Below are positions 1 through 64,000 of a stretch of 64,000 nt of DNA, in pieces. Made by a program: the position numbers and the translations under genes. The stretch spans positions 27,968 through 91,967 of the forward strand of contig NZ_CAMCBS010000007.1 in NCBI RefSeq assembly GCF_945873075.1, read 5' to 3'. The stretch comes from an uncultured Moraxella sp. Its GTDB lineage: Bacteria > Pseudomonadota > Gammaproteobacteria > Pseudomonadales > Moraxellaceae. The notes beneath the pieces were generated by a model. That model was given only the letters and a program-made list of their open reading frames with translations. It searched no databases and was not told the DNA's origin. The first letter of the stretch is position 1; each line of letters opens with the position of its first letter.

Positions 1-2
1 AT

Positions 3-152
3 ATTGGCATTCCATGTTATGTGGGTGATGCAGGGGATATGACTAGCGAATATGTATTACACTATATGCTTGGCGATGACCAAATTGTATTAGTGGATTT
101 ATCAGCTCATCCGCCTTTGGTGCTACCAAGCGAAGCGTACCTTCAAACTTAA
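3..152 (+). CDS. C-terminal fragment of an unidentified protein (5' end outside window)
   Basis: Open frame from the window edge: IGIPCYVGDAGDMTSEYVLHYMLGDDQIVLVDLSAHPPLVLPSEAYLQT, stop TAA at 150-152. Confidence 0.5.
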   Translation: MGIPCYVGDAGDMTSEYVLHYMLGDDQIVLVDLSAHPPLVLPSEAYLQT

Positions 153-156
153 TATC

Positions 157-1320
157 TCACTCACGCCCACGCATAAAGCCCACCACGATACCCAGTGCAA
201 TCACTTGCAAAATTAAAATCAGCCCAACCGTCCATAGCCACTGACCTTGCGCATAAGCAAGCGCACAAATCCACGCACCAATAAAACCACCACCATAATA
301 CGCCATATAATATAGCCCTGATGCCAATGAACGACCGTGCTTGACATGACTGGTCAAATAGCTGATGGTTGCCGATTGGGTCACAAACACGCCCGATGAC
401 ATCAAGGTCAGCCCGACAATCACCGCCCACAGTGGCGTCAATAAAGTCATACCAATGCCGACAGCAGATGTCAGCACCGCAAGTATGATGGTGGTGGTTG
501 TGCCAAATCGGGTGGTGATTTTGGCGGATAAGGGCGTGATGACCATGCCGATGAGATAAATACTAAAAATATTAGCAAGGTCAGCGGTGGATAGCTGATA
601 CGGCGCATCTGCCAAATGCAGATTGACAAAAGTAAAACAGCCGACCAAAGTAAACAGCACGCACGCCCCAAGAATACTACTGCTGATGACATGGGGGTTT
701 TTGGTGTGTGCAATCAGCGTATCAAAGGCATCTTTAAAAGACTCACTGACGACGAAGTTTTTGGACTTGGGCAGAGTCTTTAGCACCCACAAAGCACCAA
801 TCAGCGTACAAATCGCCATCACGCCATAGCCATACCGCCAGCCGATAAAATGCTCCAAATGCCCTGCAAAAAACCGCCCGCTAAACCCGCCAAGCACCGT
901 CCCAGACACATACAGCGCCATCATCGTAGCGATATGTTCCGAGTATTCTTCGCTGATATACGCAATCAGTACCACCGTAATGCCGGGCACGCTAATCCCC
1001 TGTAAGAACCGCCACACGGTAATCTCACTCATACTGCTACTTAGCCCAATCAAGCCTGTGGGCACGGCAAGCAAAAACAGCCCACCGATGATAAATGGCT
1101 TACGCCCCAAGCCATCCGACAGCATCCCGATAAAAGGTGAAATCACGGCAATGGCAAGCACCGTTGCACCGACCGCCATGCCGGCTTCGATTTCATTGGC
1201 ATTCAAATCATGGATAAGCACGGGCAAAATCGCCTGCACAGAATAAACTTGTAAAAAAGCAAAAAAACCAATCATGGCGATGGTGAATTTTTCGGATAAA
1301 CTTGGTGCGTGATGGGTCAT
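157..1320 (-). CDS. MFS transporter
   Basis: 387 aa, 12-TM pattern, MFS motif GMLSDGLGRKPFIIGG. Confidence 0.9.
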   Translation of the reverse strand: MTHHAPSLSEKFTIAMIGFFAFLQVYSVQAILPVLIHDLNANEIEAGMAVGATVLAIAVISPFIGMLSDGLGRKPFIIGGLFLLAVPTGLIGLSSSMSEITVWRFLQGISVPGITVVLIAYISEEYSEHIATMMALYVSGTVLGGFSGRFFAGHLEHFIGWRYGYGVMAICTLIGALWVLKTLPKSKNFVVSESFKDAFDTLIAHTKNPHVISSSILGACVLFTLVGCFTFVNLHLADAPYQLSTADLANIFSIYLIGMVITPLSAKITTRFGTTTTIILAVLTSAVGIGMTLLTPLWAVIVGLTLMSSGVFVTQSATISYLTSHVKHGRSLASGLYYMAYYGGGFIGAWICALAYAQGQWLWTVGLILILQVIALGIVVGFMRGRE

Positions 1321-1609
1321 AGGTGCTGACTTTTAATTATGAGTAGAATAATGAGTAAAATCTTGGCTGATGGCTGTGCCAATTTGAGAATGAGATACAT
1401 TGTATCATGCCAACGATAAAGGGGGGAAATTGCTTGTCATTATCATAACCATAGCCAAAAACTATCACAAGATTTATAAATTTTAGCAAAATCATATAAA
1501 ACTGACACAGCGCAGGGCAGATTGGCGAATTTGTCGCTGTGTAAACTAGTCATATATGGTGTAAAGGTGTAGAATAGCAGACAATTTTTATCAAGTTTGG
1601 CACAATAAT

Positions 1610-2863
1610 ATGAATACACATACTCAGTCTGTCCTAATCGTCGGCGGTGGTCATGTTGGGCTGTCGTTTGCACTGCTACTGGCGCATCACGGCATCAAAA
1701 GCACGCTTGTTGAGCATATCCGCTATCCTGTCATCGCACCTGAAGCAGACACCGAACGCAAGCACTATCTGGATGCTCGCAATACCGCCTTGTCACGCCG
1801 TACGGTGCAGATTTATCAAGAGATTGGGCTGTGGGAGCGTTTGCAAAGTCATGCCTGTCGCATTGATAAGGTGCTCATTAGCGAGCTGGGTAGCTTTGGG
1901 CGGGCGACTTTGGATAAAAAGGCAGAAGGCGTGGAGAGCTTTGGGCAAGTGATGGAAAATGCGTATCTGGGCAGACAGCTACTACTCGCCGTTCAGCAAA
2001 GTAAGCTTATCACACTTATCGATGGTGCGACCGTGACGAACATTGCCCAAGATGAGCATACGGCAAGCATCACCGTACAGAGCGATGACGGCGTGCAGAT
2101 GCTATCAGCGCCATTGGTGGTTGCGTGCGATGGTCAGCATTCAAAGGTCAGACAGCTACTACACATCGATGTCGATACGCATGACTATCAGCAGGTGGGT
2201 ATCGTGGGCGTGGTACAGACCGATAAGCCACATCGTCATGAAGCGATTGAACGATTTAGCAGTGCAGGGCCTTTGGCAGTGCTACCACTGACCGATGGTG
2301 TGGGCGATGGCGGTACAGAGCAGACGGCAGGTTATCGGCGTTCGGTGGTGTTTATTTGTCCAAAAGGTGAAGAGCAGCAATATCTTAATGATGACGAAAA
2401 ATACCTATCGACACTACAGACGGTATTTGGTGCTGATGCGGGGCGATTTGTGGCGACGGGCAAGCGTGGCGCATATCCACTGACTAAGGTGCTAGCGCAT
2501 CGACAGGTGGCAGGGCGATTTGTCATCATGGGTAATGCGGCGCACACCTTGCACCCTGTGGCAGGACAAGGCTTTAATCTGTGTCTACGAGATGCCTATG
2601 CCCTTGCTAATTTGCTTGCCAAAGCGGTGCAAGATGATGGCGATAAGGCAGATTTTGGGCAATATGACCGCTTGGCAGAATACGAAAAATCCCGCCTAGC
2701 TGACCAAAAACGAGTGATTAAATTCTGCGATACGGTGGTGGGCAGTTTCACTCACCCCAATCCTGTGATGAAATTTGCTCGCAATCTTGGCTTGGTATGC
2801 TTTGATAAAATCCCAGGGATTAAGCCTTTGGTAGCGACTTATGCAATGGGTCTAAAATCTTAA
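1610..2863 (+). CDS. UbiH/UbiF/COQ6-family FAD-dependent monooxygenase
   Basis: N-terminal FAD motif VLIVGGGHVGLSFALLLA; VIMGNAAHTLHPVAGQGFNLCLRDAYAL motif. Confidence 0.9.
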   Translation: MNTHTQSVLIVGGGHVGLSFALLLAHHGIKSTLVEHIRYPVIAPEADTERKHYLDARNTALSRRTVQIYQEIGLWERLQSHACRIDKVLISELGSFGRATLDKKAEGVESFGQVMENAYLGRQLLLAVQQSKLITLIDGATVTNIAQDEHTASITVQSDDGVQMLSAPLVVACDGQHSKVRQLLHIDVDTHDYQQVGIVGVVQTDKPHRHEAIERFSSAGPLAVLPLTDGVGDGGTEQTAGYRRSVVFICPKGEEQQYLNDDEKYLSTLQTVFGADAGRFVATGKRGAYPLTKVLAHRQVAGRFVIMGNAAHTLHPVAGQGFNLCLRDAYALANLLAKAVQDDGDKADFGQYDRLAEYEKSRLADQKRVIKFCDTVVGSFTHPNPVMKFARNLGLVCFDKIPGIKPLVATYAMGLKS

Positions 2864-2908
2864 TCCGACCTATACTGACAAATAAATGATTATTAAAAAG
2901 AGTTTGCC

Positions 2909-3292
2909 ATGATTTTAAAGGCAATATTGGTGGTATTTGGCTGTTTGTTCATCGGGCAAGTCATCATTGCTTTGACTGATTTACCATTACCGCCGAGCGT
3001 GATTGGGCTTGTGGTGCTGTTTTTGGCATTGCAATCAGGGCTTGTCAAGCTTGCCACCGTCGAAAAACTTGCCAAAGTGCTGATGGATTATTTGGTGCTA
3101 CTGGTCATCCCTGCGTGTATCTCTATCATGCAGTATCTGGACATCATCCGTGATGATTTGTGGGTGCTACTCGTGGGCGTGGGGGTGAGTACCGTGCTTG
3201 TGCTGATTAGCACCGCAGGCTCATACACTTGGCTACGCAAACTACAAAAATCTCGCTATCAGGCGCACCAATCAGGGGTGGATGATGTTTGA
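2909..3292 (+). CDS. CidA/LrgA family protein
   Basis: 127 aa with hydrophobic helices, LPLPPSVIGLVVLF motif, directly followed by lrgB. Confidence 0.85.
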   Translation: MILKAILVVFGCLFIGQVIIALTDLPLPPSVIGLVVLFLALQSGLVKLATVEKLAKVLMDYLVLLVIPACISIMQYLDIIRDDLWVLLVGVGVSTVLVLISTAGSYTWLRKLQKSRYQAHQSGVDDV

Positions 3293-4004
3293 GCGATGGC
3301 TGATAATGGGGCAGGAATTATTGACTAGCCCGTTTTTGTTGCTGATACTGCTGATTGGGGTGTTTGAATTTGCCGTATGGCTAAGAGCTCGCACGGGTTT
3401 AGCAATTTTAAATCCGTCGCTAGTCACGACTGTAATTGTGATTGCGGTGCTAAAATTTGCCGATATTTCTTGGCAAAGCTTTGAAGAGGCGAGCAGTTAT
3501 ATCACTTTTTGGCTACAGCCTGTGGTGGTGTGTTTGGCAGTGCCTTTGTATATTCAGTGGCAAAAAATCCGCGCGCAGTGGCTACCGATTATCGTCTCAC
3601 AGCTGATTGGCAGTGTGGTGGGGATTGTTACCGGTGTTGGCTTGGTGCGAGTCTTAGGCGGTAGTGCCGATAGTATGATAGCCACCGCTGCCAAATCCGT
3701 CACCATGCCGATTGCCATCGAAGTGACGACGGTGCTAGGTGGCGTCATCGGTATCACGGCAGCGACAGTGCTGATAGCAGGCGTCGTGGGGCAAATCGTC
3801 GGCGTATGGGTGCTACATCGTTGTGGGCTTAGGCTGCCGATGGGTATGGGGCTGTCGCTTGGCAGTGCATCACACGCACTTGGCACGGTGCGAGCCATGC
3901 AGCTTGGCTCTCGCTATGTGGCGTATGCGACTTTGGGGTTGATTTTAAATGGGGTGCTGACAGCATTTTTAGCACCTGTGCTTGTACCTTGGTTGATTCC
4001 TTAG
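3282..4004 (+). CDS. lrgB: LrgB family protein
   Basis: 240 aa; KSVTMPIAIEVTTVLGG and GSASHALGTVRAMQLG motifs; overlaps the LrgA-like gene by 11 nt. Confidence 0.9.
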   Translation: MMFERWLIMGQELLTSPFLLLILLIGVFEFAVWLRARTGLAILNPSLVTTVIVIAVLKFADISWQSFEEASSYITFWLQPVVVCLAVPLYIQWQKIRAQWLPIIVSQLIGSVVGIVTGVGLVRVLGGSADSMIATAAKSVTMPIAIEVTTVLGGVIGITAATVLIAGVVGQIVGVWVLHRCGLRLPMGMGLSLGSASHALGTVRAMQLGSRYVAYATLGLILNGVLTAFLAPVLVPWLIP

Positions 4005-4088
4005 CACGCAATTAAATGACAACTTGCCCTGATTCATCGGCTGATTGATGAGGTTATCAAAGGGCTGGAAAATAAGGACTACAAACTC

Positions 4089-4784
4089 ATGAAAACGCTT
4101 GGTATTATTGGCGGTATGTCGCCTGCATCGACGGTGCTGTATTATCAAAGTATCAATCAGCTTGTCAATCAAGCGTGCGGGGCGAATACATCTGCGCCTT
4201 TGTTGATTGATAGTCTGAATTTTGAAGTGATTGCCAATCTACAACGACAAGGCGACTGGCAGGCGATGGGGCGGATATTGGCAAATAGCGCCAAGCGATT
4301 GTGCGAGATGGGTGCTGATGGGATTTTACTTGCGACCAATACCATGCACAAGGTGGCGGACGATATTCAGGCGGTGATTGATGTGCCATTTATCCATATC
4401 GTCGATGCCACCGCAGGGACTATCAGTCAGCAAGGCATCACTCGGGTGGCACTGCTAGGCACGGCATTTACCATGAGTGAGACATTTTATCGGGATAAGC
4501 TGGCAGAGTTTGGCATTGAGTGTATTGTGCCGACGCCATCAGAGCAGGCAGTGATTCATCAGATTATCTTTGATGAGCTGACGCTTGGCGTGGTGCGTGA
4601 TGAGTCAAAGCGTGCGTATTTGACAATTATCCAAGCGTTATTAAAAAAAGGCGCACAAGCGGTAGTGCTTGGCTGTACCGAGATTGGACTGCTGATTAAT
4701 GAAGCGGATGTGCCTGTGCCGGTGTTCGATACAGCGCAGATTCATGCGATGGCAGGGGCGACATTTATTTTATCATCTGTTTAA
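4089..4784 (+). CDS. aspartate/glutamate racemase family protein
   Basis: MKTLGIIGGMSPASTVLYY; NTMHK; VVLGCTEIGLL motifs. Confidence 0.92.
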   Translation: MKTLGIIGGMSPASTVLYYQSINQLVNQACGANTSAPLLIDSLNFEVIANLQRQGDWQAMGRILANSAKRLCEMGADGILLATNTMHKVADDIQAVIDVPFIHIVDATAGTISQQGITRVALLGTAFTMSETFYRDKLAEFGIECIVPTPSEQAVIHQIIFDELTLGVVRDESKRAYLTIIQALLKKGAQAVVLGCTEIGLLINEADVPVPVFDTAQIHAMAGATFILSSV

Positions 4785-4823
4785 TTGGATTTTTAATAAA
4801 ACCATCAGTAAACAAGGAGTATT

Positions 4824-6422
4824 GTGCAACAAATCATTATTCAGCTATCAGGCGGTATCGGTCTATTTTTGCTTGGTATGAGTCTGATGACCGACAGTCT
4901 CAAGGCGATGGCAGGCGAGAGTCTGCGTCAGTGGCTTGGGCGATTTACAGGCTCGCCGACCAAGGCGATGATGTCGGGCATTGGCTTTACGCTGGTGGTG
5001 CAGTCATCGACGGCGACCACGCTTGCGACTATTGGCTTTGTGAGTGCAGGGGTGCTTAGCTTCACCCAAGCCATCGGCGTGATTATCGGTGCGAATATCG
5101 GTACGACGAGCACAGGCTGGATGGTGGCGCTCTTGGGGCTCAAGTTCTCGGTATCGATGATTGCCCTGCCGATGGTGGGCGTCGGTGCAATGATGAAACT
5201 GCTTGGCAAAAATACCACAGCATTACTCGGACTTGCTTTGGCGGGTTTTGGGCTGTTGTTTATCGGGATTGACTTTCTACAATCAGCGATGGCGGGCTTT
5301 GCCGAACAGGTGGATTTATCCAGATGGTCGAATGATGACTTGATGACACGGCTGATTTTGGTGCTGATTGGCATTGTGATGACCATTCTTTTGCAGTCAT
5401 CAAGCGCAGCGATTACAGCAACTTTGGCAGCACTGGCAGGCGGGGCGATTGATTTGCCACAGGCATTGGCACTCGTCATCGGTCAAAATATCGGCACGGT
5501 CGCCACAGCGGTACTGGCAGCCATCGGGGCGACGGTGAGCGCGCAGCGTACGGCGGCGGTGCATGTGGTGTTCAATGTGGTGACGGCGGTGGTGGCGTTC
5601 TTTGTGCTGATGCCTGCGGTGCTGTGGCAGGTGCGTGATGGTGTGCTTGTCGGTTGGGAGAATGTGCTGATTATTGCGCTGTTTCACACAGCATTTAGTG
5701 TGATGGGGGCGATGCTGTTTATGCCGTTTACTCATCAGTTGCAGCGCTTGCTTGAGTGGATGATTCCTGAGCGCATCGATGCGTCGAACACGCATTATCT
5801 GGATGAAAGCTTATTTTCGATGCCTGCGGTCGCTATTGGTGCTGCCAAGCAGGCGCTGTGTCAGACGACAGCAAGCGTGCTAAACCAAGTCATCCGAGCA
5901 TATCGTGCCGAGATTTCGGGCAGTCAAGTGGATGGCGCACCACTGGATGATTGTTTACAAAAAGTGGATAATTATCTCAAAAAAATGCCCGTACCCCAAG
6001 CGCAATCCGACCAAGAAAATCTCATGCGCCTGCTTCAGCTAATCGTCTATATCCGTGTCCTGCGTGAAGATTTGACCCATGCAGCATTCATTGATGTACT
6101 ACGCGACCATATGGATCCTGCTCAGATGCAACAGGTGATCGATCAATTTGAGATGCTGACAGCTTATTTGGCTGATATGCCAAGGTGGCTACCTGAGCAG
6201 TTTGCACAAGGTTTTGTGCATTTTGGTGATTCAATGAAAGCCCAAAAAACCGATGCTCGTTTTGCTATCATTGAGCAGTCGGCACTGAGTCAGACTCATG
6301 TAGCACAAGCGCTTGATTTGATTGTTGCACATCGTTGGCTTGATCGTTTGGTTAAACACAGTGCCAAGATGGTGCGACTGCTAGCAATGCCTACCGAAGA
6401 TGAAGAGTATGCAAATCCTTGA
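4824..6422 (+). CDS. Na/Pi cotransporter family protein (NptA/PhoU-like)
   Basis: 532 aa, GTG start; repeated QSSTATT / QSSSAAI motifs and PhoU-like C-terminus. Confidence 0.92.
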   Translation: MQQIIIQLSGGIGLFLLGMSLMTDSLKAMAGESLRQWLGRFTGSPTKAMMSGIGFTLVVQSSTATTLATIGFVSAGVLSFTQAIGVIIGANIGTTSTGWMVALLGLKFSVSMIALPMVGVGAMMKLLGKNTTALLGLALAGFGLLFIGIDFLQSAMAGFAEQVDLSRWSNDDLMTRLILVLIGIVMTILLQSSSAAITATLAALAGGAIDLPQALALVIGQNIGTVATAVLAAIGATVSAQRTAAVHVVFNVVTAVVAFFVLMPAVLWQVRDGVLVGWENVLIIALFHTAFSVMGAMLFMPFTHQLQRLLEWMIPERIDASNTHYLDESLFSMPAVAIGAAKQALCQTTASVLNQVIRAYRAEISGSQVDGAPLDDCLQKVDNYLKKMPVPQAQSDQENLMRLLQLIVYIRVLREDLTHAAFIDVLRDHMDPAQMQQVIDQFEMLTAYLADMPRWLPEQFAQGFVHFGDSMKAQKTDARFAIIEQSALSQTHVAQALDLIVAHRWLDRLVKHSAKMVRLLAMPTEDEEYANP

Positions 6423-6488
6423 AGGATAAGGTGTGATGTTATGAGCGCTAATTAATCTGGTTTTTTTGAGTGCTATAGTCACGACTGT

Positions 6489-7178
6489 CTAGAAGCGGAT
6501 GGTTTTACCAAGATATTCTTTGATGGCGGTATCAAGTGTGTTGATGTGTTGCTCACTTTGACGAGCAGGTGTGATCGGCATCAATGGTGACTGGATCAAC
6601 CAATCATCGCCAGAGCGATGTAGATGCCAAGTAATGAGTGCTGTACAGTCTTTTGGCAAGGTGTCAAGCTTGAACTGATGTGCGATATTTTGCTCATTAT
6701 CCATAAAGCTTGCCACCGCCTTTTGAGCAAGTCGTAGCGGCTGATGATGATAGCTTGTCATCACAAAAACCAAATGCGAAACAGATGCATCAATCTCATC
6801 TGGGCGTAGGCGAATTTCTTCTTGATTGATTAAACTTTCTTCAAAATTTATCGCACCGTTTAGTGCATCACCACCATGACGGATGGATTCGTTGGTATTT
6901 CTTAATTGACCATACCAAACGCAATCAACAAGCTGATGCTGATGATCGTACATCAGACAGCTTAAATCGATGTCTAAAGCAATACTACCTTTTGGCATGA
7001 TTGGTAGCTTGGCAAGCAGCGCATCCAACCCACGCCGTGCAAGCTTGGTCTCGTGATAGCTGACACAGGCGACCAAACTATTGCCCAAAAGTCCAAGCTC
7101 AATCAATGAATGCTCACTCAGTGGACTGATAGCTAATGGTGCTACTGGCAAGGTGGTATCTGTCTGTATCGTGCTCAT
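6489..7178 (-). CDS. TerD family protein (stand-alone)
   Basis: DIDLSCLMYD...VWYGQLRN..ESIRHGGDALNG....QEEIRL...IDASVSHLVFVMT resembles the TerD-domain motif order; ORF opens at 7190, MSTIQ start at 7178. Confidence 0.7.
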   Translation of the reverse strand: MSTIQTDTTLPVAPLAISPLSEHSLIELGLLGNSLVACVSYHETKLARRGLDALLAKLPIMPKGSIALDIDLSCLMYDHQHQLVDCVWYGQLRNTNESIRHGGDALNGAINFEESLINQEEIRLRPDEIDASVSHLVFVMTSYHHQPLRLAQKAVASFMDNEQNIAHQFKLDTLPKDCTALITWHLHRSGDDWLIQSPLMPITPARQSEQHINTLDTAIKEYLGKTIRF

Positions 7179-7436
7179 GGGAATAACCAATTGAAATTTC
7201 AGCTATTGTAACAAATCAATGCCTAAATTCCTATCAATTTTCGCTATCATATATCATTTAAGAATGATTTTCTTTCAAAAGTATACAAGTATTAACAAAA
7301 CTACATCAAAGCCAAGCCGAATCACTACAAAACTAAGGTGTTGAGATATCAAAGACATGCTACAATAGCAACCATCAAATCAAGTAAACTCACCAGTATG
7401 AAATAGCTCATGCTAAAAACCCGAAAAGTGATGTTC

Positions 7437-8297
7437 ATGAAATTGTCAGTATTTAAGCAGTCGTTTGTTTCTATCTTACCTGTACTTGCTTCATCTCTTG
7501 TAGCAGCTACACTATTTAGTGCGTGCTATCAAGTAGGTGATGTGGTCAATAGTGCAGCCAAAGATATTGGAAAAAAACCGACTACTGTCCAAATGCAGTC
7601 AAACTCGACCATCACACCGACGGCAGATCTGTTGGCTCAATACAATTGGACCTTGGTGGATGCCACCGTCCAAGGGGCGGTGCGACAACCGTATCAAGAT
7701 ATCATCAAATCCAATCAAAGTAAGCTGAATTTCACCGCTGATCAGAGTATCTCTTATACGCTTGGCTGTAATTTTCACAGCGGTGCATTTAGCCTAACTA
7801 ATGGTGTGCTTTCACTTGATGAAAATATGATGAGTACACGCAAGGCATGTGCTGGGCTTGATGAGCTTGAGACGAAATTTTTTAAAGAATTAAATCATAG
7901 CACCCTTGCTCTACAAAAAGACAATGCCAGCCATACGGCGACGCTAATTCAGACTCACGGCGCACAAGTAATGCGCTGGCAAGGCATGATGAAGCCTGAA
8001 GTGCGTTTTGGCGAGCCTGTGACACTATTTTGGGAAGTTGATCCGACCAAGACTGACTGCGTGGATAAATCAGGCAAGGATCAGCTCTGCCTACGAGTAC
8101 GCAACATCAACTATGATGATCGTGGTATCAAGGTAGGTTCGGGCGCATGGCGTACTTTTTATGGCAATATCGAAGGCTTTGAGCACAATCCTGAGTTACG
8201 CCAAATCATCCGACTACACGCCTACAACAACCCAAATGGCGAACCAAATCCATACTATGTCTATGATATGACAGTGATGAGCGAGATTGTCAAATAA
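7437..8297 (+). CDS. META and DUF4377 domain-like lipoprotein
   Basis: Signal peptide with lipobox LFSAC; META-like region (YNWTLVDA...LGCNFHSGAF...STRKACAGLDELE) then DUF4377-like C-terminal half; alternative upstream starts at 7410/7431. Confidence 0.75.
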   Translation: MKLSVFKQSFVSILPVLASSLVAATLFSACYQVGDVVNSAAKDIGKKPTTVQMQSNSTITPTADLLAQYNWTLVDATVQGAVRQPYQDIIKSNQSKLNFTADQSISYTLGCNFHSGAFSLTNGVLSLDENMMSTRKACAGLDELETKFFKELNHSTLALQKDNASHTATLIQTHGAQVMRWQGMMKPEVRFGEPVTLFWEVDPTKTDCVDKSGKDQLCLRVRNINYDDRGIKVGSGAWRTFYGNIEGFEHNPELRQIIRLHAYNNPNGEPNPYYVYDMTVMSEIVK

Positions 8298-8340
8298 GCT
8301 GTTTAAGCTATTTAAGTTGTTTCAGCCGGTTAAAAGACAC

Positions 8341-8373
8341 AAATCCACTTTACTCAAAAAGTGGATTTTTTTA
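8341..8373 (+). terminator. Rho-independent terminator
   Basis: aaatccacttTACTCAAAaagtggattttttt. Confidence 0.8.
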
Positions 8374-8457
8374 TTGATAGGATTGTGCAAAAGTAACTAA
8401 GTGTTCGTGATACGCTCTTATTTTTATTTTTTAGCTTTTTAACATTATTTAGCAGTT

Positions 8458-9048
8458 TCAGCGATTTTTTAGGCGTAATAAATCATCATCAGCCAGTCGC
8501 CAGCGCCCCTTTTTCTTGGTGCTGCTGCGTCCAAGTAGGGCGGTATTGCCCAGTAGCTTATGCATTGAGTGGCTTGAATGTGCATGACAGATGGCGCACG
8601 CCAAGCCATCGGCGGCGTCCTGCTGTGGGATGACTTCAAGTGATAGGATACGACAGACCATCGCACTGACTTGCTCTTTGTCCGCTGCGCCATAACCACA
8701 GACGGCTTGTTTGATTTGGCGGGCGGTGTATTCAGAGACGGATAAATCAAGTGCGGTCAAGGCGGCAATTGCTGCACCACGAGCCTGACCGAGCTTGAGT
8801 GCTGAGTCGGGATTTGACGCCATAAACACCTGCTCGACAGCGGCGTGCATGGGCTTGTCGCTGTATTTTTGGTAATGGGTGACGATGCGGGTGATGCCTG
8901 AGAAAATTTGGGCGATGCGTTCGCTCATCTCGGTGCTATTGGTGCGGATAGTGCCTGCGTCCAAAAAGGTGATTTTGTCGCCTTCGGTGCTGACGATGCC
9001 ATAGCCTGTCATGCGTGAACCGGGGTCGATGCCGATGATTAGAGTCAT
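8458..9048 (-). CDS. ruvC: crossover junction endodeoxyribonuclease RuvC
   Basis: MTLIIGIDPGSRMTGYGIV; AVEQVFMASNPDSALKLGQARGAA; start trimmed from the ORF start 9102. Confidence 0.95.
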   Translation of the reverse strand: MTLIIGIDPGSRMTGYGIVSTEGDKITFLDAGTIRTNSTEMSERIAQIFSGITRIVTHYQKYSDKPMHAAVEQVFMASNPDSALKLGQARGAAIAALTALDLSVSEYTARQIKQAVCGYGAADKEQVSAMVCRILSLEVIPQQDAADGLACAICHAHSSHSMHKLLGNTALLGRSSTKKKGRWRLADDDLLRLKNR

Positions 9049-9136
9049 AGTAAATTTGTCATCAAAAGTGCTGATGGGCTTGAAAATTTGCCAATCGCCC
9101 AAATAGTTTGATAGTATAGCGTATTTTTAGCGATTT

Positions 9137-9787
9137 TTGCTTTTTAATTTGTTTTTGAAGGATATATTCATGGGTGCTTTGGTTGGTATTGCCTTAGTTT
9201 GGTTCATCATTGAGATGCTGGTGTGGTATTTGGTCGCCCAATTACCGGGTATGAGTGGCTGGTATGTGTTCTTTTGGTTCGTGGCGGCAGTGTTTATTGG
9301 TCTAAATTTCATCCGCAAGGCTGCCGGCACGCTAAATCCAATGGCTCAGCAGGTCAAAGCCATGCAAAGTGGCGTCATCCCTAATCCTGCCAATCAGCCA
9401 TCAGAAGGACTGGTTGCTAAGGCTGTCGCATCTGGTATCGCAGGCGTGCTGTTCTTGCTACCAGGTCTGATTAGCGATGTGGTGGCGGTGCTACTACTGT
9501 TGCCATTTGTCCAAAAGATGCTAACAACCAAAGCCAAAAATTACGCCATGAAAAACCAAGACAAGCTCATGCAGATGATGGCAAATCAAATGGGTGGCAA
9601 GGGCTTTGGGGCGATGGGCGGTCAAAACCCATTTGGCAATATGAATGGTCAAAATCCATTCGGTCAAGGCAATCCGTTTGGCGGTAGCCCATTTGGCAAA
9701 AGTCCATTTGGCGGTACGACGGTCGATGGTGATGCCAAACCTGTCAATAAAGATGTCAAACGCATCACATCAGCGAATGATGAATAA
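9137..9787 (+). CDS. fxsA: FxsA family membrane protein with Gly/Phe-rich C-terminal tail
   Basis: N-terminal FxsA-like TM region (MEMLVWYLVA..GMSGWYV, LLLPGLISDVVAVLLLLP) plus NPFG-repeat tail. Confidence 0.85.
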   Translation: MLFNLFLKDIFMGALVGIALVWFIIEMLVWYLVAQLPGMSGWYVFFWFVAAVFIGLNFIRKAAGTLNPMAQQVKAMQSGVIPNPANQPSEGLVAKAVASGIAGVLFLLPGLISDVVAVLLLLPFVQKMLTTKAKNYAMKNQDKLMQMMANQMGGKGFGAMGGQNPFGNMNGQNPFGQGNPFGGSPFGKSPFGGTTVDGDAKPVNKDVKRITSANDE

Positions 9788-9808
9788 CTCAAATTCACCA
9801 CAATAACC

Positions 9809-9838
9809 AAACCCCCGATGCACTCGTATCGGGGGTTT
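9809..9838 (+). terminator. Rho-independent terminator after fxsA
   Basis: aaacccccgatgcactcgtatcgggggttt. Confidence 0.8.
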
Positions 9839-9924
9839 GTTGTCCTGATATGTCTGATTGCACAGCAGAATCATTTATATTTTTGAAAATTATGCTAAAA
9901 TAATAAAATTGATTAATTAAAAAA

Positions 9925-10338
9925 TTGGAGATTGCCATGAAAAAGTTACTGACCTGCTGTGCGTTAATGAGTGCATCATTACCTGCTTTGGCGGATACAT
10001 TTTGGAATCATAATGGCTCAATCATGCGCCTGCAAGCGTATGGTAATAACCGAGTGTTCAGCTACGAAGTACCCACCAATCGCATGGCAGGCGCAGGTGT
10101 GGATAGTGGCACGGTATTGTTCGATGGCGTGCGTCAGGGCAATAAGTACTACGGGACAGCTCGTGTGTTTTCCAAATATTGTGCAGTACCAATCGAATAT
10201 CGCGTAACTGGCACGGTCGTGACCGAGCGTAAGGTTGTCTTGCGTGGTACTCGTAAAAGCTATGCAGCAGGCTGTCGCCCAACGGGTCGCTATACCACCG
10301 ATGTGCTTGAATTTACCTATATCGGCAATCGCTACTAA
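9925..10338 (+). CDS. small secreted hypothetical protein
   Basis: 137 aa, signal peptide MKKLLTCCALMSASLPALA, two conserved-looking Cys; followed by a terminator. Confidence 0.7.
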   Translation: MEIAMKKLLTCCALMSASLPALADTFWNHNGSIMRLQAYGNNRVFSYEVPTNRMAGAGVDSGTVLFDGVRQGNKYYGTARVFSKYCAVPIEYRVTGTVVTERKVVLRGTRKSYAAGCRPTGRYTTDVLEFTYIGNRY

Positions 10339-10353
10339 GCAAATATGAAACTC

Positions 10354-10387
10354 AAAAAGCAAACAGTTTTAGCTGTTTGCTTTTTTT
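10354..10387 (+). terminator. Rho-independent terminator
   Basis: aaaaagcaaacagttttagctgtttgcttttttt. Confidence 0.85.
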
Positions 10388-10401
10388 ATTGCAAGCGAAA
10401 A

Positions 10402-10430
10402 AAATTGCCCACCATCATGGCGGGCAATTT
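10402..10430 (-). terminator. Rho-independent terminator downstream of gcvP
   Basis: aaattgcccaccatcatggcgggcaattt, T tract on minus strand. Confidence 0.8.
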
Positions 10431-10453
10431 GTATCACAGTATCACATCATGAG

Positions 10454-13309
10454 TTACTCGTAATTATCGATACTTGGGCAAGAGCAGATCAAATTCTTGT
10501 CGCCATAGACATCGTCCACACGACCGACCGATGGCCAGAATTTGTGGGCTTTGATGTAGTCTAGCGGGAAGGCTGCTTCAGTACGGCTGTATGGACGATC
10601 CCATTCGCCAGTCACGACAGCTTGGGTGTGCGGAGCATTGACCAATGGGTTGTTGTCCGCTGTCCAGCCATCAGTACCTGCTTGTACTTTTAGCGCTTCT
10701 TGTTTGATTTGCTTAAGTGCTGAGATAAAGCGGTCAAGTTCAGCTTTGCTTTCAGACTCGGTCGGCTCAATCATCAAAGTACCCGCCACAGGGAATGACA
10801 TGGTCGGCGCATGGAAACCATAGTCCATCAGACGCTTAGCGATATCAGTCTCGGTGATGCCAGTTTCTGCTTTTAGTGGGCGAATGTCAATGATACACTC
10901 GTGCGCCACACGGCCATTTTTGCCAGTGTATAGCACTGGGTAGTCGGCTGATAGTTGGCTTGCCACATAGTTGGCGTTTAGCAGGGCTTGTTTGGTCGCT
11001 GCCAATAGCCCATCACGACCCATCATGGTGATGTACATCCATGAGATTGGTAGGATGCTTGCTGAGCCATATGGGGCGGCTGATACAGCAGATTGACCTG
11101 CGACAGCGTTATGCACAGGGGTGACGCTGTGGCTTGCGATGAATGGCGCAAGGTGTTTTTTAAGTCCAATCGGACCCATGCCAGGGCCGCCACCGCCGTG
11201 TGGGATACAGAAGGTCTTGTGCAGGTTCATGTGTAGCACATCTGCGCCAACATCAGCAGGTTGCATGATGGCGACTTGGGCGTTCATGTTCGCGCCGTCC
11301 ATATAGACTTGGCCGCCATGAGCGTGGATTAGATCACAGATATCACGAATACCTTCTTCAAACACACCATGCGTTGATGGATAAGTAATCATCAAGGCGC
11401 CTAGGTTGGCACTGTGTTCTTCGCACTTGGCTTTTAGGTCGTCTAAATCCACATTGCCTTGCTCATCGGTCGCTACGACGACGACTTTCATGCCCATCAT
11501 CTGAGCGGTCGCAGGGTTAGTACCGTGTGCTGAGCGTGGGATTAGGCAGACATTACGGTCAGTTTGACCTAGGCTCTCGTGATAGCGACGGATTGCCAAT
11601 AAGCCTGCATATTCACCAGATGCACCTGAGTTTGGCTGCATACTGATTTCATCAAAGCCTGTGATGGCTTTGAGTTGATCTTGTAGGCTGTTAATCATCT
11701 CAATGTAGCCGACCACTTCATCACGGGGAGCAAATGGATGCACATTAGCAAACTCATTCCAAGTGATTGGTAGCATTTCGCTCGTGGCGTTTAGCTTCAT
11801 GGTGCATGAGCCAAGCGAAATCATTGAGCGGTTCATCGCCAAATCTTTGTCTTCTAGCGATTTTAGATAACGCAGCATTTGATGCTCGGTGTGGTGGCTG
11901 TTGAACACTGGATGGGTCAAGATGTCATCGGTGCGTACTTGTGAGCCAAGCACTGATTTGACTTCGCCTAGCGTGCCAGTGACACCAAAGAAACCACAAA
12001 GGGCGTTAAATTCTTCTTCATCGGTCAATTCGTTAAACGCCACCGAAATGCGAGTGTCGCTATCACGCCATAGGCTATAGCCTGCTTCTTTGGCAGCTTG
12101 CATGATGCTATCGGCAGCTGCTTTGTCCGCCACATCTACTAGCACGGTATCAAAGAAAGTGTCATGTACGACAGTAAATTTGGCTTTAACAGCGTCGCTG
12201 AATGCCACAGCCAATGCATGAATGCGAGTGGTAATGCGTTTTAGACCGACAGGGCCGTGATACACAGCGTACATACCTGCTAGGTTGGCAAGCAGTACTT
12301 GAGAAGTACAGATGTTTGAGTTGGCTTTTTCGCGGCGGATGTGCTGTTCACGAGTTTGTAGTGCCATGCGTAGGGCGGTGTTGCCTTGAGCGTCCACCGA
12401 TACACCGATGATACGACCAGGGGCAGAGCGTTTGTCTTTGTCTTTGAATGCAAAATACGCAGCGTGTGGACCACCAAAGCCCATCGGGATACCGAAGCGC
12501 TGTGTGCTACCTAGTGCAATATCAGCGCCCATCTCGGCAGGTGATTTAAGCAGTACTAGGCTTAGGATGTCGGCTGCCACGATGGCATAAGCGCCTTTTT
12601 CTTTGACTGCTGAAATGATGTCGGTCAAATCAACCACATCACCTTCTTTACCGACATATTGGAAATATGCGCCAAAGAAATCGCCATTTTTGGCGGTGTC
12701 AAAGTCGCCCACAACCACATCCCAACCAAAGTACTTGGCACGAGTGCGGATAACATCTAGGGTTTGTGGATAAGTGCGTTCATCAACGAAGAACTGTGTT
12801 GATTTTGATTTACTGACACGATTTGCCATCGCCATCGCTTCAGCGGCAGCGGTTGCTTCGTCTAGTAGGCTTGCACCTGCCAAATCCATACCGGTCAAAT
12901 CGATACAGACTTGTTGGAAGTTTAGCAAAGCTTCAAGGCGACCTTGAGCGATTTCGGCTTGGTATGGCGTGTAAGCGGTGTACCAGCCTGGATTTTCTAG
13001 CACATTACGCTGAATGACTGCAGGCAGGCGAGTTGGTGCATAGCCTTGACCGATGTAGCTTTTTGAGACGGTGATTTTATCCGCCATTTTACGCAGCTTG
13101 GCTAGGGCGTTGTGTTCGCTCATTGCCACTGGCAGATCGAGCTCTTTACCCAAGCGGACGGCTTTTGGGACGACAGCGTCGATGAAGCTGTCCATATCAT
13201 CAAAGCCCACAGCTTTTAGCAGGGCTTGTTGTTCGCTTGCGTCCTTGCCTAGATGGCGATGGACAAAAGCATTTTCATAAAATAAGTCGGAAAAGGTGTT
13301 AAATGACAT
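10454..13309 (-). CDS. gcvP: glycine dehydrogenase (decarboxylating), P protein
   Basis: 951 aa, RHLGKD N-terminus, [23 protein letters not shown]-lysine motif. Confidence 0.98.
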
Positions 13310-13341
13310 AATCTATCCTTATTTGAAAAGAACTAAAAAAA

Positions 13342-14109
13342 TTAGTAATCAGAATAACTTTGTAACAATTTTACTTCATTGGGAGAATTGTCCCAAAAAA
13401 ATTGTATGCTATTTTTATCAAAAGATCCCATAATCACCATACCACAATCATCATCTTTTTCAAAAATATCATAAAAAACTAAATCACCATTTGCGTTGTA
13501 GAAACTAACCTTTGCTTTTTGCTCTGGTTCAAGCCATTCATTTGTTTGGGTTTGTGTTAAGGTTAGTTTGTTATCAATTCTACGAAAATCTTTAAAGCCA
13601 TTTTCTGTATATTGACGCATACCAATAATGGTAAGATGGTCTGGTGCAAATACAACATCAGCAATGTGCTTTCCGTCTGAATTGTATTCGGATAACTCAT
13701 CTTGAATGATGTTGTTGTCTTTGTCCAAAACCAAAATACGGCAGGTTACATCGTCTGTATTGCGATAGTAAATTTTAACAAAATCATCGTAATCTATAAG
13801 TTCTGTTTGCATTTTTTGCTCCCATTTATTAAAGCCTACGACATTAGCTTCTGCTTTATTGGGTTTTGTGGGTACTGCTTTTGTAGACCAAGTTGTTGCC
13901 TCCTGTGAGACATATTTTCCACATTGTGCCAACTTAGCGTCAGTAATGTATACACTTAATATGTCCCTTTGTTTTTCATACATTTGAATATGACCTTGAT
14001 AAGTAGCAAGTCATAAATTTCCTTTAGCTTGTGCTTCTGTGATTGAAAGGGTAGCAATGAAAACTAAAAACATAAATAAGAAAGTGCTTGATAAAAACTG
14101 TTTTTTCAT
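13342..14109 (-). pseudogene. hypothetical exported protein interrupted by an in-frame TGA
   Basis: ATG at 14109-14107 gives MKKQFLSSTFLFMFLVFIATLSITEAQAKGNL, then TGA (14013-14011), then the same frame continues as LATYQGHIQMYEKQRDILSVYITDAKLAQ... to the stop of the 13342..13983 ORF. Confidence 0.7.
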
Positions 14110-14130
14110 AAGTATCTCTAAAAAAATACC

Positions 14131-14169
14131 AAAAATGGCGTAAGTCCAAATTGAACTTACGCCATTTTT
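14131..14169 (-). terminator. Rho-independent terminator downstream of gcvH
   Basis: aaaaatggcgtaagtccaaattgaacttacgccattttt. Confidence 0.85.
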
Positions 14170-14170
14170 A

Positions 14171-14551
14171 TTACAGACTACTTTCGTACTCTTCAGCAGA
14201 CATCAAGCTGTCATAGTCTGCAGGATTGGCAGGCTTAACCTTAAAGAACCATGCTTTGCCGTATGGGTCTTCGTTAGCAAGTTCTGGGTTATCTACCAAT
14301 TCTTCGTTGATCTCAACGATTTCACCGCTGATTGGTGCATAGACATCAGATGCAGCTTTAACAGACTCAACGACAGCGATTTCTTGGTCGGCTTCGACAG
14401 TGGTGCCAACTTCTGGCAGCTCAACGAATACCACATCGCCAAGTGCATCTTGGGCGTGGTCAGTGATGCCGACAGTGATGGTGCCGTCTGCTTCTAGGCG
14501 TAGCCATTCGTGGCTTGCGACATATTTTAGATCAGCTGGGATATTGCTCAT
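14171..14551 (-). CDS. gcvH: glycine cleavage system protein H
   Basis: 126 aa, [21 protein letters not shown] lipoyl motif. Confidence 0.98.
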
Positions 14552-14668
14552 GGGTTTTCTCCTTTGAGTGAATTAAACTTAAATGTGTTTAATGCGATTT
14601 ATAACTTGGGCGTACCTAAGTACGATTAATTAATTACAAACTAAGGTACGCCAATATCAAATTAGGTA

Positions 14669-15772
14669 TCAATCAAACTGCTTTTGACCATTTCTGACAA
14701 AAGGTAGCTTAAGCACACGCACATCGACTTCTTTGCCACGCATGATAACTTTGGCGGTATCACCTGTAAAGTCACTTGGCACACGAGCGATGGCGATAGA
14801 TTGTTTTAGGCTTGGGCTAAAGACACCGCTTGTGGTGATGCCATTACCTGCATCGGTCACGACTTCCATATGGTCACGCAGTACGCCACCTTTACCGGTC
14901 AATAATAGACCGACTTGCTTGACTTTGACACCATCGGCTTTTAGGGCGACAAGTTTGTCTTTACCGACAAAATCACGGCTTTCATCTTTTAGATCCACTG
15001 TCCATGCCATGCCTGCTTCTAGTGGGCTGACATCATCGTCCATATCGTTGCCGTATAGGTTCATGCCTGCTTCCATACGCAGGGTGTCACGAGCGCCCAG
15101 ACCGCATGGCTGTACGCCTGCATCTGCTAGCGCTTTAAAAAATTCTCCTGCTTTATCGGCAGGTAGGATCACTTCGACGCCATCTTCGCCAGTGTAGCCT
15201 GTGCGAGCAACGAACCAATCATCACCCAGATCGACACCAACAAATGGCTTAAGTGCGTTGACTTTTTCCGCCCATTCAGGCTTGACGGTGAGTAGTTTTT
15301 CAATCGCTTTTGGACCTTGAATAGCAAGCATTGCCACATCGTAGCGTGGATTTAGTGTCACGCCAAATTCGCTACCGACTTTGGCAAATTGCGCTGAGTC
15401 TTTTTCACGAGTTGCGCCGTTTGAGACGATGCGATAAGTGGTTTCATCTTCGCTAGTACGATAAACGATTAGATCATCAATCACGCCGCCATTGTCGTTT
15501 AGCATGGCTGAATACAGTGCTTTACCGACAAAGCCAAGTTTATTGACATCATTGGCGATAAGCTTACGGAAAAATGCTTTGGCATTGTCGCCAGTCACAT
15601 CAGTGACTAGCATATGTGAGACATCAAACATCCCTGCATCGGTACGCACGGCTTCGTGTTCGACGATTTGTGAGCCATAATTGACAGGTAATTCCCAACC
15701 GCCAAAGTCAATCAATTTGCCATTGAAAGCGACATGAGAATCATATAGGGGGGTGCGTTGTGGTGCGGTCAT
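14669..15772 (-). CDS. gcvT: glycine cleavage system aminomethyltransferase T
   Basis: [54 protein letters not shown]; start trimmed from 15811. Confidence 0.97.
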
Positions 15773-15869
15773 GGTCGTATCCTTTTTAAAGATGTTGGTG
15801 CAAAAATTCACTGGTTCATCATATCACACAGATATGACAACCTATCGGGCAAAAGCTCAATAAAAATAA

Positions 15870-15978
15870 GCACCCCATCTGTCCTTTGACCTGAGATTTT
15901 CAACCAAAAATGGTTTTCTTCCCTTCGGTGGATAATGCCAAGCAAAATCGGGTAATTGGCAATACCGCTCTCCAGATT
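15870..15978 (-). ncRNA. glycine riboswitch, aptamer 2
   Basis: Minus strand: ctggagagcggtattgcc...ccaccgaagggaagaaaacc...aatctcaggtcaaaggacagatgggg, matching conserved glycine-aptamer blocks (GGAGAG, CACCGAAGGG, CUCAGGUCAAAGGACAGA). Confidence 0.9.
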
Positions 15979-16007
15979 GTGTTGATAAATCTAAGCTGTT
16001 GATTTAT

Positions 16008-16120
16008 CGAGATTTTCAGTCCGTTTACCTGAGCGATTATGGGGATTGTGCGAGCACAGTTTACGCCTTCGGTGGTGTTTTTACCATGTATTGACATGGC
16101 TTTGCTGTTTTATCCTTCCT
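16008..16120 (-). ncRNA. glycine riboswitch, aptamer 1
   Basis: Minus strand: ggaaggataaaacagc...caccaccgaaggcgtaaactgtgctcgcacaatccccataatcgctcaggtaaacggactgaaaatc. Confidence 0.85.
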
Positions 16121-16166
16121 GTCAAAAAAAGCAAAAAACACACTCTCCTGAAAATCAAACACCCTT

Positions 16167-16195
16167 ATTATGAAAAATAATGCTACAATTTACAA
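16167..16195 (-). promoter_or_regulatory. putative sigma-70 promoter of the gcvT leader
   Basis: Minus strand TTGTAA-17 nt-CATAAT, about 40 nt upstream of the riboswitch. Confidence 0.5.
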
Positions 16196-16328
16196 GTAAA
16201 ATTATGAACTTTTGTAAAATATTTGTCTTGACAAGTGCTTTTTACAAATTTTAATCAATAATTTATATCAAATAATTGATGAATATGCGGATGATTATTC
16301 ATATAACCCGTTGAATTATTTGATAAAA

Positions 16329-16667
16329 ATGAGAGTAGGACTAGCTATGCATTGTGATGTTTATAAATTCCCAAAAAACGAAGACTGGTATGTATATATC
16401 GCACGCCCAAATTACCCAAATGACACCGAGACTTTGACCGATTGGCTGGGCGTGTTGCCAACGGCACTACGAGCCAAGCTTGGTATGGGTCAGTTTGTGA
16501 TGCACCTAGATTTGTCAAGCCGAGATAAATTGGCGCGAGCCAATATCGATGATGTGCGTGCCAAGCTTGCCGAGCAGGGCTATTATGTCCAAGCGCCACC
16601 TGCTGATATTTTGGCAGCACAAGCACTTGCCAAAGCAAAAGACGCCCAAGACAAAAAATATGATTGA
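16329..16667 (+). CDS. YcgL domain-containing protein
   Basis: MHCDVYKFPKNEDWYVYIAR..P.DWLGVLPTALRAKLG pattern; possible starts between 16311 and 16349. Confidence 0.85.
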   Translation: MRVGLAMHCDVYKFPKNEDWYVYIARPNYPNDTETLTDWLGVLPTALRAKLGMGQFVMHLDLSSRDKLARANIDDVRAKLAEQGYYVQAPPADILAAQALAKAKDAQDKKYD

Positions 16668-16754
16668 TAACTGACTGATTTATTGTAAGATTTTAAGTTT
16701 TACGAATTTTTAACAGTTTTTGGTAAAAAGCGTGTTAAAATAGCGATAATTTTA

Positions 16755-17264
16755 TTGTTGGTTGTTACGATGAATTGGTTAAAAGACTTACCGCTTGAAA
16801 AAATCAGTGAAAGCTTGGCTCAATTTTTTGTTTGGTGGGCTCAAATCACTGAAGGTATTCCTGCTGCGCAATTGCCATTGACCGTCTATGTGATTGGCTG
16901 TGTGCTTGTGCTATTGCTTTGGCTGCTTGTGATGCGCCTGATTCCTAGACCGTTTAAGGGGATTAGCTGGGTGGCGGTGGCATCGATTTTGTTTGCACCG
17001 GGTCAAGCGGCAGGCGGTACGGGTGAAGTTGCACCTGCGATGCTTGGTGTGTTTCATTCAATTTTGATGAAAGATTTTGCCGGTGCTGTGGTGGCTTTTT
17101 TACCGATTTTGGCGGTGTTTGCTGCTCTGCTTGTGGTGGGTGCAATCTGGCAGATGCTGCGTAGTGTGATTGCCGGCGATGCCGAAAAACAAGCCGAAAC
17201 CGCTCGTATCCAAGAACAAAAACGCCAAATGGCGCAGATGAATACCCAAAATCCGCAGTCTTAA
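16755..17264 (+). CDS. membrane protein of unknown function
   Basis: 169 aa with three to four predicted TM helices and a charged C-terminus. Confidence 0.65.
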   Translation: MLVVTMNWLKDLPLEKISESLAQFFVWWAQITEGIPAAQLPLTVYVIGCVLVLLLWLLVMRLIPRPFKGISWVAVASILFAPGQAAGGTGEVAPAMLGVFHSILMKDFAGAVVAFLPILAVFAALLVVGAIWQMLRSVIAGDAEKQAETARIQEQKRQMAQMNTQNPQS

Positions 17265-17319
17265 CAGTGTTTGAGATAAGTTTGTATTCGAAATAACTTT
17301 ATGCAATAGCAAATAAACC

Positions 17320-17348
17320 TTGCTATTGCAGATAAATCAGCGTATAAT
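17320..17348 (+). promoter_or_regulatory. rpsF operon promoter
   Basis: TTGCTA (17320-17325), exact 17-nt spacer, TATAAT (17343-17348). Confidence 0.85.
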
Positions 17349-17397
17349 ATGCGCTTTGTTAAATGGGTTTGGCTTATCAAACCTACTTTTCAATCTC

Positions 17398-17450
17398 CTT
17401 GCTACTGTCAGATGTGGTCTGATGGTGGCTGTTTTAATCCGTAGGGAGTC
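17398..17450 (+). promoter_or_regulatory. probable S6:S18 autoregulatory leader of rpsF
   Basis: Leader ...ttgctactgtcagatgtggtctgatggtggctgttttaatccgtagggag: ctac/gtag outer pairing, cagatgtggtctg hairpin, and unpaired CCG before GTAGGGAG, as in the described S6:S18 motif. Confidence 0.5.
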
Positions 17451-17453
17451 CTT

Positions 17454-17855
17454 ATGAGACATTATGAAGTGGTGCTATTGGTTCATCCAGACCAAAGCAA
17501 CCAAGTTGCCGACATGGTAACTAAGTACCGTACTATTGTTGAAGAAAATGGCGGTGCAAACCATCGTCTAGAAGACTGGGGCCGTCGTCAATTGGCTTAC
17601 CCAATCAACAAAATCCACAAAGCGCACTATGTGCTACTAAACATCGAATGTAACGATGAGACTCTAGCTCAGCTAGAAGAACTATTCAAGTACAACGATG
17701 CCATCATCCGTAGCCTAGTTATCCGCCGTGACGCTGCTATCACTGAACAATCGCCACTAGCGAAAGAAGCAGAAGATAAGCGCACTCGCAAAGCTAACCG
17801 TCGTAACGACGTTCGCACCGAACAAGGTGAGAGCGACGCTGACAGCGATAACTAA
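17454..17855 (+). CDS. rpsF: 30S ribosomal protein S6
   Basis: [15 protein letters not shown]; first gene of rpsF-rpsR-rplI. Confidence 0.98.
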
Positions 17856-17871
17856 TTAAGGAGATATTATC

Positions 17872-18099
17872 ATGGCACGTTTTTATCGTCGTCGTAAGTT
17901 CTGCCGCTTTACCGCTGAAGGCATCTCACACATCGATTACAAAGATGTAGAACTTCTAAAGCAATACATCAGCGAAAATGGCAAAATCGTTCCTAGCCGT
18001 ATCACTGGTACTTCTAACAAGTATCAGCGTCAGCTAGCAGTTGCGATTAAGCAAGCTCGCTATTTGGCTCTATTGCCATACACTGACAACCACAAGTAA
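17872..18099 (+). CDS. rpsR: 30S ribosomal protein S18
   Basis: [12 protein letters not shown]...[26 protein letters not shown]. Confidence 0.98.
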
Positions 18100-18115
18100 T
18101 TAACGGAGATAAATC

Positions 18116-18592
18116 ATGCAAGTTATTCTATTACAGCGTGTCGTTAATCTTGGTAAACTTGGTGAAACGGTTGATGTAAAAGCTGGTTACGGTCGTAACT
18201 ACCTAATCCCACAAGGCAAAGCACTACCTGCAACTGAAGCGAACATCGCTAAGTTTGAAGCTCGTCGTGCTGAGCTAGAAGCTATCGAAGCAAAAGAACT
18301 AGAAGTTGCTAACCAACGCGCTGCTGCATTGGCTGATGTTAATGTTATCATGCGTGCTAAAGCTGGTGACGAAGGCAAACTATTTGGTTCTATCGGTACT
18401 CGTGACATCGCTGATGCCTTGACTAAGTCTGGTCTAGAAGTAGATCGTGCTGAAGTGAAGATGCCTGAAGGCGCATTCCGTCAAGTGGGTGAGTACAAAG
18501 TTACCATCCAACTACATCACGACATCTCAGCTGACATCCTTGTGACAATTCTGTCAGAAGACGCACCACAAGCTGATGCAGACGAAGAATAA
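18116..18592 (+). CDS. rplI: 50S ribosomal protein L9
   Basis: [36 protein letters not shown]. Confidence 0.98.
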
Positions 18593-18612
18593 TCATTAAG
18601 ATTATTTAAGAC

Positions 18613-18652
18613 AAGCCCCTAAAGTGTATAGCTTTGGGGGTTTTGTTTTTTT
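18613..18652 (+). terminator. Rho-independent terminator after rplI
   Basis: agcccctaaagtgtatagctttgggggttttgttttttt. Confidence 0.8.
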
Positions 18653-18846
18653 GGGATTTAGCTTGGGGTATGAATGGACGGTTAAGTTTTTAACTTTTAT
18701 TCAAATTCCCCCAAATTTACACCAAGGAGTTTGTAATGAAATTACCAAAGATTATTAAAAGATTGTTAATGGATTAAGCATGAGATTGATTGGTGAATGG
18801 CAATAAAATGCACAACCATTTGGCTGTGCATTGATTATTATTCAAA

Positions 18847-20157
18847 TCATGCTCGGCGAAGCACTGCCATAGCAACAGTGGCGATGAGTGCAGGGATGGC
18901 GATTGACCAGAAGTTCCAAGCATGGGGTAGATTTAATGATAACAAGAAACTTGTGATGATTGGACCGACAATTGCACCGATGCGACTGACCGCTGAAGCA
19001 CTACCGATACCCGTTGTACGGATATGTAGTGGATAAAACTGCGCCAAATAGCTGTATAATAAAATTGATGTGCCGATGGTGGTTGCGCCTGCGACAGCGA
19101 CCAAGCTATACAGAATGATTGGTGGTGAGTTGAATGCTAGTGCTGAAATCGAAACGGCAGCAAGTGCGCACATAGTCACGATTACAGGCTTAAGGTGGAA
19201 TTTATCAGCTAAGATACCGCCCAAGATCGCACCAACCATCGCACCGACATTGAGCGCAAGTAGGAATAAAATACTAGCACCCAATGAATAGCCGGCCGAT
19301 AGCATCAATTTTGGTAGCCAGCTAGATAGCGTATAAGTCATCAATAGACACATAAAAAATGCCGTCCAAAACATCAATGTCCCAAAAGCACGACCTTCGG
19401 TAAATAGCTGTCTGAATGCAAGCTTGCATTGGCTGCTTGGCGGCGCTGCGACTTCTGCTAGCACAAGTTGCGTGTTTTCATTGATGGTTAGGCTTGGTTC
19501 AACTTTTTTGATGATGTGTCGAGCTAGACTTTGTTTATTGTCTTTGACTAGATAAGTTAATGATTCTGGTAGGAATTTCCAAATCATCGGAAAGCCTGCA
19601 AGGGGGATGCCTGCCAAATAAAACATGATTTCCCAACCGTAATCCTTGACCAAAAATGATCCAAGTAGCGCAGAAATAATTCCGCCGACGGCATAACCAC
19701 TAAACATGATGGATACCATCGTTGCACGAGATTTTTTGGGTGCGTATTCTGAAGTGAGAGCGACTAGATTTGGCATCACGCCGCCAATGCCCAAGCCTGC
19801 CAAAAATCGTAAAATGGCAAATTCTGTCGGTGACGGAGCGAATGCACCCAAAAATGTAAAGCCGCTAAAGAAGGCTGTACAGGTCATGATGATTTTTTTG
19901 CGACCAAATTTATCGGCCAAAGAGCCAAAAATCATCGCGCCAAACATCATACCAACGAGTGCGGAACTAGCCAGCATCCCTGCTTCAACAGAAGTCAGTG
20001 ACCATTGCTCCATTAGAAGTGGCAGGGCAACGCCATAGATGACCAAATCATAACCATCAAAAATGATGACCAATAAGCACCAAAACAGCACCTGCCAATG
20101 GAATTTTTGGAACTTTGCATTGTCAATGACATCATTGACATTGATCGTTTGCGACAT
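18847..20157 (-). CDS. MFS transporter, aromatic acid:H+ symporter-like
   Basis: 436 aa; DGYDLVIYGVALPLLMEQW and GSLADKFGRKKIIMTC motifs typical of the AAHS family. Confidence 0.88.
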   Translation of the reverse strand: MSQTINVNDVIDNAKFQKFHWQVLFWCLLVIIFDGYDLVIYGVALPLLMEQWSLTSVEAGMLASSALVGMMFGAMIFGSLADKFGRKKIIMTCTAFFSGFTFLGAFAPSPTEFAILRFLAGLGIGGVMPNLVALTSEYAPKKSRATMVSIMFSGYAVGGIISALLGSFLVKDYGWEIMFYLAGIPLAGFPMIWKFLPESLTYLVKDNKQSLARHIIKKVEPSLTINENTQLVLAEVAAPPSSQCKLAFRQLFTEGRAFGTLMFWTAFFMCLLMTYTLSSWLPKLMLSAGYSLGASILFLLALNVGAMVGAILGGILADKFHLKPVIVTMCALAAVSISALAFNSPPIILYSLVAVAGATTIGTSILLYSYLAQFYPLHIRTTGIGSASAVSRIGAIVGPIITSFLLSLNLPHAWNFWSIAIPALIATVAMAVLRRA

Positions 20158-20372
20158 ACACAGATCTCCTTATTGCGTGTAAAATTCGCCTGCAAAAAAT
20201 GCCTGCAAGCGAATGCTTACAGAGCATAGCATACATCCATCCTTTATGCTAAAGTAATGATATATCATTCTACATGATTTGTTCATTTTGTAAACACAAA
20301 TTAATAAAAAAATGTGGGAAAAAGTGGGGGAGTTCAGGTGTTTCAGAAATTGTCATTGTGGCGGGTGGCTGT

Positions 20373-21431
20373 TTAAAATAATGATGGCTGTGACAAATCA
20401 TCACCCGTCCCAAAATTCGAAAAAGTCACACCAACTAAGCGAATAGCAAGCGTACGATCGATTTGCTGGAATAATTGCACCGCCCATTGATAGGCTTGTT
20501 CGGCACTTTCAAAAGGCAGCTTATGTGTATGACTGCGAGTGATTTGGCTAAAGTCGGCATATTTGACCTTTAGTGTGATGGTGTGTGCAGTCAGCGAACG
20601 TGCTTTTAGCGCATCATAGGCATCGAGTGTCTGTTCATGGATTTTGGCTAGGATAATCTCATCTTGGCTGATATTCTCACCAAAGGTAATCTCAGTGCCG
20701 ATGGATTTGCGAATACGCTCAGCCTGCACAGGGCGATGGTCGATGCCGTGGGCGATATCGTGATAATATTGACCCCGTTTTTGCCCAAAGAGATTCACGA
20801 GCGTGCTAAGTTCGGTTTTACGCAGTTGTAAGCCAGTATGAATGCCTAAATCGTGCAGTTTGGCACTGCTGGATTTGCCAATCCCGTGAAATCGCTCAAT
20901 CGGCAGGCTATCAATCAGTGCTTGGGCGTACTCGGGCACGATGACGGTGATGCCATTGGGTTTGTTGATGTCGGATGCGATTTTGGCAAGCATTTTATTG
21001 TACGATACGCCAGCGGATGCGGTCAGCCTTGTGGTATCAAAAATCGCTTGGCGTAGGTGATTTGCCATCAGTGTTGCCGAGCCTTGATATAGATGGGTGT
21101 CAGTGACATCAAGATAGGCTTCATCCAGCGATAATGGCTCAACAATCGGCGTCAGCGTACGCATGATTGCCTGTACTTGTGCGCTCACAGTACGATACGC
21201 ATCAAAGCGTGGGCGGACAAAGATGGCGTGCGGACAGCGTTTTTTGGCTTCATAACAGCTCATCGCCGAGCGAATGCCATATTGACGAGCTTCATAGCTT
21301 GCGGTGGAGACGACACCACGCCCATTGGGGTCGCCACCGACGATGAGCGGTTTGCCACGCAAGGCGGGGTTATCTCGCTGTTCGACACTGGCAAAGAAAG
21401 CATCCATGTCGATGTGAATGATTTTACGCAT
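20373..21431 (-). CDS. dinB: DNA polymerase IV
   Basis: MRKIIHIDMDAFFASVEQRDNPALRGKPLIVGG; YSLDEAYLDVT. Confidence 0.97.
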   Translation of the reverse strand: MRKIIHIDMDAFFASVEQRDNPALRGKPLIVGGDPNGRGVVSTASYEARQYGIRSAMSCYEAKKRCPHAIFVRPRFDAYRTVSAQVQAIMRTLTPIVEPLSLDEAYLDVTDTHLYQGSATLMANHLRQAIFDTTRLTASAGVSYNKMLAKIASDINKPNGITVIVPEYAQALIDSLPIERFHGIGKSSSAKLHDLGIHTGLQLRKTELSTLVNLFGQKRGQYYHDIAHGIDHRPVQAERIRKSIGTEITFGENISQDEIILAKIHEQTLDAYDALKARSLTAHTITLKVKYADFSQITRSHTHKLPFESAEQAYQWAVQLFQQIDRTLAIRLVGVTFSNFGTGDDLSQPSLF

Positions 21432-21460
21432 GGCTTATTATACCGTACCTGTGCATAAAC

Positions 21461-21492
21461 AAAAAGCGCATCACGATGGTGATACGCTTTTG
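21461..21492 (-). terminator. terminator downstream of the TIGR04219-like OMP gene
   Basis: aaaaagcgcatcacgatggtgatacgcttttt. Confidence 0.7.
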
Positions 21493-21506
21493 GCGGTATT
21501 CTGCGA

Positions 21507-22205
21507 TTAGAAGTGCACTTCTAAACCGACATAAGGGCCTTTAAAATCAGCCTTATACGGTGTTTGCTTACCAAAGACAGTGCCTAGATACTTGACATTC
21601 ATCTCGTCATAATCCAGCGATAGGATGCGATAACCGCCTTTGATGCCCAAATCGACAGCAGCGGTCTTGACGAAGTCGTATTTTAGCTCTGCTTGTGCAT
21701 CTGTGGCTTTGACATTTGTGCCGACACCCACACCAAGCTCAGCTTTGGCTGATAGGCCGGTGAATGGCAGTTTTGCGCCGACAGATGCGTATGCCATTGG
21801 TAGGGTTTTGTTCAAATCCAGCGTTTTGCCGCCTGTGTATTTGACATCGCCAGAGATGCGCTTAGCACCCAAGCCCAAATCAACACTCACGACATTGTCT
21901 AGGATTTCGTAATACGCAATGGCATCGGTGCTGGTGAATGCCACTTCGTCTTTGGCGATGGCGGTGCTTTGGCTGTGGTTGATGTCTGCATGACGCACAC
22001 GCACATTTGGGATTAGCGGGACACCGTGCTCAAGGCTTGCAGATAGCATATAGTTGCCTTGGTCGTCATAGTTTTGTTTTACGCCATTGTTGGTAACATC
22101 AGCAGAGGTGTGCCAGTAGTTGGCATCGGCATATAGACCGTACAGGGTGTCAGCGTGTGCTGTGCTTGCGACAAGTAGTGCAGTAGCAATTGCGATTTTT
22201 TTCAT
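21507..22205 (-). CDS. TIGR04219-like outer membrane beta-barrel protein
   Basis: Signal peptide MKKIAIATALLVASTAHA, C-terminal ...GPYVGLEVHF. Confidence 0.8.
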   Translation of the reverse strand: MKKIAIATALLVASTAHADTLYGLYADANYWHTSADVTNNGVKQNYDDQGNYMLSASLEHGVPLIPNVRVRHADINHSQSTAIAKDEVAFTSTDAIAYYEILDNVVSVDLGLGAKRISGDVKYTGGKTLDLNKTLPMAYASVGAKLPFTGLSAKAELGVGVGTNVKATDAQAELKYDFVKTAAVDLGIKGGYRILSLDYDEMNVKYLGTVFGKQTPYKADFKGPYVGLEVHF

Positions 22206-22264
22206 AAATAACACTCAAAAAGTGCCCCATCAACGACAGGGCAGGCTAGGGAAAATTTGACCAG

Positions 22265-24331
22265 TTATGCCAAAGTCGCACCAACTGGCATGGTGTCAGG
22301 CAAGGTGATGACGGTTAATTGACCGTCTTTTTCGGCGGATAAAATCATACCTTCAGAGATGCCAAACTTCATCTTGCGTGGCGCAAGGTTCGTTACGCAG
22401 ACGACTTTTTTGCCGGTCAGCTCTTCAGGCTTATAGAACTTGGCAATACCGCTAAACACATTGCGGGTATGCTCTTCGCCGACATCTAGGGTGAACTGAA
22501 GTAGCTTATCTGCCCCTTCGACACTGTTACACTCAATGACATGAGCAACTTTCATGGTCACTTTGGCAAAGTCATCAATACCGATGAACTCGCTACCTGC
22601 TTGAGCAGCTTTGTCAGCGCTCTTGGCTTTGTGATCTGATTTACCATCTGCTTTTTGGGCAGGTTTGGATTCTAGATTTTCTTTAGAATCATTCACCATT
22701 GCATCGACTTTGTCTTTTTCGACACGGCTCATCAGCGGGCTAAAGGCATTGATGCTATGACCAAGCAAATGCTGCTGACGGCTGTCAAAGTCTAGCGTCT
22801 CGACATTCAAGAAGGTACGAGCATTGTCAGACAATACCGGTAAAATCGGCGCAAGATAAATCACAAGCTTATGGAAAATGTTCAGCGCAACGGTGCAGAC
22901 AGCTTGCACTTCTTCGGTTTTACCTTCTTTATTTAATGCCCATGGCTTGTGCGTGTCGATGTATTCATTTGCCTTATCTGCGCACGCCATGATTAGACGA
23001 GTGGCACGGCCAAATTCACGGGCTTCATAGGCGGTGGCGATATCGCTGCCTGCATCGATGATTTCTTGGACTAGGGCAGGTTCTGCCAAAGTATCCGCCA
23101 ATTTGCCATCATTATTCTTATGAATAAAGCCTGCACAGCGAGAGGCGATATTGACGACTTTACCAACCAAGTCCGAATTGACTTTTTGCATAAAGTCTTC
23201 AAGGTCAAGGTTAATGTCTTCGACGCTGGCGGACAGTTTGCTGGCAAAATAATAGCGCAGATATTCGGGATTTAGATGATTCAGATAGGTTTCGGCTTTA
23301 ATGAAAGTGCCACGAGATTTACTCATTTTCTCGCCATTGACGGTCAAAAAGCCGTGCGCATTCACCACTGTCGGTGTACGCAGGCCAGCACCTTCAAGCA
23401 TCGCCGGCCAAAACAGCGCATGGAAATAGACGATGTCTTTGCCGATGAAATGATATAGCTCGGTGGTGCTGTCTTTTTTCCAATATTCATCAAAATCAAG
23501 CCCTGTACGCTCGCACAGATTCTTAAAGCTTGCCATATAGCCCACAGGCGCATCTAGCCACACATAAAAATATTTATCAGGCTCGCCAGCTGGCGTATTT
23601 GGAATCTTAAAGCCGAAATACGGCGCATCACGGCTGATGTCCCATGGTGCAAGACCTGCATCAAACCATTCAGACAGCTTATTATAAATCGCTGATTGCA
23701 AGCGGTTGTCGCCTTTTGTCCATGATTTTAAAAAGTCTTCAAACTTTGGCAAATCAAAGAAATAGTGCTTGGATGATTTGACCACAGGCGTTGAATTGCT
23801 CAATGTCGAATACGGGTTCTTCAGCTCGGTGGCGTTATAGGTGCTTGAGCAGACTTCGCAGTTATCGCCGTATTGGTCTTTGGCGCCGCATTCAGGACAT
23901 TCGCCTTTGACAAAGCGGTCGGCTAGGAATAGGCCTTTTTCGGTGTCGAATAATTGCTCAACATCTTTGGTAAAGATATAGCCGCCTTGCTCAAGCTTGG
24001 TGTAAATCTCTTGGGAAAATTGCTCATTTTCTGGGCTGTGTGTCGAGTAATAATTATCAAAACCGATATAAAAGCCTGCAAAGTCCTTTTCGTGCGATGC
24101 TTTGACAGTGGCGATTTGTTCTTCGGGGGTGATGCCGTTGGCTTCAGCTTTTAACATGATAGCAGTGCCGTGCGCATCATCTGCGCAGACATAGGTGACG
24201 GTATGACCCATGGCTTTCATGGCTCGCACCCAAATGTCGGTTTGGATGTATTCCACCAAATGCCCTAAGTGAATCGGGCCATTGGCATAAGGCAAGGCAC
24301 TGGTAACAAGAATTTTGCGATTGGCGCTCAT
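22265..24331 (-). CDS. metG: methionine--tRNA ligase
   Basis: [36 protein letters not shown]-terminal tRNA-binding domain. Confidence 0.98.
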
Positions 24332-24424
24332 GAATTTACCCCAAAAATTATTCGAATGAAAATCTGTCTATCATACCGTAAATCGGTAGAAAAATCATCT
24401 AAAATTCGTTGGTATGGTTGGTTG

Positions 24425-25534
24425 TTAATCATTTGGTTTAAGACACAGTCGCCATAGAGCAAGCAGGCTCATGATGAGCATGACGGCAAATAAATAAAAC
24501 AGCTTGGGTGCGATGAGCTGGGTAGGGACGCCCATTTGATTAAGCTGTACAAACATCTGAATACCTTGTGTGCTTGGCAGAAGCTCGGCAAAATTGACAA
24601 GCCACTTTGGCATGCCAACAAAAGGATAGGCAAGCCCTGATAACAAAAACAGTGGCACAGATGAAAAAATCAACAACTGCCCAACTCGCTCAGAGCGATC
24701 AAAAAATGATGACAGTGCTGATGCGATGGCAATGACAGCACCGACAAAAATCGGTGTCGCAAGCACCATACCCCAAAAATTGCCACCACGGGGATAGTCC
24801 TGCTGCCAAAACACAAAGCCATACAGATACCAGCTTGATAAAGTGCCAATCAACCCCGCAACGAGATATACAGAGATGAGTTGGCTGATGCGTAGCCTTC
24901 GATGTGTTTGTTGAAAACCGCAAATAAGCATACCGACACCAAGTAGCAGCGTCTGATGGACAATCAAAGGAGCTATGGCGGGAAAAACATAACTGCCATA
25001 CCCGCTTGTGGTATTAAATAGTGGCTGTTTGTGTATAAGTGTCGGTAGTTGTAGATGGCTGATTTGAGTAAATTTAGCCATTTCATCAATAAGCACCTGT
25101 TCAAGCGAGCTGATCAGACCTGTGCTCACCGTCTGTGTTCTAAGTAAATAAGCCCCACTCAGATACAGTCCGATACCACCAGTTTCGCCATGATGAATGC
25201 TTTGGCTGAGTGTCTTTGGCAGGTATAGTATCCCTTCTGCTTGCATACTTCGTACTTGTTTTAGCGCTTGGGGCAAGCTGTTTGTGATGTCAATGACTTC
25301 AACATTTGGGCTGTGTGATGTGGTGCGGATGATGGTGTGGCTCAGTGCGCTTTGTTCTTCATCGACGATGATTAGGGGGAGTGCCTGTGCATGCTGAGCA
25401 TGATAAGCGGTGGGATAAAAAATGCCATAAAAGCCGATTGAAAGCACCATCGTCAATAAAATAGAGCGATTTTTTAGTATTGCAAGAAAAGTTGCAATAC
25501 AGTCTTGAAATAGTGTCAAAAATGCTTGCTTCAT
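24425..25534 (-). CDS. ABC-2 type transporter permease
   Basis: MKQAFLTLFQDC; ABC-2 topology; start trimmed from 25657 so that it overlaps the upstream permease stop. Confidence 0.85.
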   Translation of the reverse strand: MKQAFLTLFQDCIATFLAILKNRSILLTMVLSIGFYGIFYPTAYHAQHAQALPLIIVDEEQSALSHTIIRTTSHSPNVEVIDITNSLPQALKQVRSMQAEGILYLPKTLSQSIHHGETGGIGLYLSGAYLLRTQTVSTGLISSLEQVLIDEMAKFTQISHLQLPTLIHKQPLFNTTSGYGSYVFPAIAPLIVHQTLLLGVGMLICGFQQTHRRLRISQLISVYLVAGLIGTLSSWYLYGFVFWQQDYPRGGNFWGMVLATPIFVGAVIAIASALSSFFDRSERVGQLLIFSSVPLFLLSGLAYPFVGMPKWLVNFAELLPSTQGIQMFVQLNQMGVPTQLIAPKLFYLFAVMLIMSLLALWRLCLKPND

Positions 25535-26724
25535 GATGATGCACCTGTATCGGTGACTAGATTGTGGGCAATTTTGCGCACCAACATCAAGCAGATACTG
25601 CCAAAGAGAATGACAAATAGCAGTAAGATGAGTAAATTTGGCAACATAGACTGCCAAGGACTACCGATAATCCAACTTTGGGTTTGGAGCTTGGCAAAGC
25701 TAGTAAATGGAATGATATTTGACCAAAACTGCGTAAATGTCGGCGCATTATTGAGCGGTAATGACACACCGGCAAAGCTCATCGATGAGCCGCCATAGAC
25801 CGCGAGCAGCCCAAAGCTTTTGTTCGCATCACGAACAACTAGAGCAACCATAGCACCAAACAGTGCATAAGCACCATAAAATAGCACCTGCGCCATCATC
25901 AACCACAGTGCGCTACCTGCGATGGCATATTGGCGCACCCAAATCATCCAAGTAAGCCAAATTGCCGCCCACAGGATTATCACTAGCGTGTAAAGACTTA
26001 CTTTACCAAGCAAAGCGGCAATGGGTGAATCCTTGAGCCAATCGCTAGCTGTGCCATCGGCAAATTCAGTGCCTATGGCATACGCCACCAAACAGCTTAA
26101 GAGTAGATGCAATACTGCTGCCACCACAAACGGCGATAAAAATAGCTCATAACTTAGCGTGGGGTTGAATAAAATTGTCACCTTGATAGTAGGTAATGCT
26201 AAGTGCAACGATGGTAGGGTGTTTACCAAATACGACTCACTTAAAAACGACTCTACACCTGATAATGCTGCGGATGACATCGCTGATGCGCTACCACTGC
26301 CCATGCTGTATAAGGCTTGATTGTACACCAAAAGCAGTCCAGGATCTTCGGCATTGACCAAACGAGTTTCGGCATTTTTTGGGATATATAGATAGCCGCC
26401 GATGTCAAGTGTGTTGATGGCACGCTCGGCATCTTGTGGATTTTGGCTGACTGCGACGGCATCCAGCGATTGATGATGGCTGATATGGCGGATGATATGA
26501 TGGCTTAGCTCACTTTGATCTCGATCGACGACCATGATGGGTAGATGTTCGGCTTTGGTATGGATGAACATACTTCCAAACAGCACAATCACCAATAGTG
26601 GTATGCCAAATAGCGCAAACAAATCCCAACGGCTATCAGAGACTTTGCGCACTTCACGAAAAAAGCTGTCACAAAATCCTGTCATAAATCGAGAAAATGC
26701 GGATGGCTTGGGTGAGTATCTCAT
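25531..26724 (-). CDS. ABC-2 type transporter permease
   Basis: 397 aa; SRWDLFALFGIPLLVIVLFGSMF...LPIMVVDRDQSELS. Confidence 0.88.
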   Translation of the reverse strand: MRYSPKPSAFSRFMTGFCDSFFREVRKVSDSRWDLFALFGIPLLVIVLFGSMFIHTKAEHLPIMVVDRDQSELSHHIIRHISHHQSLDAVAVSQNPQDAERAINTLDIGGYLYIPKNAETRLVNAEDPGLLLVYNQALYSMGSGSASAMSSAALSGVESFLSESYLVNTLPSLHLALPTIKVTILFNPTLSYELFLSPFVVAAVLHLLLSCLVAYAIGTEFADGTASDWLKDSPIAALLGKVSLYTLVIILWAAIWLTWMIWVRQYAIAGSALWLMMAQVLFYGAYALFGAMVALVVRDANKSFGLLAVYGGSSMSFAGVSLPLNNAPTFTQFWSNIIPFTSFAKLQTQSWIIGSPWQSMLPNLLILLLFVILFGSICLMLVRKIAHNLVTDTGASS

Positions 26725-26766
26725 AAAAAAAGCTAAATGGCGACCATGATGTTGATGTACTTGATT

Positions 26767-27924
26767 CTAACGATTTAGTCGAATATCAAAAATGACGCTC
26801 ATGCCTGTGATCAGTCCATCGATTGGCGTGGTTGGTGTGAGTGTCACTTCAAAACTTCTGATGTCATAACCGCCGGTTTGTTTGTTGCTTTTGATGGTGG
26901 CAAACTCTCCTTCAGCGCCGATATGACTGATGCGAAAATCGACTTTTTTATCCAGCGCAGGGATATATCCCGTCAGAGTGTCTGCACTACGGATGCTTGG
27001 TAGGTAGTCTTCACGCACGCTTAGCAGCACATGTTCGCTTGGGTGAATCATGCTAATCACAGGGACGGCGATGGCGACAAGCTCGCTTGGTTTGGCGTAG
27101 ATTTTATTGATCGTACCATCAATTGGGGCGATGAGCGTTGTCTCTGCATCGAGCGCTTGTGCTTCGGCGACGGCGGCCTTGGCGATTTGCACTTGAGCAT
27201 CAGCGCTGGATTTGGCTTCATCGCTACGACCATGTTTTGCCTTGAGATACTGCTGGTGTGCAGCTTCACTCATCTCAGCCGATGATGTTTTGGCTGCCAT
27301 CATCTCGTCACGACGCTGACGACTGATGACACCTTCTTGATATAGATATTCTCCCCGATTGGCAGTTTCGTGAGCGAGCTTGGCTTGGGCTTGCAGACTT
27401 TGCCAATTGGCATATAAACTATCGGTATTTTCTTGGCGAGTGCCACGCATGGTTGCTTGCTGTGCTGCGAGTGCAGATTGCAAGGCGGCATCAGCCTGTT
27501 GTTTTTTGGCTTCGATTTCTGGACTAATGAGCTTGGCTAGTATTTCGCCTTTTTTCACCATTTGTCCTTCTTTGACATAGATGGTATCGATGCGACTTGG
27601 TAGTTTGGTGCTTAGGTTTACGGTTTCACCATCAACTTCCCCTTGCAAGGTGATGATGTCATCACCCACGAGTTTGTTTTTGGTTTTGGCGATAAACCCA
27701 TTAGATTCATTGGCTGGGCGTGGTGCAGTGCTAGTATCTTCATAGCTTTTTAGCAGTCCATAAGCGATGAGCAGTAGTAGCGATGCGATCAAGACTGCCA
27801 CCAATAAAATCACGATGGGTTTTTTGTTTCGTTTTTTATAAGTGGCATCAGCTGCTTGCGGTTCGCTATGCTCGGTGATTTGGGTTTCGTCTGTCTGCTT
27901 TGAAGGTTTGAGTGTTTTGGTCAT
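26767..27924 (-). CDS. HlyD/EmrA-type periplasmic adaptor subunit
   Basis: One N-terminal TM, lipoyl-like half motifs (VKEGQMVKKGEILAKL; TLIAPIDGTINKIYAKPSELV). Confidence 0.9.
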   Translation of the reverse strand: MTKTLKPSKQTDETQITEHSEPQAADATYKKRNKKPIVILLVAVLIASLLLLIAYGLLKSYEDTSTAPRPANESNGFIAKTKNKLVGDDIITLQGEVDGETVNLSTKLPSRIDTIYVKEGQMVKKGEILAKLISPEIEAKKQQADAALQSALAAQQATMRGTRQENTDSLYANWQSLQAQAKLAHETANRGEYLYQEGVISRQRRDEMMAAKTSSAEMSEAAHQQYLKAKHGRSDEAKSSADAQVQIAKAAVAEAQALDAETTLIAPIDGTINKIYAKPSELVAIAVPVISMIHPSEHVLLSVREDYLPSIRSADTLTGYIPALDKKVDFRISHIGAEGEFATIKSNKQTGGYDIRSFEVTLTPTTPIDGLITGMSVIFDIRLNR

Positions 27925-27928
27925 GGCG

Positions 27929-27964
27929 ATAGTGTATGATAATTATATAGTGTATGATAATTAT
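27929..27964. repeat. perfect 18-bp tandem duplication
   Basis: atagtgtatgataattat x2 between the hlyD-like and tolC-like genes. Confidence 0.95.
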
Positions 27965-29418
27965 AAGGTGATGACATCGGCCTGATGTAGATAGCGGCTA
28001 AACTGATCAAGCTCGCCTGTGTGATGAAGTAAATTTGCTAATGCCATCACATAGCGATAAGCATTCGTCGCCATCTCGCTTTCAACTTGTTGTAATCGAG
28101 TCTCGGCATCGACGACATCAGCGACAGTACCAAATCCTTCTTTAAAAGCAAGTCTTTGGATGCGTAGATTTTCGATGGCTGCTGCTTTATTTTGTGCAAG
28201 TAGCGACTGTGTGCGCTGCGCATGTTGTAGCTCTAGATAAGATAGATGCATGGCACTTGTTAAGTCGGTTGTTGCTTGTGTGGCGCTTAAGGCAGCGGCT
28301 TGTGCTTGCAGGTTGGCTGCTTGAATTTTGGCATCACGATCAAGTCCAGAGTATAGCGTATAATTGGCAGCAATACCGACGAACCAGTCACCGTCATCAG
28401 GTGTGTATTCACCTAGGGCGAATACTTTGGGTTTTTTGGCGGATTTTGCCAAACCGACACGCTCATTGGCAAGCTCGATATCTTTGGCAAGTTTTTGACT
28501 GGTGGGTGCATTGGTGTTGAGCTTATTTACCAAGCTATCCCAATTTGGCTGTAGGGTGTGATTGATAAATAATGGCGTTGTAAGTGTGCTGATGTGCTGA
28601 CTGTTTAATAAGCTTTGTAATTGAAACAGGCTTTGTTCATAAGTTAGCATGCTATTTTGATATAGCTGCTGAGCGTGATTGCGTGCCACTTCAAACTGCA
28701 TCCGCTGACCACGACTGATAAAGCCCACTCGCTCAAGTTGATGTGCATTATTGACATGAAGTTGCATCGCATCATATTGTGCTTTTGCGCTGTGCTGTAA
28801 TGCTTGTTGTAATTTTGCACCAAAATATAAACGAATCAGATTGAGTCGCTCAAGAGAAATCTGCTCAAGTTCAGACAATGATTGACGCTGCGCACCAAGT
28901 TTGGCAATTTGCTGACTGCTACGAATCGCACCACCTGCATAGATTGGCATGGTCACAGCGATGCTTGGTTTAAATGAGCTGTCTTTTGCATCAAGATGTA
29001 CTTCGTTTGGTAGGCGAGAGATAGCGCGATTTAGTAGGGTATGTGTTGTGGTATTGACAATTTCTGCGCTAATGGCGTCCAGACCCAGATTGCCAAGATT
29101 GGCACTTTGGTGATCAAGCTGTTGACCAACATCTTGAGCAAGCTGATTTTTGAGTGCTTGCGTTGAGATATCAGCGGTCTGATGATAGCTAAGCGCTCGC
29201 ATATTAAGCGATACCGTCGGCCTGCCCAAACCCTGCACGGCTTTGACTTCTTGTTCGCTAGCTTGGCTAAGCAATGCCGATGCTTGTACACGATTTGACT
29301 GTGTGAGCAGGTCGGATTCAGCCTGCTCAAAGCTATAACTGTACGCTGTTGTCGATAGGCTTGCAATGCCAATTAGGACGCCGATAAATTGTGCATAAAG
29401 CCGCATAACTCTCACCAC
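27961..29418 (-). CDS. TolC family outer membrane efflux protein
   Basis: 485 aa, long coiled-coil regions with TolC-type internal repeat. Confidence 0.9.
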   Translation of the reverse strand: MVRVMRLYAQFIGVLIGIASLSTTAYSYSFEQAESDLLTQSNRVQASALLSQASEQEVKAVQGLGRPTVSLNMRALSYHQTADISTQALKNQLAQDVGQQLDHQSANLGNLGLDAISAEIVNTTTHTLLNRAISRLPNEVHLDAKDSSFKPSIAVTMPIYAGGAIRSSQQIAKLGAQRQSLSELEQISLERLNLIRLYFGAKLQQALQHSAKAQYDAMQLHVNNAHQLERVGFISRGQRMQFEVARNHAQQLYQNSMLTYEQSLFQLQSLLNSQHISTLTTPLFINHTLQPNWDSLVNKLNTNAPTSQKLAKDIELANERVGLAKSAKKPKVFALGEYTPDDGDWFVGIAANYTLYSGLDRDAKIQAANLQAQAAALSATQATTDLTSAMHLSYLELQHAQRTQSLLAQNKAAAIENLRIQRLAFKEGFGTVADVVDAETRLQQVESEMATNAYRYVMALANLLHHTGELDQFSRYLHQADVITL

Positions 29419-29453
29419 TTAAATAAAATTTCAATACAGACAATAAGAATAAT

Positions 29454-29867
29454 CTAATCCAAAATGCGTAAGGTTGTACCTTTGCTTGATGGCTTGTTGT
29501 CGGTATCGTCATCAGATGCACTATCTGCTTGCTCGGCTTGATAGCCGTCATATTCTGCTGGGTCAAAAAATGCCCCATGCTCAGGGTCTTCTTTGGCATA
29601 AATACCCATCACCGCCTGCATCGGTATCCACAGCTCTTGTGAGACGCCACCAAAGCGTGCAGAGAAACTGATGGCATCATTATCAATCATCAAATTATGC
29701 GTCGCTTGATATGAGCAAGCAAGCACCAAACGGCCATCTTGGGCGTATTGTAGCGGTGCGACGACATCAGGGTGTGTGGCATCAATCATGATATAGGCGG
29801 TGAAGTCGTTGTCTTCTAGCCACTCGTGAAATGCACGGATAAGATAAGGGCGTTTTGGTGTGGTCAT
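29454..29867 (-). CDS. sspB: ClpXP protease specificity-enhancing factor
   Basis: RPYLIRAFHEWLEDNDFTAYIMID...ISFSARFGGVSQELWIPMQAVMGIYAKE; overlaps sspA. Confidence 0.95.
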   Translation of the reverse strand: MTTPKRPYLIRAFHEWLEDNDFTAYIMIDATHPDVVAPLQYAQDGRLVLACSYQATHNLMIDNDAISFSARFGGVSQELWIPMQAVMGIYAKEDPEHGAFFDPAEYDGYQAEQADSASDDDTDNKPSSKGTTLRILD

Positions 29868-30493
29868 GGATAATCCTTAAAAATCAAACTGGCTTTAAAG
29901 CTATTTCGCTCAAATAGTCGCTGTTGATATTCAATCAATGGTCGGCAAAGATGGCGTGGTAGCTCAATACCCATCTGCGGTAGCCGCCATAGTAAGGGCA
30001 ATAAAATTACATCGCACCAGCCGAATTCATCAGCCATAAAATACGGCTTATGCCCAAATAAGGGCGAGAGCGTGATGAGTGAGTCAGAAAGTGATTTTTT
30101 GGCTTGAGCGGCTTTATTGACATCATAGCTGTCAGGATGAGTCAGTAGGGTGTATGCTTCTGACAGCCAGTCCTTTTGTAGTCGCCAAGCAAGCAAGCGA
30201 GTTTGGGCACGCTCTTTTGGGGTAATGGGGAGTAATCTTGGGAACTGGTGGCGTTCTTCGAGATATTCAAAAATGACATTGATTTCATACAGTGCCACAT
30301 CACGATTGGCGAGCACAGGCAGGGTACGATAGGGGTTGAGCTCGCTTAACTCTTCGGGACGTTCGTCGTCAATGGTGTGTAGATGGTAGTTTAATCGCTT
30401 TTCTTCTAACAGTAGGCGTACCAAATGACTGTCGATCCCTTGGTCGGCGTATAGGATAAACTGTGTTGGGGGTAATTGCGATAAATTTTCCAT
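29864..30493 (-). CDS. sspA: stringent starvation protein A (GST-like)
   Basis: GST-fold N-terminus, adjacent to sspB and petABC. Confidence 0.93.
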   Translation of the reverse strand: MENLSQLPPTQFILYADQGIDSHLVRLLLEEKRLNYHLHTIDDERPEELSELNPYRTLPVLANRDVALYEINVIFEYLEERHQFPRLLPITPKERAQTRLLAWRLQKDWLSEAYTLLTHPDSYDVNKAAQAKKSLSDSLITLSPLFGHKPYFMADEFGWCDVILLPLLWRLPQMGIELPRHLCRPLIEYQQRLFERNSFKASLIFKDYP

Positions 30494-30588
30494 TGGACAA
30501 CGCTTGGAGAAATACGCTGTTAGTTTAACAAAAAATCTAGGGAATGTGTATAAAATATCTCAATTCAAGGATAAAAACTTGGTCAATC

Positions 30589-30619
30589 AAAAAGGCTGAT
30601 TGAGGACAATCAGCCTTTT
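30589..30619 (-). terminator. terminator after petC
   Basis: aaaaggctgattgaggacaatcagcctttt. Confidence 0.75.
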
Positions 30620-30638
30620 GCTTTGTGGTGTTTGATGA

Positions 30639-31364
30639 TTATTTCACATCTTTCCAGAATTCTTTGTTCAACAAGTAAACAGGAATTAGTAGGATAAGTA
30701 GGAATAAAATCACAAACGCACCGTAGATCTTACGGTCATGACGGACTGGCTCAGCCATCCATGCCATGAAGTTCACTAGGTCACCGACACGAGCTTCATA
30801 CTCTTCTTGACCAAGTTGCTCTTGCATATTGTGCAATACATGTGGCATGGCAGCATTTGCAAGTACCAAGTTGTTTGCACCCCAAGGACGGCTTGGATCT
30901 TCATAGAAGCTTAGTAGATAGGTATATACCCAATCATCACCACGCAGGCGAGTCTCTAGCGATAGGTCAGGTGGCGCAGCACCGAACCATTTAGCCTGAA
31001 CTTCTGGATCAATGCCAGCAGTGATGTGATCACCGATTGCATTGGTTGTTACCATCAAGTACTTTTCGACCAATTCAGGTGGAATGTCTAAATCCTGTGC
31101 CAAACGAGAGTGGCGAACATATTGTGCAGTATGACAGCCGACACAGTAGTTCATAAAGGTTTGGGCACCACGCTGTAGCGAACCTTTGTTGGTAAGGTCA
31201 ATTGGCGCTTTACTGCATTGAAGCGTAGTTACAGTGCCATCAGCTTCGGTATAAGTGCCACAACCTGCGCCACCTGCCGCCATGGCGTTGGTGCTTGCAA
31301 AAGCACCAACAGTAGCCAATACAGCACCTGCACCAAACTTAGCTAGTGTATTCAGTGCTTTCAT
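30639..31364 (-). CDS. petC: cytochrome c1
   Basis: CVGCHTAQ heme motif, C-terminal TM. Confidence 0.95.
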   Translation of the reverse strand: MKALNTLAKFGAGAVLATVGAFASTNAMAAGGAGCGTYTEADGTVTTLQCSKAPIDLTNKGSLQRGAQTFMNYCVGCHTAQYVRHSRLAQDLDIPPELVEKYLMVTTNAIGDHITAGIDPEVQAKWFGAAPPDLSLETRLRGDDWVYTYLLSFYEDPSRPWGANNLVLANAAMPHVLHNMQEQLGQEEYEARVGDLVNFMAWMAEPVRHDRKIYGAFVILFLLILLIPVYLLNKEFWKDVK

Positions 31365-32590
31365 TAGTGACCTCCAGTTACGCGTTCAGGTGGTTGTTTG
31401 CATTTCTCGATTGATGTGTAGAAAGGCATCAATAAGAAGTATAGGAAATAAAGTACAGTACAGATACGACCAACAATTGTAGCGGTTGGGCTAGCTGCAG
31501 TACCACCTAGATAGCCTAGGATGATAAAGCTTACAACAAAGATTGCCAAAGCGATTTTTGATAGGATGCCTTTGTAACGGATTGAACGAACAGGTGAACG
31601 GTCAAGCCATGGTAGGACGAACAATACAGCAATCGCAGCACCCATTGCAATCACACCACCAAGTTTGTGCGGAACAGCACGAAGGATGGCATAAAATGGC
31701 ATATAGTACCAAACTGGCGCAATGTGTGGCGGCGTTTTTAAACCATTTGCTACTTCAAAGTTTGGTTTTTCTAGGAAGTAGCCACCACCTTCAGGTACGA
31801 AGAACACCACTGCAAAGAAGCAGATGAAGAAGACAACGATACCAACCATATCATGAACTGTGTAGTATGGGTGGAATGGAACGCCATCTAGTGGCACGCC
31901 GTTTTTGTCTTTTAGTTTCTTAATGTCGATACCGTCTGGGTTGTTTGAGCCGACATGATGTAGTGCAACTAGGTGCATGAATACCAAGCCAACCAACACT
32001 AGCGGAATAGCGATGACATGTAGGGCGAAGAAACGGTTAAGTGTGATGCCAGAGATTAGGTAGTCACCACGAACCCATTCAGCCAGACCATCACCAATAA
32101 ATGGAATCGCTGCAGGTAGGTTCAAAATAACCTGTGCACCCCAGTATGACATGTTGCCCCATGGTAGTAGGTAGCCGAAGAAACCTTCAGCCATCAAGCA
32201 TAGGTAGATACCCATACCGATTAACCATACAAGCTCACGCGGTTTCTTATAAGAACCGTATAGCAAGCCACGGAACATATGCAGATACACGACAATAAAG
32301 AATGCTGATGCACCAGTTGAGTGCATATAGCGAATCAACCAACCGCCTTTAACATCACGCATGATGTATTCAAGCGATGCAAACGCACCTTCTGCGCTTG
32401 GGTTGAACATCATGGTTAGCCAAATACCAGTAACCAGCTGATTGACCAAAACAACCATCGACAATACGCCAAAGAAATACCAGAAGTTGAAGTTCTTTGG
32501 TGCGTAGTACTTCGACATATGATATTCATAAGTCTCAGTTGCAGGGTAGCGTGCATCCACCCAGCTCATTAATTTTTTTGCAACGCTCAT
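31364..32590 (-). CDS. petB: cytochrome b of the bc1 complex
   Basis: 408 aa; GYLLPWGNMSYWGAQVILNL; PEGGGYFLEK. Confidence 0.97.
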   Translation of the reverse strand: MSVAKKLMSWVDARYPATETYEYHMSKYYAPKNFNFWYFFGVLSMVVLVNQLVTGIWLTMMFNPSAEGAFASLEYIMRDVKGGWLIRYMHSTGASAFFIVVYLHMFRGLLYGSYKKPRELVWLIGMGIYLCLMAEGFFGYLLPWGNMSYWGAQVILNLPAAIPFIGDGLAEWVRGDYLISGITLNRFFALHVIAIPLVLVGLVFMHLVALHHVGSNNPDGIDIKKLKDKNGVPLDGVPFHPYYTVHDMVGIVVFFICFFAVVFFVPEGGGYFLEKPNFEVANGLKTPPHIAPVWYYMPFYAILRAVPHKLGGVIAMGAAIAVLFVLPWLDRSPVRSIRYKGILSKIALAIFVVSFIILGYLGGTAASPTATIVGRICTVLYFLYFLLMPFYTSIEKCKQPPERVTGGH

Positions 32591-32592
32591 GA

Positions 32593-33177
32593 TTATGCCT
32601 CCCCAACGGTCAAAATCGTGCCATCAATGCTATAAATTGGCACTGGTAGGTTTAGCGGAGCAGGGACGCCGCTATAAACACGACCAGCTAGGTCATATAG
32701 CGAACCATGGCATGGGCAGAAGAAACCGCCGTACCAGTCTGCACCACCTAGGTCGGCAGCGCCCACTTCAGGACGGAATGTCGGTGCACAGCCAAGATGC
32801 GTACAAACACCTTCCACGACCAAAATCTGCGGAGAGATTGAGCGGGTTTCGTTTTTGCAGTTTTCAGGCTGAACTGACTGTTCAGAATTAGGATCGCTAA
32901 GTTTAGGAGCGACTTTAGCTAGGTTTGCCACCATCTCATCAGTACGCTTGACGACAAAAATTGGCTTGCCGCGATATTTGACTGTAATCATCTGGCCATT
33001 TTCGATACCGCTGATGTCTTGAACGACAGCAGCGCCAGCAGCTTCAGCTTTGGCGCTTGGATACCAAGAACGGACAAATGGGGTAGCAATCGCACCAACA
33101 CCAACTGCACCGATGGCAGCAGTGGTTGCGATTAGGACTCTACGGCGTTTAACATTCACGCCTTCGGCATGGCTCAT
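32593..33177 (-). CDS. petA: ubiquinol-cytochrome c reductase Rieske iron-sulfur subunit
   Basis: CTHLGCAP and CPCHGSLYD motifs; Tat-like RRRVL; start trimmed from 33243. Confidence 0.96.
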   Translation of the reverse strand: MSHAEGVNVKRRRVLIATTAAIGAVGVGAIATPFVRSWYPSAKAEAAGAAVVQDISGIENGQMITVKYRGKPIFVVKRTDEMVANLAKVAPKLSDPNSEQSVQPENCKNETRSISPQILVVEGVCTHLGCAPTFRPEVGAADLGGADWYGGFFCPCHGSLYDLAGRVYSGVPAPLNLPVPIYSIDGTILTVGEA

Positions 33178-33669
33178 TAAAACTTCCTCCAGAATATAAG
33201 AATGGGAATATCCCATACTGGGTGTGTGGCTATGATAAAACACTTTTATCTAAAATGCCACATTTGCTGTGCCTATTTTTACAAATATGACTATTTTAAG
33301 CTATTTTTGTAATAAAATAAATTCTTCTATTGCTAAGATACAAAAAAAAGTCGCAAAAATTTTAATGATTTAACAAAAAAGCGGCTTTTGTTAATTTAAT
33401 TTTATGTCAGTATAATAAATTATTGTATAATCAAGAATTTTTGACCAATTTTTATCACTCATCTGTTACTTTATTTTCGCCAATATTTCTACTTTGCTAA
33501 GCCAAAATTGTATAAAAATTAGGCAAATTGACACTTTATAGTTAGAAAATATAAATTAATTGATTTAAAAATAACCAAAATAATTATAGTTATACTAACT
33601 AAATTTTTTACAATTTTTTAAAAATATAAGTGGAAATAAATTAAGCGTGTAATTTTGGGTTTTAGTGTA

Positions 33670-33706
33670 TTTTGATAATTTACTCTTGTAAGATAAATTA
33701 TCAAAA
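33670..33706. repeat. perfect 13-bp AT-rich inverted repeat (11-nt loop)
   Basis: ttttgataattta / taaattatcaaaa. Confidence 0.8.
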
Positions 33707-33726
33707 CTTGATAAATACTGGATAAT

Positions 33727-33759
33727 AAAAAACTCCCGATAACAATCGAGAGTTTTTTT
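33727..33759 (-). terminator. terminator after rpsI
   Basis: aaaaaactcccgataacaatcgagagttttttt. Confidence 0.8.
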
Positions 33760-33776
33760 GAACGATAATCGTAAAA

Positions 33777-34163
33777 TTAACGTTTTGAGAACTGTGGACG
33801 ACGACGTGCTTTGCGCAGACCAAGTTTTTTACGCTCAACTTCACGAGCATCACGAGTAACGAAACCAGCTGCTTTTAGTGCAGGCTTGTAAGTTTCGTCT
33901 TGTTCGATCAATGCACGAGTGATACCGTGACGGATTGCACCTGCTTGACCATTGATACCGCCACCAACAACAGTGATGTATAGATCAACGCTGTTAGATA
34001 GGTCTAGAAGTTCTAGTGGCTGACGAACAACCATACGAGAAGTTTCACGACCAAAGTATTCGTCAAGTGATTTACCGTTTACAACGATGTTACCTGTGCC
34101 TTTAGACAAGAAGACACGAGCGGTAGAAGTCTTGCGGCGACCAGTGCCGTAATTGCGTTCCAT
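33777..34163 (-). CDS. rpsI: 30S ribosomal protein S9
   Basis: [15 protein letters not shown]...[18 protein letters not shown]. Confidence 0.98.
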
Positions 34164-34172
34164 AATGTCTCC

Positions 34173-34604
34173 TTAGATGTCTAGTACTTTAGGTTGCTGA
34201 GCTGCGTGTGGGTGTTCAGTACCCGCATACAGTTTTAGCTTTTTGATCATTGCATAGCCCAAAGGACCTTTTGGAAGCATGCCTTTTACAGCTTTGTGCA
34301 ACACATCTTCTGGCTTGTGCGCTAGAAGTTTAGTGAAGTTGGTCTCTTTGATACCGCCTGGATAACCAGTGTGGCGATAGTACTTCTTGTCCTGAGCTTT
34401 TTTGCCAGTTACAGCAATTTTGTCAGCATTGATCACAACGATATAATCGCCAGTATCAACGTGTGGAGTGTACGATGGCTTGTGTTTGCCACGCAGACGA
34501 GAAGCAATTTCAGAAGCTAGGCGACCTAGTGTTTTGCCTTCAGCGTCCACGACATACCAGTCATGTACAACTTCAGCGGGTTTGGCACTGATAGTAGTAG
34601 TCAT
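34173..34604 (-). CDS. rplM: 50S ribosomal protein L13
   Basis: [43 protein letters not shown]; start trimmed from 34730. Confidence 0.98.
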
Positions 34605-34826
34605 ATAAAACCTATTTAGTTGAGTTTGAGAGATAGACAAATAAAAAATCTCAAGCCATAAGCTTGATTTTATTTGTTTTTTAAGTTGGGGAAACGAAGG
34701 GCTCTCAAAAAACAGTCCCCATTTTACCAAATTTTATAGCACCAATGCAAGTGCTATTTGGCATTTGATAAACTTTTTTTGTCAAGATTTGTCACTGATA
34801 AGTGGCATAAATACCGTGATTGGGTA

Positions 34827-35018
34827 TCACTTTTTCTTATCATCATCGTCATTATCACTATCGCCTGGGATGATGGCTTTGCCGACAGCGGCCGTGCCTT
34901 TGACGACGCCTTTGGTGGTTTTGTAGGCGATTTTGGCAGGTACAGTGACGACTTTATGGACGCAAGCTTGTAATAATAGTGCGCTTGACAATAAACTGAT
35001 TAATAAGATAGCTTTCAT
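34827..35018 (-). CDS. small lipoprotein (NF038104-like)
   Basis: 63 aa; lipobox LLLQAC; VPAKIAYKTTKGVVKGTAAVGKAI; acidic D-rich tail. Confidence 0.75.
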   Translation of the reverse strand: MKAILLISLLSSALLLQACVHKVVTVPAKIAYKTTKGVVKGTAAVGKAIIPGDSDNDDDDKKK

Positions 35019-35045
35019 AAATTATCCAAATGATGTGCTATGCCA

Positions 35046-35645
35046 TTATAGCGTGGCAACAGGCGCGAGTAAATAGGCGTGCGCTTGCCCGACTTTGGTG
35101 TATTTGACGGTGTCAAATTGCTGAAGTGTCTGCTCATTGAGCACTTCATCTATTAGCTTATCCGCTTCAAGATAAATCAGCGTATCACTATGCATGAGCT
35201 GATGAGCCTGTAGTGCATCTATCAGCGGTTGCCACAGCATCGCTGCGTAGGGCGGGTCGATAAAGATAATATCAAAAGGCGTGCCTAATGTCTCAATCAC
35301 CGTTACCGCATCACCATTGATAATGCGTGTCGTGGTATCAATGTGCAGTAGCTTGGCATTGGTGGTCAGCTGTTTAGCTTGTAAGGGATTTTTTTCGATT
35401 AATACCGCACTGCCTGCACCACGAGAAATGCACTCAAAGCCAAGCACGCCGCTGCCTGCACAGACATCAAGCACACGAGCATCAGTAAGTGCACCCATTA
35501 GCCAGTTGAATAATGTCTCACGCAAGCGGTCGGGCGTCGGGCGTAGTCCATCGGCATCAATAAAGGATAAAAGACGACGCTTATGCACACCGCCGATGAT
35601 GCGTACTTGATTGGTTTTTTTGTCGTTATTTTTCTGGGTTTTCAT
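35046..35645 (-). CDS. rsmD: 16S rRNA (guanine(966)-N(2))-methyltransferase
   Basis: VRIIGG..KRRLL..LRPTPDRLRETLFNWL; IFIDPPY. Confidence 0.95.
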   Translation of the reverse strand: MKTQKNNDKKTNQVRIIGGVHKRRLLSFIDADGLRPTPDRLRETLFNWLMGALTDARVLDVCAGSGVLGFECISRGAGSAVLIEKNPLQAKQLTTNAKLLHIDTTTRIINGDAVTVIETLGTPFDIIFIDPPYAAMLWQPLIDALQAHQLMHSDTLIYLEADKLIDEVLNEQTLQQFDTVKYTKVGQAHAYLLAPVATL

Positions 35646-35733
35646 AAATGGCTAAATTTGGCTTTTATAACTGTTTATACATTATACAGCTTGTACAGCA
35701 GTGTATTTTATGATTTATAAATCATGTTTAAAA

Positions 35734-36183
35734 TTATTGACACAAAGCCTTGACAATCGCATCATTCATCTTGGGGTCAAACTCAAGCTTAGGCACACTG
35801 CAATCAACGCTAATGCCCAATGGATAAGCCAATGCACGACGCTCAAAAAAATACAAATTGGCTGATTTAAGCGTACCATTAGTGCTGACATTGGCGGTAT
35901 CGAGCACGACAAACTGAAACACCTGTGGCTTGATATACGACCAAGGGCGAAACCAAGTGCTTTTTGAGACTTCGGCGACGATGACACTGCCTGCGGGTAG
36001 CTTGGCTTTGGTATCATCAAACCATGTGTATTCGCTATACACCTGAAAACAAATCATGCCAATGCCTGCAGCGGCTGGTACAATCCATTTTGGCGTTTTT
36101 TTATAAAACAATCGAATTGGCAGAACAAGCCCTGCGAACAAAAACCCTGAAAATACGGTTGCCAAAATTTCCCAAAACATCAT
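35734..36183 (-). CDS. hypothetical membrane-anchored protein
   Basis: 149 aa, two N-terminal TM segments. Confidence 0.65.
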   Translation of the reverse strand: MMFWEILATVFSGFLFAGLVLPIRLFYKKTPKWIVPAAAGIGMICFQVYSEYTWFDDTKAKLPAGSVIVAEVSKSTWFRPWSYIKPQVFQFVVLDTANVSTNGTLKSANLYFFERRALAYPLGISVDCSVPKLEFDPKMNDAIVKALCQ

Positions 36184-36491
36184 TGTCGTCGTATCCTTTT
36201 GTTAATCAGTTGTTCATCAGTCATTTTATCAACTGTATCAATAAGCCAGCCAAAAAGCTTAAGGCGGTGATTTTGATAAATACTTGCAAAATCAATGCGG
36301 TTTATTATAGTCAAGCTTGGCAAAAATTGCTAGAAATGTTTTTATAACCCAAATAGATGTATCAATTTATTTACAAAACCTGTCTTGAGCACCTTTTGAG
36401 CCTGCTTTGGATAAATGAAAGCAACCATCTTTACAAAAACTATGTTAAAATTATCGCCATTTAACATACTCACAAAGATTATACCAAACCC

Positions 36492-37814
36492 ATGTTTTCG
36501 ACCCTGTGGCAAACACTGACCGAACATCCTGAATTTATCGCCATGCTGACCATTCCGCCTGTGACGGCTTTTGTCACTTGGGCGCACGTGTGGATGGCGC
36601 TTGAGATGCTGTTTCGTCCAATTAAGTTTTGGGGCATTGCCATCAAAAATATGCCCTTTGGGCTCAAGGGCTTGGGCTGGCAGGGGATTGTGCCTGCCAA
36701 AGCGGGTAAAATCTCGGGCGTGATTGTTGACCAGACGCTCTCAAAGCTTGGTTCACTCGATGAATTTTTTCAGGCGATGGAGCCTGAAGAGATGGCGGAG
36801 TTTATCACAGCGACGGTGGATAAGAACCTAGAAAGCTTGATTGATGAAATCATGCTTGAGCGTTCGTATGCCCTATGGACGCATATGCCGTACGCCATTC
36901 GTCGTCGTATCTATGCTCATGTGCACGCCAAACTGCCAGATATCATGAAATCGCTTGTCATGGATTTGACTTATAATGTCGAAGAGCTGGTCGATATGCG
37001 TGCGATGATTGTCAGCAAGATGGAAAATGACCGCAAGCTGATGGTAGATATGTTCCTAAGAGTTGGTAAAAAAGAAATTAACTTTATTTGGAAAATCAGC
37101 GCATTGATTGGCTTTGGCTTTGGTGTGGTGCAGATGGTGCTGTTTTATTTTGTGCCGCAGCATTGGACAGTGCCGTTTTTTGCGATGGTGTGGGGCGCTT
37201 TGACCAACTGGATTGCGATTTGGATGGTGTTCAACCCTGTTGAGCCACGCCGTGTGCCATTTATTCGTCTGTTTCGTTATGAGATGGATGGTGATACCAA
37301 AAAAGTGGTTTGGATGCGTCCGCATTGGCATCACTATTCATGGCAGGGCGGTTTTATGAAACGCCAAGATGAAGTGTCAAGCGTGTTTGCCGAAATCGTC
37401 GTCAATGAGCTTGTAACACTTGAGAATATCATGCATGAGATGATGTATGGGCTACGAGCGAATAAGACCCGTGAGCTGATGAAATCGCATCTGTATGAGA
37501 TGCTAGAGTCGCCTGTGGTGGCAACGACGCTCAAGGTAGGTATGGATGAGCGTACTTTGGATGATTTTAAAGATACCATCTTGGATAAATCCATCGATGC
37601 GACGATGGTGCCAATCCGTGACCCTAAGCTCAATACATCTAGAGCGAGTAAGATTTTTGGGTTATTTGAAGGGCGAATCCGTGCGCTGACGCCCAAAGAA
37701 TTTCAAAACCTGCTAAGACCTGCTTTCCAAGAAGATGAGATGACGCTCATCGTGCTTGGGGGGATTACGGGATTTTTGGCAGGTTGGTTGCACTTGGTGA
37801 TGGTGTTTTTTTAG
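36492..37814 (+). CDS. DUF445 family membrane protein
   Basis: 440 aa; IPPVTAFVTWAHVWMALEMLFRPIKFWG; WGALTNWIAIWMVF; C-terminal GGITGFLAGWLHLV. Confidence 0.85.
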   Translation: MFSTLWQTLTEHPEFIAMLTIPPVTAFVTWAHVWMALEMLFRPIKFWGIAIKNMPFGLKGLGWQGIVPAKAGKISGVIVDQTLSKLGSLDEFFQAMEPEEMAEFITATVDKNLESLIDEIMLERSYALWTHMPYAIRRRIYAHVHAKLPDIMKSLVMDLTYNVEELVDMRAMIVSKMENDRKLMVDMFLRVGKKEINFIWKISALIGFGFGVVQMVLFYFVPQHWTVPFFAMVWGALTNWIAIWMVFNPVEPRRVPFIRLFRYEMDGDTKKVVWMRPHWHHYSWQGGFMKRQDEVSSVFAEIVVNELVTLENIMHEMMYGLRANKTRELMKSHLYEMLESPVVATTLKVGMDERTLDDFKDTILDKSIDATMVPIRDPKLNTSRASKIFGLFEGRIRALTPKEFQNLLRPAFQEDEMTLIVLGGITGFLAGWLHLVMVFF

Positions 37815-37895
37815 GAAAATGGTATCCGACCCACCAAGTCTTTTGCTTAATTGATGTATGACATCAATAAGCCATTTATAAAACACTGCAAAAAC

Positions 37896-37919
37896 TTTGC
37901 ACAGTAATTTGCACAGTAA
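37896..37919. repeat. perfect 12-bp tandem repeat upstream of ccmF
   Basis: tttgcacagtaa x2, 15 nt before the ccmF ATG. Confidence 0.9.
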
Positions 37920-37934
37920 CATGAGTCATTTACG

Positions 37935-39938
37935 ATGTTAATAACAGAACTTGGATATTTTTCGCTATTGCTTGCGTTTATGCTGGCGATATTACAGGCG
38001 ATTTTGCCTGCCATTGGCGTAATCAAGCACCAAGGGCAGTGGCAACGACTGGCACCAAGCCTAGCGACGGCGCAATTTTTGGCGATGATGGTGTCGTTTG
38101 GCGCACTGATTGCAGGGTTTTTGCACAATGATTTTAGCTTGGTTTATGTCGCCAAGCACTCAAACAGCCTGTTGCCTTGGTATTATAAATTGTCGGCGAC
38201 TTGGGGTGGGCACGAAGGTTCGCTACTATTATGGATGACGATTTTGGCGACTTGGTGCATGCTCGTTGCGGTATTTAGTCGTGGCTTGCCCCTAGATATG
38301 CGTGCTCGTGTGCTGTCGATTCTAGGTGCAGTGCAGACGATGATGCTTGCGATGATGATTTTTACTTCATCACCGTATGACCGTGTGTTGCCAAATCTAC
38401 CTGTCGATGGCGCTGACCTAAATCCACTACTTCAAGACCCGGGATTGATTTTCCATCCGCCGATGCTATATATGGGCTATGTGGGCTTGGCTGTGCCGTT
38501 TGCGTTTTGTATGGCGGCGCTGTGGGCAGGGCGACTTGATGCCGTGTGGACTCGTTGGAGTCGTCCGTGGACGCTGACCGCTTGGGCGTTTTTGACGCTA
38601 GGTATCGCACTGGGCTCTTGGTGGGCGTATTATGAGCTTGGCTGGGGTGGTTGGTGGTTCTGGGACCCTGTTGAGAATGCCTCATTGATGCCGTGGCTGG
38701 CTTCTACTGCGCTGATTCACTCGCTTGCCGTGACCGAAAAGCGTGGCGTGTTCAAGGCATGGACAATTATGCTGGCGATTTTTTCGTTTGCACTTAGCTT
38801 GCTGGGTACTTTTTTGGTGCGCTCAGGGGCGATTACTTCGGTGCATTCGTTCGCCGCTGACCCAACTCGTGGCTTGGCAGTGCTGGCGATTTTGGCGGTG
38901 GTGATTGGTTTTGGCTTATTGATGTTTGCTTTGCGTGGTTGGAAATTGACCGTGGAGAGTAGCTATAAGCTAAAATCTCGTGAAACTGTGCTAGTTATCA
39001 ACAACCTAATTTTACTTGTGGCGACGCTTGTCGTGCTACTTGGTACGCTATATCCAATCATCGCTGATTTCTTTAAGCTTGGTCAAGTTTCTGTTGGCCC
39101 ACCGTATTTTAATGCATTGTTTGTGCCTTTGACTTGGCTGCTGCTTGGCTTTATGGGTGTGGGTGCGGTGATGCGTTATAAATATGACAGCCGTCCACTA
39201 CTAGCGGCGATGATGGCGTGCGGTGTCAGTGCCATAGTGCTTGGTGCATCGGTGGCGTGGCTGATGTCGCAGCTAGCCGAAGAGCCAGCATTTGACTATA
39301 GCGTGTATGTGACAGGTATTCTTAGCGTATGGGTGCTTGCCTTTATGGTGTTTGACATCAAAGATAAGCTTAAGCACAACAAAGGTAATATCGCTCAAGG
39401 CTTGACCAAGCTATCACCGAGCTACTGGGGGATGCAAATTGCCCATCTGGGTGTGCTTGTCTGTGTGCTGGGTGTGGCAGGTACAAGCAGTATGAGTATC
39501 GAAAAAGATGTCGCTATGACGGTCGGTGACAGCGTGCATGTACAAGGTTATGATTTTCATCTACAAGCTTTTGAACAGGTGAAAGGGGCGAACTATGATG
39601 CCACTCAAGCAACCATCACCGTCAAAGAAAACGACAAGCTCATCACCACACTATATCCACAAAAGCGTGATTATGTCGTCAGCATGATGCCAATGACCGA
39701 AGTGGGTATGCGCCCAAGCCTATTAAAAGAAGTCTATGTGGCACTTGGCGAGCCCATCACTGATGCCAAAGGCAAAGTCAATAACAACACTTGGGCGGTG
39801 CGTGTCTATGTCAAGCCGATGGTGCGCTGGATTTGGCTCGGTGCGATTATCATGGCTGCCGGTGCGTTTATCGCCATCATTGATAAGCGTTATCGTCTTG
39901 GCAAATCAAAAGCAAAACACATCAATCAAGGAGCATAA
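37935..39938 (+). CDS. ccmF: cytochrome c-type biogenesis protein CcmF
   Basis: 667 aa; WGGHEGSLLLW; WWFWDPVENASLMPWL. Confidence 0.97.
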   Translation: MLITELGYFSLLLAFMLAILQAILPAIGVIKHQGQWQRLAPSLATAQFLAMMVSFGALIAGFLHNDFSLVYVAKHSNSLLPWYYKLSATWGGHEGSLLLWMTILATWCMLVAVFSRGLPLDMRARVLSILGAVQTMMLAMMIFTSSPYDRVLPNLPVDGADLNPLLQDPGLIFHPPMLYMGYVGLAVPFAFCMAALWAGRLDAVWTRWSRPWTLTAWAFLTLGIALGSWWAYYELGWGGWWFWDPVENASLMPWLASTALIHSLAVTEKRGVFKAWTIMLAIFSFALSLLGTFLVRSGAITSVHSFAADPTRGLAVLAILAVVIGFGLLMFALRGWKLTVESSYKLKSRETVLVINNLILLVATLVVLLGTLYPIIADFFKLGQVSVGPPYFNALFVPLTWLLLGFMGVGAVMRYKYDSRPLLAAMMACGVSAIVLGASVAWLMSQLAEEPAFDYSVYVTGILSVWVLAFMVFDIKDKLKHNKGNIAQGLTKLSPSYWGMQIAHLGVLVCVLGVAGTSSMSIEKDVAMTVGDSVHVQGYDFHLQAFEQVKGANYDATQATITVKENDKLITTLYPQKRDYVVSMMPMTEVGMRPSLLKEVYVALGEPITDAKGKVNNNTWAVRVYVKPMVRWIWLGAIIMAAGAFIAIIDKRYRLGKSKAKHINQGA

Positions 39939-39940
39939 AT

Positions 39941-40519
39941 ATGGCAAAGTCAAACAAACGCTTGCTTACTTTTATCATTCCGCTTGTCATCTTTATCGGA
40001 TTGGTTATCATGCTATTTATGCGACTGGGCAAAGAAACTGATGTGCAGACCAGTCAGCTGGTGGGTAAGCCGTTGCCTGCTTTTAGCCTGCCGCTGCTGT
40101 CCGACCCTGCACGCACGATGACCAATAGTGATTTGCCAAAAGAGCCATTTTTGCTCAATGTATGGGGTTCATGGTGTCAGACTTGCTATGTTGAGCATCC
40201 ATTTTTGATGGAGCTACACGCAAAAGGCGTACCGATGATTGGGGTGAATTATAAAGATGAACTTGCCAATGCGTTGGCTTATATTGACAAATACCAAAAC
40301 CCATTTATCTACACCATCCAAGATTATGAAGGCAAATATGGCTTGGAATTGGGTCTGACAGGTGCACCTGAAAGTATGATTGTCGGCACCGATGGCGTGG
40401 TGTATAAGCACGTCTTGGGTGAAGTTGGTGAGAAAAATTGGCCAAGTCTGCAAGCGTGCATGACAAGTGTGGCTGATGAGTCATTGACCAAAGATGCTAA
40501 ATTGGCAGCGTGCGAGTAG
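39941..40519 (+). CDS. ccmG: thiol:disulfide interchange protein CcmG/DsbE
   Basis: NVWGSWCQTCYVEHP, GAPES; in ccmFGHI cluster. Confidence 0.94.
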   Translation: MAKSNKRLLTFIIPLVIFIGLVIMLFMRLGKETDVQTSQLVGKPLPAFSLPLLSDPARTMTNSDLPKEPFLLNVWGSWCQTCYVEHPFLMELHAKGVPMIGVNYKDELANALAYIDKYQNPFIYTIQDYEGKYGLELGLTGAPESMIVGTDGVVYKHVLGEVGEKNWPSLQACMTSVADESLTKDAKLAACE

Positions 40520-40528
40520 GAGTCCTAG

Positions 40529-41032
40529 ATGAAATTAAATCACTCAATCATGGCGCTACTACTTGGCATGAGTATCAGTACGATGGCGATGGCAAGTATT
40601 GATATCTATGAATTTGATTCGCCACAACAAGAAGCGCAATATCGTGGGCTGATTGAAGAATTCCGCTGTCCAAAATGCCAAAACCAAAACTTAGCAGGCT
40701 CAGATGCACCCATCGCTCAAGACCTAAAACAAAAAACCTATGAAATGGTCAAAGACGGTCGCAGTGATACCGAGATTCGTAACTATATGTTTGAGCGTTA
40801 TGGGGATTTTATCAGTTATAAACCCCCCGTGCGCCCATCGACTTGGATTTTGTGGTTTTTTCCGCCTGTGCTATTGGTGCTACTGATTCTAGGCTGGATT
40901 TATAAGGCTCGCAAAGGTCGCAGTCAGCTGTCAGCTGATGATACACAGGCCTTGAGTAGTAGCGAAGAAGCCAAGCTTGCCAAGATTTTGGCTCAGCATG
41001 GCGACAAGACTGATGACAAACAACAATACTAA
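40529..41032 (+). CDS. ccmH: cytochrome c-type biogenesis protein CcmH
   Basis: FRCPKCQNQNLAGSDAPIAQDLK; FMFERYGDFISYKPP. Confidence 0.95.
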   Translation: MKLNHSIMALLLGMSISTMAMASIDIYEFDSPQQEAQYRGLIEEFRCPKCQNQNLAGSDAPIAQDLKQKTYEMVKDGRSDTEIRNYMFERYGDFISYKPPVRPSTWILWFFPPVLLVLLILGWIYKARKGRSQLSADDTQALSSSEEAKLAKILAQHGDKTDDKQQY

Positions 41033-41041
41033 GGGCGGTAT

Positions 41042-42301
41042 ATGACACAAAGTTTGGTTTTATTTTTTTCGTTGTGTGCTGTCTTGACGGTACTGTTGTC
41101 GCTGGTGGTGATTTTGCCTTGGATAAAGACAAAAAAAGCTACAGATAACCAGTTGATGTCGGTCAATGTCAAGGTCTTTGGCGAGCGTATCGCCGAGCTT
41201 GATGCAGACAAGGCGGCAGGGCTGATTGATGATACACATTATCAAGTACAAATCACCGAGCTAAAACGCCAGCTACTCGATGCACAGACAGTCGCCGAAA
41301 GCCATGCACCAGTCGGTGCAAAAGGTCGTGCCATTGTGATGATTTGGATACCGATTTTGGCGGCGGTGGCATATCTGACGACAGCTGACCGTACGCCTGT
41401 GTTTGCACTATGGCAAGCCCAAGATACGGTAGGGCAAGTGGCAGATGATTTATTGACCGGTAAGATTGATACACCACCTGAATGGGCGACCAAAGACTCA
41501 GCGGCGCTCATCTCTGCCATGCAGACCAATGTGCATCATCATGCCTATGATGCCAATCGCTGGATGCGTCTATCCGAGCTGTTTATGATGCTTGATGCCA
41601 AGCCACAAGCGATGGAAGCATTGGCACGAGCCAATCGTCTTGAGCCTGATAATGAAGAGATTGCACTGACATTTGCTCAGACTAATTTCTTTGTCAATGA
41701 AGGGCGTATGGATGATAAGGCGCGAAATGCCATCTTGAGCATCTTGCAAAAAGATCCAAAGCATGAAGGTGCGCTGATGATGATGGCAATGGGTGAGTCA
41801 AAAGCGGGTAACTTTAGCGAAGCTAAGGCATGGATTGCACGCCTACGCTCAAGCTTGGTGGCAAGTTCGGGTGACCGCTCTGAAGCCTTGGCAAGCCTTG
41901 ATAAGCTTGTGGCAAATATCGATGCCCAAGAAGCACAAGTCGCTCAAGGTGTGGCGGTGACTGTCGCCATTAGCCCTGCGATGGCATCACAAATCAAGCC
42001 TGAAGATGTGCTGTTTGTGTCAATTGGCGAGCAGACAGGTGGTGCACCGTATGCGGTCAAGCGCCTATCAGCCAGTGAGCTAAGCGCCAATCAAGTGGTG
42101 GTGAGCTTGAGCGACCTAGATGCGATGATGCCATCACGCACACTCTCAAGTGGTCGTGCATCAGGCAAGGTCTTGGTGGTCAATGCACGCATCAGCAGCT
42201 CAGGCAATGCCATCGCTCAATCGGGTGATTTATCAGCCAATCCTGTGGTGCTTGATAAGCAGTCGGCGGTGTCCTTGACGATTTCTCAAGTCGTGCCATA
42301 A
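41042..42301 (+). CDS. ccmI: cytochrome c biogenesis factor CcmI (TPR)
   Basis: N-terminal TMs, TPR region, last gene of ccmFGHI cluster. Confidence 0.9.
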   Translation: MTQSLVLFFSLCAVLTVLLSLVVILPWIKTKKATDNQLMSVNVKVFGERIAELDADKAAGLIDDTHYQVQITELKRQLLDAQTVAESHAPVGAKGRAIVMIWIPILAAVAYLTTADRTPVFALWQAQDTVGQVADDLLTGKIDTPPEWATKDSAALISAMQTNVHHHAYDANRWMRLSELFMMLDAKPQAMEALARANRLEPDNEEIALTFAQTNFFVNEGRMDDKARNAILSILQKDPKHEGALMMMAMGESKAGNFSEAKAWIARLRSSLVASSGDRSEALASLDKLVANIDAQEAQVAQGVAVTVAISPAMASQIKPEDVLFVSIGEQTGGAPYAVKRLSASELSANQVVVSLSDLDAMMPSRTLSSGRASGKVLVVNARISSSGNAIAQSGDLSANPVVLDKQSAVSLTISQVVP

Positions 42302-42343
42302 TCTTGGTAATCCGATTAGATTACAGTAATTTGAGTATATTAA

Positions 42344-42377
42344 CAAAAAACTTGCGCCAAATGGTGCAAGTTTTTTA
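42344..42377 (+). terminator. terminator after ccmI
   Basis: aaaaaacttgcgccaaatggtgcaagtttttt. Confidence 0.85.
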
Positions 42378-42450
42378 TTATTTATAACATATATTTATTA
42401 TAAACTGCTAAGTTCACAAAAATCGCACACTTTATTAGATTTTGTCATAA

Positions 42451-43200
<750 letters not shown>

Positions 43201-43287
43201 CTCGCTCTTGTGATAACAGGATTTGACACACCATATGACATTGAGCTGATTTTAGGCTTGATGTAGTAATCATGAGTGGATATAGGG

Positions 43288-43323
43288 CCAAGCTTCTGTG
43301 CTATACAGGAGCTTGGTTTTTTT
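43288..43323 (+). terminator. terminator after adk
   Basis: ccaagcttctgtgctatacaggagcttggttttttt. Confidence 0.85.
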
Positions 43324-43447
43324 GTTGGTAGCTGACTATGTTGGATCTAGTGTGTGCCAGGACCTAAAATCAGCATCTTAACCAACCAAAAACCCAAATT
43401 TTCATTTGTCAAGTATAAATATTGTTAAAATTGTGCTGGAATAATAA

Positions 43448-43467
43448 GTTGTTCAAAAAATCGACAT
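43448..43467 (+). repeat. left copy of 20-bp inverted repeat flanking the HTH-NBR1 gene
   Basis: gttgttcaaaaaatcgacat; reverse complement matches 44447-44466 at 18/20. Confidence 0.7.
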
Positions 43468-43667
43468 TTTTTGGATATGTTTACAAAACGATTTTATTTT
43501 TTGATACAATAAATAAGAAGTAGCCGAATAAAGTAACCAAGATTACTTTAGATAATGTTATAAATATACAGTTATTCATCAGTTTTATCAGATGCCTCCT
43601 TTCTGTGGATTTGTTCTACATTACAGGGGGATGAGGTGTGTTGTTACCAAAAGATTGAGAGCTTGGA

Positions 43668-44360
43668 ATGAGAAATAGGCATACTGATAGCCCATTATCC
43701 GACTATGTCCGTCGCTGGTGTGCTCAGCACGGGATTAGCCTTGAAAGATTGGCGGAAAATGCAGGTATCGCCCGTGGGACGCTGTATCATATGCTCGACC
43801 CAAAAACGACACCAAAGATACCGCATCTACTGAGCTTGGCTAATGCTATGAGCGTGCATCATACGATTTTGTTCCGTCTGAAGTGGGCTGAGTTTGGTGT
43901 GCTCGAAGAGAAACCTTGCTTGGTGTCCGCTGGGCCAGCTCGCCAGCAGGGTGATGCCAGTGGCTTTATTGATGAGACTGTCCCTGATGGCTCTATCATC
44001 GCATCAGGCTCGACTTTTGAGAAATCATGGACACTACAAAATGTCGGTGATGTGGTATGGGAAGGGCGGTATTTGGTTTGTATCGACAGTGAGTTGGCTA
44101 CAGATCATTATCCCAATGGTCAGCCTGCCAGTGATTATCAACTCAAGCCACATCACAGTGCCATCCCTATCCCGACGACTCATCCGGGTGAGATGGTGAC
44201 CTTGACGGTGAAGTTCGATGCTCCTATGGTGGCAGGGCGTTATATCTCCTATTGGAAGATGGTGAATGCCGAAGGTGAGTTATGCTTCCCATCGATCGGG
44301 CATTGGTGCCTCGGTATCGATTCTTGTGCGATCGTTTGGGGTCAGTTTTTAGCTTTTTAG
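43668..44360 (+). CDS. HTH protein with C-terminal NBR1/FW-like Ig domain
   Basis: N-term HTH (LSDYVRRWCAQHGISLERLAENAGIARGTLYHML); C-term FEKSWTLQNVGDVVWEGRYLV...HPGEMVTLTVKFDAPMVAGRYISYWKMVNAEGELCFPS. Confidence 0.8.
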   Translation: MRNRHTDSPLSDYVRRWCAQHGISLERLAENAGIARGTLYHMLDPKTTPKIPHLLSLANAMSVHHTILFRLKWAEFGVLEEKPCLVSAGPARQQGDASGFIDETVPDGSIIASGSTFEKSWTLQNVGDVVWEGRYLVCIDSELATDHYPNGQPASDYQLKPHHSAIPIPTTHPGEMVTLTVKFDAPMVAGRYISYWKMVNAEGELCFPSIGHWCLGIDSCAIVWGQFLAF

Positions 44361-44389
44361 CTTTTGCTCATGGTGGTATGATAATAAAA

Positions 44390-44423
44390 CCAAGCTTTGT
44401 CAGTAGCAGAGCTTGGTTTTTTT
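44390..44423 (+). terminator. terminator after the HTH-NBR1 gene
   Basis: ccaagctttgtcagtagcagagcttggttttttt. Confidence 0.85.
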
Positions 44424-44446
44424 GTGCCAGTATTGGCCACTGATCC

Positions 44447-44466
44447 ATGTCAACTTTTTGAACAAC
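44447..44466 (-). repeat. right copy of 20-bp inverted repeat flanking the HTH-NBR1 gene
   Basis: atgtcaactttttgaacaac, inverted relative to 43448-43467. Confidence 0.7.
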
Positions 44467-44593
44467 CATGTAACTATCGCTAATCATTCTCATTTAAGCC
44501 ATTAAAACATCCCTGCACTCATGTTAAAATTTAACCAGTTTATGTAATTGTGTATTGCTAAACTGTATTTATGGTTTATGAAAAGGATCAGAT

Positions 44594-47314
44594 ATGAATC
44601 GTAGTTATCGTGTTATTTTTAATCGTGCTTTGGGTGTGTGGCAATGTGTTTCTGAAATCGCCAAAGCTCGTGGTAAATCATCAAGCAAAACAGTATTAGC
44701 ACCTTTGGCTGTAGCAGTTGCTATGGCAAGTAGTCCTGCGATGGCAAAAGAGCTTATTATTAATTCGGATGAATATCATTCAGGTAGCACGACCTATAAA
44801 CATAATGATGACAATATATTGGTAGCTAGCGAATATGACTCTCAAGCGACAGTCAGTCTTAGCAATGGTGCAACTGGAGCAATGACCGCTAAGGGTGACC
44901 ATGCCAATGAAGAATATAAACATATTTCTATCGGTCTTAAAGGTAAAGGCACATTAAATATTGATAATGCTACCGTCCAATCAGCTGATAGCATCGAGTT
45001 GGGTGGCTATGCACGCACAGATAACGGTGTGGTAACAAAGCAAGCTGAGGGCGTGGTAAACGTCACCAATATGGGCAAGCTGAATGCAGATTGGTTTTTG
45101 CTTGTTGGCGCAGGTGGTATTGGTACGCTTAATATCAATAGTGGCTCATCAGCAAAGGCAACCGAAATCTATCTTGCAGCTGGTGATACCGGTCAAGGAA
45201 CTGTTAATGTAGATGGCGCCAATTCCAAACTTGAAGCTAGTTTGATTACACTCGGTGCTGAGAAAGGGACAGGCACTCTAAATGTGAGTAATGACGCAAC
45301 AGTCAATGCTGATATGATTATGGTGGGTGAGCTTGGACATGGTAAGCTACAAGTGACCAATGGCGCCAATCTTAATGTTAAAAATATTGCTCGCGCACCA
45401 GAAGCGCAGTCATCACACATCATCTTTGATGGTGCAGATATTCGTGTTATGGGTAATAATTTCTCGGGAGAGAAGTTTTTCTTGGATTTTACCCCCAATG
45501 ACCGCATTGAAATCGGTGATGGTGGCTTGGAGTTTAACACCAATGGGTTTGATGTGACTATCAATCCAAATGCCGTCATTCGTAATATCAGTACCAAATC
45601 TGCTGATGAACAAGTTGGTTTTGTTAAGCGTGGTAAAGGTACACTTACTATGCACTTTAATAGTGCACATTTTGGTGATGTCTTAACTGTGCGCGATGGT
45701 GTATTGAAGATTACTGGCAAAGATTACACCATGAATGGCGAAGAATTGCGCATTGTTCTTACTGATGCTAATAACTACGGACAGCTCCTTTGGGAAGGCA
45801 AGCTAGATGTGAGCAAGGGTAAGCTCTCTGTCAAAGCCCGTGATGCTGTTCGTCAGCTTATCAATAGTAACACCGCTACCCAATGGAATGATGTGGTTAA
45901 GGCGACGACATTGAGCGGTCAGTTTGGGCAGTTTGATGTGGTGGATGATGACGGCACTACCATCCAAAATACAGGCATCAATCCTGTCTATGAGGGTAAC
46001 AGCGTACATCTAAAATTGGTAGGCGTGACAAAACCAGTTCAGCCTACAGAGCCAACCAAACCTGTAGAGCCAGTAACGCCAGTTCAACCTACTCAGCCGG
46101 TAGAGCCGGTTCAGCCGACAGACCCATTCCCGTTCCATCCTGATTTCCCGCATTATCATGCGGTGCAAAAGACTCAGGCAACTGAATTGGGCAATCTTGC
46201 CAAAGCATTGGATACGGTGCTTACAGCAGACACCACACTTGGTGCGATTGTCAATTTGGCTGAAAATGCAGAAGATGCAACCAAGCCTGAACAAAATGCT
46301 GCAAACTTTGTGGCAAGCTTACAACCTGTGGTGAATGCCAAAGCTGCAAATATCATCCATGAGCAACAAAACATCGCCACGCAGTCAATCACTGATCGTA
46401 TCTTTAATACTCGTACCAGTATTGCACAAGGTTCTGATGCAGACGGTCACTCAGTATTCAAGCGTAGCGAAGATTTGAGCAATCAAGTCTGGATTCAGGC
46501 GCTAGGCTATAGCCATCAGCTGGACAAAAAAGACCAGCTGGCAGGTTATGACGGCTCATCTTATGGCACTGTCATTGGTGTCGATGGTATGCTGACTGAT
46601 AATCTGCGCATCGGTGGTGCGGTTGGCTACTCAAAAGGTGATTTGGATTCTGTAGGTGCAACCAAACAATCGCTCAAATCAGATACCACCCAAGGCTATC
46701 TGTATGCTGATTATGCAGCGAGCGAAGAGACGCATCTAAATGGCTTTGTGAGCTATGGCACATCCAATATCAAGACGGAGCGTGATGTCACCTTGGCAAG
46801 CACTACTCAAGTTGCAAAAGCGGACTATGATAGCAGCATCAGCCAAGCTGGTTTTGGTATTGACCATCGTATCGGTTCTGAGCACAATCATGTATCGCCA
46901 TACTTCCAAGTACGCTTCACTCAAGTGCAAACAGATGCCTATGCAGAAACTGGGCTATCTCAGAATCTGAGTGGCTTGCATTATAAATCAGATAAGCAAA
47001 AATACCATACCTTGCGCCATACCGCAGGTGTGCATTTCGCTAAAGCGTTGGCGAATAATGTGCAGTTGACAGGTCATCTGGCAGGTCATTATGACCAATC
47101 ATCGAATGATCGTGTATTGATGGCGTTTGAAGGTCAGCCTGAACAGCTGTTCGATGCCAATGTACGCAAAGCTGAGAAATTGGCAGGCTCGGCAGGTCTA
47201 GGCTTGCGCTTCCAACCTAGTCAAGCACTGGAGCTGGGTGCGCAGTATTCGGGCGAGTTCCGCAAAGATCAACAAGATCATGGCGCGGTACTACAGCTGA
47301 AATATAAGTTCTAA
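44594..47314 (+). CDS. type Va autotransporter with ESPR signal, repeat passenger and C-terminal beta-domain
   Basis: ESPR MNRSYRVIFNRALGVWQCVSEIAKARGKSS; repeats GTGTLNV...A..I.LG; Pro-rich linker; beta-barrel ending LQLKYKF. Confidence 0.92.
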   Translation: MNRSYRVIFNRALGVWQCVSEIAKARGKSSSKTVLAPLAVAVAMASSPAMAKELIINSDEYHSGSTTYKHNDDNILVASEYDSQATVSLSNGATGAMTAKGDHANEEYKHISIGLKGKGTLNIDNATVQSADSIELGGYARTDNGVVTKQAEGVVNVTNMGKLNADWFLLVGAGGIGTLNINSGSSAKATEIYLAAGDTGQGTVNVDGANSKLEASLITLGAEKGTGTLNVSNDATVNADMIMVGELGHGKLQVTNGANLNVKNIARAPEAQSSHIIFDGADIRVMGNNFSGEKFFLDFTPNDRIEIGDGGLEFNTNGFDVTINPNAVIRNISTKSADEQVGFVKRGKGTLTMHFNSAHFGDVLTVRDGVLKITGKDYTMNGEELRIVLTDANNYGQLLWEGKLDVSKGKLSVKARDAVRQLINSNTATQWNDVVKATTLSGQFGQFDVVDDDGTTIQNTGINPVYEGNSVHLKLVGVTKPVQPTEPTKPVEPVTPVQPTQPVEPVQPTDPFPFHPDFPHYHAVQKTQATELGNLAKALDTVLTADTTLGAIVNLAENAEDATKPEQNAANFVASLQPVVNAKAANIIHEQQNIATQSITDRIFNTRTSIAQGSDADGHSVFKRSEDLSNQVWIQALGYSHQLDKKDQLAGYDGSSYGTVIGVDGMLTDNLRIGGAVGYSKGDLDSVGATKQSLKSDTTQGYLYADYAASEETHLNGFVSYGTSNIKTERDVTLASTTQVAKADYDSSISQAGFGIDHRIGSEHNHVSPYFQVRFTQVQTDAYAETGLSQNLSGLHYKSDKQKYHTLRHTAGVHFAKALANNVQLTGHLAGHYDQSSNDRVLMAFEGQPEQLFDANVRKAEKLAGSAGLGLRFQPSQALELGAQYSGEFRKDQQDHGAVLQLKYKF
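46033..46125 (+). repeat. Pro-rich linker-encoding degenerate repeat in the autotransporter
   Basis: Encodes KPVQPTEPTKPVEPVTPVQPTQPVEPVQPTDP. Confidence 0.8.
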
Positions 47315-47330
47315 TCCAATTGATCACCAC

Positions 47331-47370
47331 AACCAAAGGCAGGCTTTGTGCTTGCCTTTGGTTTTTTTTG
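47331..47370 (+). terminator. terminator between convergent autotransporter and lipase-like genes
   Basis: aaccaaaggcaggctttgtgcttgcctttggttttttttg. Confidence 0.85.
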
Positions 47371-47399
47371 TTTGTAGAGTTAATCGGGCTTAAACAGAC

Positions 47400-49556
47400 T
47401 TAATCAGACCGTTGCTCAAGATGTGCATACAAAATCTTGCGCAGTTGTAGGATGGTTTTTGGGTTTTCGTGGATATTATGACTGCCTGTGATGATGGTCT
47501 CGCTGGTTGCGCCATCTAGGTGCGAACTGCTATACGGCACGATACCATCAGAGATTTTGTCACCGACGCTATCGCCTGCTTGATGGATGCCTTTGTTATC
47601 CCCCATGATGGTGTGATATGCTACCTTTGGGTGAATTTGCACATCTTTGGTCAGTGCCACAAACGATGAGCGATCTGATAGCTGACTTGCACCATTTTGT
47701 AGATATAACGAACCCAGCACGCTGTTATCATCTTCACCCAGATTCATCAGCGTATTACCGACCATTTGGGTGAGATCAAGTGGTAAGTGAATGATGCGTC
47801 GTGCTGCACGAGTGAACCAGCGATCGGCATAATCCGTCCCACGAAACGGCGCAGACAAAAACACCGCCGTATCTACCTGCGGCAGGGCATTGAGCGTGAA
47901 CCGCTGTTCGAGTGCTTGTTTTTGAGCATAGCTCATTTGGTTGTACAGTTTGCGTTGGTCTTTACTTTCTAGCTGTTGTAGCTTGGGCATCAGCTTATCA
48001 TCGGACACCATCAGTCGTGAGATGACACCGCCCATGCTATGCCCAATCAAGATGGCATTATGACTGGCTACATCATCACCTGTCGGATCGACACTGGCAA
48101 AGCTGTGCTCAATGAGCTTAGCGATTTGGTAGCGATTTTCTAAAATGGGTAAGTTGGTCGAATACGCAATTTGCCACACCTGATAGCGTTCGTTCAGCTC
48201 GGGGTCGGATAGCAGTGTATTGGTAAGATTGACCCACGTTGCAGGACTAGATGCCAAGCCATGTAGCATGATGACGACTTTTTGGTTGGGGTCATAAGGC
48301 TCAAGCATGAACAGTTGTGGTAGGGCAATGCTGTCTTTTTTGGCAAGCATATTTAGGATGCTAAGCTGTTTAAGCTGATTTTCAGACAGCCATAGCGCAT
48401 AGCCTGCCGAGAAATTAGCCGATAGTGGATACTGCTTGCCCAAAACTTCAATACTTTTATGCTGTCTTGGGTCAAATTGATAAGCATAAAAATCATGGCT
48501 ATTTAGCACTTCATCAATGTTATCACCTTTTGGTAGGATTAGTGCTGTGACGAGCATATGTCCTAGCTGATGGATCCGGGCATCGTATTGTGGATTGTTG
48601 GGGCTAGGCACTGGCTTATCGGTATGATTGCCAAGCTTGTCAGTGATATTGACAGTGTAGCGATCATGAAATGAACCAACAAAACTCACCCCTAAGCCAG
48701 AGCGCCGCGAGCTGATATCAAGCTTGGCAAGTCTGGTGTCATAGGCTGAAATCATCTCAGAAAAAGTCGCTTCACGAGATTGAGCGATTTTCCCCAAAAA
48801 ATCAGGATGATTTTCGATGTGTAATATCAGGCTTTGGTCACCTTGAGCTTGTTTTGTGGTGATTTTTGCAAGTAGTGCTTGATGATAGATGGGATCAAGA
48901 GTAGGGTTTGAAAGTGGATAATGCTGAATCGTCGCATCCAAAAAAATCCCTTTATCTTGGCGATATAGCTGTGCAATGATGCCGTTAATCGCAAGATGGT
49001 ATAAATCCTGAGTGCGTACATCGGTCTCATCGACGAATGCAGCTGTCCGCTCAGTGTGTGTCAATTCTGGATAAAAGATATATGCATAGCTATACTTGAT
49101 GGTCTGATACAATGCGTCACGATACTCTTGTATGCACGAAAGCTGAAGCTGCTTTCTTTGTTGTAGCTCTTGTGGGCTTGGTGGCTGATTGGTGTAATAT
49201 TCATCGATAGGCGGTCTATCAAGCTCGGTACGGCACTCATCACGAGCGGCGAGCTGCTCAGCATGGGCGTAGTAGAGTTCAGCAAAGGTACTCAATAGGC
49301 GCTTTTGATCGGCGGCAAGCAGACTGTGGTCAATGCTACTCAAACAAGCGTCAAGATCGGCAAGACAGCTATCTTGATTAAATCCTGATGATAGTAACAC
49401 CGAACGAGTTTGTGAGCTGACGGTACTGCTGGTCACGATGCTACTGCGATTTTGTTCAAGCACTTTAGCAGGGACATGATTGGCAGTGTGTAAGCCGCTA
49501 CAACTTGTTAAAACTAAAGTGCCAATGGCAACAGCCAAAGTGCGAACGCTTTTCAT
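47400..49556 (-). CDS. alpha/beta-hydrolase (lipase/esterase-like) lipoprotein
   Basis: Lipobox LVLTSC; oxyanion-type HGLASSPATW; nucleophile elbow GHSMGG. Confidence 0.85.
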   Translation of the reverse strand: MKSVRTLAVAIGTLVLTSCSGLHTANHVPAKVLEQNRSSIVTSSTVSSQTRSVLLSSGFNQDSCLADLDACLSSIDHSLLAADQKRLLSTFAELYYAHAEQLAARDECRTELDRPPIDEYYTNQPPSPQELQQRKQLQLSCIQEYRDALYQTIKYSYAYIFYPELTHTERTAAFVDETDVRTQDLYHLAINGIIAQLYRQDKGIFLDATIQHYPLSNPTLDPIYHQALLAKITTKQAQGDQSLILHIENHPDFLGKIAQSREATFSEMISAYDTRLAKLDISSRRSGLGVSFVGSFHDRYTVNITDKLGNHTDKPVPSPNNPQYDARIHQLGHMLVTALILPKGDNIDEVLNSHDFYAYQFDPRQHKSIEVLGKQYPLSANFSAGYALWLSENQLKQLSILNMLAKKDSIALPQLFMLEPYDPNQKVVIMLHGLASSPATWVNLTNTLLSDPELNERYQVWQIAYSTNLPILENRYQIAKLIEHSFASVDPTGDDVASHNAILIGHSMGGVISRLMVSDDKLMPKLQQLESKDQRKLYNQMSYAQKQALEQRFTLNALPQVDTAVFLSAPFRGTDYADRWFTRAARRIIHLPLDLTQMVGNTLMNLGEDDNSVLGSLYLQNGASQLSDRSSFVALTKDVQIHPKVAYHTIMGDNKGIHQAGDSVGDKISDGIVPYSSSHLDGATSETIITGSHNIHENPKTILQLRKILYAHLEQRSD

Positions 49557-49630
49557 AAAATCACCATCTTAAAAGTGCATAAAATCCGCATAGCACGCCA
49601 TGCGGATTTTAAGTGGTTTATCAAGGATGA

Positions 49631-50449
49631 TTATTGCTCGATAGATTTGATATTCAAATTGTTATCAGCAATACTCCAAATATAGAAGTTGCCACTTTCG
49701 ACTAGGCGAATTTGTTCAGCGATTTGTGCATTGTTTGGATTTTTGGCAGCCAAGTCACGCAAGCGCTTTAGTGCTGCACTCTTATTATCGCTCAAAAGAT
49801 CAGCTTGGGCAATACTTTGTTCAGCTTCCACAAAACCAAGTGATGCTGCCTTATCCAAGTATTTACGACCTTCTTTGAATGCGCCAGTTTCTGATAGCAT
49901 CATACCAAGTAGGAAGTTTGCTTCTGCATTATTTGGATCAACTTGTAGTGCTTTTTGCATGTGTGCTGATGCACGCAATGTGTAATCCGTGCCGATGTTC
50001 ATATTGCGAGCCATGCCATTGATTTTGGCGGCACGCAGAAGCACATCGATTGATGCATCTGGTGCAGTCGCCAGTGGCTCAATCCAGTCTGATAGATACT
50101 TAATATTTTCTTTGGCAACATATTCAGCGGTGCGTGATGGGAAGTTGGTTGGGTAGTGACGAGCATTTGGGGCGATGTCGTCCAAGAACTCATCCATCAA
50201 GGTGACATCCATCATCACAGATGCTGATTTGTTGGCAGGTACAAGCACGGTTGGGATGGTTTTTAGATCACTGATTGCGACGGTTGGTGCAGGTAGACCA
50301 CGAACTGGACTTTTCAGCTGATTTGGCAAGCCTGCGTGGTTGATACCTTGAGTCAGCTCACCGCGTAGGCGTGGGCTTTGGGTGGCAGCTTGTGCGGTGG
50401 TAGTTGCGATGATGGCAGTAGCCAATAGTCCAAGAGCAATTTTTTTCAT
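49631..50449 (-). CDS. exported TPR-like repeat protein
   Basis: Signal peptide MKKIALGLLATAIIATTTAQAA; TPR-like NAEANFLLGMMLSETGAFKEGRKYLDKAASLG; start trimmed from 50656. Confidence 0.75.
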   Translation of the reverse strand: MKKIALGLLATAIIATTTAQAATQSPRLRGELTQGINHAGLPNQLKSPVRGLPAPTVAISDLKTIPTVLVPANKSASVMMDVTLMDEFLDDIAPNARHYPTNFPSRTAEYVAKENIKYLSDWIEPLATAPDASIDVLLRAAKINGMARNMNIGTDYTLRASAHMQKALQVDPNNAEANFLLGMMLSETGAFKEGRKYLDKAASLGFVEAEQSIAQADLLSDNKSAALKRLRDLAAKNPNNAQIAEQIRLVESGNFYIWSIADNNLNIKSIEQ

Positions 50450-50573
50450 AGATACATCCAAATAAGTGAATTGAAAAATTTTAAGAATCATAACAGATTT
50501 TTGGGTGATTTGGGGTAAATTTTTTTCAATGGATTTGCATAAATTGTTGTGATTTTGTTGCACAGCATTATCG

Positions 50574-51905
50574 CTAACCAAGTAGCGGCTCACCATCAGT
50601 ATTGATTGGCAGACTATCTTTGTAGCGCATGAGTTTTTTGAACAATACCATGCCAAAAATCAGATTAATCACCCCAACTGTCAAAAATAGCTGACCCAAA
50701 TCCAAGCCAAGTAAGGTCAAAATCACGATGGCAAAGATGGCAGAGATGACCATATAAATCGCATTGAAGATATTATTGGCACCGACAACGCGTGAACGAT
50801 GCTCAACTGGTGCATAAGCTTGCATGCTAGTATATAGTGGTACGATGTACAAGCCGCCACAGACACCAAGCATAAATAGCTCAATAAATACCGCTAATAC
50901 ACCATCGACTTCTAGTAGCTCGCTGACGCTAAATGGCAGAGTGCTTGGGCTGATGTGTACTTGAGAAAGTGAGAAATATAGCGCCACAGCAAAGATGCTC
51001 AAGCCTGCGATACCGATGGGTAATAGGCGAAAACTGACTTGGTTTTTGGTCAGTGTTTTGCATAATAACGAGCCGACTGCCGTACCGACAGAAAATAGCG
51101 TCAATAAAAACACCACCACGGACTCATCGCCGTGTAGCACAACTTTGGTGACTTCGGGGACTTGGGTCAAAAAAGTCGCCCCATAGAACCAAAACCAGCT
51201 ATTGCCCATGATAATAAAAAATAGCAGTGGTAAGCTGTGTAGATATCTGACGATAGAGAAGCTTGTGCGAAAGATATTCCAATCGATGCGTAAGTCAGAG
51301 GCATGAACGACGGTTATGGGGATTTGGCGAGCAGCTAAATAGCCAAGTAGTGAGACGGTGATTAGCACAGCGCTAAGCCAATATTCTGAAAAATACAGCT
51401 GAGTCAGCACACCTGCTGTCATCATACCGATCAAGATAGCAAGGCTAGTACTGGTCTGAAATAGCCCATTAGCACCGACCAATTCGTCTTTATGCATCGC
51501 TTCAGGCAGATAGGCGTATTTGATTGGACCAAAAAAAGTTGATTGGGTGCCAGTCATAAATAATGCCAAAAAAAGCAACCAATAAATCTCATAAATCAGA
51601 CCAATGGCAGCAACGATCATGATGATGATTTCGATCAGCTTGATCCAACGAGTCAGCCAAGATTTTTCATATTTATCAGCGATTTGTCCTGCCAGTGCAG
51701 AAAACAGAAAAAATGGCAATATAAATAGCAATGCAGCAAGATTGTTAAGCAAGCTGACTTCCATGCCAAGCTTAACAGCGGCTGAATAGGTCAGCATCAA
51801 AATCAATGCTTGTTTAAAGACATTATCATTAAACGCCCCAAAAAATTGGGTAAAAAACATTGAGTTAAACGCACGGCGACGAAATAAAGTAAGCTGACTT
51901 GCCAT
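50574..51905 (-). CDS. MFS transporter, LplT-like
   Basis: FNSMFFTQFFGAFNDNVFKQALILMLTY motif of the LplT/Aas-associated MFS group; MASQ start assumed. Confidence 0.85.
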   Translation of the reverse strand: MASQLTLFRRRAFNSMFFTQFFGAFNDNVFKQALILMLTYSAAVKLGMEVSLLNNLAALLFILPFFLFSALAGQIADKYEKSWLTRWIKLIEIIIMIVAAIGLIYEIYWLLFLALFMTGTQSTFFGPIKYAYLPEAMHKDELVGANGLFQTSTSLAILIGMMTAGVLTQLYFSEYWLSAVLITVSLLGYLAARQIPITVVHASDLRIDWNIFRTSFSIVRYLHSLPLLFFIIMGNSWFWFYGATFLTQVPEVTKVVLHGDESVVVFLLTLFSVGTAVGSLLCKTLTKNQVSFRLLPIGIAGLSIFAVALYFSLSQVHISPSTLPFSVSELLEVDGVLAVFIELFMLGVCGGLYIVPLYTSMQAYAPVEHRSRVVGANNIFNAIYMVISAIFAIVILTLLGLDLGQLFLTVGVINLIFGMVLFKKLMRYKDSLPINTDGEPLLG

Positions 51906-52153
51906 AAAAAAGTATTCTGCAAAATGGGTGTGGTTTGGCTTTGATGGCATTTTGTGTTACAGTGTCGCTTAATCTGCGATCAGCGCCCAAAATACGCCAA
52001 AAGTTTGGGATTTAATGCCTGCCAAGCCTTGAAATTTTGTTATAATAACAAAAATCACTGCGGTTGATTGTAACTTTTGTTATGATTTTAACCATTTTGG
52101 ACAATAAATATTCAAATATATCATTGACATTAGATGATTTTTATGAGTGTGTT

Positions 52154-54877
52154 ATGATTAAGCCATCAAAACAGTCGTGCTGCCGATTTCGACCATCCTT
52201 ATTATGGATGGCCTGCTTGCCTTTGATGGTGCAATCAACCATGGCGATGCAGGCTGACTCAGCAAGTGATACCGATAATATAGCCACGCAAGCAGCCGAA
52301 CAGCAACCACTGACGCTACTAACGCCAGCACAGATTGATGCTAGGCTCACTGTAGCGCGCCAACAAGCTGTCGCTGCCATCAGTGCTAATGCTACAACTG
52401 AAACAACGACACCCGTTTCGCAAATAGGCACAGATCAAGTGCCGCTTGGTCTGGATGTGGCGACATCGGGGTTTGTTGTGACGCCCGATAATAGAACAAC
52501 ACTTGGCTATGATGACCAAGAAGGCATCAATCCAGATGCGTATATCCCTGAATATGTGCATAGTGATAGCACACCCACTCAAGCGGTGGTGACGCAGGAT
52601 GCGCCTAAGCAGCCCAATGTCTTACGCCGTGCTTATGATAAGCTATTTAATGATGGGGTGAGTAAAGTTCCCCGCCTAAAAGTGCATTTTTTGCAGGCGG
52701 ATACTGCTAATGGGCAGGGGAATAATGTCCCAACTGAGCTCAAACGCGGTGATATCAAGCAAGAACCCTATCAAAATATCAAAGCAGCACTCGAAGACAT
52801 CACGGTTGATTCTGTGGCGGACTTTCAAGGATCGGTAGCTCGTCTAAGACAGACGGCGCATGCAGCAGCTCGTGCGGTGGGGTATTATAATGTCGATTTA
52901 AGCATCACCAAAAAAGCCAGTGGCGAGATCAATGTCATCATCAATGACATCGGTGAGCCTGTACGAGTGGATAATCGTGCGCTAGAAGTGCGTGGCGATG
53001 GCGCAACCAATCCTGATTATCAGCGAATCGTCAATTCTTCCGCCATGCAACCAGGCGATATTTTTGATCATGGTCAGTATGAAGCCAGTAAATTCGCCAT
53101 TGAAGATGTCAGTGGCGAGCAAGGGTTCTTGGATGGTAAATGGCTCAATAAATCCGTGGATGTGATTTTGCCTGATAATATTGCCGATGTTAGCTTGGTC
53201 TATGATACAGGGGTGCAATATCAGTTTGATAATGTGGTATTTTTTACGATGGATCCTACCACAAAACAGCTGACTACCGATCCGAATAAGTTGCCTGTTA
53301 AGCCAGAATTGCTCAAAAAACTATTGACCTTTGAGATGGGCGACGCCTACAACCGCCAGGCGGTCAGACAGCTGTCGAATGATTTGCTTGCAACAGGTTA
53401 TTTTAATGCGGTCAATACCGAGTCTGTATATCCTGAGCACCAAGCTGCCAATCAAGTTGGATTTGAGTCCATGGCTGATGCAGGTAGCGAGCCTGTGACG
53501 CAGACGGTGGATTTGGGCGGTGGTATGACTGCTGAGATTGCACCGATTGAATTTAGCGCTTCAGAAGCAATTAAGGATAAATTATCACAAATTAGCCTAA
53601 AAGCGACAGCATTATATAATCTGCCAGATGATCGAGTCCTGCCATCTGACACGGCAGATACCAACAAATCAATCTTGGGGCGTATCAGTGATGCGGTGAG
53701 TAATGTCGTCAAGGCGGTGCTACCCGATGAGACCAAAGACGAAGGCGTGCCGTTTGATTTGGCGGAGGATGGTAAGCGACCTGAGCTTGCAGACAAAAAA
53801 ACACCCAATCAAGTTTATGCAGACAAAAAAGTCCCCCTATATGTCTTTGTGGCATCAGACAAGCCGCGCGATGGACAAATTGGTCTGGGGTGGGGTTCAG
53901 ACACTGGCGCACGCCTGATCTCAAAATTTGAGCACAATCTCATCAACCGTGATGGCTATCAAGCAGGTGTTGAGCTGCGATTGTCTCAAGACAAAAAAGG
54001 TGCTAAGCTGTATGGCTCTCGTCCATTGACCCATCCGCTCAATGATAAATTGCAGGCAAGTCTTGGATATGAAGAAGAAGTTATCGCCCAAGCAGGTGCT
54101 GAAGATTTGTCCACTCGCACACTAGAGCAGGGTATTAGCCGCAATATTATCACAAAAAATGGCTGGAATCGTACCTATTCACTGCGCTATCGCATGGATG
54201 AGCTGGAGAGTAAGGCGCCACAGGATACTTGGCAGGACTTGCCCGTGGACTATGTCGCAGGGGGTGTTAGCCAAGAAGCGCTCTTAGCAGGGGTTGCGCT
54301 CAATAAAACTGTAGCTGATGACTTGGTGAATCCAATGCGTGGCTATCGGCAGTACTACTCACTAGAGGTCGGCTCAGGCAATATGGTCAGTGAGACGGAT
54401 ATGGCGATAGCACGAGCAGGCATTAGCGGCGTATATAGCTTTGGGGACAATACTTATGGCAAAGATCGTGCGCATCAGCTCGTGGCAGGTTTGGACGCAG
54501 GCTATATTTGGGCGGATGAGTTTGACAAAGTACCGTATAAGCTAAGATTTTTTGCAGGGGGCGACCAAAGCATCCGTGGCTATAACTATAACAGCTTATC
54601 GCCTGTGTCAAGTGCGGGCTATCTGACAGGCGGTCAAGCCTTAGCAGTGGGTAGTCTTGAGTATAATTATGAAGTGATGAAGGATTTGCGCTTAGCGGTA
54701 TTTACTGATATCGGTAATGCCTATGACAAAAACTTTAATAACGATACCAAAATCGGCGCAGGCGTGGGCGTGCGATGGGCATCACCAGTGGGACAGCTTC
54801 GGGTGGATGTCGCGACAGGGGTCAAAGAAGAAGGCACGCCGATTAAGTTGCACTTTTTTATTGGTTCACCTTTTTAG
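52154..54877 (+). CDS. tamA: TamA-like BamA/Omp85-family outer membrane protein
   Basis: POTRA-like region, C-terminal Omp85 barrel with GGDQSIRGYNYNSLSP; followed by tamB; start trimmed from 52064. Confidence 0.9.
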   Translation: MIKPSKQSCCRFRPSLLWMACLPLMVQSTMAMQADSASDTDNIATQAAEQQPLTLLTPAQIDARLTVARQQAVAAISANATTETTTPVSQIGTDQVPLGLDVATSGFVVTPDNRTTLGYDDQEGINPDAYIPEYVHSDSTPTQAVVTQDAPKQPNVLRRAYDKLFNDGVSKVPRLKVHFLQADTANGQGNNVPTELKRGDIKQEPYQNIKAALEDITVDSVADFQGSVARLRQTAHAAARAVGYYNVDLSITKKASGEINVIINDIGEPVRVDNRALEVRGDGATNPDYQRIVNSSAMQPGDIFDHGQYEASKFAIEDVSGEQGFLDGKWLNKSVDVILPDNIADVSLVYDTGVQYQFDNVVFFTMDPTTKQLTTDPNKLPVKPELLKKLLTFEMGDAYNRQAVRQLSNDLLATGYFNAVNTESVYPEHQAANQVGFESMADAGSEPVTQTVDLGGGMTAEIAPIEFSASEAIKDKLSQISLKATALYNLPDDRVLPSDTADTNKSILGRISDAVSNVVKAVLPDETKDEGVPFDLAEDGKRPELADKKTPNQVYADKKVPLYVFVASDKPRDGQIGLGWGSDTGARLISKFEHNLINRDGYQAGVELRLSQDKKGAKLYGSRPLTHPLNDKLQASLGYEEEVIAQAGAEDLSTRTLEQGISRNIITKNGWNRTYSLRYRMDELESKAPQDTWQDLPVDYVAGGVSQEALLAGVALNKTVADDLVNPMRGYRQYYSLEVGSGNMVSETDMAIARAGISGVYSFGDNTYGKDRAHQLVAGLDAGYIWADEFDKVPYKLRFFAGGDQSIRGYNYNSLSPVSSAGYLTGGQALAVGSLEYNYEVMKDLRLAVFTDIGNAYDKNFNNDTKIGAGVGVRWASPVGQLRVDVATGVKEEGTPIKLHFFIGSPF

Positions 54878-54923
54878 ATGAATCGGTTACAATGTGCTTT
54901 GATGACTTAAGTTAAGGATTTTT

Positions 54924-57900
54924 ATGGCAAATCAACCTATCCTACCGACTGATAATCAGACGCTTAGTGCTGATTTGGGGGATGATTTTGCCAAAAATTC
55001 TAGCAATATCTCCAATCCATCACCAAATCAGTTAACTAGCCCAAACAATTCAAACAATCCAAACGAGCCAAATCCACCAAAGCGTACTTGGCTTGTGTAT
55101 TTACTGCGTCTTATCATCACCACGATGGTGGCGGTGATGATTTTGCTACTGGCTTTGTTGTATGCCGCAGGGACAGAGAGTGGTACAAAATTTTTGGTCG
55201 AAAAAATCGCCACCGAAACCGGCACGACGCTCAAATACAGTCAGGGTAATCTGCGTGATGGTCTGTGGGTCAGCGATGTCAAAATCGCACAAGGCGAAGA
55301 CATCACCGTCCATGTCAATAAAGCCTACATTCAGCTGGGATGGCGAGCTGTTTTGGCACGCCAAGTACATCTGGTCAATCCCGATATTGACACTATCGAA
55401 GTGGTGAACAAAAAACCACCAACTGGCGAGCCGTTTGATTATGCGACCATCAGTCTGCCTGTGACTTTGCACCTTGAAAATGCCAAAGTCAAGCAAGTCC
55501 GCTATCTACAAACCGACGCCAAGCCTGTGATTTTGCACGATATTAGCGTGACAGATGCCAAGTGGTCAGGCTCAAAGATTGCGCTTGAACAAGCGGCACT
55601 TGGCTATGATGACACCTTGAGCGTTGCCAATGCCACAGGGCAGATTGACTTATCGGGTGATTATCCACTTGATGCCACAGCCGATGTACATATCAAGGCG
55701 CTTGATGATGTGTATTTTGACACACTGTCTGTCAAAGCAGGTGGCTCGCTCAAGCGTACCACAGGGACAGTGACCAGCAAATACAATCAGCATGACATCA
55801 CAGGTAGCTTTATTGCGCAGGGCTTGGATGATAATTCTCCATTTAGCGCCAAGCTTGACTTTGACCATGTGCTACTACCGTATGCCGAAGAGCAAAACAT
55901 CACACTGTTCAATGGCACTATCACTGCCGATGGCGTGGTGTCAAATATCGAATTACGCATCAATACCGACCTAAACGCCAAAGACATACCGTCTGGTCGG
56001 TATCGTGGTCGTGGCGTGGTGCGTGATGGCGGTATGGATATTGATTTTTTGAGTGCAAGCACGCCCAGCGGTGAGCTGACAGCTCGTGGCAAGATGGAGT
56101 GGTCAGATGAATTTGAGCTGGATGCGACCATCACAGGACAAGGCTTTAAAGTCCGTGAAGTCATGCCGATTGAGTACAAAGATTATCAAGCCTATCTGCC
56201 ACAGACTTTGACAGGGTCGCTTGGGGTCAAATATCGCTTACTTGATAAGGCGAGCAATGACACCCGATTTGAATTTGACCTAGCACAGCGTGATGGTGAA
56301 ACGGTGCACGCCACCCTTGCCCAGAACCAATCCAAATCTGATGTGCCGTGGCGTATCGATGCCAGCTGGGCAAATCTGCGCCGTAGCCAAGTCCCGCAGA
56401 TTGGCGAGATTGACAGTCGTCAAGGCAACGCCAGTATCCGCCTAGAAGAAGGGCGTACCTTTATCACGGCAAGTGCTGATATCACAAAGCTCAACGCTGC
56501 CCCAAGTGGTCGCTATACGCTCAATGCCAATATCGAAAAAGGCGAAACGGTTAATTTAACTGATTTTCAATATCAAGGCGGTATGGGTAAGCTTGTTGGC
56601 ACAGGTCAGCTTAAATTTGCTACCACAACCACGCCTTTGACTTGGCAGATTGATGCTACCGTAAGCCCAATCAAGCCCAATGCCTATTTTGATACGCCAG
56701 AGCAGACACCATTTAGCCAAATCGCAGGGCGTATCATCGCCACAGGGCGAATGCGAGATGAAAAGGGTGTGGGCGTCCATGAGATTGATATCAAAGATAG
56801 CGATTTGACGGCGAAAATGCTGACAGGCGAGACAGTGCAGTTATCGGGTCAAGGTGATGCCATCATCCGCCTAAAAGATAGCCAAATCAATCACTTAAGT
56901 GCCAAATTTGATGGTCATCTTAGCCAAAACTATCTGCCCGAACTCACCAAATCTGCCATCGGTGTCACTGTCGCAGGCGATTTGAATACGCTTGAGTTTA
57001 GCCGTGCGGTGCTAACCAATGACTCAGGCAAAGTATCATTGGCAGGTAAGCTTGGTCTGGCTGATGGTATTAGCTGGGATATGGCGGGTAGATTGGATGA
57101 AGTCAATACCGCCAAATTTGTCAAAGACAGCAATCTAATTGCGACCATCACAGGCGATGTGTCATCACAGGGTAAATACAGCGCAGGCAAGCTTGGTGAT
57201 GTTACGCTCAAATTCGACGGCAGTGTGCTAAACAAAAACCTACCAACAGGCACGGTGGCGATTGACGCTAAGGGCAATGGCTCAAAGTTTGTGGTCAATC
57301 GCTTTAGCCATCAAGGGCAGGCAGGCAAGCTTGATGCCACCGGTTGGCTGGATTTGTCAAACGGCGTGGCATGGCAGCTGGATGCGGATATGGCATCGCT
57401 GAATTTGGGCGCATTTGTCAAACAGCTTAGCACGGATATGACGGGCAAGGTGCGTATTGGTGGCGATTGGGGCAGTAGCGTGCAGATTGTCCGAGTGGAT
57501 GATTTGAATTTGACAGGACAGTTCAATGGGCGAGAGCTTAACGCCACAGGCTCGCTGTATGCCGAGCTTGCTTTGCCAAAAGATTTGCAAGGCTATATCA
57601 ATCGTATCAAGGCGGCAAGCCATCGCCCCCGCTCAAAAGATGAGCTATTGAGCTTGCGTAGCCGTATCGACGCCAATGCTCGCCAAACCCAAAGCATCAT
57701 CAAAAAACTCAATGCCGATAATCTTAAAGTGCAAATTGGCGAAAATTATCTTGCCATCACAGGCGATGAATCTCAGCTGACCACGAGTGTGAATATTGTT
57801 GATTTGGGGCAGATTGTCGATAAGACAGCAGGCGCTATCCAAGGCGGTATTATCTTGATTAATGATGATAATGCCTTGCCGACTTTGTACATTGATATGG

Positions 57901-59993
57901 CGGCATCAGGGGTGCGTGCGCCAAGCCTAGTTATCCAAAATGCCCAAGTCATCGGCAAGGTCATCAATCTTGGTAATACCGACAGTCAGCTACTCATGCA
58001 GGGCAATGACATCATTGTCATGGGTAAGGTCATCAAATCGGCTCGCGTGGATTTTTCGGGAACAGAAAGCAACCATGTACTGTCTGTTGCTACCAAAAGC
58101 GGGGATATCGAAGCCAGTAGCAAGGTACAAGGCTCATTTGACCGTAACACCATGAAATACACAGGCGTGCTGTCTGATAGTAGCATCAAGAGCCGATTTG
58201 GGGTGATGGCACAGCGTCAGCCGACCGAGTTTAGCTATGGGATGAATGACAGTAGCGTGTATGTCGCACCGCATTGCTGGCAGACGGCTCGCTCATCTGA
58301 TGCAGGCATGGGCGTGATTTGCCTACAAGATACGCTCAGCTACACGCCGACATCAGGCAATGTCAATGTAGTTATCCAAAATCTTGACACCCAAGTATTC
58401 TCAGCGGCACTACCAAGCGATATCGAATGGCAGTCATTGCTCAATGGCCGTGCTAAGGTCAGTTGGCAAAAAGGCAGCGAGCCTGTCGTGGATGCAGTGC
58501 TGTACTCTGACGATGGACGACTGGGGCTGACATCGGATGATACGGGCTATGTCGAGATGCCGTACAAGCGATTCTCGCTGATTGCCCAAAGTGTCGCTAA
58601 AGGGCTAAAAATCCGCACCGATGTCTCAGGCGTGGCAGGTCAAGGCTATGCTGATGTCATCATCAATCCGTATCAAGACACCAAGCCAATCTCAGGTGCG
58701 CTGGTGATGAATGATATGAATTTGGCGGTACTCAGACCATTTTTCCCAAATCTGCAAGCACTGACAGGCAAGGTCAGTCTTGCTGGGGGCTTGGGTGGTA
58801 CTTTGACTAAGCCATTATTCTATGGCAATGCCAATCTTGATAAAGGTTCGCTTGCGATTGTCGGCGTGCCAATGGTGCTGACCGACATCAATGCCACCAT
58901 GAATATTCGTGGTACAAGTGCCGAGCTGACCGGTGGCTTTAATAGTGGTGATGGCAAAGGCGTACTCACAGGCGGACTGGATTGGTCTCAAGAAATCCAA
59001 GCCAAGCTTGGTATCTCAGGCGAAAATCTCGCGGTCAATCAGCCACCGCTTGTGGTCTCGCAAATCAGCCCTGACCTTGAGATTATCGTCAAGCCATTAT
59101 CCAAATATGTCGATGTTCAAGGCGTGGTCAGCATCCCGACAGCGACCATCCGCCCACCTGAGACGACAGCGACCATCGTCAGCGAGTCGCCTGATGTGAC
59201 CGTGCTTGACCGCCGTATCTCGGGCAATGTCGATAAAATCCTTGCCAAAGTTGAGCCGTGGAGTATCAATGCTAATATCGGTGTGGATTTGGGCAAAAAT
59301 GTCGAGTTTCGTGGCTTTGGGGCAACTTTGCCACTGGCAGGTGCGCTACATTTGACACAGTCAGGTCAAGGGGCAATGCAGGCGCTGGGCGTGGTGCAGG
59401 TTTCCAAGCGTACCAAGATTGACGGCATTGGGCAAAATCTTGAGCTTAATTATGCTCAAATCCGCTTTAATGGCGATTTGCTCAATCCACGCCTATCCAT
59501 CGAAGGCGAAAAACAAATCGAAGGTCAAACCATCGGTCTGCGTATTCGTGGTACAGTAAATGCCCCCGAAATCGTGGTATTCAACGATGCAGGCCTAACC
59601 GAACAGCAAGCGATGAATGCGCTCGTCACAGGGCGTATCAGTGAATCAAACGACTCTCAAATCACCGAACAGGGCTTTCGCTCACAAGTCACCAATCAGC
59701 TTGCGGCAGCAGGCTTAAGTCTTGGCTTGTCAGGCACTCGCAATCTGACCAACCAAATCGGTCAAGCGCTAGGGCTACAGAGTCTCACCATCGATGCATC
59801 AGGCAACTCAAGCGACACCAATGTCAATGTCACCGGCTACATCACGCCTGATTTGTACATTCGCTATGGCGTGGGTGTGTTCAATGCCGAATCAAGCCTA
59901 TCGATGCGTTATCAGCTGACCCGCCGAGTCTATGTCGAAGCAACCAGCGCCGCCGAGAACATGGTGGATGTGATTTATCGTTGGAAATTCTAA
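54924..59993 (+). CDS. tamB: translocation and assembly module protein TamB
   Basis: 1689 aa, N-terminal TM, beta-helical AsmA-like body, C-terminal DUF490/TamB domain ending VIYRWKF. Confidence 0.95.
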   Translation: MANQPILPTDNQTLSADLGDDFAKNSSNISNPSPNQLTSPNNSNNPNEPNPPKRTWLVYLLRLIITTMVAVMILLLALLYAAGTESGTKFLVEKIATETGTTLKYSQGNLRDGLWVSDVKIAQGEDITVHVNKAYIQLGWRAVLARQVHLVNPDIDTIEVVNKKPPTGEPFDYATISLPVTLHLENAKVKQVRYLQTDAKPVILHDISVTDAKWSGSKIALEQAALGYDDTLSVANATGQIDLSGDYPLDATADVHIKALDDVYFDTLSVKAGGSLKRTTGTVTSKYNQHDITGSFIAQGLDDNSPFSAKLDFDHVLLPYAEEQNITLFNGTITADGVVSNIELRINTDLNAKDIPSGRYRGRGVVRDGGMDIDFLSASTPSGELTARGKMEWSDEFELDATITGQGFKVREVMPIEYKDYQAYLPQTLTGSLGVKYRLLDKASNDTRFEFDLAQRDGETVHATLAQNQSKSDVPWRIDASWANLRRSQVPQIGEIDSRQGNASIRLEEGRTFITASADITKLNAAPSGRYTLNANIEKGETVNLTDFQYQGGMGKLVGTGQLKFATTTTPLTWQIDATVSPIKPNAYFDTPEQTPFSQIAGRIIATGRMRDEKGVGVHEIDIKDSDLTAKMLTGETVQLSGQGDAIIRLKDSQINHLSAKFDGHLSQNYLPELTKSAIGVTVAGDLNTLEFSRAVLTNDSGKVSLAGKLGLADGISWDMAGRLDEVNTAKFVKDSNLIATITGDVSSQGKYSAGKLGDVTLKFDGSVLNKNLPTGTVAIDAKGNGSKFVVNRFSHQGQAGKLDATGWLDLSNGVAWQLDADMASLNLGAFVKQLSTDMTGKVRIGGDWGSSVQIVRVDDLNLTGQFNGRELNATGSLYAELALPKDLQGYINRIKAASHRPRSKDELLSLRSRIDANARQTQSIIKKLNADNLKVQIGENYLAITGDESQLTTSVNIVDLGQIVDKTAGAIQGGIILINDDNALPTLYIDMAASGVRAPSLVIQNAQVIGKVINLGNTDSQLLMQGNDIIVMGKVIKSARVDFSGTESNHVLSVATKSGDIEASSKVQGSFDRNTMKYTGVLSDSSIKSRFGVMAQRQPTEFSYGMNDSSVYVAPHCWQTARSSDAGMGVICLQDTLSYTPTSGNVNVVIQNLDTQVFSAALPSDIEWQSLLNGRAKVSWQKGSEPVVDAVLYSDDGRLGLTSDDTGYVEMPYKRFSLIAQSVAKGLKIRTDVSGVAGQGYADVIINPYQDTKPISGALVMNDMNLAVLRPFFPNLQALTGKVSLAGGLGGTLTKPLFYGNANLDKGSLAIVGVPMVLTDINATMNIRGTSAELTGGFNSGDGKGVLTGGLDWSQEIQAKLGISGENLAVNQPPLVVSQISPDLEIIVKPLSKYVDVQGVVSIPTATIRPPETTATIVSESPDVTVLDRRISGNVDKILAKVEPWSINANIGVDLGKNVEFRGFGATLPLAGALHLTQSGQGAMQALGVVQVSKRTKIDGIGQNLELNYAQIRFNGDLLNPRLSIEGEKQIEGQTIGLRIRGTVNAPEIVVFNDAGLTEQQAMNALVTGRISESNDSQITEQGFRSQVTNQLAAAGLSLGLSGTRNLTNQIGQALGLQSLTIDASGNSSDTNVNVTGYITPDLYIRYGVGVFNAESSLSMRYQLTRRVYVEATSAAENMVDVIYRWKF

Positions 59994-60053
59994 TAAATTT
60001 CAATGGCTTGTATTGATTTATTAGAAATAGCCAAACCAAACGATGACAAAGCA

Positions 60054-60098
60054 AAAACCCAAAAAGCACCATCGAATGACAGTGCTTTTTGGGTTTTG
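60054..60098 (+). terminator. terminator after tamB
   Basis: aaaacccaaaaagcaccatcgaatgacagtgctttttgggttttgg. Confidence 0.85.
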
Positions 60099-60191
60099 GA
60101 GAAAGCTGTTAAATTGTCGTTAATTAGTGGTTTAAATTAGTTCGAACCATCATCAAGCGACAATTTGGTTTTAAAATTATGGTTTGACAAA

Positions 60192-60359
60192 TTATTTGGT
60201 CAAAATCAAGCGGTTATTGCGAGTTAGACGCAGGCGATATTCTTCACCTTGATGCTCGATACGGACTTCCTTAGTCATGGCAAATAGATTTTGTGAATAC
60301 AGCGTCGGTAGGCGAGTGCTTTCACGATTGCTGAAGTAGCGAGCGATGGTCATAGTCAT
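60192..60359 (-). CDS. hemP: hemin uptake protein HemP (not in supplied ORF track)
   Basis: My translation of minus strand: MTMTIARYFSNRESTRLPTLYSQNLFAMTKEVRIEHQGEEYRLRLTRNNRLILTK (55 aa); HemP signature HxGxxYxLRxTxxxxLILTK. Confidence 0.85.
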   Translation of the reverse strand: MTMTIARYFSNRESTRLPTLYSQNLFAMTKEVRIEHQGEEYRLRLTRNNRLILTK

Positions 60360-60523
60360 GGCGATTTTCCTTTTATTGACGGGTGATGGGTGGTTATCCC
60401 AAGCCGTAAGCTAATACTGATGAACATAAATTGCGTCGAGCGCATCAATGATGATTATTGCTTGCATAATTTGCAAATAGCTAGTTTGTGAAATCATCTA
60501 TCAAATGCTATTTGTTATTAAAC

Positions 60524-60540
60524 AATAATAATTATCATTT
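60524..60540 (-). promoter_or_regulatory. putative Fur box upstream of hemP
   Basis: Minus strand aaaTGATAATtATTATT; 12/14 match to TGATAATCATTATC. Confidence 0.6.
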
Positions 60541-60630
60541 GTGTTTATGATAGCAGATTTTTGATAAATTGCAAATTTAAATCACCAAAATTGGCAAAAT
60601 TTATCAAAAAAGTTTATAACCAATTGAATT

Positions 60631-60649
60631 AATTACAATTATCATTATG
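60631..60649. promoter_or_regulatory. putative second Fur-like site at the NUDIX-gene start
   Basis: Reverse complement cataatgataattgtaatt contains ATAATGATAAT (11/11 with Fur consensus core). Confidence 0.4.
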
Positions 60650-61711
60650 AATACCCATCAAACAACCCCCAAAGATAACCCCATTATCCGTGTCGCTGTG
60701 GCGGTGATTCGCTATCAGGATGAATTTTTGCTCGCTATGCGTCAAGCACATCAGCATCAAGGCGGTAAGCTTGAGTTCGTCGGTGGCAAGATAGAACAGG
60801 GCGAATTGGCAGAGCTTGCACTCATCCGAGAAGTGGGCGAAGAAATCGGACTTGTGTTACAAACCGACCAGTTGGTTCGTTTTGGTGTGATTGTCCATGA
60901 TTATACGGATAAGTCTGTTGAATTATACATTTATCAAGTACATCTAACCAATGCACAGTACCACGCATTTCGCTATCGCACGCACGGCTGTGAGAATCAA
61001 GCACTACACTGGCTAAGCATGGATGAGCTACTGATGAGTGGCGAGCGTTTACCTGCGGCGAATGTGCGGATTTTAGATTGGCTGACGCTTGCTGACAAGC
61101 TGATTATTTCGCACGGTTTGTCGCACTTTGGTACGATAGATGAGTTTGTGCAGTATTATGTAGCTCATCTACCCAATCAAGCTTGGTTCTATCTACGCCC
61201 ACAGAGTGATGTGGCGGTGGCAAGACAGCTGTATCAAGCCATCGGCACGCACCGCACTGACATTCGTATGGTGATCAAAGATGACTTATATCTGGCGTAC
61301 CGTGATGAATTTGATGGTATAAACAGTGCCGTGATGGTCAAATTATCCGCACAGACTTTGAGTAAGTGTGTGGATATGCAGGGGCGGATGACGGATTTTG
61401 CACAGCGTTTGCCAACAGGCTTACCAAAGGATTTACCGCTACTTGTTGGTGTCCATGATACGCATGAAGCGATGCTTGCCAATCACTTGGCACGCCATGC
61501 CCGTGTCATCGGTGCGATGGTGTCGCCTGTGAAGATGACCCAAAGCCATCCAACTGTGCAGGTGCTGGGCTGGCAGGGATTTGGCGAGTTGGCAGGGCGA
61601 TTGAGTATGCCTGCGATTGCTTTGGGTGGGCTTGATTTATCGGATGAGCGGACGGCTTGCGAAAATGGTGCGGTGGCGATTGCAGGGATTCGTGGGATGA
61701 TGGCTGGGTGA
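60647..61711 (+). CDS. NUDIX hydrolase (MutT-like) fused to a thiamine-phosphate synthase-like domain
   Basis: NUDIX box GGKIEQGELAELALIREVGEEIGL; C-term TMP-synthase-like MVSPVK...LGWQGFGELAGRLSMPAIALGGL...GAVAIAGIRGM. Confidence 0.9.
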   Translation: MNTHQTTPKDNPIIRVAVAVIRYQDEFLLAMRQAHQHQGGKLEFVGGKIEQGELAELALIREVGEEIGLVLQTDQLVRFGVIVHDYTDKSVELYIYQVHLTNAQYHAFRYRTHGCENQALHWLSMDELLMSGERLPAANVRILDWLTLADKLIISHGLSHFGTIDEFVQYYVAHLPNQAWFYLRPQSDVAVARQLYQAIGTHRTDIRMVIKDDLYLAYRDEFDGINSAVMVKLSAQTLSKCVDMQGRMTDFAQRLPTGLPKDLPLLVGVHDTHEAMLANHLARHARVIGAMVSPVKMTQSHPTVQVLGWQGFGELAGRLSMPAIALGGLDLSDERTACENGAVAIAGIRGMMAG

Positions 61712-61943
61712 TAATGATGGAAAACCATTAAATCAACCGCAATTTGCCCAAAATATATACAATTTGCACATCATTAACATTAATTTAATAAATATCGTCA
61801 TTTTTTAAATTGATTAAAATTGCGTCGGCAGTCATTTTGTTTTACAATCTTGTCGATTAAGCAATTTTTTTTATGCCGATGATGTGCCAAATCGCATTAT
61901 CGGTTCTCCCAAACTGATTTTATCATTGAAAAAAGGTGGCAAT

Positions 61944-63296
61944 ATGTCTGCTAATCTGTACCAATCTCATCTGGCGACTCGCCAAGCCCAAGAAGCAACC
62001 GCAGCCAAGCTTATCGCAGCGTTGAGCCTGCTTGCAGCAAAAGATGTAACCGTTTCATTCTTTGGTGAGCGTGTGGCACTATCGGTCGCCAAAGTGCTAG
62101 CACTGCACGACCAGCATGGTGTGGATGTGGCAGCGTCATTGGCACTGGCAGAAAGCCTAGTCGCTCAAGGCAACACCACCGCTCGTATCGACTTAGGTCA
62201 AGCCATCAAAGCAGGCAAATCAGCAGCGGACTTCGCCCAAGGCACAGCGGCAGCGACAGATGTCGTGCTATACGGCTTTGGTCGTATCGGTCGCATCCTA
62301 GCGCGCCTATTGATGAGCCGTCCTGCATCATCAGCAGGCCTACAGCTCAAAGCCATCGTCGTGCGTCCGGCAGGCGAAGGCGACCTTGCCAAGCGTGCAA
62401 GCCTACTTGAGCGTGACTCAGTGCATGGCTGGTTCGACGGTAGCGTGAGAATTGACGAAGCCAATAACGGTATCATCGCCAATGGCCGCTTTATCCAAGT
62501 CATCTATGCAGCTGACCCAAGCGAAATCGACTACACCGCCTATGGTATCGATAATGCACTGGTCATCGACAACACCGGTAAATGGAAAGATGAAGCAGGT
62601 CTAGGCAAGCACCTAGCATCAAAAGGCGTGGCAAAAGTGCTACTAACCGCACCTGCCAAAGGCGACATCAAAAATGTGGTCTATGGTGTGAACCACAGCA
62701 CCATCGGCGATGACAAAATCGTCTCAGCCGCCAGCTGCACCACCAACGCCATCACCCCAACACTAAAAGTCCTACACGATGCCTTTGGTGTGGTCAATGG
62801 TCATATGGAAACCGTTCACGCATTCACCAATGACCAAAATCTCGTGGACAACTACCACAAAGCCGACCGCCGTGGTCGTGCTGCACCACTTAACATGGTG
62901 ATGACCAGCACAGGTGCAGCATCAGCGGTATCAAAAGCCATCCCAGAGCTTAAAGGCAAGCTATCAGGCAACGCCATCCGTGTACCGACGCCAAATGTGT
63001 CATTGGCTATTTTGAACCTAAACTTCGAAAAAGAAGTGGGTACAGCTGATGAGCTAAACGCCTTTATGAAGGCTGTCGCCCAAAGCGAACAATGGCAAGA
63101 GCAAATCAACTACTCAGATTCACCTGAAGCGGTTTCAACAGACTTCGTTGGTTCTGAAAAAGTCGCCATCTTTGATGCCAAAGCCACCATCGCCAGCGGC
63201 AACCGTGCGACCATGTACATCTGGTACGATAACGAAATGGGCTATAGCACCCAAGTTATCCGTGTCGCCGAAGAAATGGCAGGCGTGCGTTACTAA
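61944..63296 (+). CDS. glyceraldehyde-3-phosphate dehydrogenase, long form with N-terminal extension
   Basis: YGFGRIGRILARLL; VSAASCTTNAITPTLKVLHDAFGV; start trimmed from 61884. Confidence 0.95.
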   Translation: MSANLYQSHLATRQAQEATAAKLIAALSLLAAKDVTVSFFGERVALSVAKVLALHDQHGVDVAASLALAESLVAQGNTTARIDLGQAIKAGKSAADFAQGTAAATDVVLYGFGRIGRILARLLMSRPASSAGLQLKAIVVRPAGEGDLAKRASLLERDSVHGWFDGSVRIDEANNGIIANGRFIQVIYAADPSEIDYTAYGIDNALVIDNTGKWKDEAGLGKHLASKGVAKVLLTAPAKGDIKNVVYGVNHSTIGDDKIVSAASCTTNAITPTLKVLHDAFGVVNGHMETVHAFTNDQNLVDNYHKADRRGRAAPLNMVMTSTGAASAVSKAIPELKGKLSGNAIRVPTPNVSLAILNLNFEKEVGTADELNAFMKAVAQSEQWQEQINYSDSPEAVSTDFVGSEKVAIFDAKATIASGNRATMYIWYDNEMGYSTQVIRVAEEMAGVRY

Positions 63297-63319
63297 TCAT
63301 CAGTCTTACTGATTGATAT

Positions 63320-63354
63320 AACCACCAAATGGCTAAAGCTGTTTGGTGGTTTTC
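63320..63354 (+). terminator. terminator after GAPDH gene
   Basis: aaccaccaaatggctaaagctgtttggtggttttc. Confidence 0.8.
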
Positions 63355-63373
63355 ATGGTTAATAGGAATAACA

Positions 63374-63748
63374 ATGAAGCAAAGTTTATCTCCACCACGC
63401 TTATTGTCCGAGTGCGAATTGCGATTGATTAAGTATTTGCTTGGTATGTGCCAACTTCCATTTAAGCTAGATTTGCCAATTTCACAAACTTTTGTCGTGG
63501 AATTGCTTGATGATGGCGGTATGGGGTCAATGCAATTTTTGCGTGAGTGTCGTCACAAGCGATTGTATGGTAAGCCATTAATCGAAGTTACAACTTTTGA
63601 TACAGATGGTAGAAAGGTATTTTTGGAATTATCAGTTGATGAAGATGGTTATCTTTATGAGTTAGATAGTTTTACGACTGATTTTAAAGCTTTAAAAGCC
63701 CCATTGGGAACTACATTTATCTTTGAAGATATTTTTATTTATGAATAA
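63374..63748 (+). CDS. hypothetical protein, DUF6984-like
   Basis: MKQSLSPPRLLSECELRLIKYLLGMCQLPFKLDLPISQTFVVELLDDGGMGSMQFL; start trimmed from 63329. Confidence 0.6.
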   Translation: MKQSLSPPRLLSECELRLIKYLLGMCQLPFKLDLPISQTFVVELLDDGGMGSMQFLRECRHKRLYGKPLIEVTTFDTDGRKVFLELSVDEDGYLYELDSFTTDFKALKAPLGTTFIFEDIFIYE

Positions 63749-63769
63749 GGAATTTGGGGGATTGATAAA

Positions 63770-63907
63770 ATGATGGTTTTTAATGATGATATGTATGAGC
63801 TTTAATCGCGAGCGGGAGAACAAATTGTTGACTTGTATGACATGGATAAATTCATTCAACCGGTTCTTATTTATATATCGGATGATGTCAAAAATTTGAT
63901 TGAGTAA
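63770..63907 (+). pseudogene. short degenerate ORF with in-frame TAA
   Basis: MMVFNDDMYEL*SRAGEQIVDLYDMDKFIQPVLIYISDDVKNLIE*, TAA at 63803-63805. Confidence 0.45.
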
Positions 63908-63931
63908 ATTGTGTGCATCATTATCATACTC

Positions 63932-63959
63932 AACCACCAAACCCAATTTGGTGGTTTTG
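63932..63959 (+). terminator. terminator resembling the GAPDH terminator
   Basis: aaccaccaaacccaatttggtggttttgc. Confidence 0.75.
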
Positions 63960-64000
63960 CTTTGTCTGCTCAATAATCCCCCAAAACCTGCCAAACTGTG

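Follow-up and report, generated by a model that had tools for sequence, protein, structure and literature searches.

An XRE-FW regulator gene flanked by two candidate operator sites beside an autotransporter gene in Moraxella

The window, that is, the whole 64-kb stretch of DNA analyzed in this study, carries a gene for an XRE-FW protein, in which an N-terminal XRE-type helix-turn-helix (HTH) is joined to an FW domain of the kind known from NBR1, and this gene is bracketed by the arms of a 20-bp inverted repeat (Table 1). Judged from the sequence, the arms are most likely switch (operator) sites and not the termini of a mobile element, and the explanation that we consider fairly probable is that XRE-FW and the two putative operators form a small self-contained regulatory pair with the neighboring envelope gene. 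Domain architecture, dyad recurrence, and gene neighborhoods were computed. The name "XRE-FW proteins" dates from 2012 and was given to proteins of gamma-proteobacteria, actinobacteria, and other groups, according to the section of Marchbank et al. that introduces them (PMC3357945), and the fusion architecture was therefore already known; later mentions occur in parts of PMC9582228, which deals with an HTH-XRE of Rhodococcus fascians, and of PMC9233695.

Table 1. Positions of the regulator gene, the repeat arms, and adjoining features in the window
Feature	Positions	Strand	Basis or remark
Left arm of the inverted repeat, with dyad TGTTCAAAAAATCGACA (43450-43466)	43448..43467	+	Proposed XRE-FW operator, about 200 bp upstream of the start codon
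XRE-FW regulator, 230 aa	43668..44360	+	Pfam, PDB, AlphaFold2 model, Foldseek, frame comparison
Probable intrinsic terminator for XRE-FW, with stem AAAACCAAGC.../GCTTGGTTTT and a T run after it	44389..44425	+	Inverted repeat 44383-44399/44407-44423
Right arm, with dyad TGTTCAAAAAGTTGACA (44448-44464, - strand)	44447..44466	-	Proposed autotransporter operator, about 130-150 bp upstream of the start codon
Autotransporter, 906 aa: ESPR extended signal peptide, passenger, and autotransporter beta-domain; proposed target	44594..47314	+	Pfam
Stretch absent in four relatives	43201..47399	.	adk directly adjoins the gene at 47400-49556 there

The protein comprises an HTH at about residues 9-74 and an NBR1-type, Ig-like FW domain at about residues 98-207. 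Pfam placed PF16158 (N_BRCA1_IG) on residues 104-207 (E=3.3e-19, 69.9 bits, cut-off 28) and HTH_3 on residues 15-66 (E=3.4e-4), the latter just below a curated cut-off that several homologues pass. Among solved structures, those closest in sequence are human NBR1 FW (4OLE, 5.9e-9), Ct Nbr1-Ams1 (7VQO, 1.3e-8), and ILRUN (6VHI, 7.8e-4), and Foldseek with an AlphaFold2 model of the protein put 4OLE and 6VHI at the top (E about 1e-7). The model has a five-helix HTH, with a pLDDT of about 90 over the first three helices, and FW strands at 65-78. Pfam, the PDB sequence matches, and Foldseek thus agree on the HTH-FW fusion that an earlier note had read from the sequence at 43668-44360, and both PF16158 and the top Foldseek match, 4OLE, place the FW domain directly C-terminal to the HTH. 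The same note had recognized the four-tryptophan pattern of NBR1, of which the FW domain itself and three tryptophans (W121, W131, and W196, retained across relatives) stand, but not the fourth: W213 is accidental because the tail from about residue 208 is out of frame, and the window copy accordingly lacks a set of four conserved tryptophans. Most bacterial FW relatives have no tryptophan at the fourth position, and by its profile match the window domain is FW despite the missing native residue. In Chaetomium Nbr1, as described in the FW-ligand part of PMC9233695, an N-terminal di-glycine is held in a pocket formed by F651, D654, D658, and W763. F100, E103, and D107 of the window protein align with the first three of these, and the equivalent of W763 is not native; across ten XRE-FW proteins, F100 and D107 never vary and E103 hardly does. 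PADLOC returned no defense-system match for the window protein, and membership in such a system was rejected on that ground. A phage or plasmid origin was rejected as well, since the FW matches of that kind (actinobacterial plasmids and two phage records) were distant and included no close XRE-FW relative, and a scan of viral contigs found nothing.

The two arms, confirmed at their earlier coordinates, are complementary at 18 of 20 positions and constitute the longest inverted pair within 43100-47500. Each contains TGTTC-N8-GACA, with the general form TGTYC-N8/9-GACA, and this dyad recurs upstream of XRE-FW genes in other species and genera. It is present in 6 of the 13 XRE-FW upstream regions, namely, those of the window genome (G000), G015 (GTTGTTCTATTTTGAGACAAC), G067 (TGTCCGAAAAATCGGACA), G111 (TGTCCGACAAGTGAGACA), and two genomes of a different family within the order, G959 (GTTGTCCTTTTTGGCGCACAAC) and G943 (GTTGTACTTTTTGGTGAACAAG), as well as upstream of the G000 autotransporter gene. 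Among 150 upstream-250 regions from the fetched Moraxellaceae loci, a count that omits the region of G015 owing to an assembly gap (its site is still listed above), the exact form is confined to the upstream regions of three XRE-FW genes and the G000 autotransporter gene. Pattern searches across the 2.09-Mb G000 genome found GTTGTYC-N8/9-GACA exactly twice, once in front of XRE-FW and once in front of the autotransporter gene. With a leave-one-out half-site profile, the six XRE-FW upstreams and that of the autotransporter ranked behind just 0-6 of 209 controls, ranks that are somewhat optimistic because the sites used for training had initially been chosen by eye. In addition, a de novo dyad search of XRE-FW upstream regions (1024 half-sites x 6 gap classes), in which the arms were not used as input, returned TTGTC-N9/10-GACAA as the best motif (G015, G067, G111, and G959), equaled by 0.25% of random control sets. 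No convincing dyad was found upstream of XRE-FW in G018, G259, G700, G409, or the Bugula symbiont, and the recognition helix of G259 is that of G111, yet G259 has no dyad. A weak look-alike, CGTTCAAAATTCTGACG, precedes the gene in G005 and G012; it is not significant by itself, and a conserved operator in these two genomes was rejected for this reason. None of the other autotransporter genes of G000 is preceded by the dyad, and regulation would therefore be strictly local. Recurrence at orthologues together with uniqueness in the genome supports the proposal of the earlier note that the gene is flanked by paired binding sites, here taken as predicted sites. A further sequence, GTTGTTCACAAAGTCGACA, occurs three times in G111 (C1 and C34) and resembles part of a repeated element. 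The terminators after adk (43284-43320) and after XRE-FW (44383-44423) both have the stem ACCAAGCT/AGCTTGGTTTTTTT and may represent a terminator type common in this genome, and a search for structured RNA in the XRE-FW flanks gave no Rfam match.

XRE-FW was detected in 5 of the 22 genus genomes, at four different places, rather than as a universally conserved locus; full-length matches at E <1e-60 occurred in 8 of 299 family genomes, and the gene was rarer still in wider samples of the order, class, and phylum. It lies on the adk side in G000, is enclosed by recF-like and gyrB-like genes in G015 and by thiC-like and pnp-like genes in G018, and follows a set of ABC transporter genes in G005 and G012, with the neighbor names in the latter four genomes read from sequence. 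Copies within the genus are 35-48% identical, except for the pair G005/G012, so the spread is not recent. The theme common to the XRE-FW loci is proximity to a gene with an envelope or export function, and genomes differ in which gene this is. For instance, an autotransporter gene is the direct neighbor in two genus members (the window and, divergently oriented, G015), with the dyad between the two genes, while a MATE exporter gene lies directly downstream of XRE-FW in G005 and G067, which belong to different genera, and that MATE subfamily is found only in these two among the 299 family genomes. Moreover, in G700 and G409, XRE-FW and a TonB-dependent receptor gene overlap or are immediately adjacent, and LysE-type exporters are encoded near the copies of G943 and G959. 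No adjacent envelope or export gene was seen at the XRE-FW genes of G012, G018, G259, and G111. The intergenic region between XRE-FW and the autotransporter gene of G015 (L037, 9137-9473) includes a gap of 100 N, and the duplicated sequence flanking it ends in the first dyad half, and the gap may thus conceal another copy of the operator; the autotransporter gene of this genome is split into two ORFs. Within the window, a TamA-/TamB-like pair (52064-59993, with Omp85/POTRA and TamB domains), an autotransporter assembly module, is located about 5 kb from the autotransporter gene. In G700 (L105, 8006-11421), a Slam-like gene stands beside the gene for a TbpB-like lipoprotein, in divergent orientation to the pair of XRE-FW and TonB receptor genes, and XRE-FW of this genome may thus be part of a surface-receptor island.

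An alternative, also raised by the earlier note, is that the 1-kb unit ended by the 20-bp repeats is a mobilized cassette, and both the clean bracketing of the gene by the arms and its patchy occurrence at four places in the genus would fit. However, neither a transposase nor an integrase is encoded between the arms, no target duplication lies beside them (outer flanks ...AATAATAA and CATGTAAC...), and no equivalent terminal repeats surround XRE-FW in other genomes, where the dyad core upstream of the orthologues is single, not paired. The search for other inverted pairs that the note had called for found no further repeat copies in the G000 genome at <=2 mismatches, nor any in the genus at <=1 mismatch beyond isolated look-alikes. 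In place of a clean absence of 43448-44466 in relatives, the missing stretch was the whole 4.2 kb of 43201-47399, comprising the regulator, both arms, and the ESPR-type autotransporter, since adk directly adjoins the 47400-49556 gene, with a gap of 32-95 bp, in G013, G021, G003, and G019. Compared with the nearest relative, G013, whose adk is 99% identical to that of G000, the difference starts right at the stop codon of adk rather than at either arm. Because the marks of a transposable element (target duplication, transposase, and multiple copies beside terminal repeats) and matching terminal repeats elsewhere are lacking, the cassette is untenable, and we rejected it as highly improbable. 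The repeat could also be a chance match in AT-rich intergenic DNA: an 18/20 pair spaced 400-2000 bp apart appeared in 27% of dinucleotide shuffles of the window (mean, 0.28), so that the repeat taken alone, barely beyond chance, is only suggestive and the case rests on the recurrence of its core at orthologous genes. That recurrence, and the fact that an 18/20 match between the flanks of the XRE-FW gene arose in 0 of 1000 shuffles, speak against coincidence, which we consider quite unlikely.

It is also conceivable that the arms are operators of another regulator and that XRE-FW is a bystander, as the pairing of HTH and operator is drawn from neighborhood alone and some XRE-FW genes have no dyad. 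However, the dyad accompanies XRE-FW into unrelated neighborhoods (adk, recF/gyrB, the MATE operon, and others), reaches another family of the order (G959/G943), and in its strict form is unique to the XRE-FW locus in the genome, and we regard such a bystander role as unlikely. A more serious possibility, to which we would give somewhat less than an even chance, is that the window copy is a decaying pseudogene whose operators persist while the protein has lost proper sensing or folding. Comparison with relatives revealed that its reading frame leaves the family frame from about residue 208 (44290-44360), so that the last ~22 residues are scrambled, and a family-like C-terminus can be decoded in the next frame. 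Owing to this departure, the PF16158 match ends at profile position 98 of 108, whereas several relatives reach 107-108, and the pLDDT of the model is <50 over residues 207-230; relatives with an intact C-terminus exist. The window protein may therefore be impaired, and regulation by it may be damaged through loss of the native C-terminal strand. On the other hand, the remaining ORF is intact with HTH and pocket conserved, its G+C content is normal (0.499 versus 0.457), the altered tail is of about native length, and the frame departure may either be real or stem from misassembly of this 60-contig draft.

In the regulatory pair that we favor, XRE-FW would be a Cro/CI-type DNA-binding protein, probably a dimer, recognizing the imperfect dyad (GT)TGTYC-N8/9-GACA. 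The 20-bp inverted repeat would then represent two operators, which point opposite ways because each is only roughly symmetric, with an A-tract on one side. The dyad upstream of the XRE-FW gene would allow autoregulation, and the second, inverted relative to the first and lying ahead of the autotransporter gene, would place that gene under control as well, such that XRE-FW would repress both its own gene and the neighboring envelope gene; in other species, the regulator would be coupled to other envelope genes. The position of the left site, about 200 bp from the XRE-FW start codon, counts against this explanation. The FW domain may serve as the sensor or effector part, and as its pocket residues are kept, a peptide or protein N-terminus bound there could release or strengthen DNA binding. 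We infer that XRE-FW itself binds the dyad, acts as a repressor, and senses an N-terminus through FW, and hypothesize a repressor with an FW domain sensing a peptide or protein N-terminus as the simplest reading. A far broader generalization, namely, that the XRE-FW family consists of N-terminus-sensing repressors with a conserved TGTYC-N8/9-GACA operator, each governing a single neighboring envelope gene (for an adhesin/autotransporter, an exporter, or a TonB receptor), and that the NBR1 FW pocket thus began as a bacterial ligand sensor before cargo recognition, appears doubtful to us.

The XRE-FW and NBR1 passages of PMC3357945, PMC9582228, and PMC9233695 report no ligand, target, or operator of bacterial FW proteins; they mention neither an operator that recurs nor an association with envelope genes, and the candidate operator would be new. 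A candidate operator shared across genera, together with linked targets, makes the function-unknown XRE-FW proteins experimentally testable and opens a way of learning which ligands the FW pocket recognizes outside eukaryotes. Compared with the XRE-FW proteins of PMC3357945, the window protein is alike in its N-terminal XRE HTH with a C-terminal FW domain directly after it, its size class (~220-240 aa), and its sparse taxonomic spread, as far as that section describes them. It differs in that its last strand is scrambled and in that a candidate operator and linked envelope genes accompany it, whereas the corresponding passages of PMC3357945 and PMC9582228 describe no operator or target. With the FW domains of eukaryotic NBR1 and ILRUN (4OLE, 7VQO, and 6VHI), it has in common an Ig-like fold, by sequence and by model, and the residues F, D/E, and D at the pocket positions. 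Unlike these, it has no PB1, ZZ, LIR, or UBA and carries FW fused to a DNA-binding domain, and the fourth tryptophan is missing in most bacterial relatives and accidental in the window copy; a role in autophagy is not implied. Its HTH matches SinR and the restriction-modification controller C.BclI by sequence or fold, and such autoregulated Cro/CI-type repressors have dyad operators near their own genes, for which the window holds a candidate. The difference from SinR and C.BclI lies in the putative sensor, which in the window protein is an FW Ig-like domain and not a small dimerization or antirepressor-binding part.
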